A DNA stretch of 64,000 nt from Castellaniella sp. MT123. Its GTDB lineage: Bacteria; Pseudomonadota; Gammaproteobacteria; Burkholderiales; Burkholderiaceae_B. The DNA lies in NCBI RefSeq assembly GCF_039614765.1, contig NZ_CP154879.1, positions 1,054,001 through 1,118,000 on the forward strand, in the 5' to 3' direction. Below, one piece after another: positions 1 through 64,000 of the stretch. Both the position numbers and the translations under genes were made by a program. The notes beneath the pieces are model-generated. The model was given only the letters and a program-made list of their open reading frames with translations, searched no databases and was not told the DNA's origin. Position 1 is the stretch's first letter; every line of letters starts with the position of its first letter.

Positions 1-45
1 CTGAATGTGCCCGCCGAAGAATTGGACAGCATAAGGTTCACCTGA
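1..45 (+). CDS. C-terminal end of an upstream gene (partial), probably the AbiEi-type antitoxin
   Basis: The frame open from base 1 encodes the tail LNVPAEELDSIRFT and stops at TGA 43-45. That stop overlaps the ATG of the next gene as TGATG, which shows translational coupling. AbiEii toxins are normally preceded by and coupled to their AbiEi antitoxin or regulator gene, so this is most likely its C-terminus. Fourteen residues are too few to recognise by sequence; the identity rests on context only. Confidence 0.45.
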   Translation: MNVPAEELDSIRFT

Positions 46-875
46 TGATCCCACAACGCAACATCTCAATGATCTCAAACGCGCTGGTCACCGCGGGTGG
101 CCGTCGCATCCCCGAATCCGTCATCGAACGTGATTACGTGCTGGCCTGGTTCCTGACCGGATTGGCCAACCACCCGCTGCGTGAAGTCCTAGCATTCAAG
201 GGAGGAACGGCCTTACGCCGCTGCTGGTTCCCCGATTACCGCTTCTCCGAGGATCTGGATTTCACACTGATTCGCCCCATCACGCTCGAAGAAATACTGG
301 CCGGGCTCGACGAAATCTTCGCTGCCATCAGTGCCGAGACGGGCCTGCAGATCGCATTTGATCGCTCTGATCGTCACAGCCACCAAAATAGCCATACCTT
401 TTATCTGCGCTACCAGGGTCCGCTGCCTGCTGAAAACGATGTGAAGGTCGATGTCACCATCAACGAAGTTCTGTGCTTTCCACTGCAAGACCGCCCGGTT
501 CATCGCACCTACGACGGTTTTGACGATTTGCCCGTGGGACCAACCGTGAAGGTCTACGCCATCGAGGAAATCGTCATAGAGAAACTTCTTGCCCTCAGCG
601 ATCGGGCGCGTAACGAACCCCGCGATCTTTATGACCTATGGTATCTGCTCGATTCGGCGGATCTGCGAATTGCAGAAATGCGGCCTGAACTCGACGCGAA
701 ACTGGAATTGCGTCAACGGGACATCACAGGCATGGAACAAGCCATCGCAAAAAAGGAGGACCGCCTGCGACGACTATGGACGCAGCGCCTCGCCCACCAG
801 ATGAACCATCTGCCTCCCTTCGAGGATGTCTTTCGAGAAGTGTTGCGCACGGTTCGCGCTGCGAACTTGCCATAG
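45..875 (+). CDS. AbiEii/AbiGii-family nucleotidyltransferase toxin
   Basis: This 276-residue protein has the layout of the AbiEii/AbiGii toxin family, nucleotidyltransferases that act with an AbiEi antitoxin in phage-defence toxin-antitoxin pairs. What is visible: the GGTALRRCW glycine-rich motif near residue 53, SEDLDF with the catalytic acidic pair near residue 69, DVKVDV near residue 145, and a later K-x(n)-RDLYDLW motif (EKLLALSDRARNEPRDLYDL) typical of the fourth family motif. The reading frame is intact and full length. The ATG overlaps the stop of the upstream gene, so the two form an operon. It lies beside truncated mobilization and integrase genes, so it is probably island cargo. 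Whether it is active as a toxin is not shown. Confidence 0.8.
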   Translation: MIPQRNISMISNALVTAGGRRIPESVIERDYVLAWFLTGLANHPLREVLAFKGGTALRRCWFPDYRFSEDLDFTLIRPITLEEILAGLDEIFAAISAETGLQIAFDRSDRHSHQNSHTFYLRYQGPLPAENDVKVDVTINEVLCFPLQDRPVHRTYDGFDDLPVGPTVKVYAIEEIVIEKLLALSDRARNEPRDLYDLWYLLDSADLRIAEMRPELDAKLELRQRDITGMEQAIAKKEDRLRRLWTQRLAHQMNHLPPFEDVFREVLRTVRAANLP

Positions 876-934
876 ACCGGTGACGCGTCTCTACCTGCAT
901 ACGCAATCCGCCACCCTCTTTGCAGGAAATTCCT

Positions 935-1330
935 ATGACTGAACCTCTATCCGAGGTCATCCGCATCCGGGTGACCCCGTCTCATGCTGCGCGACTGGGC
1001 GAGGCGGCTGCCTTGTCCGGCCTGTCACTGTCCAACTACATCCGCCGCCGCCTGGCGGCTGACGACACGCTACAGGAAGAACTGACGCTGCTGCGCCAGA
1101 TCGTGGCTGACCTGAGTCAGCTGCGCGACACTCGCACGGCCACCATCGAGACCGCCCACCTGGTGCGGGCCATGGCCAAGCCTGAACACATTGCCATCGC
1201 GCAGGGCACGGCGCATGTCACGCGTGGAATCGGCCATGTCGTGCCCATGCAGCCAGTCGCGTGCCCAGGTATCGAAACGTTTTTCACCACGCAGCTGGTC
1301 TTTGCTGCGGGCCTTCTCTTGGGCGGGTGA
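935..1330 (+). pseudogene. Truncated mobilization/relaxosome-like ribbon-helix-helix protein running into antisense integrase sequence
   Basis: The start ATG at 935 is preceded by AGGA at 925-928. The N-terminus (SEVIRIRVTPSHAARLGEAA) followed by LSLSNYIRRRL looks like the ribbon-helix-helix DNA-binding part of MobC/relaxosome accessory proteins found on plasmids and integrative elements. The sequence stays protein-like to about AKPEHIAIAQG (position about 1207). From there it reads the complementary strand of the integrase fragment and stops at 1330. About 90 residues are therefore native and the last 40 are nonsense. The family assignment is by eye and moderate; the chimeric structure is seen directly because the opposite strand carries a recognisable integrase. 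Confidence 0.5.
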
Positions 1331-1570
1331 CACACCGGCTGCAATCTTCTGCTTGGCCTCGCGCAGCAGGGTTCGCGCCTGAGCCAGAGTGATCCCGCTG
1401 GGGCCATAGCGGCCAAAGGTCAGTGTCTCGCTGCGGCCATTCAAGCGGTAGTTGTACCGAAAGGAAATCGCGCCAGTCACACTGACCGCCACATACAGGC
1501 CCTCTTGATCCGCCACCTTGTATTGCTTATCGCGTGGCTTCAAATTACGGGGCATGGTATCGGTCAGCAT
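1070..1570 (-). pseudogene. int: Truncated tyrosine-recombinase integrase (arm-type DNA-binding domain, catalytic domain missing)
   Basis: From ATG at 1570 the protein starts MLTDTMPRNLKPRDKQYKVA and continues with DQEGLYVAV, FRYNYRLNGR, LTFGRYGPSGITLAQAR and LREAKQKIAAGVSP. This is the N-terminal arm-binding domain of P4-like phage and island integrases. It is followed by the start of the core-binding SAM-like domain (FDTWARDWLHGHDMADSTRDMRR). The match ends at about position 1207; the rest, to a stop at 1070, is the complement of the mobilization-like gene. The whole catalytic domain with its R-H-R-Y residues is absent, so the gene is dead. It reads away from the 3' end of guaA, a known insertion site for islands carrying this integrase type, and marks the left-over end of such an island. 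Confidence 0.85.
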
Positions 1571-1619
1571 GTGAATCCTTTTCAGAATCAATGAGTTGAG
1601 ACGTGTCTGTCGGGTCTAG

Positions 1620-1650
1620 GATGGTATTGATCGACCTTTCCAATACCATC
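1620..1650. repeat. Perfect 10-bp inverted repeat upstream of the integrase remnant
   Basis: GATGGTATTG at 1620-1629 is mirrored by CAATACCATC at 1641-1650 across an 11-bp spacer. It lies 50 bp upstream of the integrase start in locally AT-rich DNA. The same 10-mer recurs at 1709-1718. Such repeats next to an island integrase are typical of integrase arm sites or excisionase/operator sites; which of these applies cannot be told from sequence. Confidence 0.7.
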
Positions 1651-1694
1651 TTTTGATCAAACTGAAATTCACTCACAACTAATTGATATTCAAC

Positions 1695-1718
1695 GGTATT
1701 ACGAGTTTCAATACCATC
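1695..1718. repeat. Second, imperfect copy of the integrase-upstream dyad
   Basis: CAATACCATC at 1709-1718 exactly repeats the right arm of the 1620-1650 dyad. GGTATT at 1695-1700 pairs with AATACC at 1710-1715 across 9 bp. The two dyads lie 68 bp apart on the same face of the integrase-guaA gap. This supports repeated binding by one protein, probably of island origin. Confidence 0.55.
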
Positions 1719-1842
1719 CAGATGTCAATCATCAACGGATGGCACTTATCGCCGGGCCATGATAGCCCAGCTTCGATACCCGCAAAAATACCCTTGGAAA
1801 CGCATGCTTGGGCGTGCCAGACACTGCCAGCAGAAACTAGAC

Positions 1843-1877
1843 AAAAAAATGGAGAGCCGCTAAAACAGGGGCTCTCC
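1843..1877 (-). terminator. Rho-independent terminator downstream of guaA
   Basis: On the minus strand GGAGAGCC pairs with GGCTCTCC (positions 1870-1877 and 1851-1858) around an 11-nt loop, and a run of seven T follows at 1849-1843. It lies 45 bp after the guaA stop in the guaA direction and is a textbook intrinsic terminator. Confidence 0.85.
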
Positions 1878-1921
1878 AGTGTTCTGATGCCAGTTATTGC
1901 CGTGGCCTGCCAGACGGGAAA

Positions 1922-1941
1922 TTATTCCCACTCGATCGTAG
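1922..1941. other. Candidate island attachment site (attL/attR) at the 3' end of guaA
   Basis: The final codons of guaA (encoding TIEWE-stop) sit next to an integrase remnant that reads away from guaA. The guaA 3' end is an established insertion site for islands with this integrase class. No second copy of these bases was seen between 1 and 1921, so the other end of the element must lie to the left of the window or be lost. The call is inference from position. Confidence 0.35.
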
Positions 1942-3514
1942 CCGGCGGCTTGCTCGACACGTCGTACGTCACCCGGTTGATCCCGCGCACTTCGTTGATG
2001 ATGCGCGAGGACACCTTCTTCAGCAGCGCGTACGGCAATTCTGCCCAGTCGGCGGTCATGAAGTCGCTGGTCTGCACGGCGCGCAGCGCTACGACATAGT
2101 CGTAGGTGCGACCATCGCCCATCACACCCACGGACTTCACGGGCAGGAACACCGCAAAGGCCTGTGAGGTCAGTTCGTACCAGGACTTGCCCGATTCGGG
2201 ATCGATGGTGTTGCGCAGTTCCGTAATGAAAATATCATCGGCGCGGCGCAGCAAGTCGGCGTATTCCTGCTTGACCTCGCCCAGGATGCGCACGCCCAGG
2301 CCGGGGCCCGGGAAGGGATGGCGGAAAACCATTTCCGGCGGCAGCCCCAGGGCCAGACCCAGATGACGGACCTCGTCCTTGAAGAGTTCGCGCAGGGGTT
2401 CCAGCAGCTTCAGGTTCAGGGTATCGGGCAGGCCGCCGACATTGTGGTGGGACTTGATGGCAACCGCCTTGCCGGTCTTCGAGGCGGCCGATTCGATTAC
2501 GTCCGGATAGATGGTGCCCTGGGCCAGCCAGCGGGCGGACTTCAGCTTGGCGGATTCGGCCTGGAAAACCTCGACGAATTCGCGGCCGATGATCTTGCGC
2601 TTGGCTTCGGGATCGGAAACACCGGCCAGTTCGCCCATGAACTGTTCGCTGGCGTCGATGTGGATCACGCGGATACCCAGGTGGCGGGACATGGTGTCCA
2701 TGACCTGCCTGGCCTCGTTGAGCCGCAGCAGGCCGTGATCCACGAAAACGCAGGTCAGCTTGTCGCCGATGGCCTTGTGGATCAGGGCGGCAGCCACCGA
2801 GGAATCGACCCCCCCGGACAGACCCAGGATGACCTCGTCGGTGCCGACCTGCTCGCGGATACGGGCGACCGCTTCGGTGACGTAGTCGGGCATGTTCCAG
2901 TCGCGCGCGCAGCCGCAGATTTCCGTGACGAAGCGCTGCAGGATGGCCTGCCCCTGGACGGTATGCGTGACTTCCGGGTGGAACTGGACCGCGTAGAAGC
3001 CGCGGTCTTCGTCGGCCATGCCGGCGATGTCGCACGATGGCGTGGAGGCCATGCGTTTGAAGCCGGGCGGCAACGCGGTAACGCGGTCACCGTGGCTCAT
3101 CCAGACCTTCAGCATGCCGTGGCCTTCGGGGGTTTCGAAGTCCTGCAGGCCGTTCAGCAGACGGGTGTGGCCGTGGGCGCGCACTTCCGCATAGCCGAAT
3201 TCGCGGTGGTCGGAGAATTCGACCTTGCCGCCCAGCTGCTGCGCCATGGACTGCATGCCGTAGCAGATACCCAGTACGGGAACGCCCACTTGAAACACGG
3301 CGCCAGGCACCTTCAGGGATTCCTCGGCATAGGCCGAGGCATGACTGCCCGACAGGATGATGCCTTTCAGGCCCTGCGTTTGCTGGTCGCGGATGAACGC
3401 GTCGTCCACGTCGCCCGGGTGGATCTCGCAATAGACACCGGCATCGCGAACGCGCCGGGCAATGAGCTGGGTGACCTGTGAACCGTAGTCCAGGATGAGA
3501 ATGCGCTGGTGCAT
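1922..3514 (-). CDS. guaA: GMP synthase (glutamine-hydrolysing)
   Basis: This cytoplasmic enzyme converts XMP to GMP using ATP and glutamine, the last step of guanine nucleotide synthesis. The 530-residue protein starts [13 protein letters not shown]. It has a class-I glutamine amidotransferase domain (LGICYGMQ nucleophile Cys near residue 80; QFHPEV His), an ATP-pyrophosphatase P-loop (GLSGGVDSS near residue 230) and the GMP-synthase dimerisation domain ending TIEWE. The start at 3514 is chosen because earlier in-frame codons give non-homologous sequence and the GYGSQ region aligns with family N-termini. The 3' end abuts an island remnant and is followed by an intrinsic terminator. guaB lies about 2.2 kb upstream on the same strand, separated by two opposite-strand genes. 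Confidence 0.97.
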
Positions 3515-3591
3515 GGTGGATAATCTGGGAGGGCTGTTCAAGGTGTTAATGTAACCCATGCACCGATACGCTTCCACGGAGACACGCACCC

Positions 3592-4932
3592 ATGCCATCC
3601 CGCTTTTCCCGCGTTCCGCTGCCCCTGGCCGGCCTGCTGTCCCTGGCCGTGGCCATGGGCATCGGCCGCTTCGCCTTCACGCCGGTGCTGCCCATGATGC
3701 AGGCCGATCTGGGGCTGAGCCTGGCCCAGGGCGGGTGGCTGGCCAGCGCCAATTATCTGGGCTATTTGCTGGGCGCCCTGATGGTGACGCACCTGAGCTG
3801 GTCCCCCGCGCAACTGCTGCGTCGGGGGCTGTGGCTGGTGGTCCTGATGACGGCCGCCATGGGGTTGGACACGCACTGGGCCGGCTGGCTGGTGTGGCGG
3901 CTGCTGGCGGGCATGGCTAGCGCCTGGGTCCTGATCGGGACAGCGTCGCTGTGCATCGCGCGCCTGAATGCCACGGGACAGGCCGGACGCAGCGGTGTGG
4001 TGTTTGCCGGTGTGGGCTGCGGCATCATGTTCGCCGGGCTGGCCTGTCTGGGGCTGACGGTGCTGGGCACCTCGTCCTCGCAAGCCTGGCTGTGGCTGGC
4101 GGCTGCCGCCCTGCTGGGGCTGCTGGGGGCGTCCATGCTGTGGCGTCAGCCCACCGAAACTACCATTGCCGCAACCGGAATCCGTCCGGACCATCCAGCC
4201 CAGCCGACGCACAACGACCATCGGACGACCCCCGATACGGCAGCCTTGACGCGATCCGCGTCCAGCACCGCCATAAATGATATCCCGGCAAACGCCGCCG
4301 CACGGCGTTCAGAAAACACTGCCCCAGCACGCGAGGCGGGTGACCCCGCCACCCCATTGCTGCACTGGGGCCTGATCCTGTGCTACGGGGTGTATGGCTT
4401 TGGCTACATTCTGCCGGCGACCTTCCTGCCTGCCCAGGCGCGGCTGCTGGTGCCCGACCCCTGGCTGTTCAGCCTGGCCTGGCCGGTCTTCGGGCTGGCA
4501 GGCGCCCTCTCCACACTGGTCGCCAGTCGGCTCGCGCGTCACCTGACCCGGCCGCAACTCTGGGCGGGCGCCCAGCTCGTGATGGCGATCGGTGTGCTGG
4601 CGCCCGTGCTATGGCATAGCCTGGCGGCGATCCTGTTCGCGGCGTTGTGTGTGGGCAGCACGTTCATGGTGATCACCATGGTGGGGCTGCAGGAAGCCCA
4701 AGCCACGGTCGGCACGGCGGGCGCAAAACGCCAGATGGCCGCCATGACGGCATCGTTCGCCCTGGGACAGCTGATCGGACCGCTGTTTTTCAGCCTGACG
4801 CATCAGTGGTTCGGCGCACCGCTGGAATTCGCACTGGTCATGGGCACGCTGGGGCTGGTGGCCGGGGCCCTGCCCATCTTGCGCCTGCAGGGCAGACAAG
4901 ACACGCCACCGATCCCGCGACAGGAAAGCTGA
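3592..4932 (+). CDS. YbfB/YjiJ-family MFS transporter
   Basis: This 446-residue inner-membrane protein has about 12 hydrophobic segments. The opening ([20 protein letters not shown]) followed by MMQADLGLS and [11 protein letters not shown] is characteristic of the YbfB/YjiJ branch of the major facilitator superfamily, putative exporters of unknown substrate. The loop between the two six-helix halves (about residues 188-258) is unusually long, hydrophilic and Ala/Thr/Asn-rich. GGAG precedes the ATG. The gene is divergent from guaA with a 77-bp gap and sits between guaA and guaB, genes often adjacent in relatives. The substrate is unknown. Confidence 0.85.
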
Positions 4933-4998
4933 TCACCATTCGCCTGACATAGCCTGGCGAACCATACACCCCGAATTCGTCAACATAAGGACATCGTC

Positions 4999-7937
<2,939 letters not shown>

Positions 7938-7948
<11 letters not shown>

Positions 7949-10457
7949 ATCTTTTTCCATCCGCAACCGCATCTTCGCCGCGGCGATCGTCATCCTGCTG
8001 GCTTCATCCCTGGGCCTGTTCGTTTTCCTGCGGGATTATGCCCGGCGCGCGTCGGACCAGGCTTTCGACCGCGTGCTGGCGGCATCGGCATTGTCGATCG
8101 CCGGCGCCATCAGCATGGAGGACAACCGGATCGCAGTGGAGCTGCCCTACGCCGCGCTGGCGATGCTGTCGCGCCAGCAGCGGGTCTTCTACAGCGTGCG
8201 GGATCCCGGGGGCCGGCTGGTGACGGGCTATGACGACCTGGATGGCGGCATGCCGCTGGCCACATCCGCCAACCCGACCTTCGCCGATCATACCTACCAC
8301 GGCGACGCACTGCGGATCGCGACTCTGGGGCGGCTGATCAGCTTCAACCGCCAGACGCACTGGATCACGATCCGCGTGGCGGAAACCCGCGATGCCCGCG
8401 ACGCACTGGCCGCCGAGATCCTGCAGCGCGGCGCGACCCCACTACCCATCATGGCGGCGGTCGCCCTGGTGCTGCTGTGGTTCGGCATTACGCGCGCCTT
8501 CCGGCCGCTGCGGGGTCTGGAACGCGAACTGCGGCATCGTCAGCCCGAGGACATGGAACCGCTGAGCAGTCCCGCGCCGCGTGAAGTCACCCGGTTGGTG
8601 GAAGCCCTGAACGGCTTCATGCAGCGGCTGCAGGCGATGCTCGACATGCTGCACAATCTGGTCGCCGACGCCGCCCATCAGGTGCGCACGCCCCTGGCGT
8701 CGCTGCGGGCCCAGGCGGAAGTCGCTCTGGATGAGGACGACCCGAAACGGCTGCGCGAGCGGCTGGAGCGCATTTTGAACAACGCGACTCGCGCCAGCCT
8801 GCTGGTCAACCAGCTGATGATGGACGCCACGATCACCCACCGGCTGGGCGTCCGGGGCAACGACCTCGTGGAACTGCTGGACGTGCTGGACGAGGTCCGG
8901 CAACGGATCCGCCCGGAGGACGCGGCGCGGCTGCGGATCTCGCTCTCGCCCGGACTGAAGGATGCGCGTATCGTCGGCGATCGGGTCGCCCTGCGGGAAA
9001 TGATGCTCAACCTGATCGACAATGCCCTGCGGCATGCGCCGGACAGCCCGGTCGAAGTCAACATCAATCCGGCCCCCGACCGGCGCCTGGTCCTGCAGGT
9101 CGCGGACCGGGGACCTGGCATCCCCAACGCGGAAAAAGAGCAGGTCCTCAAGCGCTTCGTGCGCGGCGCGGCGGCGCAGTCCACGCCAGGGTCGGGACTG
9201 GGCCTGGCCATCGTCCAGTCGGTCGTGCAAAGCCACGGGGGCGCCCTGACGCTGCGCAATCGCCCTGGGGGCGGCCTGCTGGCCTGCGTCACCCTGCCCC
9301 TCGGCCCAGCCGGGCGCACCCTGCCCGGGTCACTGGCCAGCCTCTGCATCGCGGCGGCCTGCATCCTGGGGCTGATCGCGGCGCCGAGCCCGGCGGACGC
9401 ACAGATCCTGACCACACGCTACCCGGCCGCACAGCACGAAACCGCGACCCTGACCGTGGCCGGCCCGACCGACACGCCCGTCTTCGACACACTGGCCCGC
9501 GCCTTCCAGCGGACGCACCCGGGCATCGCCCTGGTCTATCACGAACTAGGCAGCCGCCAGCTGTACGAACGGACAGTGGCCGCAAGCCTGCCGCCGACCG
9601 ACGTCCTGATCAGTTCCGCCGAAGACCTGCAACTGCGCCTGGCCAACGACGGCTACGCGCTGCGCCATGAATCGCCCCTGACCCGGCGCCTGCCGCCCTG
9701 GGCGATCTGGCGCTCCGAGGTCTTCGGCTTCACCTTCGAGCCGGTGGTGATGGTCTACAACACCGACCGCTACACCGCAAAAACCGCGCCCCATTCCCGT
9801 AGCGAACTGCTGCGCACCCTGGAGCGGCAAGGCCCCCACGCGCGCATCGGCACCTACGACATCGCCATCAGCAGCGTTGGTCACCTGCTGGTCACCCAGG
9901 ATGAGATGATCTCGTCCAACTTCTGGGGGCTGGCTAACGCTCTGGGCCGCGTCGGCGTGCGGCTGGTGGCGGACACGCGCGATATCCTGGACCGTATCGA
10001 GGCGGGCGAACTGGACCTGGGCTACAACGTGCTGGGCTCGTATGTGCGCGCCTACCGGGGGCGGTACACCAAGCTGGGCATCGTCGTCCCGGATGATTAC
10101 CAATTGGTCCTGACGCGCACCGCGCTGATCTTGCGCCAGACCCGGCAGCCGGCGCTGGCGGGCGAATTCATCGACTGGCTGCTGTCGGCACAAGGCCAGG
10201 CGGTGATCGACGGCCCCGGTGGCCTGGGCGCGCTCCCTGACCTAAGGACAGACGCCGACGACGCCGCCCCCGTTGCCATCGACGGGCTGGCGCATGCGTC
10301 CAGCATCGTCCAACCCATCGCGTTGAATCCTTCGCTGCTGGTCGGGCTGGATCAGCAGCGCCATGAACGCTTCCTGCGGAACTGGCGGCGCCTGGTCACC
10401 GACACGCCGAACCCGTCCGATGCGGTGGCACCTTCCAACACCACGACAGGACGCTGA
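7938..10457 (+). CDS. Sensor histidine kinase fused to a C-terminal periplasmic solute-binding domain
   Basis: This 839-residue protein combines two normally separate modules. Residues 1-455 form a TctE/QseC-like sensor kinase: membrane helix about 12-31, periplasmic segment to about 165, second helix about 168-186, HAMP-like linker, phospho-acceptor His247 in DAAHQVRTPL, N-box NLIDNALRHAP (358-368), DRGPGIP (390-396) and GSGLGLA (418-424). A third hydrophobic segment (about 465-482) ends in SPADAQ, which looks like a signal-peptidase site after Ala488. Residues about 500-820 form a solute-binding domain of the Fe(III)/AfuA class. It is paralogous to the separate binding protein encoded next: GFTFEPVVMVYN, LGYNVLGSY and DDYQLVLTR match its GTTFEPAVFIYN, LGYNILGSY and TDYTLILSR. 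No ATG, GTG or TTG restart is seen at the junction. The topology places kinase inside and binding domain outside. PgtB/PgtC of Salmonella are a two-gene analogue. Confidence 0.9.
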
Positions 10458-10534
10458 CAGGTCCGGCCCCTAAGATGATCTCCAAAGCCGGTCGGAAACC
10501 GGCTCCCGATAACAACAGAGAAGGAGACTCGTCC

Positions 10535-11635
10535 ATGCGCCATCCCGTCACCCGAACCGTTCTGTGCGCCGCCATCCTGTCGGGCGCACTCGCCGCGACA
10601 GCCGGCGCGCAGACCGCGCCGCAAGGCTACCCGGCCGGATACCAGCCCCTGGTGTCCGCCGCCGCCAAGGAAGGCAAGGTCATTGTCTATTCGACCACCG
10701 ACACCAAAGCCGCGAACCCGGTCATCCAGGATTTCGAAAAGCTCTACCCCGGCATCAAGGTCGAATACAACGACATGAACAGCACCGAGCTCTACAGCCG
10801 CTATCTCAGCGAGCAGGCCTCGGGCAGCAACAGCGGCGACGTGGTCTGGAGCTCGGCCATGGATGCCACCATGAAGCTGGCCAAGAGTTACGCCATGGCC
10901 TATCCCTCGGTCGAACTCTCCCACCTGCCGGCTTGGTCGGTCTGGGAAAAGAAAGCGTACGGCACGACCTTCGAACCGGCCGTCTTCATCTACAACAAGC
11001 GACTGGTCAAGGCGGATGAGGTGCCCACCACCCACGCGGCATTCGCCAAACTGGTGGCTGGCGACACTGCCCGGTTCAAGAGCAAGGTCACCACCTACGA
11101 CGTCGAGAAATCCGCCGTCGGCTTCATGCTGGCCGTCCAGGATCAGCGCAACGACCCGAATTACCAGAGCTTCCTGAAGGATTCCAGCAAAGCCGGCCTG
11201 GTCGTGCAGTCCTCGACCGGCACCATGATGGAGCGCGTCTCCTCCGGTGAAAACCTGCTGGGCTACAACATCCTCGGATCTTATGCTGAAACCCGCGCCA
11301 AGTCGGACCCCAGTCTGGGGGTGTCGTATCCGACCGACTACACACTGATACTGTCGCGCGTGGCCTTCATCAGCAAAGGCGCCCAGCACCCGAACGCGGC
11401 CAAGCTCTGGATGGACTACCTGCTGTCCCAGCGAGGACAGAACGTGCTGGCCAATCAGGCCAACCTGGCCTCGGTGCGCACCGATATCGACGGCGACAAC
11501 GACGTCGACGGCATGACCAAGAAGCTGGGCAGCGCGCTCAAGCCCATCCCGGTCGATGAATCGCTGCTGGACTATCTGGATCAGGGCAAGCGCCTGGCAT
11601 TCATCAAGATGTGGCGCAAGGACGCCGGCAAGTAA
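10535..11635 (+). CDS. ABC transporter periplasmic binding protein, Fe(III)/AfuA-FbpA class
   Basis: This 366-residue protein has a signal peptide (TVLCAAILSGALAATAGAQ, cleavage after AGA) and a class-II binding-protein fold: VIVYSTTDTKAANPVIQDFE, YPGIKVEYNDMNS, TFEPAVFIYNKRLV, GYNILGSYAE, and PNAAKLWMDYLLS near the C-terminus. The ATG at 10535 is preceded by AAGGAGA; in-frame codons upstream would add a non-signal extension. The class includes ferric-iron, sugar-phosphate (AfuA) and phosphonate binders. The tyrosine pair typical of ferric-binding FbpA is not obvious, so the ligand may well be a phosphorylated or carboxylated organic molecule. It is paralogous to the domain fused to the kinase just upstream and precedes its permease and ATPase genes. 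Confidence 0.9.
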   Translation: MRHPVTRTVLCAAILSGALAATAGAQTAPQGYPAGYQPLVSAAAKEGKVIVYSTTDTKAANPVIQDFEKLYPGIKVEYNDMNSTELYSRYLSEQASGSNSGDVVWSSAMDATMKLAKSYAMAYPSVELSHLPAWSVWEKKAYGTTFEPAVFIYNKRLVKADEVPTTHAAFAKLVAGDTARFKSKVTTYDVEKSAVGFMLAVQDQRNDPNYQSFLKDSSKAGLVVQSSTGTMMERVSSGENLLGYNILGSYAETRAKSDPSLGVSYPTDYTLILSRVAFISKGAQHPNAAKLWMDYLLSQRGQNVLANQANLASVRTDIDGDNDVDGMTKKLGSALKPIPVDESLLDYLDQGKRLAFIKMWRKDAGK

Positions 11636-11713
11636 GCGCCGCGCCCTTCGTCCGGCCCCGATTCCCGCCGCCTGCCGGGGCCGGCATCTCCAACGGTCCA
11701 CCGAGTATCCCCC

Positions 11714-13483
11714 ATGTCATTCCTACGCCTTCGGCAGCAGTCGCTGCCCCGCGGCCTGGTCGTGACGCTGACCGCGCTGGCGATCTACCTGCCGCTGTCA
11801 TTCATCATCGTCCAGAGCTTTCTGTCGGAACCCTTCTTCCTGCCCGACAAGCACATCGGGCTGGATGCGTTCCGGTTCATCTTCGCCGACCCCGATTTTT
11901 ACGAGGCACTGATCAATGGCTTCCTGCTGGCCTTCGGGCTGGTCGCCATCGCGGTGCCGCTGGGCGGGATCCTGGCGTTTCTCGTTTCGCGCACCGATCT
12001 GCCGGGACGACGCTGGATTCAGCCCCTGATCCTGGTGCCGGTCTTCGTCTCGCCCATGGTGCTGGGTTTCGGTTATGTCGTAGCCGCCGGCCCGGTCGGA
12101 TTTTTTTCCACCTGGACCCAGAACCTGCTGGGGTTCGTGCCCTGGAACATCTATTCCCTGCCGGCCATCATCGTCATCGCCGGACTGACGCACGTGCCCT
12201 ACGCCTATCTGTATATCTCCTCGGCCCTGCACAGCCTGGGGTCCGACGTTGAAGAGGCAGCCCGCAGCACGGGAGCGTCCCCCTTGCAGGTCATGACGGC
12301 CGTCAGCCTGCCCATGGTCCGCCCCGCCCTGTCGTACGCGGCCGTGCTGCTGTTCTTCCTGGGGCTGGAGGTCTTCGGCCTGATGCTGGTGCTGGGGGAC
12401 CCCGAAGGCCACCTGGTCCTGTCGACCTACCTGTACAAGCTGACCAACAAGCTCGGTGTGCCGTCCTACCACCTGATGGCGGCGGTGGCCATGGTGCTGA
12501 TCGCCTTCACGATCCCGCTGGTGACGCTACAGCGGCATTTGCTCAGCAGCGCCAGCCGCTATGCGACCGTCAAGGGCAAGGTCACGCGTCCGCGCGTCCT
12601 GCCCCTGGGAAAATGGCGTCTGACCGCGGGGGTGATCGTGGGCCTGTGGCTGTTCGTCGCCATCATCGTACCGCTCACCGGCGTGGTGCTGCGCGCGTTC
12701 GTCACCAACTGGGGGGTGGGCATTTCGCTCAGGGACGTGCTGTCGGTCCATGCTTTCCAGACCATCTGGGAACAGCCGACCTTGATGCGGGCCGTCTGGA
12801 ATTCGATCCTGATCGGCGTCATCGGCGGGGCGCTCGCGGTCGGATGCTACACCGCAATCGCCCTGGCGATGCACCGAAAACCGGACCATGCAACCCGCTT
12901 TCTGGACTACAGCGTGCTGATTCCGCGGGCCGTCCCCGGGCTGCTCGCGGGCCTGGCATTCCTGTGGATCTTCCTGTTCATCCCCATGTGGCTGAAGGAT
13001 TCGCTGGCTGACGGCTGGTTATCCGTTCTGCCGGGCGCGGCCTGGCTGCAGACGCACGCGGTCGAGCCCTTGCGCAGCCTGCGGTCCACGATCTTCAGCG
13101 TCTGGCTGGCCTATTCGGTGGTCTGGATGGCCTACGGACTGCGCCTGATCTCATCCACGTTGCTGCAGGTATCCCCCGAACTGGAGGAGGCCGCGCGCAG
13201 CACGGGCGCCCGGCCGTCCCAGGTCACGCGCCACGTCACGGTCCCCCTGGCCCGCTACGGTCTGATCGGGTCGTGGCTGCTGATGTTCCTGATCTTCGAG
13301 CGGGAATACTCGACCGGCGTCTATCTGCTCACCCCCGGCACCGAAACCATCGGATCGATGCTGGTCTCGCTCTGGGCCACCGGCGCCATCGACATCGTGG
13401 CAGCGCTGTCCTTCATCAATATTTTGCTGGTCGTCATCGGCATGGGCGTTGCCCTGCGTTTTGGAGTCAAGTTACATGATTGA
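11714..13483 (+). CDS. ABC transporter permease, FbpB/AfuB type (fused double permease)
   Basis: The 589-residue membrane protein has about 12 helices arranged as two MetI-like permease halves. The coupling-helix EAA motifs are both visible: EEAARSTGASPLQVMTAVSLP (about residue 181) and EEAARSTGARPSQVTRHVTVP (about residue 492). Fusion of the two halves in one chain is usual for FbpB/AfuB-type importers. It overlaps the ATPase gene by 8 bp and follows the binding-protein gene, completing an import system. Confidence 0.92.
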   Translation: MSFLRLRQQSLPRGLVVTLTALAIYLPLSFIIVQSFLSEPFFLPDKHIGLDAFRFIFADPDFYEALINGFLLAFGLVAIAVPLGGILAFLVSRTDLPGRRWIQPLILVPVFVSPMVLGFGYVVAAGPVGFFSTWTQNLLGFVPWNIYSLPAIIVIAGLTHVPYAYLYISSALHSLGSDVEEAARSTGASPLQVMTAVSLPMVRPALSYAAVLLFFLGLEVFGLMLVLGDPEGHLVLSTYLYKLTNKLGVPSYHLMAAVAMVLIAFTIPLVTLQRHLLSSASRYATVKGKVTRPRVLPLGKWRLTAGVIVGLWLFVAIIVPLTGVVLRAFVTNWGVGISLRDVLSVHAFQTIWEQPTLMRAVWNSILIGVIGGALAVGCYTAIALAMHRKPDHATRFLDYSVLIPRAVPGLLAGLAFLWIFLFIPMWLKDSLADGWLSVLPGAAWLQTHAVEPLRSLRSTIFSVWLAYSVVWMAYGLRLISSTLLQVSPELEEAARSTGARPSQVTRHVTVPLARYGLIGSWLLMFLIFEREYSTGVYLLTPGTETIGSMLVSLWATGAIDIVAALSFINILLVVIGMGVALRFGVKLHD

Positions 13484-14555
13484 ACTCACTGTCCAGGACC
13501 TATATCTGAATTACGGCACCAACCCGGTTCTCAGGGGTGTCTCTCTGCAGCTTCAGCGTGGCGAAGTCGTCGCGTTGCTGGGCTCGTCGGGCAGCGGCAA
13601 GACCACGCTGCTGCGCGCCATCGCCGGGCTGGAACAAGCCACCCAGGGCCGCATCACGATGAACGACCGGGTGCTCTTCGACGGTGCCACCCGCACCGAA
13701 CTGCCGGCCGAACAGCGCGATCTGGGTATCGTGTTCCAGTCCTACGCGCTCTGGCCCCACAAGACCGTGGCGGAAAACATCGCCTACCCGCTGAAGCTGC
13801 GCAAGGTCAAGGCGTCGGAACAGCAGGCCCGTGTCCAGGAAATCCTGGATCAGCTGGGCATGGGCAAGCTGGGGCAGCGTTATCCCAACGAACTGTCGGG
13901 CGGACAGCAACAGCGCGTCGCCATTGGCCGGGCGCTGGTCTACAACCCGCCCGTGTTGCTGCTCGACGAACCGCTGTCCAACCTGGACGCCAAGCTGCGC
14001 GAGGAAGCCCGCGCCTTTCTGCGCGAACTGATTCTGCGCCTGGGACTGTCGGCCATCCTGGTCACCCATGATCAGGCCGAGGCCATGGCGATTTCCGACC
14101 GCATCCTGTTGTTGCACGAAGGCCGGATCGAACAGCAGGGCACGCCGCAGGAAATGTATGCGTTCCCGCAGACCCGATTCTGTGCGGAATTCATGGGCAG
14201 CAACAACAGCCTGCGCGGCAAGGTCGCCGAGATCGACGCGGAACAGGCGACGCTTCAGGGGGGAAACTGGTCGATTCGCGGGATCGCCAAGGGGCCACTG
14301 GCCAGCGGCCAGGACGCCATCGCCATCGTCCGCCTGGAACAGGTTCGACTGAGCCAGGAGCCCGCCCCCAACAGCATCCGCATGCCGGTATCGGCCAGCA
14401 TGTACTTGGGCGACAAATGGGAATACCTGTTCCGCCACGCCGGCGCGCACGACCCCGAAGCCCTCACCCTGCGCGCCTACGGACGGCACGAGCGCACACC
14501 GGATCCGTGCTATCTGGCGTTGCCGCCCGAAGCCGTATGGATCTTCCCGGCCTGA
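13476..14555 (+). CDS. ABC transporter ATPase, FbpC/PotA type
   Basis: This 359-residue ATPase has Walker A GSSGSGKTT (near residue 38), Q-loop VFQSYALWPHKTV, signature LSGGQQQR, Walker B VLLLDEPLSNLDAKL and switch His in VTHDQAEAM. A C-terminal TOBE-like domain (about 245-355) is typical of the MalK/PotA/FbpC group. The start at 13476 (MIELTVQDLYLNYG) has TGGAG upstream and overlaps the permease stop by 8 bp. It energises uptake through the preceding permease and is the last gene of this operon. Confidence 0.93.
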   Translation: MIELTVQDLYLNYGTNPVLRGVSLQLQRGEVVALLGSSGSGKTTLLRAIAGLEQATQGRITMNDRVLFDGATRTELPAEQRDLGIVFQSYALWPHKTVAENIAYPLKLRKVKASEQQARVQEILDQLGMGKLGQRYPNELSGGQQQRVAIGRALVYNPPVLLLDEPLSNLDAKLREEARAFLRELILRLGLSAILVTHDQAEAMAISDRILLLHEGRIEQQGTPQEMYAFPQTRFCAEFMGSNNSLRGKVAEIDAEQATLQGGNWSIRGIAKGPLASGQDAIAIVRLEQVRLSQEPAPNSIRMPVSASMYLGDKWEYLFRHAGAHDPEALTLRAYGRHERTPDPCYLALPPEAVWIFPA

Positions 14556-14624
14556 ACCGGCGGGCGCGGCACGCTATCATGCAATCAGTGGCTGAACACA
14601 AAAACCCGCACCAGGAGTCGCCCC

Positions 14625-16982
14625 ATGACCGCTGTGCTGATTCTGATCGTTCTCGTCCTGATTGCATTGGTCTTTGTCCTGATGAACCGGGACTGGCGGA
14701 TGAAAACCCTGAGCCGCCCGATCTATGCCTTATTCCGCCGCATCCTCCCCCGCATGTCGGACACGGAGCGCGAGGCACTGGAAGCCGGCACGGTCTGGTG
14801 GGACGGCGCACTGTTCTCCGGTCGGCCCAGCGCCCGGGCGCTGCACGCCATCCCCGCTCCGCACCTGACGGAGCCTGAACAGTCATTCCTGGACCATGAG
14901 GTCGAAACACTCTGCGCGATGGTCCATGACTGGCGGGTGACGCGCCAGGATCTGGACCTGCCGCCCGAAGCCTGGGATTACATCCGCACGCACCGGTTCT
15001 TCGGCATGATCATTCCGGAAAAATACGGTGGGCTCGGTTTTTCCGCGATTGCGCATTCCGCTGTCGTAGCCCGGCTCGCCTCGCGCAATTCGGCGCTTTC
15101 AGCGACCGTCATGGTCCCGAATTCTCTGGGACCGGCCGAACTGCTATTGCACTATGGGACGGAGCCACAGAAGGCCTACTACCTGCCGCGTCTGGCACGC
15201 GGCGAAGAGATTCCCGCCTTCGGGCTGACCAGCCCCTGGGCGGGCTCGGATGCGGCCGCCATCCCCGACCACGGCATCGTCTGCAAGGGCACCTGGCAAG
15301 GCGAGGATATCCTGGGCATGCGGGTCACCTGGGACAAGCGCTACATCACCCTGGGCCCGGTCTGCACGGTGCTGGGGCTGGCCTTTCGCCTGTACGACCC
15401 GGACGGCCTGCTGGGTCCGGTATCCGACATCGGCATCACCTGCGCGCTGGTCCCCAGTGATCATCCCGGCGTCGAGATCGGCCGACGGCACTTCCCCCTG
15501 GATGCGATGTTCATGAATGGCCCCACGCGCGGCCATGACGTCTTCATGCCGCTGGATTTCATCATCGGCGGGCCCGAGCGTGCCGGCCAAGGCTGGCGCA
15601 TGCTGATGGAATGCCTGGCGGCGGGCCGCTCGATTTCCCTGCCCTCGTCCTACGCCGGCATGGCGCAGCTGACGGCCCGGTCCGTGGGTGCCTACAGTGT
15701 GATCCGCGATCAGTTTCATACGCCCATCCACCGCTTCGAAGGCGTCATCGAGCCCCTGGCCCGCATCGGCGCCAACACCTATCTGATGGATGCCGTGCGC
15801 ACCATGACGGCCGGGGCTGTGGATCTGGGCGAGCGGCCCGCCGTGATCTCCGCCATTGCAAAATATCACGTCACCGAGCGCGGCCGCGCCGTGGTCAACG
15901 ACGGCATGGACATCATCGGCGGCAAAGGCATTATCCTTGGCCCGCAAAACTTCCTGGGGCGCGCCTACCAGCAGGTGCCAGTGGGCATTACCGTCGAAGG
16001 CGCCAACATCCTGACGCGCAGCCTGATGATCTTCGGCCAGGGGGCCATCCGCTGCCACCCCTATGCGCAAGCAGAGATGCAGGCGGCGCAGGCCGACGAT
16101 CCGGCACAAGGGCTGGCGGATTTTGACCGCGCCTTCTGGGGACACGCACGGCACACGATCCGCAGCGCACTGTGCGCCACCCTGCATGGCTGGACGGGCG
16201 CGATGCTGGCCCGACCGGACACCGCCGTAGCCCCGGAGATGGCGTGCTACTACCGGCAGCTGAGCCGCTTCTCCGTGGCATTCGCCACTCTGGCGGACAC
16301 GTCCATGCTGATGCTGGGCAGCTCGCTCAAGCGCCGCGAATCCCTGTCAGCCCGGCTTGGCGACATCCTGTCGCAGCTCTATCTGATTTCCGCCACACTC
16401 AAGCGCTACGAGGACGAAGGCCGGCAAGCGGCCGATGCCCCGCTGGCGCACTGGGCGATCCAGGATGCCTTCTGCCGCGCCCAGGATGCCGTCAGCGGGG
16501 TGCTGGCAAACTTTCCCAACCGCGTCGTGGCCGTCACCCTGCGCGTGCTGCTGTTTCCCTGGGGCCGCAGCTTTCAGGCACCTTCCGACAAGCTGTCGGG
16601 TGCCGTCGCACAGGTGCTCTGCAGCCCCGGCGAGGCGCGGGACCGTCTGACGGGGATCGTCCATGTGCCGACCGCCCTGGAAGAACCGCTCGGCGCCATC
16701 GAAGCCGCCCTGCGGGCAACGCTTGAAACGGGGGCACTGGACGCGCGCATCCGCGAATTCGAAAAATCAGGCCGGCTGCCCGACGGCGACCCGCGTACCA
16801 ATGTGCGCGACATCGCCGAGGCCGTTCACGCGGCAGGCGGACTGACGGACGACGAATATGAACGCATCCGCGCCCGCAATGCCCTGCGTGACCGGGTGAT
16901 TGCCGTCGATGACTTCGCCCGGGATTTTCTGGGCCCATCCGGAACCGAAAGATCCGCGACGGCGCCATCGGCGCCCCAATGA
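14625..16982 (+). CDS. fadE: Acyl-CoA dehydrogenase, FadE type
   Basis: This 785-residue flavoprotein matches the long FadE-type acyl-CoA dehydrogenases that start beta-oxidation of fatty acids. An N-terminal membrane helix (VLILIVLVLIALVFVLM) is followed by an N-terminal domain (MIIPEKYGGLGFSAIAHS), the FAD/substrate-contact segment FGLTSPWAGSDAAAI, and the C-terminal helical bundle (IIGGKGIILGPQNFLGRAYQ). The C-terminal extension beyond residue 500 is the extra FadE domain absent from short-chain enzymes. A CAGGAG ribosome-binding site precedes the ATG. It begins 69 bp after the ABC ATPase gene and converges on purL with a 15-bp gap. Confidence 0.92.
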   Translation: MTAVLILIVLVLIALVFVLMNRDWRMKTLSRPIYALFRRILPRMSDTEREALEAGTVWWDGALFSGRPSARALHAIPAPHLTEPEQSFLDHEVETLCAMVHDWRVTRQDLDLPPEAWDYIRTHRFFGMIIPEKYGGLGFSAIAHSAVVARLASRNSALSATVMVPNSLGPAELLLHYGTEPQKAYYLPRLARGEEIPAFGLTSPWAGSDAAAIPDHGIVCKGTWQGEDILGMRVTWDKRYITLGPVCTVLGLAFRLYDPDGLLGPVSDIGITCALVPSDHPGVEIGRRHFPLDAMFMNGPTRGHDVFMPLDFIIGGPERAGQGWRMLMECLAAGRSISLPSSYAGMAQLTARSVGAYSVIRDQFHTPIHRFEGVIEPLARIGANTYLMDAVRTMTAGAVDLGERPAVISAIAKYHVTERGRAVVNDGMDIIGGKGIILGPQNFLGRAYQQVPVGITVEGANILTRSLMIFGQGAIRCHPYAQAEMQAAQADDPAQGLADFDRAFWGHARHTIRSALCATLHGWTGAMLARPDTAVAPEMACYYRQLSRFSVAFATLADTSMLMLGSSLKRRESLSARLGDILSQLYLISATLKRYEDEGRQAADAPLAHWAIQDAFCRAQDAVSGVLANFPNRVVAVTLRVLLFPWGRSFQAPSDKLSGAVAQVLCSPGEARDRLTGIVHVPTALEEPLGAIEAALRATLETGALDARIREFEKSGRLPDGDPRTNVRDIAEAVHAAGGLTDDEYERIRARNALRDRVIAVDDFARDFLGPSGTERSATAPSAPQ

Positions 16983-16997
16983 CCTGATCCGCCCGCG

Positions 16998-19900
16998 TCA
17001 GCCGAGCGACACCCGGGCGTTGCGGAACATCCGCATCCAGGGGGTGTAGCCGCCGTGCGCAGTGTCTTCGCCCCCCTGGTCGGCCGCACCCCAGCGGGCC
17101 GGACGCCAGGACATGGCGACGTTGCGCGTGACGCGTTCCGGGTGCGGCATCATGACCGTGAAGCGGCCATCGGCTGTCGTGACCGCCGTCAGGCCCGCCG
17201 GACTGCCGTTGGGATTGGCCGGATACGTTTCCGTGCGCGCGCCCCGATTGTCCACGAAGGCAGCGGCAGCCAGCACCCGGTCGGCGCGCCCCTGCTGGCT
17301 GAAGTTCGCGAAGCCCTCGCCATGAGCCACCGCGATGGGTACCTGGGCACCGGCCATGCCGGCAAAGAAGAGCGACGGCGAATCCAGGATTTCCACCAGC
17401 GACAGGCGAGCCTCGTATTTTTCCGAGACATTGCGCGTGAAACGCGGCCAGTCCTGGGCACCTGGAATCATGTCGGCCAGCGCCGCCATCATCTGGCAGC
17501 CATTGCATACGCCCAGCGCGAACACGTCCGGTCGCGCGAAGAACGCGCCGAAATGGTCCGCCAGACCGGCATTGAAGCGGATCGTGCGCGCCCAGCCTTC
17601 ACCGGCGCCCAGCACGTCTCCGTAGCTGAAGCCGCCCACGGCCACCAGGCCCTGCATCCCGTCCAGGCGGATGCGGCCGGTCAGCAGATCGGTCATGTGC
17701 ACGTCCACCGACTGGAAACCCGCCACGTCGAAGGCCCAGGCCATCTCGACCTGACTGTTGCAACCCTGCTCGCGCAGGATGGCGACCTGCGGACGCGCAC
17801 CCGTTGCGATGTAGGGTGCCGCGACGTCTTCCTGGGGATCGAAGGCCACGCGGGGTGTCAGGCCCGGGTCGTCCACATCCAGCCAGGTGTCGTGTTCGGC
17901 CTGGGCGCAATCTGGGTGATCGCGACGCGCCATGATGCGGCGCGTGGTCTCGCTCCAGATGCGGCCCAGTTCGGACAGCGGGCGATGGTACAGCATCGTC
18001 CCGTCCCGGAAGACCTGCAATTCCCGCTTGGCATTGAGCATGCCGACCACCTGCGTGATCGCGGACAGGCCCTCCTGTCGCAGGAACCGCAGGATCTCGT
18101 CGCGATGCGCGCGCGGCACCTGCAGCAGCCAGCCGGCTTCCTCGTTGAACAGCGCCGCCAGGTTGTGCTCGTGATTCAGGACCGCCACCTGATCGTTGCG
18201 GATCTTGTAGTCGCCCGCATCGGCCGTATGCGGGTCGATCGTCAGCATATCCAGGTTGAGGGACGCACCCACACGGCCGGCGAATGCCATCTCGGCCGCT
18301 GCCGCCAACAGGCCGCCATCGGAGCGGTCGTGGCAGGCCAGCACCCAACCCCGCGCCACCAGTTTGCGCAACACCAGAAACGCGGTACGCAGCAGATTGC
18401 CGTCCTGCACGTCCGGGGTTTCGGTCCCGATCCCGCCATAGACCTGGCCCAGCACCGAGCCGCCCAGACGTTGGCGCCCCTCGCCCAGGTCGATGAGCAG
18501 CAGGACCGAATCCCCGGCGTCCGCCCGCAATTGCGGGGTGACCGTGGCGCGCACGTCGGCCACCGGGGCGAAGGCCGTCACCACCAGCGACACGGGGGAC
18601 ACCACCTGATGATCGCCGCCGGCATCCTGCCAGGCGGTGCGCATGGACAGAGAGTCCTTGCCGACCGGAATGGACAGGCCCAGGGTCTGGCACCAGTCGC
18701 TGACGGCGGACACGGTGTCGTAGAGCGCCGCATCCTGGCCCGGCGCGCCGCAGGCGGCCATCCAGTTCGCGGAGAGTTTGATGTCTTCCATGCGGGCGAC
18801 GTCGGCGGCGACCAGATTGGTTAATGCCTCGGTCACCGCCATGCGGCCCGACGCGGCCGGATTCAGGATAGCCAGGGGACTGCGTTCGCCCATCGCCATG
18901 GCCTCGCCGGCCACGCCTTCGTAGTCGCGCAGGGTCACCGCGCAATCGGCCACTGGAACCTGCCAGGGGCCGACCATCTGATCGCGAGCGGTCAGCCCGC
19001 CCACGGTCCGGTCGCCAATGGTGATCAGGAACGATTTGCTGGCGACCGTGGGGTGGCGCAGGACGCGCTCGATGGCATCCGGTAGTTCGACGTCGGCCAG
19101 GTCCAGGTGAGTGCCCACGACGGGGGCGCGCCGCGCGCTGCGCCGCATGCGTGGCGGCTTGCCCAGGATCACGTCCACCGGGACGTCCACGGGCCGCAAC
19201 TGGGTGGCGGGCAGCTCGCCGGCCGGCCTGTCCAGGCCGGGCAGGCCCTCGCCCAGCGTCACGCGCAGGCGACGTTCTTCGGTGGCGATGCCGACGACCG
19301 CATAGGGACAGCGCTCGCGATCGGCAATCCGTGCGAAGCGATCCAGATCAGCCGGCAGGATGGCCAACACGTAGCGTTCCTGGGATTCGTTGCTCCAGAT
19401 CTCGGCGGGAGACAGGCCGGATTCTTCCAGGGGCACACGCCGCAGTTCGAATTCCGCCCCCCGTCCGGCATCGTTGACCAGTTCGGGGAAGGCATTGGAC
19501 AGGCCACCCGCGCCCACGTCGTGGATCGCCAGAATGGGGTTGGATGCGCCTTGCTGCCAGCAGCGGTCGATGACCTCTTGGGCGCGACGCTGCATCTCGG
19601 GGTTGCCGCGCTGCACCGAATCGAAATCGAGTTCGGCCTGATTGGTGCCCGCGCCCATGCTGGAAGCCGCGCCGCCGCCCATGCCGATGCGCATCCCGGG
19701 CCCGCCCAGCTGCACCAGCAGGGCTCCGGGGGGGATAGGATCTTTGTGCGTCAGGCGGGCATCGATCTGGCCCAGGCCGCCCGCCAGCATGATGGGCTTG
19801 TGGTAGCCCCAGCGCACGCCGTCCACGTCCTGTTCGAAACTGCGGAAGTAACCCAGCAGGTTCGGCCGGCCGAATTCGTTGTTGAATGCAGCGCCGCCGA

Positions 19901-21047
19901 TGGGACCTTCAATCATGATATCCAGGGGCGTGGCAATGCGGTCCGGCGCGAACCCCGCGTCTTCCCAGGGCTCGATGGCACCATCCACCCGCAAACTGGA
20001 TACAGTGAACCCTGTCAGGCCTGCCTTGGGCTTGGAACCCCGGCCCGTGGCGCCCTCGTCGCGGATCTCACCGCCCGCCCCGGTGGCCGCCCCCGGGAAC
20101 GGTGCGATCGCCGTCGGGTGGTTATGGGTCTCGACCTTCATCAGGGTGTGGGCCACGATGTCGTGGCGGCGATACACGGTATCGTCCTCGTCCCCGGCGT
20201 GAAAGACCGAGGCGGGGCCGCCCGCCATGATCGCCGCGTTGTCCGAGTAGGCCACGATGGTGCCTTCGGGCTGCGCGGCATGCGTTTCCCGGATCAGGTC
20301 GAACAGCGTCAGGGGCTGGGCCTGGTCGTCCAGCGTCCAGTGGGCGTTGAAGATCTTGTGGCGGCAGTGCTCGCTGTTGGCCTGCGCGAACATCATCAGT
20401 TCGACGTCCGTGGGGTCGCGGCCCAGGTCGCGGTAGGCGCGCAGCAGGTAATCGATCTCGTCGGCCGACAGGGCCAGCCCCAGGCTGGCATTGCTGGATT
20501 CCAGTGCGGCGCGGCCCTGTTCCATCACAGGGACCGTCCGCACGGGCTGCCCCGACACCGGGGCGAACAGCGCCCGCCCGTCGAAATCCGGGGTCACCAC
20601 GGTTTCCGTCATGCGGTCATGCAGGCACGCGGCTACCGCCCGCACCTGGGTTTCGTCCAGCTTTTGAGTGCCGAGCAGGCGACGTTCCGGAACAACCGTG
20701 TACCGCACCCCGCGTTCGATGCGATGCACCTGCGGCAAGCCACAGTGCCGCGCGATGTCGGTGGCCTTGCTGGCCCAGGGGGACAGCGTGCCCAGGCGCG
20801 GGACCACCAGCAACTGGATGGCGTGCCGATCGGCGGACTGGGCCGGCCGGCGGCGGCCATCATCCAGCAGGGATTCCAGACGGTCGCGGTCCGGCGCGGA
20901 CAGCGGCCCGTTCAGCCCTACGAAATAGCACGATTCGGCTGCGATCGAGGCCACCGGCAGGCCCCGGTCGTTCAGGGTGCGCAGCAGGCGTTCCTGGCGA
21001 AAATCGGACAAGGCGGCGGAGCCGGGAATGATCAGTACGGTGGTCAC
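16998..21047 (-). CDS. purL: Phosphoribosylformylglycinamidine synthase (single-chain)
   Basis: This 1349-residue enzyme carries out the fourth step of purine synthesis, FGAR plus glutamine plus ATP to FGAM. It is the long single-chain form: N-terminal PurS-like region, two AIR-synthase-like halves ([10 protein letters not shown] near residue 310; [18 protein letters not shown]) and a C-terminal class-I glutaminase ([22 protein letters not shown] with the nucleophile Cys; AHGEGF; PHPERV). The start is GTG at 21047, reading [15 protein letters not shown]. No strong Shine-Dalgarno is visible. Long open frames on the other strand here are GC-driven shadows. Confidence 0.97.
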
Positions 21048-21156
21048 GACAGAGAACCCAAGAACGGACAGAAGGAAGAAACTTTCATTTTACCGGGATC
21101 GGATCGCCGCCATGCCAGAAACCCGGATATCCAGCGGGCCGCAGGCAAACAGGCAC

Positions 21157-21711
21157 TCAGCGGTCTGGATATCGAATGTCCAGAATGTCCAGTTCCTCGA
21201 TCCCTGCGGGCGTGCGCAGGGTTACCGTGTCACCCTCGCGAGACTTGATCAGGGCGCGCGCGACAGGCGACACCCAGCTGATGCGCCCGAGCAGAGGTTC
21301 GGCTTCGTCCACCCCGACGATGGTGACGGTGGATTCCCGTCCCTGGCTGTCGCAATACCGCACGGTCGCCCCGAAGAACACCTGGTCGCGGTTGGGCTGC
21401 TGGGCGGGATCGACCACTTCGGCGGATTCCAGGCGGCGCGTCAGAAAGCGGATGCGGCGATCGATCTCCCGCAGGCGTTTCTTGCCGTAGATGTAATCGC
21501 CATTTTCCGAACGGTCGCCGTTCGACGCCGCCCAGGAGACCGTCTGCACGACCTCCGGGCGCTCGACGTTCATCAGCTGCATGAGTTCGTCATTCAAGGC
21601 CCGGTACCCGGTCGTGGTCATGTAGTTCTTCGTTCCCGCCGGCAAAGCACGGGATTCCGGCGGATCGTCGTCCTCGTCCCCATCGGATTCCTTGACGAAG
21701 GCTTTGTTCAT
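21157..21711 (-). CDS. greB: Transcription elongation factor GreB
   Basis: The 184-residue protein binds RNA polymerase and stimulates cleavage of backtracked RNA. Seen are the N-terminal coiled-coil tip (NGDRSENGDYIYGKKRLREIDRRI, with the conserved acidic D-x2-E-N-x2-Y pattern) and the C-terminal FKBP-like domain (VFFGATVRYCD; GRISWVSPVARALI). An acidic N-terminal stretch (SDGDEDDDPPES) precedes the usual start of the fold. The start ATG at 21711 gives MNKAFVKES, the normal GreB opening; the frame stays open further upstream but is not homologous there. Confidence 0.93.
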   Translation of the reverse strand: MNKAFVKESDGDEDDDPPESRALPAGTKNYMTTTGYRALNDELMQLMNVERPEVVQTVSWAASNGDRSENGDYIYGKKRLREIDRRIRFLTRRLESAEVVDPAQQPNRDQVFFGATVRYCDSQGRESTVTIVGVDEAEPLLGRISWVSPVARALIKSREGDTVTLRTPAGIEELDILDIRYPDR

Positions 21712-21773
21712 GATTGACTCCAGAGAACCCTGTACCGTATCACAGGAACGATAGCCGGTGACCTGACGGGAAA

Positions 21774-22607
21774 CTAGATCCAGTCCCGCCAGACCGGCAC
21801 CAGACGATCGGACAGATCGGGCATGCCGCCCAGATCGGCACGACCCGCGCCAGGCGCATGGAAATCGGACCCGCGGGAGGCTTCGAAGCCGTAGGTGAGG
21901 GCCACCTGTGTGTAGTGCACAGACTGCGCCGGGGTGTGGCTGCCGGTCACCACCTCGATGCCGCACCCGCCCAGGGACTTGAAGGTCCCGAACAGCGCAT
22001 CCTGCTGTTGCGGCGTATACCGGTAGCGGCCCGGATGGGCGATCACAGCCTTGCCACCCGCCGCCAGGATCCAGCCGACCGCCTGTTCCAGGCTCGCCCA
22101 CCGGACCGGCACGAACGCACGCTTGCCATCGCCCAGGTAACGGTCGAAAGCCTGCTGCAGCGACTTGCAGTGGCCCTGCTCCAGCAGGAACCGGGCAAAG
22201 TGCACACGCCCGATCAGATCCGGATTGTCCACATGGCGCATCGCCCCCTCGAACGCGCCGTCGATGCCGCATCCGGACAACAAGTCGGCCAGTTTCCGCG
22301 CCCGTTCGAAACGGCTGTGGCGGATTCCGGCCAACCCGGCACTCAATTCAGGCTGCCCGGGATCGATGTTCAACCCCAGGACATGCACGGTCTTGTCGCA
22401 GAAGGTGACGGAAATCTCGACCCCCGGAATGAAGCCCAGGCCCAGGTCGCGGGCGGCCTCGGATGCTTCCGCCAGCCCGCTGGTTTCATCGTGGTCGGAC
22501 AGCGCCCACCAGTCCACACCATTGGCATGGGCACGCACGGCGACGTCCGTCGGCGGCAGGACGCCATCGGACTGATTGGAATGGCTGTGCAAGTCGATAT
22601 TCAACAT
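21774..22607 (-). CDS. rnm: PHP-domain phosphoesterase (TrpH/Rnm, 3',5'-nucleoside bisphosphate phosphatase type)
   Basis: This 277-residue metal-dependent phosphoesterase has PHP motifs: DLHSHSNQSDG (residues 5-15), SDHDETSGL, GVEISVTF, the HPGRYRY motif near residue 190 and a final GSDFHAPG. This is the pattern of YciV/TrpH proteins, which hydrolyse 3',5'-nucleoside bisphosphates and trim small RNA ends. It overlaps the upstream alpha/beta hydrolase by 7 bp, so the two are probably co-transcribed. It stops 62 bp before greB in the same direction. Confidence 0.85.
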   Translation of the reverse strand: MLNIDLHSHSNQSDGVLPPTDVAVRAHANGVDWWALSDHDETSGLAEASEAARDLGLGFIPGVEISVTFCDKTVHVLGLNIDPGQPELSAGLAGIRHSRFERARKLADLLSGCGIDGAFEGAMRHVDNPDLIGRVHFARFLLEQGHCKSLQQAFDRYLGDGKRAFVPVRWASLEQAVGWILAAGGKAVIAHPGRYRYTPQQQDALFGTFKSLGGCGIEVVTGSHTPAQSVHYTQVALTYGFEASRGSDFHAPGAGRADLGGMPDLSDRLVPVWRDWI

Positions 22608-23563
22608 GAATCAGCCAGCAAAAACTGCCGAATCGTCTGGATCTGGTCGTTGGAACGCAAGGTCGGGGCATGCCCCACCCCCAGAAACTCGACGCAACGG
22701 GCATTCGCGTTACGGGTGACCATCTGCTGCGCAGTATCCGCCGACAGGATGTCGGACTGCGCCCCCCGCAGGATCAGGGAGGGTACCGGCAGATGATCCC
22801 AGGCTCTCCATAAAAGAGCCTCTCCTGCCGCCATCGCCTCGGGGGTCTGCAGGGAGAAGGGTTGCGCCATGCGCAGATCGTAATGTTTGACCCACTGGCC
22901 GTCGTGTTCGTGAAAGACGTGCTCGGTCAGCGCCACCCAGCCCGCCGCATCGTGCGGCCCGAAACCGGGGGATGTGGTCCGTACATAGTCCACCGCCTGT
23001 GTAAAACTGTCGAACCGCGCATCCTGGCCGACATACTCGCCAATCCGCGACAGGCCATCCAGATCCAGTGCCGGCCCAACGTCATTGAACACCATGCGAC
23101 CCAGGGGGACGTCGGCCGCCACCCCCAACCCCCAGGATCCCCGGTCGGGCCGCAGCGCGGGCGATGCGGTGGCCATGCCCGCCAGCGCCAGCCCGATCAG
23201 TCCGCCCATCGAGGTTCCGACCCAGTCCAGACGGGTGGGCCGCAGACGCGCAATCAGCGTCACCATGTCCGCGACGTACTGTGGGACGACGTAGGCCGCA
23301 GGGTCGGCGAGCCAGTCGGACCGGCCACGCCCCACGACATCCGGGCAGACTACGCGATAATCGTCACGCAATGCCTGCGCAAGCAGGTCGAAGTCGCGCC
23401 CGGTACGGGTCAGTCCGTGGACGCACAGCAGGACACGATCATTGTCGGCGTCACCCCATTCCCAATAGGCCATGCGGTGCAGGCCGGCGGGGCTGGCGCA
23501 GGTGACGAAATCCAGGCGGGGCTGCAGGTCCGGATGGGCCAAAGGAGGGACAGCGGCAGACAT
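22601..23563 (-). CDS. Alpha/beta-fold hydrolase
   Basis: The 320-residue protein shows LLCVHGLTRTGRDF (oxyanion region), VCPDVVGRGRSDWL, the nucleophile elbow GTSMGG near residue 117 and a late GVGHAPTL His. There is no signal peptide, so it is cytoplasmic. A GAGGAG sequence lies upstream of the ATG. It is translationally coupled to the PHP phosphoesterase downstream. Substrate unknown. Confidence 0.85.
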   Translation of the reverse strand: MSAAVPPLAHPDLQPRLDFVTCASPAGLHRMAYWEWGDADNDRVLLCVHGLTRTGRDFDLLAQALRDDYRVVCPDVVGRGRSDWLADPAAYVVPQYVADMVTLIARLRPTRLDWVGTSMGGLIGLALAGMATASPALRPDRGSWGLGVAADVPLGRMVFNDVGPALDLDGLSRIGEYVGQDARFDSFTQAVDYVRTTSPGFGPHDAAGWVALTEHVFHEHDGQWVKHYDLRMAQPFSLQTPEAMAAGEALLWRAWDHLPVPSLILRGAQSDILSADTAQQMVTRNANARCVEFLGVGHAPTLRSNDQIQTIRQFLLADSC

Positions 23564-23618
23564 TGAAGCTCCTCGTTGAGGTTTGCTTCATTGTAAGCGC
23601 CGCCCCGGCGGCCGGACC

Positions 23619-25031
23619 TCAGATATGCAGTGCCTGCCCCAGCGCGCGCAGTGCGGCCTCCTGGATCGCCTCGCCCTGCGTCGGATGGGCATGAATCGTA
23701 TGGCCGACGTCTTCCAGGCGCGCGCCGAGTTCGATGGACTGACCGAAGGCTGCAGAGAATTCGGATACGCCGCGCCCCACCGCCTGCCAACCCAGGATCA
23801 AGTGATTGTCGCGGCGGGCAACGACCCGCACGAAGCCGTCGGTGGATTCGAGCGTCATGGCGCGGCCATTGGCAGCCAGCGGAAAAACACCCTCGATCGC
23901 GTCGAGACCCGCAGTGGCGGCCTGCTGAGGCGACAGGCCTGCCGTGACGATTTCCGGATCGGTGAAGCACACGGCGGGAATCGCAGCCGGCACGAATTGC
24001 CGGGTATGCCCGGCGATCTGCTCGGCCACGCATTCGCCCTGCGCCATGGCCCGATGGGCCAGCATTGGCTCACCGGTCAGGTCGCCGATGGCCCAGACCC
24101 CGTTCATCGAGGTGCGGCAATGTTCATCCACCCGTACCGCCAACCCGTCCATGTCCAGCATCAGGGAACTGAGCCCGAAGCCCCGGCTGCGCGGGCGGCG
24201 CCCGACAGCCACCAGGATCGACTGGGCGGCCAGGATACGTTCTTCGGCCTTGGGTGACTGGATGCGCAGACCCTTGCCGTCATCGGACAAGCCCAGCACC
24301 TGGGTCTGCAGATGCAGACCCATACCCAGGGACTTCAGCGCGGCATGGACCGGCTTGACCAGGTCGGCATCGTAGGCCGGCAGGATACGGTCCTGCGCCT
24401 CGATCACGTCGACCTTCACGCCCAGCTTGCGGTAAACCGTGCCGAGTTCCAGACCGATGTAGCCGGCCCCCACGATCGCCAGGGATTTGGGCAGCGTCCT
24501 GGGGGACAGCGCCTCGGTGGAGGAGATCACCGGGCCGCCAAACGGCATGAAGGGCAAGGCGACGGGTTCCGACCCCGTCGCCAGCAGCAGGTGTTCGCAG
24601 CGGATGCGCTGGGGGGCCCCGGCCTTGCCCTTGACCACCGGGTCCACGTCGACAGTCTTGCCGTCGATGATGTGGGCCCAGCCCTGGACCACCGTGACCT
24701 TGTGCTTTTTCAACAGCGATCCGATCCCGGTGGTCAGTTTTTTGACGATCGCATCCTTCCAGGCGATGCTGCGGTCCAGGTCGAGTTCCGGCGCCTGGGC
24801 CCGGATTCCCAGGGGCGAATCGCCGGCGTAGCCCTGCAGGGCGTGGAATTGCTCGGCAACATGGATGAGGGCCTTGGACGGAATGCAGCCGATGTTCAGG
24901 CAAGTGCCGCCCAGCACGCCGCCTTCGACCAGCACGGTGGGAATACCCAGCTGCCCGGCACGGATGGCGGCGACGTAGCCGCCCGGGCCGCCGCCGATGA
25001 TCAGCAAGGTCGTATTGATGAGATTGGACAT
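23619..25031 (-). CDS. lpdV: Dihydrolipoyl dehydrogenase, E3 of the branched-chain keto-acid complex
   Basis: This 470-residue FAD enzyme reoxidises the lipoyl groups of the E2 subunit with NAD. It has the FAD-binding [17 protein letters not shown] at residue 11, the redox-active disulphide [15 protein letters not shown], the NAD-binding [10 protein letters not shown], the FAD motif [13 protein letters not shown] and the C-terminal HAHPTQGE catalytic His. The start at 25031 ([15 protein letters not shown]) fits the family; upstream in-frame codons do not. It follows the E2 gene by 2 bp and is the last gene of the operon. The symbol follows the Pseudomonas bkd naming and is inferred from context. 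Confidence 0.92.
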
Positions 25032-25033
25032 GC

Positions 25034-26458
25034 TTACTCCACGAACAAGAGCGCCGGGCATTCCAGATAACGCCGGATGCACTGGATGAACTCGGCGGCA
25101 TGCATGCCGTCGACCACGCGATGATCAAAAGACGAGGACAGGTTCATGAGCTTGCGTGCCACGACCCGGCCCTCCTGGAAGACGGGCCGCTCGACCACCC
25201 GGTTGACGCCGACGATGGCGACTTCGGGGTGATTGATGACTGGCGTGGACACGATACCGCCCAGGGGACCCAGGCTGGTGATGGTGATGGTGGAACCCGT
25301 CAGTTCATCGCGCGCCGCCTTGCCCTCGCGGGCAGCCTCGGCCAGTCGGGCGATCTCCGCCGCGCAGGACCAGAGGTCCAGTGTTTCGGCATGATGCAGT
25401 ACCGGCACCATCAGGCCAGCCGGCGTCTGGGCAGCTACCCCCAGATGCACCGCACCGTACTGGGTCACCACCCCGGCCTCATCGTCGAACCGCGCATTGA
25501 TCTGCGGAAACTCGCGCAGCGCCAGCACCATCGCGCGCGCAAGAAACGGCAACAGCGTGAGTTTCCCACGCTCGGCGCTGTAGCGGCCGTTCAGGCGGGT
25601 CCTCAGGGATTCCAGCTCGGTGACGTCGATTTCCTCGACGTAGGTGAAATGCGGGATGCGGCGCTTGGCTTCCTGCATCTTCTGGGCAATCCGGCGGCGC
25701 AGGCCAATGACGGGGACCTCGGTTTCCTCGGTGTGGGACTGGTACAGGGCCCCGGTCGTCCGATGTGAAGTCGCATTGCGGTCGCGGGCCAGCCAGGCAT
25801 CCAGATCGCCGTGCGTGATCCGCCCCGCGGGTCCCGTTCCCGGTACGTACTGCAGCGTGATGCCCTGGTCCCAGGCGCGACGGCGCACGGCGGGCGAAGC
25901 CAGGGGGCGCTGCCCCTCGGGCCGGGCCGGCGCGTGGGATGCCAGGTACGGCGACGGTGCCATCCGGCCAGTCGGTGCCGCAGCCGCCATCGATGCCTGC
26001 TTTGCCGCCGATTGCCCGGCCACGATGCCCTGGTCGGCCGGGTCCGCCGGATAAGTGCTGTCGGACGAAGCCGGAGCCACATGGGCGACGGGCTCGGCCT
26101 GGACCGCCTGGGTTGCCTGCCCTTGCGCAACAGCGGATTGCGCAGCGTGCGCGGCCCCCGCCTGACCGGCTGGATCCGATCGGGACCGGGTCTTCACGGT
26201 ATGTTCGTTGCCCTCGCCTTCGACTTCCAGACGGATGAGTTCCGACCCCACGGCCATGACCTCGCCCACCGCGCCGCCCAGGGCCACGACGCGCCCATGC
26301 ACGGGTGACGGCACCTGAACCGTGGCCTTGTCGGTCATGACGTCGGCCAGCACCTGGTCTTCGACCACCGCGTCACCGGGCTGGACGTGCCATTCGACCA
26401 ATTCGACTTCCGCGATGCCTTCGCCGATATCCGGCATCCTGATGATGTGAATACCCAT
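25034..26458 (-). CDS. bkdB: Lipoamide acyltransferase, E2 of branched-chain keto-acid dehydrogenase
   Basis: The 474-residue core subunit transfers the acyl group from lipoate to CoA. The domains in order are a lipoyl domain (1-78, with lipoyl-lysine Lys44 in [10 protein letters not shown]), a long Ala/Pro/Gln-rich linker (about 80-180), a peripheral E3/E1-binding domain ([14 protein letters not shown] to [12 protein letters not shown], about 185-225) and the catalytic domain ending [17 protein letters not shown] with the HxxxD motif. The start ATG at 26458 overlaps the E1-beta stop as TAATG. Confidence 0.93.
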
Positions 26459-27495
26459 TATGCCTCCCGGAACGCGCGCTTGAACGCTTCTGCCACCCGC
26501 TTGGGGCCTGGAAAATAGGCCCACTCGTGCGAATGCGGATAGGGCGTGTCCCACCCCGTGATGCGTTCGATCGGGGCCTCGAGATGGTAGAAACAGTGTT
26601 CCTGGACCAGAGCGCAGAGTTCGGCCCCGAAGCCGCTGGTGCGGGTGGCCTCGTGCAGCACGACGCAACGCCCGGTCTTGCGCACGGAAGCCGTGATGGC
26701 GTCCAGATCCAGCGGCCAGAGACTGCGCAAGTCGATGATGTCGGCCTCGATGCCGGCTTCCTGGGCGGCGACCTCGGCCACGTAGACCATGGTGCCGTAG
26801 GTCAGCACCGTCAGTTCGCGCCCTTCGCGGTAGAGTGAGGCTTTGTCGAGCGGCACTGTATAGTAGCCTTCGGGCACGTTGCCCAGAGGGTGCTTGGACC
26901 AGGGCACGACCGGCTGGTCGTGATGGCCGTCGAACGGCCCGTTGTACAGGCGTTTCGGTTCCAGGAAGACGACCGGGTCGTCGTTCTCGATGGAGCTGAT
27001 CAGCAATCCCTTCGCGTCATAGGGGTTGGACGGCATCACCGTGCGCAGGCCCGATACGTGCGTGAACAGGGCCTCCGGACTCTGGCTGTGCGTTTGCCCC
27101 CCGAAGATGCCGCCGCCGCACGGCATACGGATCGTCAGGGGCGCCGAATAGCCGCCCGCCGAGCGATACCGCAACCGCGCGGCCTCGGAAAAGATCTGGT
27201 CCGCCGCCGGATAGAAATAGTCGGCGAACTGGATCTCGACCACCGGGCGCAGGCCGTAGGCCCCCATGCCGATGGCGGCCGCCACGATGCCGCTTTCGGA
27301 AATCGGCGCGTCAAACACCCGCGTATGGCCATATTTGGCCTGCAGGCCTTCGGTGCAGCGGAATACGCCGCCGAAATAGCCGACGTCCTCGCCGAACACG
27401 ACGACGTTCTCGTCGCGGTCCAGCATGATGTCCATGGCCGAACGCAGGGCCTGGATCATCGTCATGGGACGGGTTTTCATTTTTTCTTCCGCCAT
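26458..27495 (-). CDS. bkdA2: 2-oxoisovalerate dehydrogenase E1 beta subunit
   Basis: The 345-residue beta subunit pairs with BkdA1 to form the thiamine-diphosphate decarboxylase. The transketolase-like pyrimidine-binding domain (MTMIQALRSAMDIML, VFGEDVGYFGGVFR, RVFDAPISESG) is followed by the C-terminal transketolase domain (DIIDLRSLWPLD, HEATRTSGFGAEL). The start at 27495 (MAEEKMKTRPMTM) lies 2 bp after the E1-alpha stop; the frame is open further upstream but only as antisense-like sequence inside bkdA1. It is translationally coupled on both sides. Confidence 0.94.
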   Translation of the reverse strand: MAEEKMKTRPMTMIQALRSAMDIMLDRDENVVVFGEDVGYFGGVFRCTEGLQAKYGHTRVFDAPISESGIVAAAIGMGAYGLRPVVEIQFADYFYPAADQIFSEAARLRYRSAGGYSAPLTIRMPCGGGIFGGQTHSQSPEALFTHVSGLRTVMPSNPYDAKGLLISSIENDDPVVFLEPKRLYNGPFDGHHDQPVVPWSKHPLGNVPEGYYTVPLDKASLYREGRELTVLTYGTMVYVAEVAAQEAGIEADIIDLRSLWPLDLDAITASVRKTGRCVVLHEATRTSGFGAELCALVQEHCFYHLEAPIERITGWDTPYPHSHEWAYFPGPKRVAEAFKRAFREA

Positions 27496-27497
27496 GG

Positions 27498-28893
<1,396 letters not shown>

Positions 28894-31497
28894 TTACGGA
28901 CGCCGTCCATGCCAATAACGACGGGACGACTCCAGGACACTGTACAACGACAGGCCCGTGCCGCGCGACCGGGCATTTATCCCGCCTTGCCAATCGGTGC
29001 GCCAGATGCTTGCACCCGCCAGCCTCCAGCGATCCAGCACGGCACCGGCGGGATGCCCGTGGCGATTCCAGCGGCCGACCTGCACGATCACGTGCCGGGC
29101 GGCAACAGCATCCACGAACGCAGCGGACGACGAGGTGCGCGAACCGTGGTGCGCCGCGACCACCACATCGACCGGCGTCAGCCCGCGCCGAACCAGTGCC
29201 GCCTCCGTTCGCGCTTCGACGTCGCCCGTGAGCAGCAGACTGTGGTGCGCACCGCGTATCCGCAGCACACAGCTGCCCGCGTTGGCCTGCGCACCGGGGC
29301 GTGCGGACCGCGCGTCCAGCGGCCACAGGAATTCAAAGCTCACGCCATCGATTTGCCAACGACCACCGAACAGACAGGGTGTGGCCGCCAACGGCAGCGT
29401 CGCGGGTCCGGCCTGCAGCAGGCGGGCCTCGGTCCGCAGCCAGGATTCCAGATCGAAGGAACTGAACACCTGCTGCACGGACACGGCATCCAGAACACCG
29501 CGCACCCCGCCCGCATGATCCAGATCCGCGTGCGACACGATCAAGACGTCCAGCCGCCGGACGCCCAGCGCCCGCAGGGCCGGCACGACAGTCCGGGTGC
29601 CTTCGTCCGAATCCCGCGCATGACGGGCCCCCGCATCGAACAGGATCGCATGGCGGGCGGTACGCAGCAGCAGCGCGCTGCCCTGCCCGACATCCAGCGC
29701 ATGAAGATCCCATTCGCCCAGGCCTGGCTGGGGTGCCTTCCACAGGACCATCGGAATCATCGCGACCCATGCCCAGCCGCGATAGGCTGGCGATCTGAGC
29801 GATGCGGAACCCGGCCATAAGGCCAACGCGGCCCCTCCCGCCGCCAGCAGATAGAGCCAGGCAGGCCCCGCCACCACCGGCAGGGTCGGCAAGCGCGCCA
29901 GCCATTCCGTGGGCCGCATCATGAGCGCCAGCACACCATGAGCCAGCCACGCCAGCAGGGCCGAAACGGACTCCAGGCCCGGTATCGACGCCATGGCGGC
30001 GAGCAACAGGGAGAGCGGTGTGACGCACAGTTCGATCACCGGAATCGCATAGGCATTGGCGATCGGCGACACCAGGGAGACCTCGTGAAAGACCCAGGCC
30101 AGCGCGGGCGCCAGGGCCAGCGTGACCGCCCACTGCAGGCGCGCGGCCAGGCGCAGCCCGTGCAGCCACCGCGTCAGGCCGGACGGCGACGGCGGCGGAT
30201 CGGCACCCGGCGGTGGCCGGCTGCGGCGCAAGCGGGCTGCGGAAGCCTCTTCATCGAGACCGACCGCGAGCAGGACGGCGACCGCCGCGAACGACAACCA
30301 GAAGCCGCTGGCCAGCACGGACCAGGGGTCCAGCGCCACCACCGCGACGGCTGCCAGGGCCAGCACCCGTGTCCCGTTGAGCCGGATCTGGAGGGCCTGG
30401 GCGCCAGCGACGACCGCCAGCATCATGAAGGTACGCCGCGCCGGCACGCCCCAGCCCGCCAGCAGACAATACAGCCAGGCCACGATCAGCGCGGCGCAAG
30501 CCGCCGCCCGGCGCGCAGGCCAACGCTCGGCCAGAACCCGGCCGCGCCAGCGCAGGCGCCGCCACAGCCAGGAGACCGCCAGAGCGCCGACCCCCGCAAG
30601 CATCGTGATGTGGGATCCGGAAATTGAAACAAGATGTGTCAAACCACTTCTATTGAAGACTTTCCAGTCGCCATCTTCCACCCCATCCTGATCCCCGATC
30701 GCCAGAGCGCGCAGCACGGGTCCATACCGTTTCCCTTCCAGATATGGCGCCATGGCCTCGCGGATGGCGTGCCGGGCCCGATCGGCGATGACCGACAGGC
30801 TATGCCAGTCCTCATCGCGCAGATGTTCGGGGATGCCGCGCACCGTCCCCAGGGCGCGGACACCGATGGCGAAAGCATGCCCTTCATAATCGAAGGCGGC
30901 CATGTTTCGTGCCGACTGGACGGGCCGCAGTACCAGGGCCATGCGCCAGATCTGCCCCGCCCGGACTTCCGGAAACGGCGGATCAGCCGGCTTCGCGGCC
31001 GCATAGGGACTGCGCCATCCCGAAGCCGGCCAACTGACCAGGATGCGCCGAGGCACGCCCTCGGGGTGTGATTGCAGGACTTCCGCTTCGAAGCGCACCC
31101 GGTCCGGCTGCAGACGCGGCAGACCCTCGATCCGCAGGACAACGCGGGAGACCCGATCGACATTGCCATCGTCCAGCGCCTGATCCAGCCGGTGCTGTGC
31201 CCAGACCATGGTCACCGCGAACGCCAGCCAGGCCGCGAATGTCCACAGGCTCAGGCAGCCCAGCGTGACAGCCGGGCGGCTCCCACCGGGGCCGGAGTCC
31301 TCGCCCGCCAGGCGCGTCAGTCCCGATGCAGCACGCCGGAAACGGCGCGCAAACCACCAAAAGCGGAACGCCGTCAGAAACAACATGAGGGGAACGGACA
31401 GACCGGAAACCACCCACAAGGGGGACGGCAGCCGCGCCATCTGATGCATGACCAGCACGCCCAGCAGCCCCGCGCCCACCGTCAGCCGACCGATCAT
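28894..31497 (-). CDS. comEC: ComEC/Rec2-family DNA uptake channel protein
   Basis: This 867-residue inner-membrane protein is the channel for single-stranded DNA import in natural transformation. An N-terminal OB-like region (DUF4131) with early helices is followed by the competence domain (HLVSISGSHITMLAG near residue 290; PARRTFMMLAV) with about 8-10 helices. The C-terminal metallo-beta-lactamase-like domain has DVGQGSALLL, SHADLDHAGG near residue 690, LLTGDVE and AHHGS. All expected parts are present and the length fits the family. Natural competence cannot be concluded from this gene alone. Confidence 0.93.
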   Translation of the reverse strand: MIGRLTVGAGLLGVLVMHQMARLPSPLWVVSGLSVPLMLFLTAFRFWWFARRFRRAASGLTRLAGEDSGPGGSRPAVTLGCLSLWTFAAWLAFAVTMVWAQHRLDQALDDGNVDRVSRVVLRIEGLPRLQPDRVRFEAEVLQSHPEGVPRRILVSWPASGWRSPYAAAKPADPPFPEVRAGQIWRMALVLRPVQSARNMAAFDYEGHAFAIGVRALGTVRGIPEHLRDEDWHSLSVIADRARHAIREAMAPYLEGKRYGPVLRALAIGDQDGVEDGDWKVFNRSGLTHLVSISGSHITMLAGVGALAVSWLWRRLRWRGRVLAERWPARRAAACAALIVAWLYCLLAGWGVPARRTFMMLAVVAGAQALQIRLNGTRVLALAAVAVVALDPWSVLASGFWLSFAAVAVLLAVGLDEEASAARLRRSRPPPGADPPPSPSGLTRWLHGLRLAARLQWAVTLALAPALAWVFHEVSLVSPIANAYAIPVIELCVTPLSLLLAAMASIPGLESVSALLAWLAHGVLALMMRPTEWLARLPTLPVVAGPAWLYLLAAGGAALALWPGSASLRSPAYRGWAWVAMIPMVLWKAPQPGLGEWDLHALDVGQGSALLLRTARHAILFDAGARHARDSDEGTRTVVPALRALGVRRLDVLIVSHADLDHAGGVRGVLDAVSVQQVFSSFDLESWLRTEARLLQAGPATLPLAATPCLFGGRWQIDGVSFEFLWPLDARSARPGAQANAGSCVLRIRGAHHSLLLTGDVEARTEAALVRRGLTPVDVVVAAHHGSRTSSSAAFVDAVAARHVIVQVGRWNRHGHPAGAVLDRWRLAGASIWRTDWQGGINARSRGTGLSLYSVLESSRRYWHGRRP

Positions 31498-31562
31498 GCC
31501 CCGCCCCCGATAATGCCCCGACAGGAGACACTAAGACCCGGAGGCGGGACAAAACCAGGCCC

Positions 31563-32423
31563 TTATGTCAGTTTTGTCACATCGGAAGCCGGATTCGACA
31601 TCGACAAGAATGCCGCGAGCCGCGGCAGCACCCGCGCCGCGTTGCGGGCGCACTGGGCAATCACGGTATTGCGCGGCTCGGACCGAAGCGATGCCAGGCA
31701 GTCGGCGATCCGGGCGACTTCGGCAGGTTCGTTGCGCGCGGGCTGCGGGCAACCATCCGCACCCCGCCCCAGCCAGGCGGGGGGCATGTCCGGCGCATCG
31801 GTTTCCAGCACCAGCGCCGTCGGCGGCAGTTGCGTGGCCAACCGCCGGATTTGCAGCGCCCGATCGAAGGTCATCGCCCCGCCCATCCCGAGTGCGAAAC
31901 CCAGGTCCAGGAACTGTCCGGCTTGCTGAAAGCTGCCGTTGAAAGCATGCGCGATCCCGCCGATGGCGGGACGACGTCGCAGGTGCTTGAGCAGGACGTC
32001 CTGGGATCGGCGCACGTGCAGCAGCACCGGCAGGTCAAAGCGCTGCGCCAGGTCCAGCTGGCGCGTGTAAAACATTTCCTGACGCGCCCGCAGCGTGGGG
32101 GTATTGAGTTCCGGTACAAAGAAATCCAGGCCGATTTCCCCGATCGCGACCAGGCGCGGATCATCCCGCCAGGCCGACAGGCGGTCCTCCAGCGCGGCCA
32201 GGCTGGCAGCATCCGCCCGATCCACATAGAGGGGGTGGATACCCAGCGCATAACAGACCCCCGGCACGGACCAGGCCAGATCCCGCACGGTCTGGAAATT
32301 GTCCGCGCACACGGCGGGGATGACGATGCCACCCACGCCCGCCCGATGCGCCCGCTCGATGACTTCGGTCCGGTCGGCATCGAATTCGGCCGCATCCAGA
32401 TGGCAGTGGGTGTCGATGAGCAT
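31563..32423 (-). CDS. tatD: TatD-family metal-dependent deoxyribonuclease
   Basis: This 286-residue TIM-barrel hydrolase has all the TatD metal ligands in sequence: DTHCHLD at the N-terminus, GEIGLDFF, LLHVRRSQ, HAFNGS and LETDAPDMPP. TatD proteins are 3'-5' DNA exonucleases linked to repair and DNA turnover. The start MLIDTHCHLD at 32423 is preceded by GGAGG at 32427-32431; an ATG four codons earlier overlaps that ribosome-binding site and is less likely. It lies between lolD and comEC on the same strand. Confidence 0.92.
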   Translation of the reverse strand: MLIDTHCHLDAAEFDADRTEVIERAHRAGVGGIVIPAVCADNFQTVRDLAWSVPGVCYALGIHPLYVDRADAASLAALEDRLSAWRDDPRLVAIGEIGLDFFVPELNTPTLRARQEMFYTRQLDLAQRFDLPVLLHVRRSQDVLLKHLRRRPAIGGIAHAFNGSFQQAGQFLDLGFALGMGGAMTFDRALQIRRLATQLPPTALVLETDAPDMPPAWLGRGADGCPQPARNEPAEVARIADCLASLRSEPRNTVIAQCARNAARVLPRLAAFLSMSNPASDVTKLT

Positions 32424-32495
32424 AGACGCCTCCATCCAAGCGATAGGAAACCCCCGGAACGCCCCGCTGCCCGTACCGCCGGACGCGGGAAACCA

Positions 32496-33191
32496 TCAGC
32501 CCTCCAGATGCCCCGCTTGCATGTGCAGTTGGCGATGCGCCAGTGCAGCCAGCGCTGGGTCATGCGTCACGATGACGAAGGCGGTGCCCAGATCCCGATT
32601 GATGCGCCCCAGCAACTCGAACATCGCGTCCGCCGTGTGGCGGTCCAGATTGCCGGTGGGTTCGTCGGCCAGCACACAGGCGGGCTGGGTCACCAGCGCG
32701 CGCGCCAAAGCCACTCGCTGGCGCTCGCCACCCGAGAGTTGACCGGGAAAATGCGTCGCGCGGTCGCGCAGACCCACCTGCGCCAGCAGGCCATGCGCCT
32801 GTTCACGGGCTTCGGCCCGCGAGCAGCGGCGCACGATGAGCGGCATCGCCACATTATCGAGCGCGGAGAATTCCGGCAGCAAGTGATGGAACTGGTAGAC
32901 GAAGCCCAGCGCCCGATTGCGCAACTGACTGCGCTTGCGTTCGTTCAGGCCGCCGGCCGCCTCGCCCGCAATCCACAAGTGCCCCTCATCGGGCTGATCC
33001 AGCAGGCCCAGCACGTGCAACAGCGTGCTTTTCCCCGATCCGGAAGCACCGACGATGGCGACCATCTCGTGCGCATGCACCGACAGGTTCACGTCGCGCA
33101 GGACTTCGACGCGGCCCGCCCCCTCGTCGTAGGTCTTGACCAGATGCTCGGCGCGCAGCACCGTGGCGGCGGGTTGCGGGGCTTCAGTCAT
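32496..33191 (-). CDS. lolD: Lipoprotein-releasing system ATP-binding protein LolD
   Basis: The 231-residue ATPase has Walker A GASGSGKST, the Q-loop in the LolD-type context VYQFHHLLPEFSALDNV, signature LSGGERQR, Walker B CVLADEPTGNLD and THDPALAAL. With LolC/E it extracts lipoproteins from the inner membrane for transfer to LolA. It overlaps the permease gene by 8 bp. Confidence 0.95.
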   Translation of the reverse strand: MTEAPQPAATVLRAEHLVKTYDEGAGRVEVLRDVNLSVHAHEMVAIVGASGSGKSTLLHVLGLLDQPDEGHLWIAGEAAGGLNERKRSQLRNRALGFVYQFHHLLPEFSALDNVAMPLIVRRCSRAEAREQAHGLLAQVGLRDRATHFPGQLSGGERQRVALARALVTQPACVLADEPTGNLDRHTADAMFELLGRINRDLGTAFVIVTHDPALAALAHRQLHMQAGHLEG

Positions 33192-34455
33192 GGCGCAGTA
33201 CCTGGGCGGGTTGCAGGCGGGATGCCCGCCAGCTGGGATAGAGCGTCGCCAGCAGCGACAGCACGAGCGAGGTCACGCCGATGGTCACGATATCGCCGAC
33301 CTGCGGATTGGACGGCAGTTCGCTGATGAAATAAATCTGCTGTGGCAGGAAATGCACACCGAACAGGCGTTCGATCCACGGCACAATGACGTCGATGTTG
33401 TAGGCAGCCAGGGTCCCGAACAGTACGCCCGCCGCCGTGCCGACCACCCCGATCAGCGCCCCCTGCACCAGGAAGATGCGGGCAATTTCGGCTGGCGTCG
33501 CGCCCAGCGTGCGCAGGATCGCGATGTCGGACTGTTTGTCCTTGACCGCCATCACCAGCGAGGACAGCAGATTGAAGGCGGCCACGGCCACGATCAGCGC
33601 CAGGATCAGAAACATCATGCGTTTTTCGGTTTTCACGGCGGCAAACCAGGTGCGGTTGTTCTGCGTCCAGTCCATGGCCCGCACGCCCGACGGCATCAGG
33701 CCCAGCAGCTGCCGGGCGACCTCGGGCGCGCGCTGCATGTCGGCGATGCGCAGGCGCACACCACTGACGCCGCTGTCGCGAAACACCCGCGCCGCATCCT
33801 GTACATCAACAAAGGCCAGCGTCGCATCATATTCGTAGTAGCCCGTGGCGAAAATGCCGGACACGGTGAACTGGCGCATGCGCGGGGCGAAACCCGCCGG
33901 GGAGATCGATCCCTGAGGCGCCAGCAGCAGCACGGTGTCTCCCACCGTCAACCCCAGGGACTGCGCGATCTGGCTGCCGACGATCATGTTGAACGAGCCG
34001 GGCGTCAGGCTGTCGAGCGAACCCGATTCCATCTGCCCCTTCAGGTCCGAGACCTTGGATTCGATGGCGGGATCGATGCCCCGCACCTGCACGCCGCTGA
34101 GCCCCTGCCCCCGCGCCAGCATGCCTTGGGCCGCCACGAAGGGCGCGGCACCCCGGACCTCGGGATCCCCTTCGGCCGCGCGCGCCAGATCCTGCCAATG
34201 GTCCAGCACCTGCTGGTGATCGGCACCCGGTACAAAGAGTTCGATGTGGGGCAGCACCGACAGCATGCGGTCGCGCACCTGCGTCTGAAAACCGTTCATG
34301 ACCGACAGGACAATGATCAGAGCAGCCACCCCCAGGCCGATTCCGGCCATGGAGCTCGCTGCCACGAAGGAGACGAAACGGTCTCCCCGACGACCGCCCC
34401 GCCCAGTCCGGGCCAGCCCCGCATAACGGGCCCCGATCCACCACTCATAGGCCAT
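33184..34455 (-). CDS. lolC: Lipoprotein-releasing system transmembrane protein LolC/LolE
   Basis: This 423-residue protein has one N-terminal helix (SSMAGIGLGVAALIIVLSVMNGFQ), a large periplasmic MacB-like domain (about 50-260) and three C-terminal helices in an FtsX fold (MMFLILALIVAVAAFNLLSSLVMAV; IARIFLVQGALIGVVGTAAGVLFG; VTSLVLSLLATLYPSW). There is only one such gene beside lolD, so the complex is probably a homodimer, as in the betaproteobacterial/LolF arrangement. It may be called LolC or LolE. Confidence 0.93.
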   Translation of the reverse strand: MAYEWWIGARYAGLARTGRGGRRGDRFVSFVAASSMAGIGLGVAALIIVLSVMNGFQTQVRDRMLSVLPHIELFVPGADHQQVLDHWQDLARAAEGDPEVRGAAPFVAAQGMLARGQGLSGVQVRGIDPAIESKVSDLKGQMESGSLDSLTPGSFNMIVGSQIAQSLGLTVGDTVLLLAPQGSISPAGFAPRMRQFTVSGIFATGYYEYDATLAFVDVQDAARVFRDSGVSGVRLRIADMQRAPEVARQLLGLMPSGVRAMDWTQNNRTWFAAVKTEKRMMFLILALIVAVAAFNLLSSLVMAVKDKQSDIAILRTLGATPAEIARIFLVQGALIGVVGTAAGVLFGTLAAYNIDVIVPWIERLFGVHFLPQQIYFISELPSNPQVGDIVTIGVTSLVLSLLATLYPSWRASRLQPAQVLRHD

Positions 34456-34495
34456 GTGTTCTGTATTCCGATCCGTTTGACTCTACAATTCCGGC

Positions 34496-35407
34496 ATGCA
34501 TATCGTCATTCCCGGGGCCTGGCCCGATCCTGAAGTGGCCGCCGAACTGGCGCCCCATCTGGCGCAACGCGCGCCTACCCTGGCACGCTGGCTCGGTCGG
34601 GGAAAAGTCGCACAGACCCCCAGCCCCGCGGCGGACACCTGGTGCACTCCCCTGGAACACTGGCTGCTGCAGGCGCGCGGCTTCGTGACGACGCAAGCTG
34701 AGCATATTAGCGCAGGTCTGGGGCCCTTGCGCGCCGGCGTCCAGGACGACGAACCGGTCTGGCTGGCCGAACTCATCCATATGTCACCGTCACGCGACGG
34801 TGCCGCACTGTTGCCGGCCGATACCCTGGGCATCACGGCGGAACAATCGGAATCCCTGCTGCGGACCGCCCGCGAACAGCTGGAAGACGGCGGCCCGCAG
34901 CTCGAATTCCTGCGTCCCGACACGTGGCGCGTGCGCTGGCCGGATGCGGTACGGCTGCCTTGCGCCAGCCCGGCCCTGGTGGCCGTCAGCGCCGTCAATG
35001 ACTGGTGGCCTCAGGACCCGGTCGCGCGCCCCTGGCGCCGCCTGGTCAACAGCCTGCAGATGGCCTGGTTCGAGCATCCGGTCAACCAGGCGCGTCTCGA
35101 GGCTGGCCAGGCGCCGATCAACAGCCTCTGGCTCTACGGCGGGGCCCGCCGCGGGCAACTGACGCGCCTGCTGCCGGCCGACTTGCGGATCGAGACCGCG
35201 CTGGAAGGCTTTGCCACCAGCCAGGACTGGGGCGGCTGGATCGAGGCGCTGGCGCAATTGGAACACGGCTGTCTGGCCGCATTGACGCAAGACACCCCGA
35301 CCCTGGTACTGACCGGCCGGGACCGCTACGCAACGATCACCGTGCAGGGTGGCTGGCTGGCCCGCTGGCGAACACAGGACTGGAGGCGCTGGTGGTGCAG
35401 CCGCTGA
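34496..35407 (+). CDS. Conserved hypothetical protein coupled to recJ
   Basis: This 303-residue soluble protein starts MHIVIPGAWPDPEVAAELAP. It has many Trp residues and the segments SAVNDWWPQDPVARPWRRLV, NSLWLYGGA and TLVLTGRDRYATI. The LWLYGGA and GRDRYA parts recall the alkaline-phosphatase/phosphoglycerate-mutase-like proteins often encoded before recJ in betaproteobacteria, but no catalytic motif is clear, so no function is assigned. Its last 13 bp overlap the recJ start, so the two are translated together. It is divergent from lolC/E with a 40-bp gap. Confidence 0.75.
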   Translation: MHIVIPGAWPDPEVAAELAPHLAQRAPTLARWLGRGKVAQTPSPAADTWCTPLEHWLLQARGFVTTQAEHISAGLGPLRAGVQDDEPVWLAELIHMSPSRDGAALLPADTLGITAEQSESLLRTAREQLEDGGPQLEFLRPDTWRVRWPDAVRLPCASPALVAVSAVNDWWPQDPVARPWRRLVNSLQMAWFEHPVNQARLEAGQAPINSLWLYGGARRGQLTRLLPADLRIETALEGFATSQDWGGWIEALAQLEHGCLAALTQDTPTLVLTGRDRYATITVQGGWLARWRTQDWRRWWCSR

Positions 35408-37092
35408 TCCGCCCGCGCGCCGCCAGCCGGCAACGCGCCCAGGCGCTGGCCGAGGCCGGCGTCCATCCGCTGCTTGCACGCCTCTGGGCCGCACGCGGAC
35501 TGGCGCAGCCCGCCGCCACGGACTGGTCGGCGCTGATTCCGCCGGTGCAGCTCACCCACGTCCGCGACACGGCACGGCTGTTGGCGGACGCCATCGCTGC
35601 CCATCGGAAGCTGCTGATCGTGGCCGATTACGACTGCGATGGCGCCACGGCTTGCGCCGTCGCGATCCGAGGCCTGCGCGCCATGGGCGCCCAGGCCGAT
35701 TTTCTGGTGCCCAACCGCTTCGAGACCGGCTACGGCCTGTCCCCCGCCGTGGTCGAGCTGGCCTGCCGCCACCCGGCGGGCAAGCCGGATCTGTTGATCA
35801 CTGTCGATAACGGCATCGCCAGCATCGACGGCGTGGCGGCAGCCCGCGCAGCCGGCATCCAGGTGATCGTGACCGACCATCACCTGCCCGGCGACCGGTT
35901 GCCCGACGCCCTGGCGATCGTCAACCCGAATCAGGCCGGCTGCGGATTCCCGTCCAAGCATCTGGCCGGCGTGGGCGTCATTTTCTACGTCCTGCTGGCC
36001 TTGCGCGCCGAGCTGCGCGAACGCGGCACGCTGCCTGCCCAGGGCGGCCCCCGGCTGGACGCTTACACGGATCTGGTGGCTCTGGGCACGATCGCCGACG
36101 TGGTACGGCTGGACGCCAACAACCGGCTGCTGGTCACCCAGGGCCTCCAGCGCATCCGCCAGGGGCGGATGCAGCCGGGAATCGAAGCCCTGTTCGAAGT
36201 CGCCGGACGCGATCCCGGACAGGCGGGCACCGACGACCTGGGTTTTGCATTGGGGCCGCGCATCAATGCCGCAGGCCGCATGGCCGACATGAGCCTGGGC
36301 ATTCACTGTCTGCTGGAAGACAACCCGGTCCGGGCCCGGGAACTGGCTCAGGCGCTGGATGCCATCAACCGCGAACGACGCACCCGGGAAACCGAGATGC
36401 GCGACGAGGCGTTGGCGCATCTGGACGCGACCGCCCAGGCTTTGGCTGCGAGCGTCTGCGTCTGGCAACCAGGCTGGCACCCGGGCGTGATCGGTCTGGT
36501 GGCATCCCGCCTGAAGGAAACCTACTGGCGCCCCGCCCTGGCCTTCGCACCTGACGATGCCGATACCCTGCGCGGTTCGGGGCGATCGATCCCCGAAGTC
36601 CATCTGCGCGATGCCCTGGATCTGGTTTCAAAGCGCCTGCCCGGCGCCATCCTGCAGTTCGGCGGCCACGCCATGGCCGCAGGCCTGACCCTGCGCAAAC
36701 ACGCTTTCGACGATTTTTCCCGCCAGTTCGACGCGGCCGTGCGCACCCTCAGCGGCCGCGATGCCTTCGAACCCTGCCTGGAAACCGACGGCTCACTGGA
36801 AGCCACCTACATGACGGCCGACACGGCCGCTCTGCTGGCTCATCAGGTCTGGGGCTCCGGCTTCGCGCCTCCCCTGTTCCAGGATCGCTTCCGCATCGTC
36901 CACCAGCGGCTGCTGAAAGACCGCCACCTGAAGCTCTTTCTGGAACGCGACGGGCTGCGCCTGGACGCCATCTGGTTCAACCACGCCGAACCGCTGCCAG
37001 GTGAGATCGAAGCCGTCTACCGGCTGGAGCGCAATACCTGGGGCGGACAGACGATGGTGCAATTACTGATCGAGCACGCCCGCGCGGCCTGA
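35395..37092 (+). CDS. recJ: Single-stranded-DNA-specific exonuclease RecJ
   Basis: The 565-residue 5'-3' exonuclease acts in recombination and mismatch repair. The DHH-phosphoesterase motifs are seen: VADYDCDGATA, ITVDNGIAS, VTDHHLPGD and the C-terminal DHHA1 part GRSIPEVHLRDAL and FGGHAMAAGL, then the OB-fold. The start is placed at GTG 35395 (GGAGG at 35382-35386), inside the end of the previous gene; a GTG one codon earlier is equally in frame. Upstream in-frame codons would give a long non-homologous extension. The length then fits E. coli RecJ (577). Confidence 0.9.
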   Translation: MQPLIRPRAASRQRAQALAEAGVHPLLARLWAARGLAQPAATDWSALIPPVQLTHVRDTARLLADAIAAHRKLLIVADYDCDGATACAVAIRGLRAMGAQADFLVPNRFETGYGLSPAVVELACRHPAGKPDLLITVDNGIASIDGVAAARAAGIQVIVTDHHLPGDRLPDALAIVNPNQAGCGFPSKHLAGVGVIFYVLLALRAELRERGTLPAQGGPRLDAYTDLVALGTIADVVRLDANNRLLVTQGLQRIRQGRMQPGIEALFEVAGRDPGQAGTDDLGFALGPRINAAGRMADMSLGIHCLLEDNPVRARELAQALDAINRERRTRETEMRDEALAHLDATAQALAASVCVWQPGWHPGVIGLVASRLKETYWRPALAFAPDDADTLRGSGRSIPEVHLRDALDLVSKRLPGAILQFGGHAMAAGLTLRKHAFDDFSRQFDAAVRTLSGRDAFEPCLETDGSLEATYMTADTAALLAHQVWGSGFAPPLFQDRFRIVHQRLLKDRHLKLFLERDGLRLDAIWFNHAEPLPGEIEAVYRLERNTWGGQTMVQLLIEHARAA

Positions 37093-37122
37093 GCGCGTCG
37101 GCCAGGCCGGCCGCATCCGCGC

Positions 37123-38031
37123 TCATGCAGCCTTGCGGCGCGACGACAACACAATGCCGCCGATGATCAGCAGAAACGCGACGGCATGGTGGGGATGCGG
37201 TCGTTCCCCCAGCAAGGCCAGCGACAGCAGTGCGGCAATCAACGGCGTCAGATTGTTGAAAAACCCTGCCAGCGTCGGTCCCACCCGCTGCACACCGGCG
37301 CCCCAGCAGCGAAACGCAATCACCGCCGGCCCGATCGCCACGAACGCCACAGTCAGCGCCAGTTGCCAGCCCCAGACGACATGCCAGTCCGTCAGTCCCC
37401 ATTCCAGCGCGGCAAACAAGCCCGACCAGGCAGCCCCATACAGAATCTGCCCCAGCAGAAAGCCCGCCCAGTGCGCACGCACCGGCGCATCGGCCGGCAC
37501 GCGTGTCAGCTGCCAGCTGTAGACGGCCCAGATGAACGTGGCCAACACCATCAGCAGGTCGCCCGGAACAAAGTGCAGCGACCACAATTGCGTCCATTCC
37601 CCATGCGACAGCACCGTCGCCACCCCGGCCAGCGACAGGACGGAGCCCACCACCTGCCCCGGACGGATGGCCACCCCGTGAAACACACGTCCGACGATCA
37701 GCATCCACACCGGGATGCTGGCCATCACCAGCGTGACATTGATCGGCGAGGACGTGTGCAGCGCCAGATACTGCAGCGAGTTGTACAACCCGACCCCCAG
37801 GAGCCCCAGCAGCGCGTAACGCGGCCATTGGCGCCAGATGTCACTGCCCGGTCTCAGGACCCGGTAGCCCAGCGGCAGCAGCAACAGGAGTGCCACCGCC
37901 CAGCGCAGGAAATTCAGGGTCAGCGGCGGCACCAGATGCACAACGGCGCGCCCGACCACGGCATTGCTCGCCCACAGCACAGGTGGAATCAGCAGGAGCG
38001 CCACCGTGCCGGGAGTCAACCTTTCATTCAT
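37123..38031 (-). CDS. DMT-superfamily (EamA) transporter
   Basis: This 302-residue membrane protein has ten predicted helices in two EamA repeats (VLWASNAVVGRAVVHLVPP to about residue 135, and FIWAVYSWQLTRVP to the end), typical of drug/metabolite exporters. The start at 38031 (MNERLTPGTV) is chosen; an upstream in-frame ATG would add MEEWF. Substrate unknown. It converges on recJ with a 30-bp gap. Confidence 0.88.
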   Translation of the reverse strand: MNERLTPGTVALLLIPPVLWASNAVVGRAVVHLVPPLTLNFLRWAVALLLLLPLGYRVLRPGSDIWRQWPRYALLGLLGVGLYNSLQYLALHTSSPINVTLVMASIPVWMLIVGRVFHGVAIRPGQVVGSVLSLAGVATVLSHGEWTQLWSLHFVPGDLLMVLATFIWAVYSWQLTRVPADAPVRAHWAGFLLGQILYGAAWSGLFAALEWGLTDWHVVWGWQLALTVAFVAIGPAVIAFRCWGAGVQRVGPTLAGFFNNLTPLIAALLSLALLGERPHPHHAVAFLLIIGGIVLSSRRKAA

Positions 38032-38134
38032 GAACCATTCTTCCACAATCCGCCAGCCTGGATTCTAACCGCCCGGCACGGATGACCCACCCGGACGCGA
38101 TTCTGGCGGCAGTCCCTGTCCTTCCATTTATTTC

Positions 38135-38164
38135 TTGACATAACACATCTTCAAGCTTTAAGAT
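38135..38164 (+). promoter_or_regulatory. Sigma-70-type promoter for infA
   Basis: TTGACA at 38135-38140 is a perfect -35. TAAGAT at 38159-38164 is a 4-of-6 match to the -10 with an 18-bp spacer. It lies about 200 bp before the infA start in an otherwise gene-free region. Confidence 0.6.
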
Positions 38165-38169
38165 AACCA

Positions 38170-38364
38170 ACTGTTTCATCAGCGGTTTTCAGCCTTGGCC
38201 GGGTCCTCCGGCTGCTTTGGCGGGCGCAACGCCTGCTGCCTCTCTGGGGTTTACACCCCTGCCTGGTTTCTGATCACCCTTGCGACTTCGTCGCCCGCCC
38301 GGTTCCGGTCGGCGCGCGCCGCGCCTGTCCGCTGATGGTTTGATCACCTTACGGAGCACATGAC
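38170..38364 (+). promoter_or_regulatory. Long structured 5' leader of infA
   Basis: About 195 nt lie between the likely promoter and the infA ATG without a gene. Several small hairpins are visible: GCCGG/CCGGC at 38198-38212, GGCG/CGCC at 38219-38233 and GGGGT-TTAC-ACCCC at 38246-38259. A long structured leader before a small cold-shock-type RNA-binding protein gene suggests temperature- or translation-dependent control, as in cspA mRNAs. That is inference. Confidence 0.45.
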
Positions 38365-38631
38365 ATGGCCAAAGAAGAACTGCTCGAAATGCAAGGATCC
38401 GTCACCGAAGTCCTGCCGGATTCACGCTTTCGCGTCACCCTGGACAACGGCCACCCGGTGATTGCCTATACCGGCGGCAAGATGCGCAAGCACCACATCC
38501 GCATCCTGGCGGGCGACAAGGTCACGCTCGAGATGTCGCCTTACGACCTCAGCAAAGGCCGCATCACCTTCCGCCACCTGAACCGCGCTCCCGGCGCCAC
38601 GACGGCACACCGCAGCAACAACCGCCGCTGA
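38365..38631 (+). CDS. infA: Translation initiation factor IF-1 (second-type, 88 residues)
   Basis: The protein is an S1/OB-fold domain ([20 protein letters not shown] to GRITFRH) with a basic C-terminal tail (HRSNNRR). It is longer than the 72-residue IF-1 usual in the ribosomal-protein operon. Betaproteobacteria often carry such a second, stand-alone infA. It occludes the ribosomal A site with IF-2 and IF-3 during initiation. GGAG precedes the ATG. It converges with the next gene with a single base between the stops. Confidence 0.93.
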
Positions 38632-38632
38632 A

Positions 38633-39424
38633 TCAGTGGCAATCGGGGACCGTCTGATCCAGATAGACCTCGAAGGCGATCGTCTTTGCCTGATCCCGCG
38701 CCAGATCCCGCAGCCGGGCGGGTTCCAGGGCCTGCCGCAGGGCCTGCCGGGTGACCTGGGGCAGATCGGGGCGCTGGATTTGTTCCAGCATCACCGGACG
38801 ATATGGCGCCAGTTGTGCCGAGAATTTGCGCCACTCGGGAAACTTCAACAACTGTCGCAGAAAGCCCTCGTCCTGGACCGCCGCATCGCATTGCCCGGTG
38901 CGCAAGGCCAGCAAGGCATCGGTGGCTGACGGGTAGACCTGCTCGATCGCGGCAAAACGCGCCGCAAGTTCCCCCACATAACGGCCATCGGCACTGAGAC
39001 ACACCGTCCGGCCGGCCAAGGCGGACCAGTCATGAATGTCGGTATCGGTGCGCAGGATCGCCATGGGGCTGGCGGACCAGTCCAGGCGCTTGCGCGGCAG
39101 CATGCCAGGCAGCCGGACATCATCCGTTATCACGCCGACCCAGGCATCCAGCCGCCCATTCCGGACGGCCTCCACAGCTTCCGCCGGAGCCATGGCCTGC
39201 AGCGGTGCGCTGCCCTCGGCGGCCTGCCCGGCCAGGACTTCGATCCGGGCAGGCGTACGCGGCTTGGCGCCCGGAACCGGTGTGGCTGGCACCTCGGCCA
39301 CGCCCAGGCTCCAGCCGTCCGGCCCCCGCATGTCGGCACCAGCCACAGAAGCGGCGCACACCATCAACACACCCAGCGCCGCCCGCCCGACACGCCACGC
39401 GGCACTACACCCCGACTTACACAT
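38633..39424 (-). CDS. Family-3 periplasmic solute-binding protein
   Basis: The 263-residue protein has a signal peptide (AALGVLMVCAASVAGA|D) and a SBP_bac_3-like fold: the ALAGRTVCLSADGRYVGELA segment near residue 137, ATDALLALRTGQCDAAVQDEGF near residue 170, and paired Cys residues near 142 and 178. It overlaps the permease stop by 8 bp, so it is the last cistron of an SsuABC/TauABC-like operon that already has its own binding protein. Amino-acid-type binding proteins are not the usual partner of that permease class; it may be an accessory sensor or a second ligand binder. Confidence 0.75.
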   Translation of the reverse strand: MCKSGCSAAWRVGRAALGVLMVCAASVAGADMRGPDGWSLGVAEVPATPVPGAKPRTPARIEVLAGQAAEGSAPLQAMAPAEAVEAVRNGRLDAWVGVITDDVRLPGMLPRKRLDWSASPMAILRTDTDIHDWSALAGRTVCLSADGRYVGELAARFAAIEQVYPSATDALLALRTGQCDAAVQDEGFLRQLLKFPEWRKFSAQLAPYRPVMLEQIQRPDLPQVTRQALRQALEPARLRDLARDQAKTIAFEVYLDQTVPDCH

Positions 39425-40190
39425 ACTGATACCGCAACACCCTGCGCTTGATGTTTTCCAGAAAGACCTGATCGATCAAGGTTGCCAGGATCGCGATCGT
39501 CAGGATGTTGGCCATGACGCCGACCATGTCGGCCGTCTCGCCCGCATAGGCCAGCGACCGTCCCAGTCCCTGGCCAAAGCCGATCAGCATCTCGGCGGAA
39601 ATGAGCGCCCGCCAGGCATTCCCGAAAGCCAGCTGCGACCCGGTGATCAGTTCCGGCATGACGGCGGGCAGATAGACGCGCCGCACCATGTCCCAGGCGC
39701 TCGCGCCCATCACCCGGGCAGCCGACACATGGGTCTGCAGCACGCTTTCCGTGGCATTCATCACCGACAGCGCCGCCGGAAAGAACGCCGCCAGGGCAAT
39801 CACGACGATGATCGGGATGTTGCCAAAGCCCATCAGGATCAGAAACAGCGGTACCCAGGCAATCGAGGGAATGGACTGCAGCACGATGATGGCCGACTTC
39901 AGGACTTCGCGGAAGAACAGCAGCAGGCCGCCGGCCAAGCCAAAACCGATGCCAAACAACAGGGCAAAGCCGTATCCGACCCCCAGGCGCCCCATACTGC
40001 CCGCCAGGATGGCGCGAAATTCGCTGGTCTGCAGATCGTGCCAGACGCGCTGCAGCACCACAGGCACTCCCGGCATCAGAAAATCGGGCAGCGTCCAGGC
40101 CGCCATCTGCCAGATCAGCAGGATGGCGGCGATCGCGACCAGCATGGCCAGTTTGCGGCCGGCGGATGAAACTCGTCTTTTCTTACTCAT
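39417..40190 (-). CDS. ABC transporter permease, SsuC/TauC/NrtB type
   Basis: The 257-residue membrane protein has six helices and the MetI-family EAA loop AARVMGASAWDMVRRVYLPAVMPELITGS (about residues 152-180). This is the pattern of sulfonate, taurine, nitrate and pyrimidine-precursor importers. The start MSKKRRVSSAG at 40190 is preferred; other in-frame ATG codons lie just upstream without a better ribosome-binding site. It follows the binding-protein gene by 70 bp. Confidence 0.88.
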   Translation of the reverse strand: MSKKRRVSSAGRKLAMLVAIAAILLIWQMAAWTLPDFLMPGVPVVLQRVWHDLQTSEFRAILAGSMGRLGVGYGFALLFGIGFGLAGGLLLFFREVLKSAIIVLQSIPSIAWVPLFLILMGFGNIPIIVVIALAAFFPAALSVMNATESVLQTHVSAARVMGASAWDMVRRVYLPAVMPELITGSQLAFGNAWRALISAEMLIGFGQGLGRSLAYAGETADMVGVMANILTIAILATLIDQVFLENIKRRVLRYQYV

Positions 40191-40260
40191 GATCAGCAGC
40201 ATGGCCGGGCAAGCCCGGCCATGGGAAGGAAACCAGCGAAGATGCAATTATTGCATCTGA

Positions 40261-41256
40261 TCAAAGCTGGCGGGCGTGCTGCCAGTCCAGATCCACGATG
40301 GATCTCACATCGTAGGGTTTGCCATCCCGCGTCTTGAGCGCCCCCTGGGCCTGCATGATGTCGGCGACTTCCTGCATGCGGCTCAGGTCCTTGGGTGTCA
40401 GGGCCGCACCGAAGGTCTGCGTCTTGATGGCCTTGCTGATGACCTGCTCGCGCGGCACGTCGCCATTGTGCAGCGTCTTGAGCGTCGGTTCGGCGATGAA
40501 ATAGCCGGCGATCAGCTTCGCGGCTTGGTCGGGTTTTTGCTGCAGCAACTCGATCGCCTCGCGCTGGGCGTCCAGCGACTTCCAGACCAGGTCCTTACGG
40601 TTCTTCAGCGTCTCGCCGGACGTGATCGTCACCATGCAGGGGAAAGGCCAGACTTCGCCGATCTCGTAGATCTGCTTTACCGGGGCGATCAGTTGAGCAA
40701 TGCTCGCCTGAGGTTCGAACAGGAACGCGGCATCGACGCGCTTGCCCACCAGGGACTGCACCGCCACCTGAGGGCTGACGCCCAGGATGGACAGATCATC
40801 CGGCTTCAGTCCCGCATTCTTCAGGACGACGCCTCGCAGGACTGTGTCGGCCGTGCTGCCTTCCTTCTGCGAAGCCAGTGTATGCCCTTTCAGATCCGCC
40901 ACTGTCTTGATGCCGGCGTCATCGCGCACCACCAGGGCGTGGTAGCCGCGCTGCGCGCCGGCTACGACCTTCAGGTCCGCCCCCCGTGAGGACCAGGAAG
41001 CCGCGTTGGTGAAACCCAGCACGCCGGTGTCCAGCTGACCGCCAACGATGGCCTTGATCAGATCCGTCCCCGACTTGAACTCGACCAACTGGACGTCCAG
41101 CCCTTGCTTCTCGTAGAACTTGCCCTCGTAGGCGGTGATGGCCTGCGCATCGTCCATGACCCGGATATAGCCGACCTTAAAGGGTTCGGCAGCCAGGGCT
41201 TGGGACGCCAGGGTCAGCGCCGCCAGCGCGGGAATCAATACACGGCTGAATTTCAT
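40261..41256 (-). CDS. ABC transporter substrate-binding protein, SsuA/TauA (NMT1-like) family
   Basis: The 331-residue protein has a signal peptide (MKFSRVLIPALAALTLASQALA|A) and the NMT1/SsuA fold: KVGYIRVMDDAQAITAYEGK, GQLDTGVLGFTNAAS, LKGHTLASQKEGSTAD and VGKRVDAAFLFEPQ. The ligand is unknown but the family takes small anionic or aromatic organics. Its ATG overlaps the ATPase stop (ATGA), so it is tightly coupled. Confidence 0.88.
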   Translation of the reverse strand: MKFSRVLIPALAALTLASQALAAEPFKVGYIRVMDDAQAITAYEGKFYEKQGLDVQLVEFKSGTDLIKAIVGGQLDTGVLGFTNAASWSSRGADLKVVAGAQRGYHALVVRDDAGIKTVADLKGHTLASQKEGSTADTVLRGVVLKNAGLKPDDLSILGVSPQVAVQSLVGKRVDAAFLFEPQASIAQLIAPVKQIYEIGEVWPFPCMVTITSGETLKNRKDLVWKSLDAQREAIELLQQKPDQAAKLIAGYFIAEPTLKTLHNGDVPREQVISKAIKTQTFGAALTPKDLSRMQEVADIMQAQGALKTRDGKPYDVRSIVDLDWQHARQL

Positions 41257-42029
41257 GCTGCAAGTTCCTCGGGAATGGAATGGGAAGATGAGTGCGAATC
41301 GTCGACAATGCCCAGCAGGCCGAGGATTTCCCGGCGCGTATCGGCATAGTTCGACAGGTCATGGGTCTTGTCGTCGTCCGACAGCTGGAATTCCTTCAGC
41401 AGACGCGACGGTCGCGCGCTGAACACCAGGATGCGGTCAGCCAGAAACAGCGCCTCGTCCACGTCGTGCGTCACCAGCAAGACAGTCGGCCGGGTCTCGC
41501 GGATCAGCGTACGCAGGGCATCCTGCAGCGTCATGCGGGTCAGCGCATCCAACGCGCCGAACGGCTCATCCAGCAGCAGGACCTCGGGATGGGTGATGAA
41601 CGCGCGCGCCAGCGCGCAGCGCTGGCGCATGCCACCCGAGACCTGATGGGGAAAATAGTCTTCGAAACCCTTGAGGCGGACCTTGTCCAGCCAGACCAGC
41701 GCCTGCTCATGTGCCTGGGCACGGCTGACCTTCTGCAATTCCAGGGCCATCGCCACGTTCTGCACCAGCGTCAGCCAGGGATACAAGGCATTTTCCTGAA
41801 ACATCAGCATCCGGCGGGGATCCGGGCGCCGGATGACCTGGCCATCGGCCAGCACCTGACCGGCACTCGGTTTTTCCAGGCCGGCGGCCAGATGCAGCAA
41901 CGTCGATTTGCCGCAACCGGACGGCCCGACCAGGGCGACCAGCTCGCCCGGTGCGATATCCCGATCGAAACGATCGACGACCCGCAGATCACCGAACTGT
42001 TTTTCAACCTGCCTGAAGGAAAGATTCAT
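41253..42029 (-). CDS. ABC transporter ATPase, SsuB/TauB/NrtD type
   Basis: The 258-residue ATPase is the first gene of the operon. It has Walker A GPSGCGKST, the Q-loop in MFQENALYPWLTLVQNV, signature VSGGMRQR, Walker B VLLLDEPFGALDALTR and VTHDVDEALFLADRI. The highly conserved DEPFGALDALTR form is typical of nitrate/sulfonate/bicarbonate importers. The AT-rich divergent gap upstream probably contains its promoter. Confidence 0.92.
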   Translation of the reverse strand: MNLSFRQVEKQFGDLRVVDRFDRDIAPGELVALVGPSGCGKSTLLHLAAGLEKPSAGQVLADGQVIRRPDPRRMLMFQENALYPWLTLVQNVAMALELQKVSRAQAHEQALVWLDKVRLKGFEDYFPHQVSGGMRQRCALARAFITHPEVLLLDEPFGALDALTRMTLQDALRTLIRETRPTVLLVTHDVDEALFLADRILVFSARPSRLLKEFQLSDDDKTHDLSNYADTRREILGLLGIVDDSHSSSHSIPEELAA

Positions 42030-42138
42030 CGTTTGTACCTGCCCACCCGGTGCAATGGCACTCCGGATGACCTGTCATTGAATGGATACTCGAAACTTTA
42101 ACGACTACCCTTAATACATAACAACAACAAATTTATGA

Positions 42139-42167
42139 TTTCATTATTTCCATAAGAAATAATGAAA
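42139..42167. promoter_or_regulatory. Perfect 29-bp palindrome (12-bp arms) upstream of the hemerythrin-like gene
   Basis: TTTCATTATTTC at 42139-42150 is mirrored exactly by GAAATAATGAAA at 42156-42167 around CATAA. It lies 10 bp before the hemerythrin-like start and about 110 bp from the divergent ABC operon, inside an AT-rich island in GC-rich DNA. No T-run follows, so it is more likely a protein-binding operator than a terminator. It does not match the NsrR, NorR, Fur or LexA consensus as I know them. Confidence 0.6.
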
Positions 42168-42177
42168 AAGCGCTACC

Positions 42178-42699
42178 ATGAAAGCCTCGCAGTCTGCGGA
42201 AGCCGCCATGGTCAACCTTAGCCCTCAGGATCCAATCGCGCGCCTGATCGCCAGCCATGCCGATACCCGCCGGCAACTCCGGATACTGGTGCCCGGTGCC
42301 CGCCCCCCGGACCCCGCCTCGGTTCAGGCGGCGATCGCCTGGATCGATGGCCCCGCCCAGGCGCAGCGCCACATCCTGGAACAGATCCTGTTTCCGGCGC
42401 TGATCGAGTCGATGGCCGGTTCCGACGCGGTGTGCCTGAAGGGCATGACGCAGGGGCTGATCCGTCAGGGTGCGGATCTCGACCATCGCTGGCACCAGGC
42501 GATCCGTGCCGAACTGATGCAACCTCACCCTGATGCTGCCCCGCTGACCGCCTGGGTAGAGGGATTTCTCGCCTACCTGCAACTCGCCGACGAGGAACTT
42601 CTGCCCATGGCAGGGCGCCTGCTGGACGATGCCGCCCTGGCGGATCTGGCACGAGCCTGCGAAACCGGCTTCAGCGACACACACCCACCAGGCTATTGA
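42178..42699 (+). CDS. Hemerythrin-like (HHE) domain protein with altered ligands
   Basis: The 173-residue all-helical protein resembles HHE cation-binding proteins. His27 (LIASHADTR), His65/Glu68 (RHILEQILFPALIE) and His103 (DLDHRWHQAI) fit the first helices of the di-iron four-helix bundle. At the last helix, where H-x3-E usually precedes ELLP, the sequence is YLQLADEELLPMA, so Tyr133 and Ala137 appear to replace ligands. It may bind iron differently or not at all. No clear Shine-Dalgarno precedes ATG 42178; ATG 42208 (MVNLSPQDPI) is an alternative start. It is divergent from the ABC operon. Confidence 0.65.
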   Translation: MKASQSAEAAMVNLSPQDPIARLIASHADTRRQLRILVPGARPPDPASVQAAIAWIDGPAQAQRHILEQILFPALIESMAGSDAVCLKGMTQGLIRQGADLDHRWHQAIRAELMQPHPDAAPLTAWVEGFLAYLQLADEELLPMAGRLLDDAALADLARACETGFSDTHPPGY

Positions 42700-42835
42700 T
42701 ACACAGCCTTGGCCCGCCTGAGCCAGGGCACGGGAACACAGCCCGGAACACGGAAACAAGCCGTGAATCCCGATGTTTTCTAGGTATTTACCCTTAGTTT
42801 CAACGTGAAATAATCTCCGTCACGAGGTCGGCCCG

Positions 42836-42845
42836 CCCCCCCCCC
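42836..42845 (+). repeat. C10 homopolymer tract in the leader of the chemoreceptor gene
   Basis: Ten consecutive C residues lie 62 bp before the chemoreceptor ATG, downstream of a possible -10 (TAATCT, 42811-42816). Homopolymeric C tracts in promoters are slippage-prone and cause phase variation in related genera (for example fim promoters of Bordetella). No effect is demonstrated here. Confidence 0.55.
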
Positions 42846-42907
42846 AACCCCATCCCGATGGCAGTCAGGCCTCGGCGGGGTCATGGTTTCTACGGAGAAA
42901 GATACCC

Positions 42908-44464
42908 ATGCTGAAAAACGTGAAAATCGCTCATGCCCTGCTGGCATTCGTCCTGGTGTTCATGGGACTGCAAGTCCTGCTGGGCGGCCTTGGATACTGG
43001 GCGCTCAATCACATCAACGACAACGTGCAGAACCTCTACCGCAGCGGCATCCGCCAGAGCAACGCGGTCAACGCGGCGTCCTTGTCGCTCGTGGCCGCGC
43101 GTACCGATTTGAGTCGCTACTCGATGCGCGTCGCGCAGAAGCAACCTGAGGAGAATGGACCGCTGCTGAGCGCGCGCAAGCACATCGCCTCGGCGGACAA
43201 GAACATCGCCGAGATGGAGCAAAGCCTCGTGGATGCGGACCGGCAGGCGATCACTCCCTACCTGCAGGCCTACCGGCGCTACAGCGACAATCTCAAGAGC
43301 GTGGACCGCGTCCTGACGCGGGGCGACATGCAGGCTTACCTCAAGCAGGGCACCCAGAAGGTGCAGGATGACTACATGGCGGTGCGCGATACCTTCATCG
43401 CCGATGCCGAAGCGGACGGGCGGGATACGATGCACAGCATCGCCTCGTACCACGCGCTGTTCTCGACCGTTCTGGTCATCACGCTGCTCGTCAGCCTGAT
43501 CGTCGCCGTCGGCGTCAACCTGATGACACGCCACCTGATCATGCGGCCACTGCGGGAAGCCGGCGCACTGTTCGAACGCATCGCGGCAGGCGACCTGACC
43601 AGCCGGATCGCGACAGACGGCCGCAACGAGGTCGGCCGCCTGCTAGCGTCGCTGAAGGCCATGCAGGACAGCCTGGTCAGACTGGTCGCCCAGGTGCGCT
43701 CGGGCGTGCAGGAAATCCATGTCGGCACGCGGGAAATCTCGGCCGGCAACACCGACCTGTCCAGCCGGACCGAGGAACAGGCTGCATCGTTGCAGGAAAC
43801 CGCCGCCAGCATGGAACAGCTGGCAGCGACCGTCAAGCAGAATGCCGCGCATGCCCACCGGGCCGACTCGATGGTCACGCAGTCATCGAGCGTCGCGCAG
43901 CGTGGCGGCGAAGCCGTCGAAGGCGTCGTGAAGACCATGACGACCATCGCCGACAGTTCGTCGCACATTGCGGACATCGTCGGCGTGATCGACAACATCG
44001 CTTTCCAGACCAACATTCTGGCGCTCAATGCCGCGGTCGAGGCCGCCCGAGCCGGGGAACAAGGCAAGGGCTTTGCCGTCGTGGCCTCCGAAGTCCGCGT
44101 ACTGGCGCAGAACAGCGCCGCCGCCGCCCGGGAAATCAAGACCCTGATTGAGGATTCGGTGCAGAAGGTCTCGGTAGGCACCGATCAGGTCGCCGCCGCA
44201 GGTGCGACCATCCGCGAAGTCGTCGAAGCGGTGTCGGAAGTCACCCGGATCATGGGCGAGATCTCGACCGCATCCGAGGAACAGGCCAGTGGCATCGAGC
44301 AGGTCAACGTCGCGGTATCCCAGATGGATGGTGTCACCCAGCAGAACGCCGCGCTGGTCGAGCAGGCCGCCGCAGCCGCCCAGGCCCTGCGGGATCAGGC
44401 ACAGCAGCTGGCGCAGGCGGTTGCGCTGTTCAAGCTGCCGCAGGCCGCGCTCGGCCGCGCGTAA
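42908..44464 (+). CDS. Methyl-accepting chemotaxis protein
   Basis: This 518-residue receptor has helix 1 (about 7-31), a Tar-type four-helix-bundle periplasmic ligand domain (about 32-183), helix 2 (about 184-205), HAMP (207-260) and a cytoplasmic signalling coiled coil. The hairpin tip is canonical: [20 protein letters not shown] then EQGKGFAVVASEVRVLAQ. The C-terminus (AALGRA) lacks the NWETF pentapeptide that tethers CheR. It lies 180 bp upstream of dctPQM in the same direction, so its ligand may be a dicarboxylate or the DctP complex. ACGGAGAAAG precedes the ATG. A C10 tract sits in its leader. Confidence 0.93.
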   Translation: MLKNVKIAHALLAFVLVFMGLQVLLGGLGYWALNHINDNVQNLYRSGIRQSNAVNAASLSLVAARTDLSRYSMRVAQKQPEENGPLLSARKHIASADKNIAEMEQSLVDADRQAITPYLQAYRRYSDNLKSVDRVLTRGDMQAYLKQGTQKVQDDYMAVRDTFIADAEADGRDTMHSIASYHALFSTVLVITLLVSLIVAVGVNLMTRHLIMRPLREAGALFERIAAGDLTSRIATDGRNEVGRLLASLKAMQDSLVRLVAQVRSGVQEIHVGTREISAGNTDLSSRTEEQAASLQETAASMEQLAATVKQNAAHAHRADSMVTQSSSVAQRGGEAVEGVVKTMTTIADSSSHIADIVGVIDNIAFQTNILALNAAVEAARAGEQGKGFAVVASEVRVLAQNSAAAAREIKTLIEDSVQKVSVGTDQVAAAGATIREVVEAVSEVTRIMGEISTASEEQASGIEQVNVAVSQMDGVTQQNAALVEQAAAAAQALRDQAQQLAQAVALFKLPQAALGRA

Positions 44465-45652
<1,188 letters not shown>

Positions 45653-45731
45653 GGCCGGCCAGACCGTTGCCGCCCCATACGGCCGCTCTTCAGCGGCCGT
45701 TTCACATCCGGAATCAAGGAGTCCCTCAACC

Positions 45732-46271
45732 ATGTTGAGAAACTGGCTGGAACACATCGAGGAAGGCCTGATCGCCTTCCTGTTGGCGGTGATGACCCTG
45801 GTCACTTTTGCCCAGGTCATCGCCCGCTACGTCTTCAATTACAGTTTTGTCTGGGCGCTGGAGCTGACCATATACAGCTTCGGCGCTCTCATCTTCCTGG
45901 GCATGGCCTACGGCGTGCGCGTCGGCGCGCACATCGGCGTCGATGCCTTCATCCGCCTGCTGCCCAAGCACGCGGCGCACAAGTTAGCCATCGTCAGCAC
46001 GCTGCTGTGCATCGTCTACGCGGCGATCGTGCTCTACGGCAGCTGGGTCTACGTCAGCAAGATCCACATGATCGGCATCATGGCGCAGGATCTGCCCATT
46101 CCCCAGTGGCTGCCGCGCGTCGTCCTGCCGCTGGGCTTCGCCCTGCTCATCTGGCGTTTTGGCGAAGTGCTCTGGAATCTGCTGCGCGGCGGCCACGCGT
46201 CGCTGCTGGGCGACGAGGTCGCCGATGCCATGAAATACCGCAGTGACGAAACCCCGGGAGACCAGCAATGA
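45732..46271 (+). CDS. dctQ: TRAP transporter small permease DctQ
   Basis: The 179-residue membrane protein has four helices. The opening (LEHIEEGLIAFLLAVMTLVT) and the VIARYVFNYSFVWALELTIY pattern are typical of DctQ. CAAGGAG lies upstream. Its stop overlaps the dctM ATG (ATGA). It forms the membrane complex with DctM. Confidence 0.94.
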   Translation: MLRNWLEHIEEGLIAFLLAVMTLVTFAQVIARYVFNYSFVWALELTIYSFGALIFLGMAYGVRVGAHIGVDAFIRLLPKHAAHKLAIVSTLLCIVYAAIVLYGSWVYVSKIHMIGIMAQDLPIPQWLPRVVLPLGFALLIWRFGEVLWNLLRGGHASLLGDEVADAMKYRSDETPGDQQ

Positions 46272-47545
46272 CCACGATTGCCCTGTTCCTCCTGCTGTTC
46301 CTGTTCATGTTCATGGGGCTGCCGGTCGCCGTGGCGCTGGGCCTGTCGTCCCTGCTGACCATCCTGGCCTTTGGCACCGATTCGCTCGCCTCGCTCTCAC
46401 TCAAGCTCTACGAGACCTCCGAGCACTTCACGCTCATGGCCATCCCCTTCTTCATCCTGGCCGGGGCCTTCATGACCACGGGCGGCGTAGCCAAGCGCAT
46501 GATCCGCTTTGCCATCGCCTCGGTGGGCCACCTGCACGGCGGGCTGGCGATCGCCTCGGTCATGGCCTGCGTGCTGTTTGCCGCGGTCTCGGGCTCCTCG
46601 CCCGCCACGGTGGTCGCTGTGGGCTCGATCGTGATCGCCGGCATGGTGCGCGCGGGCTATTCCGAGGGATTTGCCGCGGGCGTCATCTGCAACGCCGGCA
46701 CGCTGGGGATCCTGATCCCGCCGTCCATCGTGATGGTGGTCTACGGCGCGGTGACCGAAACCTCGGTGGGCGCACTGTTCATGGCTGGCGTGGTGCCTGG
46801 GCTACTACTGGGCCTCGTGCTGATGGTCGCCATCTACATCGTGGCGCGCATGCGCAACATGCCACGCCAGCCGCGCGCCAGCCTGGGCGAAGTCTCGGCC
46901 GCCGCACGCGACTCGATCTGGGGGCTCCTGCTCATCGTCATCATCCTGGGCGGTATCTACGGCGGGGTGTTCACACCCACCGAAGCAGCGGCCGTCGCGG
47001 CGGTCTACGCCTTCTTCATCGCCGTCTTCGTGTACCGCGACATCGGCATGAAGCAGGTACCCGAAGTCCTGGTCGACGCGGCCAAGGTGACCATCATGCT
47101 GATGTTCATCATCGCCAACGCGCTGCTGTTCGCGCATGTGCTCACCACCGAGCGCATCCCGCAGGCGATCGCCGAGCAGATCATCGCCTGGGACATGAGC
47201 GACTGGCAATTCCTGATCGTGGTCAATATCTTGCTGCTCGTGGCCGGCGCCTTCATGGAGCCCACCGGCATCATCCTGATTCTCGCGCCGATCCTGTTCC
47301 CGATCGCTATGGAACTCGGCATCGACCCCGTGCACCTGGGCATCATCATGGTCGTGAACCTCGAGATCGGCATGGTGACCCCACCCGTCGGGCTGAATCT
47401 GTTCGTGACGGCCGGCATCACCACAATGAGCATCGGCGGCGTCATCCGCGCCGCCATGCCATGGCTCGCGCTGCTGCTCGCCTATCTGGTCTTCATCACC
47501 TACGTGCCAGCCGTCAGCCTCTGGCTGCCGGGGCTGTTTGGCTGA
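46268..47545 (+). CDS. dctM: TRAP transporter large permease DctM
   Basis: The 425-residue membrane protein has about 12 helices. Family features are seen: FMFMGLPVAVALGLSS, MAIPFFILAGAFMTTGGV, SGSSPATVVAVGSI, GTLGILIPPSIVMVVYG and NLEIGMVTPPVGLNLFV. It is the sodium-coupled transporter subunit. It is the last gene of the dctPQM operon; a chemoreceptor gene follows 100 bp later. Confidence 0.95.
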   Translation: MTTIALFLLLFLFMFMGLPVAVALGLSSLLTILAFGTDSLASLSLKLYETSEHFTLMAIPFFILAGAFMTTGGVAKRMIRFAIASVGHLHGGLAIASVMACVLFAAVSGSSPATVVAVGSIVIAGMVRAGYSEGFAAGVICNAGTLGILIPPSIVMVVYGAVTETSVGALFMAGVVPGLLLGLVLMVAIYIVARMRNMPRQPRASLGEVSAAARDSIWGLLLIVIILGGIYGGVFTPTEAAAVAAVYAFFIAVFVYRDIGMKQVPEVLVDAAKVTIMLMFIIANALLFAHVLTTERIPQAIAEQIIAWDMSDWQFLIVVNILLLVAGAFMEPTGIILILAPILFPIAMELGIDPVHLGIIMVVNLEIGMVTPPVGLNLFVTAGITTMSIGGVIRAAMPWLALLLAYLVFITYVPAVSLWLPGLFG

Positions 47546-47645
47546 CGATCCGACCCGCTGACACATGGGTGTCACATGCAACACCCATAATTCCCGGCGT
47601 GCCTGGGCCACCCGGCCCAGGCCTATCCGCCGGGGAGACAGGCAC

Positions 47646-49292
47646 ATGCGGCCTGCATTCACACTAAAAGTTCGATTCATCCTGTTTTTTTGCCTGCTGG
47701 CTCTCTGCACCGCCCTGGTGCTGAGCGCCGTTCTCCATCTGCTGCGGACCGCCGACACCCTGCGGACCACCGAAACCGCCCGCTACCAAGCGACCCGTCT
47801 AGCCACCCAGTACCAGACACTGGCCAACGCCCTGAGCCGCAACGCCATGGCATTCGTCGCCAGCGAACAACCCGAATTCGAACAACGCTATCTCGCGGAC
47901 CTGGCGATTCTGGAAGGCCGTGCGCCGGATGCCGCGGGCATCCAGTCAAGCGCGCTGGACCGCTTCCGCACGGCCGACTTCGACGCAAATGAACTGGCGC
48001 TTCTCGAAGAAGCGCACACGCGTCTGCTGGCCCTGAGCCGTATCCAACGCGAGGCCATGGGTACCGCAAAGGGCGAACTCGACGACGGCAAGGGGGGCGT
48101 CCGGATCGCCCTGCCCAACGCCCTGATGGCAAAAGCCCTGGTTTTCAGTCAGCAATACACGGAAGCGGAATCCGCCATCTCGACCCTGATCGCCAACCTC
48201 GACGCCAGGCAGGCCCAGCGGATGCAGCAACGCGTCCAGGCAGCGGCCACCGCCGGCGAATCGGCCGGCCACACCGCCATCGCGGCCATCCTGGCGCTGA
48301 TGCTGTGCAGCACCGGCGCGCTGCTCGGCCTCTATCGCTCGATCAAACGCCCGCTGGACCGGAGCGTCACGCTGGCCAGCCACCTCTCGGCCGGCAACCT
48401 CGCAATCGACATCGAACGCGGAGGCAAAGACGAAATGGGCAGATTGATGGACGCCCTGGAAGGCATCCGCGCCGGTCTGAATCAAACGCTGTGTGAAGTA
48501 GTGGATCATTTCACACAAGTCGACGCCAGTGCCGGTCAGCTGTCGATCAGCCAGGGCGCTGTTCTGCAGGACAGCCATGCTCAATGTCTGATGGCCACCC
48601 AGGTATCGGCCGCCATGCACAGCCTGGATGACGCCGTGCGCCAGAACCACGACCGGGCCAACGAGGCCCGGCAGCTGAGCGAGCGAAGCGACCACCAGGC
48701 ACAGGCGGGATCGGAAGCCGTGGCCCGACTGGAGCGAGCCGTCTCCGACATCGCCGACGATGGCCTGCGCATCGAATCGGCAGCACAACAGATTGAGGAA
48801 ATCGCTTTCCAGACTAATCTGCTGGCCCTCAATGCCGCCGTCGAAGCCGCCCATGCCGGTAGCCACGGCCGGGGCTTCGCCATCGTGGCGGCCGAAGTTC
48901 GATCATTGGCTCAACGCTGCCAGACAGCAACCGAAACCATTCAGGCCGCAGTCCGCCAGGCCGTGAACAACAGCCGCGAAGGCGGCCGTCTGGCACACGA
49001 CGCCCATCAGGCGATGGCCCAGGTCGTGCAGGCCACCGAACGCAGCCGTACCATCATGGACGAGGTCACAGCCGCCACACAGCGGCAGGCGCAGGCCATC
49101 CACGAAACAGCCCAGGCCGCCCAGAACCTGGAAGCCATGGGCGCGCGCGGCACAGCGCAGGCCGAAGGCACCGCCCAGGTCGTCGCCGAACAGCGATCCA
49201 AGGTCGGCAAGCTGCACCAGACCCTGGCGCAGTTCCGGCTGGACGCCGGTGTCCAGACCCCGACGATCGCCCGCATCGAATACGCCCAATGA
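47646..49292 (+). CDS. Methyl-accepting chemotaxis protein (divergent)
   Basis: This 548-residue receptor has helix 1 ([21 protein letters not shown]), a helical periplasmic domain, helix 2 (about 200-222), HAMP and a signalling region. The tip [20 protein letters not shown] then [18 protein letters not shown] is conserved. The flanking methylation helices are less regular than in the other receptor of this window, and the C-terminus lacks the NWETF pentapeptide. The start at 47646 has GGGGAGA upstream. It follows dctM, so the transporter is bracketed by receptors. It ends 3 bp before the convergent TDT gene. Confidence 0.9.
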
Positions 49293-49295
49293 GTC

Positions 49296-50423
49296 TCAGG
49301 GAATGCGCCCGACCCGCAGCAAGGAGCGCACCATACCGATGAAGGTTGCCAGCCAGGCAAACAGCGCAATGTGCAGGAACACCCGGGGCATGCCCGCCAG
49401 AAAGCCGAATTCCATGGCCCGGTCCATCTGCCAGGTGCTGGCCGCATACATGCCCAGCGGGAAGACCGCGCCCCAGTACAAAGGATCGTACCGGAACGGA
49501 AAGCGCTGAAAGCCGTAGCGCCAGACCCCCAACAGCAGCAGCATCGGAATCCACCAGGACCCGGTGGCCCAATAGAACACCGTGAATCCCTTCAGGAAAG
49601 GCAGCAGCGACACCAGATAGGGGGCATGCGGCGCATTCAGGATCAGCAGGGAACCGGCCAGTGTGGAGATCGCCATTGCGCCCATGTTGATCCAATATGG
49701 CGGCGACAGATCCCCCGGGGAGAAGCGGAAAAAGACATAGCGGTAGAAGATCAGCGACATCATCCAGATGTACAGCATGCCGCCCCACAACCACATGGAC
49801 AACGCCATCAGATTCAGTTCCAGGCGGAACGGCTGTCCAATGCGGGCGGCCAGCAGCGCGCTGGAGACGGCCAGCGACTGGGTCGCCACCACGGCCAGCA
49901 GCCAACCGCCGCTGATGCCTTTGTCCAGCGTCGGCTTGTCGGATTTCACCGTAAAGGCGGTGAAGATCGTGTAGGTCAGGCCGATCCACAGGACGACTGC
50001 CAGCAGCCACAGCGCAAAGCCCATCCGCACGCTGTCGGCCTGCACGATGAACTGGCCGGACAGAATGCCGGTCGCCGCAACGCAGGTGAAATAGCCCGGC
50101 CCCTGCAAATGGCTGACCATGTCGCCAAAGAAGCGGCGCGGATGATAGACGGCCCGCAGAACATACAGCACGCAAAGCACCCCGTACTGGACAATGTTCA
50201 GCAGGAACAGTATCCGGGCGATCAGCGGGCGCTCCATCATGCCGGCCCCCAACGAGATGATGCCTGTGGCCATCACCAGCCCAAAATAGGCGGGCGACAG
50301 ATCGGCCAGACGATCGCGCAGACCCTCACCCCTACCCTTTCCGGCATGTCGGTTTTCCAGCAAGGCCGAACCGCCGGTCAACACCGGCACAGGGCTCCGG
50401 TCATGCGCATCCCCCCCATCCAT
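49296..50423 (-). CDS. TDT-family (TehA/Mae-like) transporter
   Basis: The 375-residue membrane protein has ten helices (LSPAYFGLVMATGIISLGAG, CVAATGILSGQFIV, WGGMLYIWMMSLIFYRYVFF, YDPLYWGAVFPLGMYAASTW). These belong to the tellurite-resistance/dicarboxylate/sulfite exporter family; the substrate is open. The start ATG at 50423 has AGGAGAG upstream at a good distance. A G7 run lies in codons 3-5 of the coding strand. Proximity to dctPQM would suit an organic-acid role but proves nothing. Confidence 0.85.
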   Translation of the reverse strand: MDGGDAHDRSPVPVLTGGSALLENRHAGKGRGEGLRDRLADLSPAYFGLVMATGIISLGAGMMERPLIARILFLLNIVQYGVLCVLYVLRAVYHPRRFFGDMVSHLQGPGYFTCVAATGILSGQFIVQADSVRMGFALWLLAVVLWIGLTYTIFTAFTVKSDKPTLDKGISGGWLLAVVATQSLAVSSALLAARIGQPFRLELNLMALSMWLWGGMLYIWMMSLIFYRYVFFRFSPGDLSPPYWINMGAMAISTLAGSLLILNAPHAPYLVSLLPFLKGFTVFYWATGSWWIPMLLLLGVWRYGFQRFPFRYDPLYWGAVFPLGMYAASTWQMDRAMEFGFLAGMPRVFLHIALFAWLATFIGMVRSLLRVGRIP

Positions 50424-50589
50424 ACGGATCTCTCCTGTCTGCCGCAAGCCGTGATCGGACACCGCGCGCGGGCGCGTTAAAATGATGGATTGTCCTCGCA
50501 GTGTAATGCGGCCGCCGTCCGGTGGCCCAGCCTTTTGTCGCCGCGCGGTTTGACCTGAACCAAACATCACGCCATCACAGGAACCCCAC

Positions 50590-51694
50590 ATGGAAGCCGA
50601 ACGCCAGAACCAGATCAGCACGCACATCGAGGACTACCTCGAGCGTCAGGCCATCCTCCGGAGGTATCTTTGACTACGATGCGAAGGCCGAACGCCTGCT
50701 CGTCGTCAATGCCGAACTCGAAAGCCCGGACGTCTGGAACGATCCGCCGCACGCCCAGGATCTGGGCCGCGAGAAAAAATCCCTGGAAACCGTCGTCGGG
50801 ACACTGACCGACCTGGAACGCGGTCTGCTCGACGCCCGCGACCTGTTCGAACTTGCCAGCGCGGACGACGATGACGCCACCCTGGTCGCCATCGAACAGG
50901 ATTGCGCGGCCCTGGGCGTGCGCCTCGAGGAACTCGAATTCCGCCGCATGTTCTCCAACCCGGCGGATCCACTGAACTGCTTCGTGGACATCCAGGCCGG
51001 CGCCGGCGGCACCGAGGCTCAGGACTGGGCCTCCATGCTGCTGCGCCAGTATCTGCACTACGGCGAACGCAAGGACTTCAAGGCCGAAGTCCTGGAGGTC
51101 TCCGAGGGTGAAGTCGCCGGCATCAAATCGGCCACGGTCAAATTCGAGGGCGAGTACGCCTACGGCCTGCTGCGCACGGAAACCGGCGTCCACCGCCTGG
51201 TGCGCAAAAGCCCCTTCGACTCCTCCAACGGCCGGCACACGTCCTTTGCCAGCGTCTTCGTCTATCCGGAAATCGACGATTCCTTCGAGATCGAGATCAA
51301 CCCGGCCGACCTGCGCATCGACACCTACCGCGCCAGCGGCGCCGGCGGTCAGCACATCAACAAGACCGACTCGGCCGTACGCATCACGCACAATCCGACC
51401 GGCATCGTGGTCCAGTGCCAGAACGACCGTTCCCAGCACCGCAACCGCGCCGAAGCCATGCAGATGCTGAAGTCCCGCCTGTACGAACTGGAAATGCGCA
51501 ACCGCATGGCCGAACAGCAGAAGCTGGAAGACTCCAAGAGCGACGTGGGCTGGGGGCATCAGATCCGCTCCTACGTGCTGGACCAGAGCCGCATCAAGGA
51601 TCTGCGCACCGGTGTGGAAATCTCCAATACGCAAAAGGTCCTGGACGGCGACCTGGATCCCTTCATCACGGCCAGCCTGAAACAGGGAATTTGA
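50590..51694 (+). CDS. prfB: Peptide chain release factor 2, made by programmed +1 frameshift
   Basis: RF2 ends translation at UGA and UAA. The gene is in two frames: ATG 50590 to CTT 50670, then an in-frame TGA at 50671-50673, and continuation in the +1 frame from 50672 (GAC TAC GAT). This gives 367 residues. The second frame carries the stop-codon anticodon motif SPF (RKSPFDSSN) and the catalytic GGQ ([11 protein letters not shown]). The frameshift makes RF2 self-regulating: low RF2 favours the shift. lysS follows 4 bp later, the usual arrangement. Confidence 0.97.
50659..50674 (+). promoter_or_regulatory. prfB programmed +1 frameshift site
   Basis: CGGAGGTATCTTTGAC contains the internal Shine-Dalgarno-like GGAGG (50660-50664), the slippery CTT and the TGA, followed by C, at exactly the spacing known for RF2 autoregulation. 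Confidence 0.95.
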
Positions 51695-51698
51695 ATCG

Positions 51699-53216
51699 AT
51701 GACATCGCAAACCGAAGCCCAAACTCCGGATGAGAACCGCCTGATCGCGGAGCGGCGCGCCAAACTGGCCGTCCTGCGCGAAGGCGGGCCCGCCTACCCC
51801 AACGATTTTCACCCCGACACGCACGCCGCGAAGTTGCACGAAGACTGTGACGCCCTGGACGCGGACACGCTGCAGGCCCAGGGGCGGCGCGCCCGCGTCG
51901 CCGGACGCATGATGCTCAAACGCGTCATGGGCAAGGCCAGCTTCGCCACCTTGCAGGACACCAGCGGCCGCCTGCAGCTGTATCTGGACCGGGGCGTTCT
52001 GGGCGACGAAACCTACGCCGCCTTCAAGTCCTGGGACATCGGCGACATCGTGGGCGCCGAGGGCCAGGTCTTCAAGACACACAAGGGCGAACTGTCGCTG
52101 CGGGTGGAGTCGCTGCGCCTGCTGACGAAGTCCCTGCGCCCGCTGCCCGACAAGTTCCACGGCGTCGCCGACCAGGAATTGCGCTACCGGCAGCGCTACG
52201 TGGACCTGATCATGACCGAGGAAACCCGCCAGACCTTCCTGGCGCGCACCCGCATCATCAATGCCATCCGTCAGGTCATGACCGAGGCCGACTTCCTGGA
52301 AGTCGAGACGCCAATGCTGCACCCCATCCCCGGCGGGGCGGCGGCCAAACCGTTCATCACACACCACAATGCGCTGGACATGGAGATGTACCTGCGCATT
52401 GCGCCGGAACTTTATCTCAAGCGACTGATCGTCGGCGGATTCGAACGGGTGTTCGAGATCAACCGCAACTTCCGCAACGAGGGGGTCAGTCCGCGCCACA
52501 ACCCGGAATTCACGATGATGGAATTCTATGCGGCGTACACCGACTACCGCTGGTTGATGGACTACACAGAAGGGCTGATCCGGGAAACCACCCTGCGCGT
52601 CTGCGGCACCACGAGCCTGACCTACCAGGAACGTCCCCTCGACCTTGGGCGCGCCTTCGACCGGCTGACCATCACCGAGGCCATCCTGAAGTACGCCCCC
52701 ACCTATGCGCCGGCACAACTTCAGGACACGGGATTCCTGCGCACCGAATTGCGCCGCCTGGGGGCCGACGTGGCCGGGCCGGCGCTGGCCCATGCGGGGC
52801 TGGGTGCGCTGCAACTGGCCCTGTTCGAGGAAACGGCGGAATCCCAGCTGTGGCATCCGACTTTCATCGTCGACTATCCGGTCGAGGTTTCGCCGCTGGC
52901 CCGTGCCTCGGACACACAGCCCGGCATCACCGAACGCTTCGAACTGTTTGCCTGCGGCCGCGAGATCGCCAATGGCTTTTCCGAGCTGAACGATCCGGAG
53001 GACCAGGCGGCCCGCTTCCAGGCCCAGGTTGCGGCGAAGGACGCCGGCGACGAGGAAGCCATGTACTACGACGCCGACTACGTGCGGGCTCTGGAATACG
53101 GCATGCCGCCGACCGGGGGCTGCGGCATCGGTATCGACCGCCTGGTGATGATGCTGACCGACAGCGCCAATATCCGCGACGTCATCCTGTTCCCCCACCT
53201 GCGACGGGAAGACTGA
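51699..53216 (+). CDS. lysS: Lysyl-tRNA synthetase (class II)
   Basis: The 505-residue enzyme has an N-terminal OB-fold anticodon domain ([20 protein letters not shown]) and a class-II catalytic domain: motif 1 around [20 protein letters not shown], motif 2 [20 protein letters not shown] and motif 3 [13 protein letters not shown]. It is co-transcribed with prfB. Confidence 0.97.
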
Positions 53217-53230
53217 ACACCGCGATGCGG

Positions 53231-53266
53231 ACACAAGAAAGGCCGGGTAACCGGCCTTTCTTGTGT
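53231..53266. terminator. Bidirectional terminator between lysS and iscA
   Basis: A perfect 16-bp inverted repeat (ACACAAGAAAGGCCGG with GTAA loop) lies between the convergent lysS and iscA genes. It has GC-rich stem tops and TTTCTT/AAGAAA arms that serve as T-rich tails in both directions. Confidence 0.9.
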
Positions 53267-53339
53267 CCTGGATGCGTTCCCGGCCCCGGGGTGCCCCGGC
53301 ACTCGTGCGCGTGGCGGCCCCGGAATCGGCCGACCAACC

Positions 53340-53663
53340 CTAAACCGTGAACGATTCGCCGCAGCCGCAGGCGGCCTTTTCGTTGGGATTGCGAAAGCGG
53401 AAGCCCTCGTTGAGCCCTTCGCGGGCATAATCCAGTTCCGTGCCCTGCAGATAGGGCAGGCTGCCGGAGTCCACGTAAAGACGGGCGCCGAACTGATCGA
53501 AGATCGTGTCGTCGAGCCCCTGATCGTCGACATATTCCAGCAGGTAGGACATGCCCGAGCAGCCGGACGGTTTGACGCCCAGGCGCAGGCCCAGCCCCTT
53601 GCCACGCTTTTCGAGATGGCGCTGGATGTGTTCCGCCGCCGCTTGTGTCAGTGTGATTGCCAT
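53340..53663 (-). CDS. iscA: A-type iron-sulfur carrier IscA/ErpA
   Basis: The 107-residue carrier has the three Cys in [12 protein letters not shown] and the C-terminal ACGCGES. It is named IscA from its position after iscU; ErpA proteins look alike. It ends at the bidirectional terminator, so hscB, hscA and fdx, which usually follow iscA, are not part of this operon. Confidence 0.88.
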
Positions 53664-53690
53664 GATGACCTCGACAATAGAAATCAGTGT

Positions 53691-54077
53691 TCAGGAATGC
53701 TTCTGTGTGTAATCCGTGACCGCACCACGGATGGCGTCCTCGGCCAGCAACGCGCAGTGCAACTTGGCCGGCGGCAGATCCAGCGCCTGGACGAAATCCT
53801 GACTACGGATCGCCAGCGCCTGATCCAGGCTGCGGCCCTGCAGCCATTCGGTGGCCAGGGACCCTGCGGCGATCGCCGCCCCGCAACCGAAAGCCCGAAA
53901 GCAGGCCGACTCGATCGTTCCGTCCCGCAGGCGGATCTGCAGCTTCAGGACCTGGCCCAGTTCGGGTGACCCGACCAGCGCGGTGCCAACCTGCGCATCC
54001 TGAGGATCCAAAGACCCGACATGGCGCGGATGCAGATAATGATCCAGGACCTGGGGTCCATATGTTGGGCCAGCCAT
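53691..54077 (-). CDS. iscU: IscU-like scaffold protein lacking the first ligand cysteine
   Basis: The 128-residue protein aligns with IscU throughout: YGPQVLDHYLHPRHVGSLD, FGCGAAIAAGSLATEW (Cys65) and LPPAKLHCALLAEDAI (Cys108; LPPVK motif as LPPAK). But the usual GAPACGDVMKL segment reads GSPELGQVLKL, so the first cluster-ligand Cys is Leu40 and the essential Asp is Gln42. Cys59, six residues before Cys65, is an extra cysteine. Codons were read directly and the frame is clean, so this is not a simple frameshift. The start ATG at 54077 overlaps the iscS stop (TGATG). It may be a modified scaffold, an accessory scaffold, or dependent on another IscU elsewhere in the genome. Confidence 0.85.
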   Translation of the reverse strand: MAGPTYGPQVLDHYLHPRHVGSLDPQDAQVGTALVGSPELGQVLKLQIRLRDGTIESACFRAFGCGAAIAAGSLATEWLQGRSLDQALAIRSQDFVQALDLPPAKLHCALLAEDAIRGAVTDYTQKHS

Positions 54078-55297
54078 CAGTGCGCCTCTGCCCAGGCAGA
54101 CAAGGTCCCCTGCTGGCGCATTTCCCATAGAGGAGAAAGTTCCCGCAGGCGCTGGATCTGCGTGCGCAACAGCCGCACCGCACAGTCAACGTCCTTCTGG
54201 GTAGTGTACCGCCCCAGGGTGAGCCGCAGGGAACTGTGCGCCAACGGGTCGCTGCGGCCCAGCGCCCGCAGCACGTAGGAGGGTTCGAGGCTGGCCGAAG
54301 TACAAGCCGACCCGGTGGACACGGCCAGCTCCGGAATGGACATGAGCAGCGCCTCGCCTTCGATGTGGGCCACGCTGAAATTCAGGGTATGGGCAACCCG
54401 ACGATCCGGATCCCCGTTCAGATAGACATCCGGCAGATCGCGCAGACCGTCCCACAGGCGGTCTCGCAGCGCCCGGATGCGCGGGACCTCGTCGGCCATG
54501 GACTCGGCGGCCAAGGCATAGGCCTGGCCCATGCCGACGATCTGATGCGTGGCCAGCGTACCGGAGCGCATGCCCCGTTCATGGCCCCCCCCGTGGATCT
54601 GCGCCTCCAGGCGCACGCGGGGCTTGCGACGCACATACAGGGCACCGATACCCTTGGGGCCATAGGTCTTGTGGGCCGACAGTGACATCAGATCGACGTC
54701 CAGGGCGCGGACATCGACAGGAATCTTGCCTGTGGCCTGCGCCGCATCGGTGTGAAACAGGATGCCGCGTTCACGGCACAGGGCCGCCAGCGCGGCGATG
54801 TCCTGCACGACTCCGATCTCGTTGTTCACCAGCATGACGGATACGAGGATGGTGTCGGGCCGCAGGGCGTCCCGCAGAACCTGCGGATCGACCAGACCGC
54901 CGCTGTCGACGTCCAGGTAGGTGATCTCGAACCCGCGCTGTTCCAGCGCCTGACAGGCGTCCAGAACGGCTTTGTGCTCAGTACGGGCAGTGACGATATG
55001 CCGTCCCCGCGCCGCATGGAATTCCGCCACACCCTTGATCGCGAGGTTGTCGGATTCCGTGGCACCCGACGTCCAGACGATCTCACGCGGATCGGCGTGG
55101 ATCAGGCCCGCCACCTGTGCGCGGGCACGCTCGACCGCGTCTTCAGCGTCCCAACCCCAGGCATGGCTGCGCGATGCCGCGTTGCCGAAACGTTCGCCCA
55201 GCCATGGAATCATGGCCTGCACGACCCGGTCGTCAACCGGGGTCGTGGCGGAATAATCGAGATAAATGGGACGATCCGATGACAGATCCTGCGGCAT
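54077..55297 (-). CDS. iscS: Cysteine desulfurase IscS
   Basis: This 406-residue PLP enzyme takes sulfur from cysteine for Fe-S clusters. Seen are [28 protein letters not shown], the PLP lysine in [12 protein letters not shown] and the active-site Cys loop [17 protein letters not shown]. The start at 55297 ([18 protein letters not shown]) is chosen as the last Met before the fold. It overlaps iscU by one base and starts 16 bp after iscR. Confidence 0.95.
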
Positions 55298-55313
55298 TGA
55301 AACTCCAGAACGA

Positions 55314-55835
55314 TCAGGCCGACACGGGCTCCTGGGCGCGGGCATCGTCAGCGACCGGCGTGATGGGGATTCTGGTACGGCCGTTGCGCAGATGCCCGGA
55401 TTCCTGCCATTCCCGCAGGCGCTGCTGGTCGACCAGATCCTGCAGCGAAACCGAATCCAGGTATTCCAGCATTTTACGACTCAAGGTGGCCCAGAGATCG
55501 TGTGTCATGCACTTGCCCGACCGGCCATTGCGACCGATGTCGCAGTTTTCCTTGCCGCCGCAGCTGGTGGCATCCAGCGGCTCGTCCACGGCGAAGATGA
55601 TGTCGGCCACGGAGATGTCGCGCGCATGTCGGGCTAGCGTATATCCCCCCCCCGGCCCGCGCACGCTGTCGACCAGTTCGTGACGGCGCAGCTTGCCAAA
55701 GAGCTGTTCCAGATAGGATAACGAAATATTCTGCCGCGCGCTGATCGCGGCCAGCGTGACCGGCCCGCTGTGATGGCGCAAAGCCAGATCGATCATTGCC
55801 GTCACAGCAAAACGCCCTTTGGTCGTCAAACGCAT
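55314..55835 (-). CDS. iscR: Rrf2-family Fe-S cluster regulator IscR
   Basis: The 173-residue repressor has the Rrf2 winged helix ([41 protein letters not shown]) and three cluster Cys in [18 protein letters not shown]. Holo-IscR represses the isc operon. The start at 55835 matches the family; the frame is open upstream but non-homologous. Its own promoter has two type-1 sites. Confidence 0.95.
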
Positions 55836-55880
55836 GATGAAGCCCTCTTTAGTCCGAATCGAAGGTCCGCGGGCACGGAT

Positions 55881-55905
55881 ATACCCGACTGTTGGAGTCA
55901 AGTAT
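55881..55905 (-). promoter_or_regulatory. IscR type-1 binding site A
   Basis: On the minus strand ATACTTGACT-CCAAC-AGTCGGGTAT fits the type-1 consensus (ATASYYGACT-N5-AGTCRRSTAT) across 25 bp. It overlaps a possible -10 (TATACT) 46-70 bp before the iscR ATG. Confidence 0.85.
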
Positions 55906-55911
55906 AGCCCG

Positions 55912-55936
55912 ATACCCGAGTAAAACACTCAGCTTT
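55912..55936 (-). promoter_or_regulatory. IscR type-1 binding site B
   Basis: On the minus strand AAAGCTGAGT-GTTTT-ACTCGGGTAT matches about 22 of 25 consensus positions. It lies 6 bp upstream of site A, giving the tandem arrangement seen in autoregulated isc promoters. Confidence 0.75.
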
Positions 55937-56023
55937 GTCCCGGCAACTTTCCAAATAATTGACCGATATCAATTCAGGGTTATCAATGACCGACACAGCC
56001 GTCGGGCCCCAGGCTGAGAGCCC

Positions 56024-56055
56024 AAAAAGGACGACGCCCCTGAATGGGGCGTCGT
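56024..56055 (-). terminator. Rho-independent terminator after the tyrosine phosphatase gene
   Basis: ACGACGCCCC pairs with GGGGCGTCGT (56031-56040, 56046-56055) around a 5-nt loop, followed on the minus strand by CCTTTTT. It separates the phosphatase gene from iscR. Confidence 0.85.
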
Positions 56056-56071
56056 GCGGATCGGAGGGGAA

Positions 56072-56560
56072 TCAGGCTGCCTGGTATTGCAGGGCCCGCT
56101 TGCGGACCAGTTCCAATACCCCTTGGCAGGCATCTTCGATGTAGTCGAGGACCTTGTTGAAGCCTTCGGGGCCGCCGTAATAAGGATCGGGCACGGTGGC
56201 TTCTTCGTATTCGTTGGAAAAGCGCATCAACAGCATCAGTTTGTGCTGATAGATTTTCGGGCAACGCTGCTGCAGGGCCGACAGGTTTTCCCAGTCCATC
56301 GCCAGAATCAGGTCGGCCTCGCGGAAGTCATCGGCATCGACCTGGCGGGCCACATGGCTGGACAGATCGTAGCCGCGCTTGCGCGCAGCCACCTGGGCAC
56401 GAGCGTCGGGCGCCTCGCCCACATGGAAATGGTGCGTGGCTGCGGAATCAACAGTGATGGCATCGGACAAGCCGGCTTCGTCGATCAGGTGCTGGAACAC
56501 AGCCTGGGCGGAAGGAGAGCGGCAGATATTGCCCGTGCAGACGAAAAGTACCTTATGCAT
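56072..56560 (-). CDS. Low-molecular-weight protein tyrosine phosphatase
   Basis: The 162-residue enzyme has the P-loop VCTGNICRSP (nucleophile Cys9, C-x5-R) at the N-terminus and the catalytic acid in VPDPYYGG. The start at 56560 (MHKVLFVCTGNICRS) is standard. Substrate unknown; related proteins dephosphorylate protein tyrosines or act in polysaccharide export. Confidence 0.93.
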   Translation of the reverse strand: MHKVLFVCTGNICRSPSAQAVFQHLIDEAGLSDAITVDSAATHHFHVGEAPDARAQVAARKRGYDLSSHVARQVDADDFREADLILAMDWENLSALQQRCPKIYQHKLMLLMRFSNEYEEATVPDPYYGGPEGFNKVLDYIEDACQGVLELVRKRALQYQAA

Positions 56561-56707
56561 GATAGATGAAAGTGTGCGGGAAAACCCGGAAGTTGGCAAG
56601 CATTTTCCAGGAAAAACCCCAAAAGATCCCATCGCGTCATCACTTTGCGCCACATCCGGGTCCGCGGACAACCGGTGGCATGTCAGTGGCCCCGATACCG
56701 TATCGCA

Positions 56708-58840
56708 TCACCCCAGCAACGCGCGGTCCCTCAGGGTGCGCAGGGTGTCGCGCACGGCCGCCGCCTGCTCGAACTCCAGGTTGCGCGCATGTTCATTCAT
56801 GCGTTGTTCCAACCGCTTGATCTCTCGGGCCAGGGCTTTCTCGTCGCTTAGCACGGATTCGTCGAAACCGGCCTCGGCCGTCACCGGCGAGGCGGCCACG
56901 GAGACGCCGTCGATCAGATCGCGCACCGCCTTGCTGACCCCGCGCGCGACGATGCCGTGCTCCAGATTGAAGGCCTGCTGCTTTTCCCGGCGCCGGGCCG
57001 TCTCGTCCATGGCGCGGCGCATGGAATCAGTCACCCGATCCGCATACAGGATGGCACGCCCGTTCAGGTTGCGGGCCGCGCGACCAATGGTCTGGATCAG
57101 GCTGCGCTCGGACCGCAGAAAACCTTCCTTGTCGGCATCCAGGATCGCCACCAGGGACACTTCGGGGATGTCCAGGCCCTCGCGCAACAGGTTGATGCCC
57201 ACCAGCACGTCGAACGCCCCCAGCCGAAGATCGCGGATGATCTCGACCCGTTCCACCGTGTCGATATCGGAATGCAGGTAGCGCACCTTCAGGCCATTTT
57301 CCTGCAGGTATTCCGTCAGATCCTCCGCCATGCGCTTGGTCAACGTCGTCACCAGCACCCGTTCGTGATGCGCGATCCGCAGTTTGGCCTCGCCCAACAG
57401 GTCATCCACCTGCGTCGCCGCCGGCCGCAGTTCGACCTCCGGGTCCACCAGGCCAGTCGGGCGTACGACCTGCTCGACGATTTCATCGGCATGGGCGGCC
57501 TCGTAGGGACCCGGCGTGGCCGACACGAAGACGCACTGCGGCATGCGAGCCTCGAATTCCTCCAGCCTCAGGGGCCGGTTGTCCAGCGCGGAAGGCAGGC
57601 GAAAACCGAACTGCACCAGGGTTTCCTTGCGGGAACGGTCACCCCGGTACATGCCGCCCAGTTGTCCGATGGTCACGTGGCTCTCGTCGATGAACATCAT
57701 CGCATTGGCCGGCAGGTAATCGATCAGGGTCGGTGGCGGATCTCCAGGCGCGGCGCCCGACAGGTGCCGGGAGTAATTTTCGATGCCCTTGCAAAATCCC
57801 AGTTCCTGCAGCATTTCCAGATCGAAACGGGTACGTTGTTCCAGCCGCTGCGCCTCGACCAGTTTACCGTCGGCGGTCAGTTCCGCTAACCGATCGCGCA
57901 GTTCATCCTTGATGGTCTGGATCGCATGCAGCACTGTCTCGCGGGGCGTGACATAGTGCGAGCTGGGGAAAATCGTGAAACGCACCAGATTCTGGACCAG
58001 CTTGCCCGTCAAAGGGTCGAACAGGTCCAGCGATTCGATTTCGTCGTCGAACAAGGTGATGCGCAGGGCCTGTTCGGCGTGCTCGGCCGGAAACACGTCG
58101 ATGATCTCGCCGCGCGCCCGGAACGTGCCGCGGGCGAAGTCCATGTCGTTGCGCTCGTACTGCATGGACACCAGGCGCGCCAGGATTTCCTGGCGGCCGA
58201 CGCGATCGCCCGTTCGCAGGGTCAGCACCATGGCGTGATAGTCGGCGGGGTTACCGATCCCGTAGATGCAGGACACCGTCCCGACGATGATGGTGTCCTG
58301 ACGCTCCAGCAGGCTTTTCGTGGCCGAAAGCCGCATCTGCTCGATGTGCTCGTTGATCGACGAGTCCTTTTCGATGAACAGATCGCGCGAGGGCACGTAA
58401 GCCTCGGGCTGGTAGTAATCGTAATAGGACACGAAGTATTCCACCGCGTTGCGAGGGAAGAATTCGCGCATTTCAGAGTACAGCTGCGCGGCCAGGGTCT
58501 TGTTGGGCGCCAGCACGATGGCGGGCCGCCCGGTGCGCGCGATCAGGTTGGCCATCGTGTAGGTCTTGCCCGAGCCCGTCACCCCCAGCAGGGTCTGGCA
58601 CATGAGGCCATCGCGCACACCGGCTTCCAGCGCCTGGATCGCCGCCGGCTGGTCGCCGGCCGGCGGATAGGGCTGAAACAGCTGAAACGGACTGCCGGGA
58701 AAACGCACGAAGCCGGGGGCACCGGCCGGGCTATCCGCCGCCCCGTCGGGCGCAACACCAGTCACAGACATGCCACCGGGCGCCACATCCATGTCGCCCG
58801 ATGTTTCATCCGACCAACCGGCCTCATCCCGGGAATTCAT
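56708..58840 (-). CDS. uvrB: Excinuclease ABC subunit UvrB
   Basis: This 710-residue helicase-like protein verifies DNA damage in nucleotide excision repair. It has Walker [14 protein letters not shown], the beta-hairpin [44 protein letters not shown] and QTIGRAARN, and a C-terminal UVR motif ([20 protein letters not shown]) that binds UvrC. The N-terminus has an extra Ser/Gly/Asp-rich stretch before [17 protein letters not shown] 58840 is preferred because GGAG lies 6 bp upstream; ATG 58852 is possible. Confidence 0.95.
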
Positions 58841-58950
58841 GCCGATCTCCATGGCTCATCTGGACACTATTCTGGTAAACCCCTTATTATCCCATCGTTG
58901 GCCATCGCGACCAAGATCCCTCTTTTCCCTCTGTCTCAGACGTTACCCCC

Positions 58951-60156
58951 ATGTCCTCTATCTTTGCTTCCGTCGAACTCGCTCCGCGCGATCCCATCCT
59001 GGGTCTGAACGAACAGTTCAAAGCCGACACCCGGTCCACCAAGGTCAACCTGGGCGTGGGCGTCTACACCGATGACGCCGGCCACATCCCGCTGCTGAAG
59101 GCCGTCCGCCAGGCCGAGAGCCGGCTGTACGAACAGGCCGCGCCGCGCAACTACCTGCCGATCGACGGTATCCCCGGTTACAACCAGGGGGCCCGCGCGC
59201 TGCTGTTGGGCGCAAATTCCCCGCTGATCGCCGATCACCGTTCCGTGACGGTCCAGACACTGGGCGGCACGGGGGCCCTGAAGGTCGGTGCCGATTTCCT
59301 GAAGCAGATCCTGCCCAATGCCAAGGTCGCCATCAGCAACCCCAGCTGGGCCAACCACGAAGCCCTGTTTTCGGCTGCCGGCTTCCCCGTCGTCAGCTAC
59401 GACTATTACGACGCCGCGACCCATGGCCTGAACTTCGACGGCATGCTGGCTTCCCTGCGCGCCCTGCCCGCCGGCACGATCGTGGTGCTGCATGCCTGCT
59501 GCCACAACCCCACCGGGGTCGATCCCAGCGCCGAACAATGGCTCCAGATTGCGCAAACCCTGCAAGCCGGCCAGCTGGTCCCCTTCCTGGACATCGCCTA
59601 TCAGGGCTTTGGCGCCGGGCTCGAGGAAGACGCCTCGGTCGTGCGCCAGTTCGCCGATCTGGGCATGACCCTGTTCATCAGTTCCTCATTCTCGAAGTCG
59701 TTCTCGTTGTATGGCGAACGGGTCGGCGCGCTGACACTGGTCACCGGCGGCGACGACGAGAGCGCCCGCGTGCTCAGTCAGCTCAAACGCGTCATCCGCA
59801 CGAACTACTCCAACCCCCCCACCCATGGCGGCGCGATCGTCTCCACAGTTCTGAATACGCCGGACCTGTTCTCCGTGTGGGCCGAGGAACTGGCCGGCAT
59901 GCGCGATCGCATCCGCGCCATGCGTCACCAACTGGTCGATAAAATCCACGCCCAGGGTGTGGACCGCGACTTCAGCTTCGTGAAGACGCAGCGCGGCATG
60001 TTCTCGTACTCCGGCCTCACCAAAGCCCAAGTCGAGCGCCTGCGTGAGGAATTCGGCATCTATGCCGTGGGCAGCGGCCGTATCTGCGTGGCTGCCCTGA
60101 ACAGCGGCAACATCGACTACGTGGCCAAGGCCATTGGCGAAGTCCTGAAGAGCTGA
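58951..60156 (+). CDS. tyrB: Aromatic amino acid aminotransferase (class I)
   Basis: This 401-residue PLP enzyme of the AspC/TyrB type has [36 protein letters not shown], the PLP lysine in [18 protein letters not shown] and the terminal substrate Arg in [11 protein letters not shown]. It interconverts aspartate or aromatic amino acids with their keto acids; aspC-like function is also possible. It is divergent from uvrB. Confidence 0.9.
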
Positions 60157-60226
60157 CCGCACAACCGGTAAATGCGCCAGGCCAGCGTCCTGTCTGGCTG
60201 TCGCGCGAAACAATGCAACAGGCTAG

Positions 60227-60262
60227 AAAGGCCCCGGGTCCACACCCCGGGCCTTTTTCTTT
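60227..60262 (+). terminator. Rho-independent terminator after the aminotransferase gene
   Basis: AAAGGCCC (60227-60234) pairs with GGGCCTTT (60249-60256) and is followed by TTCTTTT. It lies 71 bp after the stop. Confidence 0.8.
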
Positions 60263-60346
60263 TCCGCTCGCGCGGCGGCGCGCGGCTCGACCCGCGATCG
60301 GCACTTGGCCACTTGCGCGTCGTTACGCGTTCGATCACAATATGAA

Positions 60347-60362
60347 CTGGTTTTTCATCCAG
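60347..60362 (+). promoter_or_regulatory. Likely LexA operator of lexA
   Basis: AACTGGTTTTTCATCCAGTA (60345-60364) has the CTGG-N8-CCAG dyad. It differs at only two positions from the E. coli uvrB SOS box (AACTGTTTTTTTATCCAGTA) as I recall it. It lies just after a possible -10 (CAATAT) and 9 bp before the lexA ATG, so bound LexA would block the promoter. Confidence 0.65.
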
Positions 60363-60371
60363 TATCGTTCC

Positions 60372-61124
60372 ATGGCCCTGAAGCTTACCGCACGGCAATC
60401 CCAGATCCTTGGGCTCATCATCCAGGAAATCTCCCGGACGGGGCGCCCGCCCACCCGGGCGGAAATCGCGCGCACCCTGGGTTTTCGTTCAGCCAACGCC
60501 GCCGAAGACCATCTGCGCGCGCTGGAACGCAAAGGCTACATCCAGCTGGCGGCCGGTACCTCGCGCGGCATCCAGCTGACCGCGCAGGCAACCGAAGGCC
60601 AGGCCTTCACCGGGCCGCACGGCCTGACCTCGACGCTGCCTCCCACAGGCACGCAACCCCATGCGGCCGCGACGGGCTCACCGGCCACCCTGCTGACTCC
60701 GCCCGGCGCCCCGATCTGGACAGCCCCGTCCGATCAGCGTCTGGTGCCACTCATCGGCCGCGTTGCTGCCGGCCACCCTATTCTGGCAGCCGAACACGTC
60801 GAACGCGAAATCCCGCTGTCCCCCCATCTGTTCGAATCCGCGCCCGATTACCTGCTTCGCGTACGCGGCAGCAGCATGCGCGACGCAGGCATCCTGGATG
60901 GCGACCTGCTGGCTGTGCACAGCACACCACAGGCCCGTCACGGCCAGATCGTGATCGCGCGGCTGGGCGACGAAGTCACAGTAAAGCGTCTGGAACACCA
61001 GGGGCGGCGCATCCGGCTCCTGCCGGAAAACCCCGACTTTGAACCCATCGTGATCGGCGCAGGCGACGAATTCGCCATCGAAGGCATTGCCGTCGGGCTG
61101 ATCCGCACCACGGCGCTGCACTAA
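60372..61124 (+). CDS. lexA: SOS repressor LexA
   Basis: The 250-residue repressor has an N-terminal winged helix ([40 protein letters not shown]) and a C-terminal S24 self-cleaving domain with cleavage site Ala-Gly in GRVAAGHP, catalytic Ser in [10 protein letters not shown] and Lys in EVTVKRLE. The linker (about 80-130) is long and Pro/Thr/Ala-rich, making it larger than E. coli LexA (202). No Shine-Dalgarno is visible before 60372; an in-frame ATG at 60342 would add ten residues across the operator and is less likely. Confidence 0.93.
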
Positions 61125-61203
61125 CGCCCCGTTCACACGGATTCCCTGATCCTGTCCACCTTTTCCGGGCGGGATCCCTGCTTCCGCCTCGATCAGCAGA
61201 AAA

Positions 61204-61259
61204 ACGGCCTTCCCGGTCGCACGATCCGGAACATCCGATCGTGCGACCCAGAAGGCCGT
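61204..61259. terminator. Bidirectional terminator between lexA and lon
   Basis: A large hairpin has inner arms GGTCGCACGATC/GATCGTGCGACC (61215-61226, 61237-61248) and outer arms ACGGCCTT/AAGGCCGT (61204-61211, 61252-61259), separated by short bulges. On the minus strand it runs into TTTTTCTG, so it ends the lon transcript. Confidence 0.85.
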
Positions 61260-61282
61260 CAGCGGCACTGGGCAGATCGGTG

Positions 61283-63742
61283 CTAGTGCTTGATCACCCC
61301 GCCACTACCGGATTCCGCCGGCTTGGCCGCCGCCACCGCGTCAGCCGCCAAGCGGGCGATCTCTTCCTCTGACAGTGGCGTCGGCAGACGCTGCAGCGCG
61401 ACTTCCAGCACCCGGTCGATCCAGCGCACCGGGATGATTTCCAGGTGGTTTTTCACGTTGTCCGGGATTTCCGCCAGGTCCTTGACGTTTTCCTCCGGGA
61501 TCATCACGGTCTTGATGCCACCACGATGCGCCGCCAGCAGTTTTTCCTTCAGGCCGCCAATTTCCAGAACCTCGCCGCGCAGGGTGATTTCACCCGTCAT
61601 CGCGACATCGGCGCGAACCGGAATGCCCGTCAAGGCGGACACCATGGCCGTCGTGATCGCAATCCCCGCCGATGGACCATCCTTCGGCGTGGCGCCTTCA
61701 GGGAAGTGCACGTGCAGGTCATGTTTTTCAAATACCTGGTCGGCAATGCCCCACTGACGGGCACGGGCGCGCACCACCGTCCGGGCGGCCTCGACGGATT
61801 CCTTCATCACGTCGCCCAAGGAGCCCGTGCGCGTGACCACACCCTTGCCCGGCATGTCGGCGACTTCGATCGTCAGCAGCTCGCCACCGACTTCGGTCCA
61901 CGCCAAGCCCGTCACCTGACCAACCCGGTCTTCCTTCTCGGCCACACCGAAGCTGAAGCGACGCACCCCCAGGTAATCGTTCAGGTTGGCCGAATCGACT
62001 GTGATGGATTCCTGGATCTTCACGGCCTTGCGGCCACGGATGACCGGGTTGGCCGACAGCAGCCGCTTGACGGCCTTGCGGCAGATCTTGGAGATTTCCC
62101 GTTCCAGCGCACGCACACCCGCCTCGCGCGTGTAGTAGCGCACGATGTCACGGATGGCCGATTCGGTCACCACCAGTTCGCCTTCCTGCACACCGTTGTT
62201 CTTCATGAGCTTGGGCAGCAGATGGTCGTAGGCGATGTGAACTTTTTCGTCTTCGGTGTAGCCCGACAGGTGGATGACCTCCATCCGGTCGAGCAGCGCC
62301 GGCGGGATGTTCAGCGTGTTGCTCGTGGCGACGAACATGACGTCGGACAGATCGAAATCGACCTCGATGTAATGATCCTGGAACGTGTGATTCTGCTCGG
62401 GATCCAGGACCTCCAGCAGAGCCGACGACGGATCGCCACGGAAATCCGCGCCCAGCTTGTCGATCTCGTCGAGCAGGAACAGCGGATTGCGAACGCCGAC
62501 CTTGGCCATGTTCTGCAGGATCTTGCCCGGCATGGACCCGATATAGGTACGCCGGTGGCCGCGGATCTCGGCTTCGTCACGCACGCCGCCCAGGGCCATA
62601 CGCACGAACTTGCGATTGGTGGCGCGCGCAACCGATTGCCCCAGCGAGGTCTTGCCGACCCCTGGAGGCCCGACCAGGCACAGGATAGGTGCCTTCAGCT
62701 TCTCGACGCGCTGCTGCACCGCAAGATACTCGACGATGCGTTCCTTGACTTTTTCCAGGCCATAGTGATCCGCGTTCAGGACCTCCTCGGCATTGCTCAG
62801 CGAGTTATTCACGCGGCTTTTCTTGTGCCATGGCAGGCCGATCAGCGTATCGATGTAAGTGCGAACCACCGTGGCCTCGGCCGACATCGGCGACATGAGC
62901 TTGAGCTTCTTCAGCTCGCCATCCACCTTTTTCCGGGCTTCCTTCGACATGTGGGCCGAGACGATCTTGCGCTCGAGATCTTCGATATCGGCGCCCTCTT
63001 CGCCCTCGCCGAGTTCCTTCTGGATCGCCTTGACCTGCTCGTTCAGATAGTAGTCGCGCTGGCTTTTCTCCATCTGCTTTTTCACGCGGCCGCGAATGCG
63101 CTTCTCGACCTGCAAGATGTCGATCTCCGATTCCAGCTGCGCGAGCAAGGCCTCCAGGCGCTGCGCGGCACCGATCATGTCCAGCAGGGACTGCTTCTGT
63201 TCGATCTTCAGTGGCAGATGGGCCGCGATCGTGTCGGCCAGGCGGCCGGCATCCTCGATGCCCGACAAGGAGGTGAGGATCTCCTGGGGGATCTTCTTGT
63301 TCAGTTTGACGTACTGCTCGAACTGCGCCAAGACGGCGCGGCGCAGGGCTTCAGCCTCGGCCTGATCGGACTGGTCTTCTTCGATGCCGGTCACATTGGC
63401 CATGAAGTGCGTTTCGGCGTCCGACACCGAATGGACGCGGGCGCGCTGCAGCCCTTCGACCAGCACCTTGACCGTGCCGTCGGGAAGTTTAAGCATCTGC
63501 AGGATGCTGGCCGCGCAGCCGATCTCGTACAGATCCTCGGGGGTCGGCTCGTCCTTGCCCGCGGATTTCTGGGCAACCAGCATGATGCTGTTGCCGGCCT
63601 CCATCGCGAGTTCGAGCGCCTTGATGGAGCGCGGCCGCCCTACGAACAAGGGAATGACCATGTGGGGAAAGACCACGACATCCCGCAGCGGCAGCAGCGG
63701 CAGATCCGCAGGTTCCTGGGTCAGAATCTGGCTAGCAGACAT
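61283..63742 (-). CDS. lon: ATP-dependent protease Lon
   Basis: The 819-residue quality-control protease has an N-terminal LAN domain ([20 protein letters not shown]), coiled coil, AAA+ module ([25 protein letters not shown]) and C-terminal protease with the Ser-Lys dyad ([19 protein letters not shown]; later Lys in [14 protein letters not shown]). The start at 63742 has AGGAAGC at 63753-63747. Its leader contains a sigma-32-like promoter and a terminator-like hairpin. Confidence 0.97.
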
Positions 63743-63772
63743 GGTTGCTTCCTAAAATATGTGGTTCCAATA

Positions 63773-63798
63773 AAAAAGGAAGCGCAGGCTTCCTTTTT
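63773..63798 (-). promoter_or_regulatory. Terminator-like hairpin in the lon leader
   Basis: An 11-bp stem (AAAAAGGAAGC / GCTTCCTTTTT, loop CTGC on the minus strand) followed by a T-run lies between the sigma-32-like promoter and the lon start. Its 5' arm contains AGGAAGC, identical to the lon Shine-Dalgarno segment, so the 3' arm could pair with either. It could be an attenuator, a translation switch, or simply the terminator of the upstream gene if lon is also transcribed from elsewhere. Confidence 0.6.
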
Positions 63799-63818
63799 CG
63801 CGTCTTGCCTGCTTCTCC

Positions 63819-63846
63819 ATATGGAGTCGAGACCGGGTCTTTCAAG
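63819..63846 (-). promoter_or_regulatory. lon: Sigma-32 (heat-shock) type promoter for lon
   Basis: On the minus strand CTTGAAA (63846-63840), a 13-bp spacer and CTCCATAT (63826-63819) fit the RpoH consensus CTTGAAA-N13/14-CCCCATNT with one mismatch. lon is a classical heat-shock gene. Confidence 0.65.
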
Positions 63847-63978
63847 ACCTGGTTGTTCCCAGTATATAGGTAGAGTGTCAGGTTCCGGATCGGACTGCCG
63901 GCGGAGCAGGCGGGACGGGATACGCATGTGGACCGACCGAATGGCCCCGCCATGAGAGACGGGGCCCGTCCCGCCGGA

Positions 63979-64000
63979 TCAGGCTGCCGCCGAGCGCAGG
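63979..64000 (-). CDS. C-terminal end of an upstream minus-strand gene (partial), possibly clpX
   Basis: The last bases of the window read L-R-S-A-A-A-stop on the minus strand (TGA at 63981-63979). In many proteobacteria clpX precedes lon in this orientation. Seven codons do not identify the gene; this is a guess from synteny. Confidence 0.2.

Follow-up and report, generated by a model that had tools for sequence, protein, structure and literature searches.

A TctE-like sensor histidine kinase joined in one reading frame, through an internal signal-peptide-like segment, to a solute-binding protein

In Castellaniella sp. MT123, a sensor histidine kinase appears to continue, without a stop or restart codon, into a periplasmic solute-binding protein (SBP). 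Is this a genuine gene, does it yield one product or two, and what might such a protein sense? The first-pass annotation of the window (the whole stretch of 64,000 nucleotides that was analysed) had described a complete kinase that runs through a third hydrophobic segment into a full binding domain, and had suggested that the chain might be cleaved between the two. The features on which the following analysis rests, all numbered by their positions in the window, are:

7277 to 7948, + strand: regulator gene, OmpR-type (Response_reg and Trans_reg_C); best NCBIfam model TctD
7938 to 10457, + strand: fused gene of 839 aa, TctE-like sensor histidine kinase, then putative internal signal peptide, then solute-binding protein
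7971 to 8030, + strand: kinase transmembrane helix 1, about aa 12–31 (from hydrophobicity; boundaries approximate)
8010 to 8420, + strand: 2CSK_N periplasmic sensor domain, aa 25–161 (Pfam)
8442 to 8492, + strand: kinase transmembrane helix 2, about aa 169–185 (from hydrophobicity; boundaries approximate)
8652 to 8837, + strand: HisKA, aa 239–300, with phospho-acceptor H247 (Pfam)
8976 to 9305, + strand: HATPase_c, aa 347–456, with intact N, G1 and G2 boxes (Pfam)
9312 to 9401, + strand: putative internal signal peptide, aa 459–488, GRTLPGSLASLCIAAACILGLIAAPSPADA followed by Q, with a predicted signal peptidase I cut after A488 (nt 9401/9402)
9402 to 10454, + strand: solute-binding (putative sensor) domain, aa 489–839; SBP_bac_11 / SBP_bac_1
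10535 to 11635, + strand: periplasmic SBP of the ABC transporter, encoded as a free protein that bears its own signal peptide
11714 to 13483, + strand: ABC permease, 589 aa, with two BPD_transp_1 stretches
13476 to 14555, + strand: ABC transporter ATPase

The frame of the fused gene is single and uninterrupted over all 839 codons, and both of its halves are well defined. The kinase half is complete, as had been proposed: H247 lies in AHQVRTPL, and N358/N362, a G1 box (DRGPG, residues 390–394) and a G2 box (GSGLGL, residues 418–423) are all present. Its class, which the first-pass annotation had left unnamed, can be specified as TctE-type, given a 2CSK_N match of 125.6 bits (cut-off 23.2) together with HisKA and HATPase_c. 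C-terminal to HATPase_c, Pfam SBP_bac_11 matches residues 505–757, and residues 480–818 align end to end with the free SBP of solved structure 3c9h (E = 3e-59); the alignment of this half with a second free, solved binding protein, 7f6e, is likewise end to end (E = 3e-35). A literature search on these two structure entries returned no paper. The fused SBP half shares 31% identity over 328 aa with the free SBP of the next gene, in agreement with the suggested paralogy and with membership of the AfuA/FbpA-like superfamily. The argument from topology, which places the binding domain in the periplasm, was also supported. An AlphaFold run on the SBP domain with two paralogues from the window gave a pLDDT of 40, and this model was discarded.

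We considered whether the fusion could stem from a sequencing error at about 9290–9400, or be contradicted by close relatives that always carry two genes. Neither is the case. A separately assembled Castellaniella sp. genome bin (JAHRWZ010000094.1) contains an ORF of identical length (839 aa) at 99% identity. In addition, 69 of the 268 genomes of the window genome's family hold an orthologue of the SBP domain (E ≤ 1e-89), and in 68 of these, which represent 10 genera, it lies in one uninterrupted frame no shorter than 824 aa; in the 69th (G015), the orthologue falls at contig edges. The bin copy and the open-frame orthologues together exclude a sequencing or assembly error, and the single-chain fusion is genuine. 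Its domain order is thus shared by other genomes within the family, while about 1,160 genome searches at the order, class and phylum level (some genomes repeated), which sampled more than 1,000 genomes, returned no fusion outside it. The long frames of G434 and G1166, which had looked like such fusions, are really overlapping genes in different frames, and in two other candidates (G384 and G321) a gene of its own encodes the SBP. A broken copy in G176, in which the kinase frame stops soon past the G2 box and the SBP runs on in other frames (L087, 3995–6482), was rejected as a natural split and is a frameshifted relative; either a decaying gene or base errors may account for it. Within the window's own genus, the fused gene was found in three of ten genomes (G000, G117 and G118; not in G112–G116, G119 or G120), and this patchy occurrence may reflect either loss or transfer. 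The window's SBP domain clusters with those of two other genera, not directly with that of its congener G118.

In each of the 19 re-annotated loci with an intact fused gene, the response regulator comes first, followed by kinase::SBP, the free SBP, the permease and the ATPase (one locus, in G034, reaches the contig edge before the ATPase), and no fused locus examined lacked a transport SBP. The regulator and the fused gene overlap by 11 nt in the window. The ORF of the free SBP, as listed, opens at 10475, with a likely start (MRHPVTRT) at 10535. The regulator's best NCBIfam model is TctD, with a score of 209 bits that stays below the equivalog cut-off of 337; likewise, the locus has ABC genes in place of the adjacent tctCBA tripartite transporter that marks a TctD/TctE equivalog. 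The permease is one chain of 589 aa in the window and two shorter frames in L072, L086 and L087. The operon adjoins guaB in two genomes of another genus, as it does in the window; this gene is divergent and lies just upstream of the operon, as also in G199 and G202.

Outside the family, the regulator, kinase and SBP are separate genes, and the nearest SBPs adjoin a homologous kinase and regulator. In many split loci, the kinase and SBP genes are co-directional with short overlaps (4 nt in L093, L094 and L102), and the split SBPs carry their own signal peptide. Split paralogues also exist inside the family, in many genomes that hold the fused gene. In a maximum-likelihood tree, all fused SBP domains, together with that of the frameshifted G176 copy, form one clade (support 100/100), and all transport SBPs form another (100/98). 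At the level of sequence, the fusion has a single origin from split cassettes; the simplest history would be one event, in which a kinase gene and the SBP gene that followed it were joined upstream of the SBP's signal peptide.

How does the join compare with a signal peptide? In all 40 distinct junctions, a small-x-Ala site comes after a short hydrophobic stretch (judged by eye; an automatic scan picks the site in most). The SPADA-like site of the first-pass annotation exists, about two residues earlier than had been given, as S484-P-A-D-A488 followed by Q489. AxA motifs are common in Ala-rich sequence, Ala-rich helices included, so the plain presence of AxA was dropped as a test; a cleavage matrix built from the neighbouring free SBPs was also dropped because their shared mature N-terminus dominated it. 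With a cleavage-site matrix built from a set of 30 E. coli signal peptides, the junctions scored a median of 2.9, well above TM1 (−0.3), TM2 (−3.1), permease helices (−2.9) and shuffled junctions (0.4; p from 4e-7 to 7e-19), and below the signal peptides of free SBPs (7.9; p = 1e-5). In an unanchored alignment of 18 junctions from one genus, the −1 Ala was the one column without variation in the region that links the hydrophobic core to the segment preceding the SBP. No lipobox was seen by eye at the end of the hydrophobic core, and lipoprotein processing was rejected. By its scores and its conserved −1 Ala, the junction is signal-peptide-like, with a signal peptidase I site and weaker than a standard signal peptide, and the earlier suggestion that the linker resembles a signal peptide and may be cut holds. 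Long low-complexity insertions are found just after the site in L080, L081, L082 (where the insertion is Asn/Thr-rich), L083 and L085, and before it in L083 and L086.

As the best explanation overall, and with somewhat better than even confidence, we propose a three-component sensor that is made as a precursor. The kinase and SBP would be translated as one chain, the SBP would reach the periplasm via the signal peptide that the join has retained within the chain, and signal peptidase I would cut after A488, to leave a kinase (with or without a short hydrophobic remnant) and a mature sensor SBP in a 1:1 ratio. Split relatives have overlapping starts at the place that corresponds to the join, as would be expected if the SBP were also, or only, made from an internal start codon and the fusion were incidental. 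We rejected such an internal start as extremely improbable, because the window gene has no in-frame ATG, GTG or TTG in aa 446–488, and because 40 orthologues contain a single candidate with a ribosome-site-like motif and no conserved one. The SBP is thus made only as a portion of the longer polypeptide, and it relies on the internal segment for export.

More weight has to be given to the possibility that the chain stays intact, as a single-chain kinase that the third hydrophobic segment anchors permanently and whose C-terminal SBP, past this third membrane crossing, folds back on the 2CSK_N domain of the same protein. Such a protein would have a very high local concentration of receptor and no diffusible form of it. 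The single frame in all fused genomes found fits this arrangement, as do the somewhat greater hydrophobicity of the junction segment compared with free-SBP signal peptides (2.55 versus 2.15) and a stretch from the site to the SBP domain that is long enough for a tether. Because the junctions score below the signal peptides of free SBPs, some of them may be poorly cut or be uncut anchors, and for this reason we keep the tether as a reading, though one less likely than cleavage. Against it, a −1 Ala and a small −3 residue have been retained in junctions that otherwise diverged, and close split relatives use a free SBP with its own signal peptide. The retention of the site amid diverging surroundings, and the use of a free SBP by the closest split systems, are what lead us to prefer the reading in which signal peptidase I cuts after A488, and we consider this cleavage probable.

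By analogy with HptA–HptS, CuaD–CuaS and TctC with TctE, we conclude that the SBP half serves as the kinase's ligand sensor. It probably still binds a ligand, as 40 conserved positions are common to the fused, split and transport SBPs. Once liganded, the SBP would dock on the periplasmic 2CSK_N domain, a contact that we consider likely; the kinase would then phosphorylate the OmpR/TctD-like regulator, which would induce the operon to which it belongs, the ABC importer and its second, transport-dedicated SBP included. Control of the ABC operon by this regulator is likewise likely. The retained residues common to transport SBPs would also befit a scavenging domain, or an additional SBP that delivers ligand to the ABC transporter. 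We consider such a non-sensory role very unlikely, since the fused clade groups with the SBPs that accompany kinases and not with the transport SBPs, and since every fused locus examined already encodes a transport SBP. The SBP that is encoded with the kinase and regulator is a dedicated one, in a clade separate from that of the transport SBP.

The genes beside the split relatives point to a class of ligand. CitMHS adjoins all nine loci of the closest split clade (L089, L093, L094, L110–L114 and L118), with TIGR00784 scores of 606–626 bits (cut-off 260) in the three loci tested; TctA/TctC adjoin nine further split loci (L095, L096, L101, L102, L106–L108, L116 and L117), and ABC genes five (L092, L098, L100, L104 and L105), all of which is an association and not a test, as the transporter queries were picked after the split loci had been inspected. 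Five split loci had none of these three within the stretch read. All fused loci adjoin ABC genes; neither CitMHS nor TctA adjoins any of them within the stretch read, and the window genome has no match to TIGR00784 (CitMHS) or TctA. The regulator-kinase-SBP cassette thus adjoins three unrelated transporter families, and so resembles a movable module that senses citrate-like compounds. In Pseudomonas aeruginosa, citric acid elicits a response from TctD–TctE (PMC6403454). From this response, the CitMHS or TctA beside the split relatives and TctD as the best regulator model, our best, if indirect, guess is that the ligand is citrate or a different tricarboxylate and may be bound in complex with a metal; we hold a ligand of the citrate class to be reasonably probable. 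A citrate-like ligand fits better than the sugar phosphates, phosphonates or iron that had been put forward, because the close split relatives adjoin citrate or tricarboxylate transporters.

In the literature searched, to which subscription journals contributed little as they were largely out of reach, we found no report of a C-terminal kinase::SBP arrangement, and the systems of SBP-to-kinase signalling described there use separate proteins. Here a natural fusion has arisen once and been kept in ten genera. As a precursor that is cut, it would supply receptor and kinase at a constant 1:1 ratio; uncut, it would keep the receptor permanently tethered. In both cases, it reveals which SBP signals to which kinase and offers a ready construct for structural work. 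It also points to a citrate-like ligand class for a widespread and apparently unstudied sensor cassette that is paired with three unrelated transporter families.

Among known systems, PgtB/PgtC, the phosphoglycerate sensor named in the first-pass annotation, is an analogy only, and the split cassettes (e.g. L110–L114, L093 and L106) are the real comparison. Their regulator, kinase and SBP are homologous to those of the fused locus and arranged alike, with the SBP and its signal peptide right after the kinase; they differ in that the SBP is a gene of its own, often overlapping the kinase end, and in their transporters, which are CitMHS or TTT and not ABC. We know of no experimental study of the split cassettes beside CitMHS or TctA/TctC. 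BvgS-type kinases carry SBP-like Venus-flytrap domains N-terminal to the kinase in one chain, whereas the fused SBP is C-terminal and lies past a third membrane segment. The earlier statement that no single-chain case has been characterised must hence be narrowed to the kinase-then-SBP order, for which it holds in the literature searched; to our knowledge, no C-terminal SBP sensor on a single-chain kinase has been characterised. For the join itself, the closest parallel is FbcH of Bradyrhizobium, a precursor in which cytochromes b and c1 are made as a single chain, linked through an internal signal peptide, and then cleaved apart. FbcH belongs to a respiratory enzyme and the fused gene to signalling; a precursor with an internal signal peptide is common to both, with cleavage predicted here.

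TctD–TctE and BctE/BctC have the same 2CSK_N kinase and TctD-like regulator. According to PMC8102459, citing Antoine et al. (2005), the periplasmic TctC binding protein is reported to relay the ligand to the TctE kinase. In these systems, the binding protein belongs to the TctC family, is shared with the transporter and has a separate gene, whereas here it is of another SBP family and fused. A dedicated SBP passes the ligand state to the kinase in HptA–HptS–HptR (PMC8774646) and in CuaD–CuaS–CuaR (PMC10384115), both of which differ in having separate polypeptides and kinases of other families. In the window and in 68 genomes, the SBP is instead encoded in one frame with its kinase, and could become a separate polypeptide after cleavage. 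In this three-component sensor, the receptor is attached to the C-terminal end of its kinase via a signal peptide.
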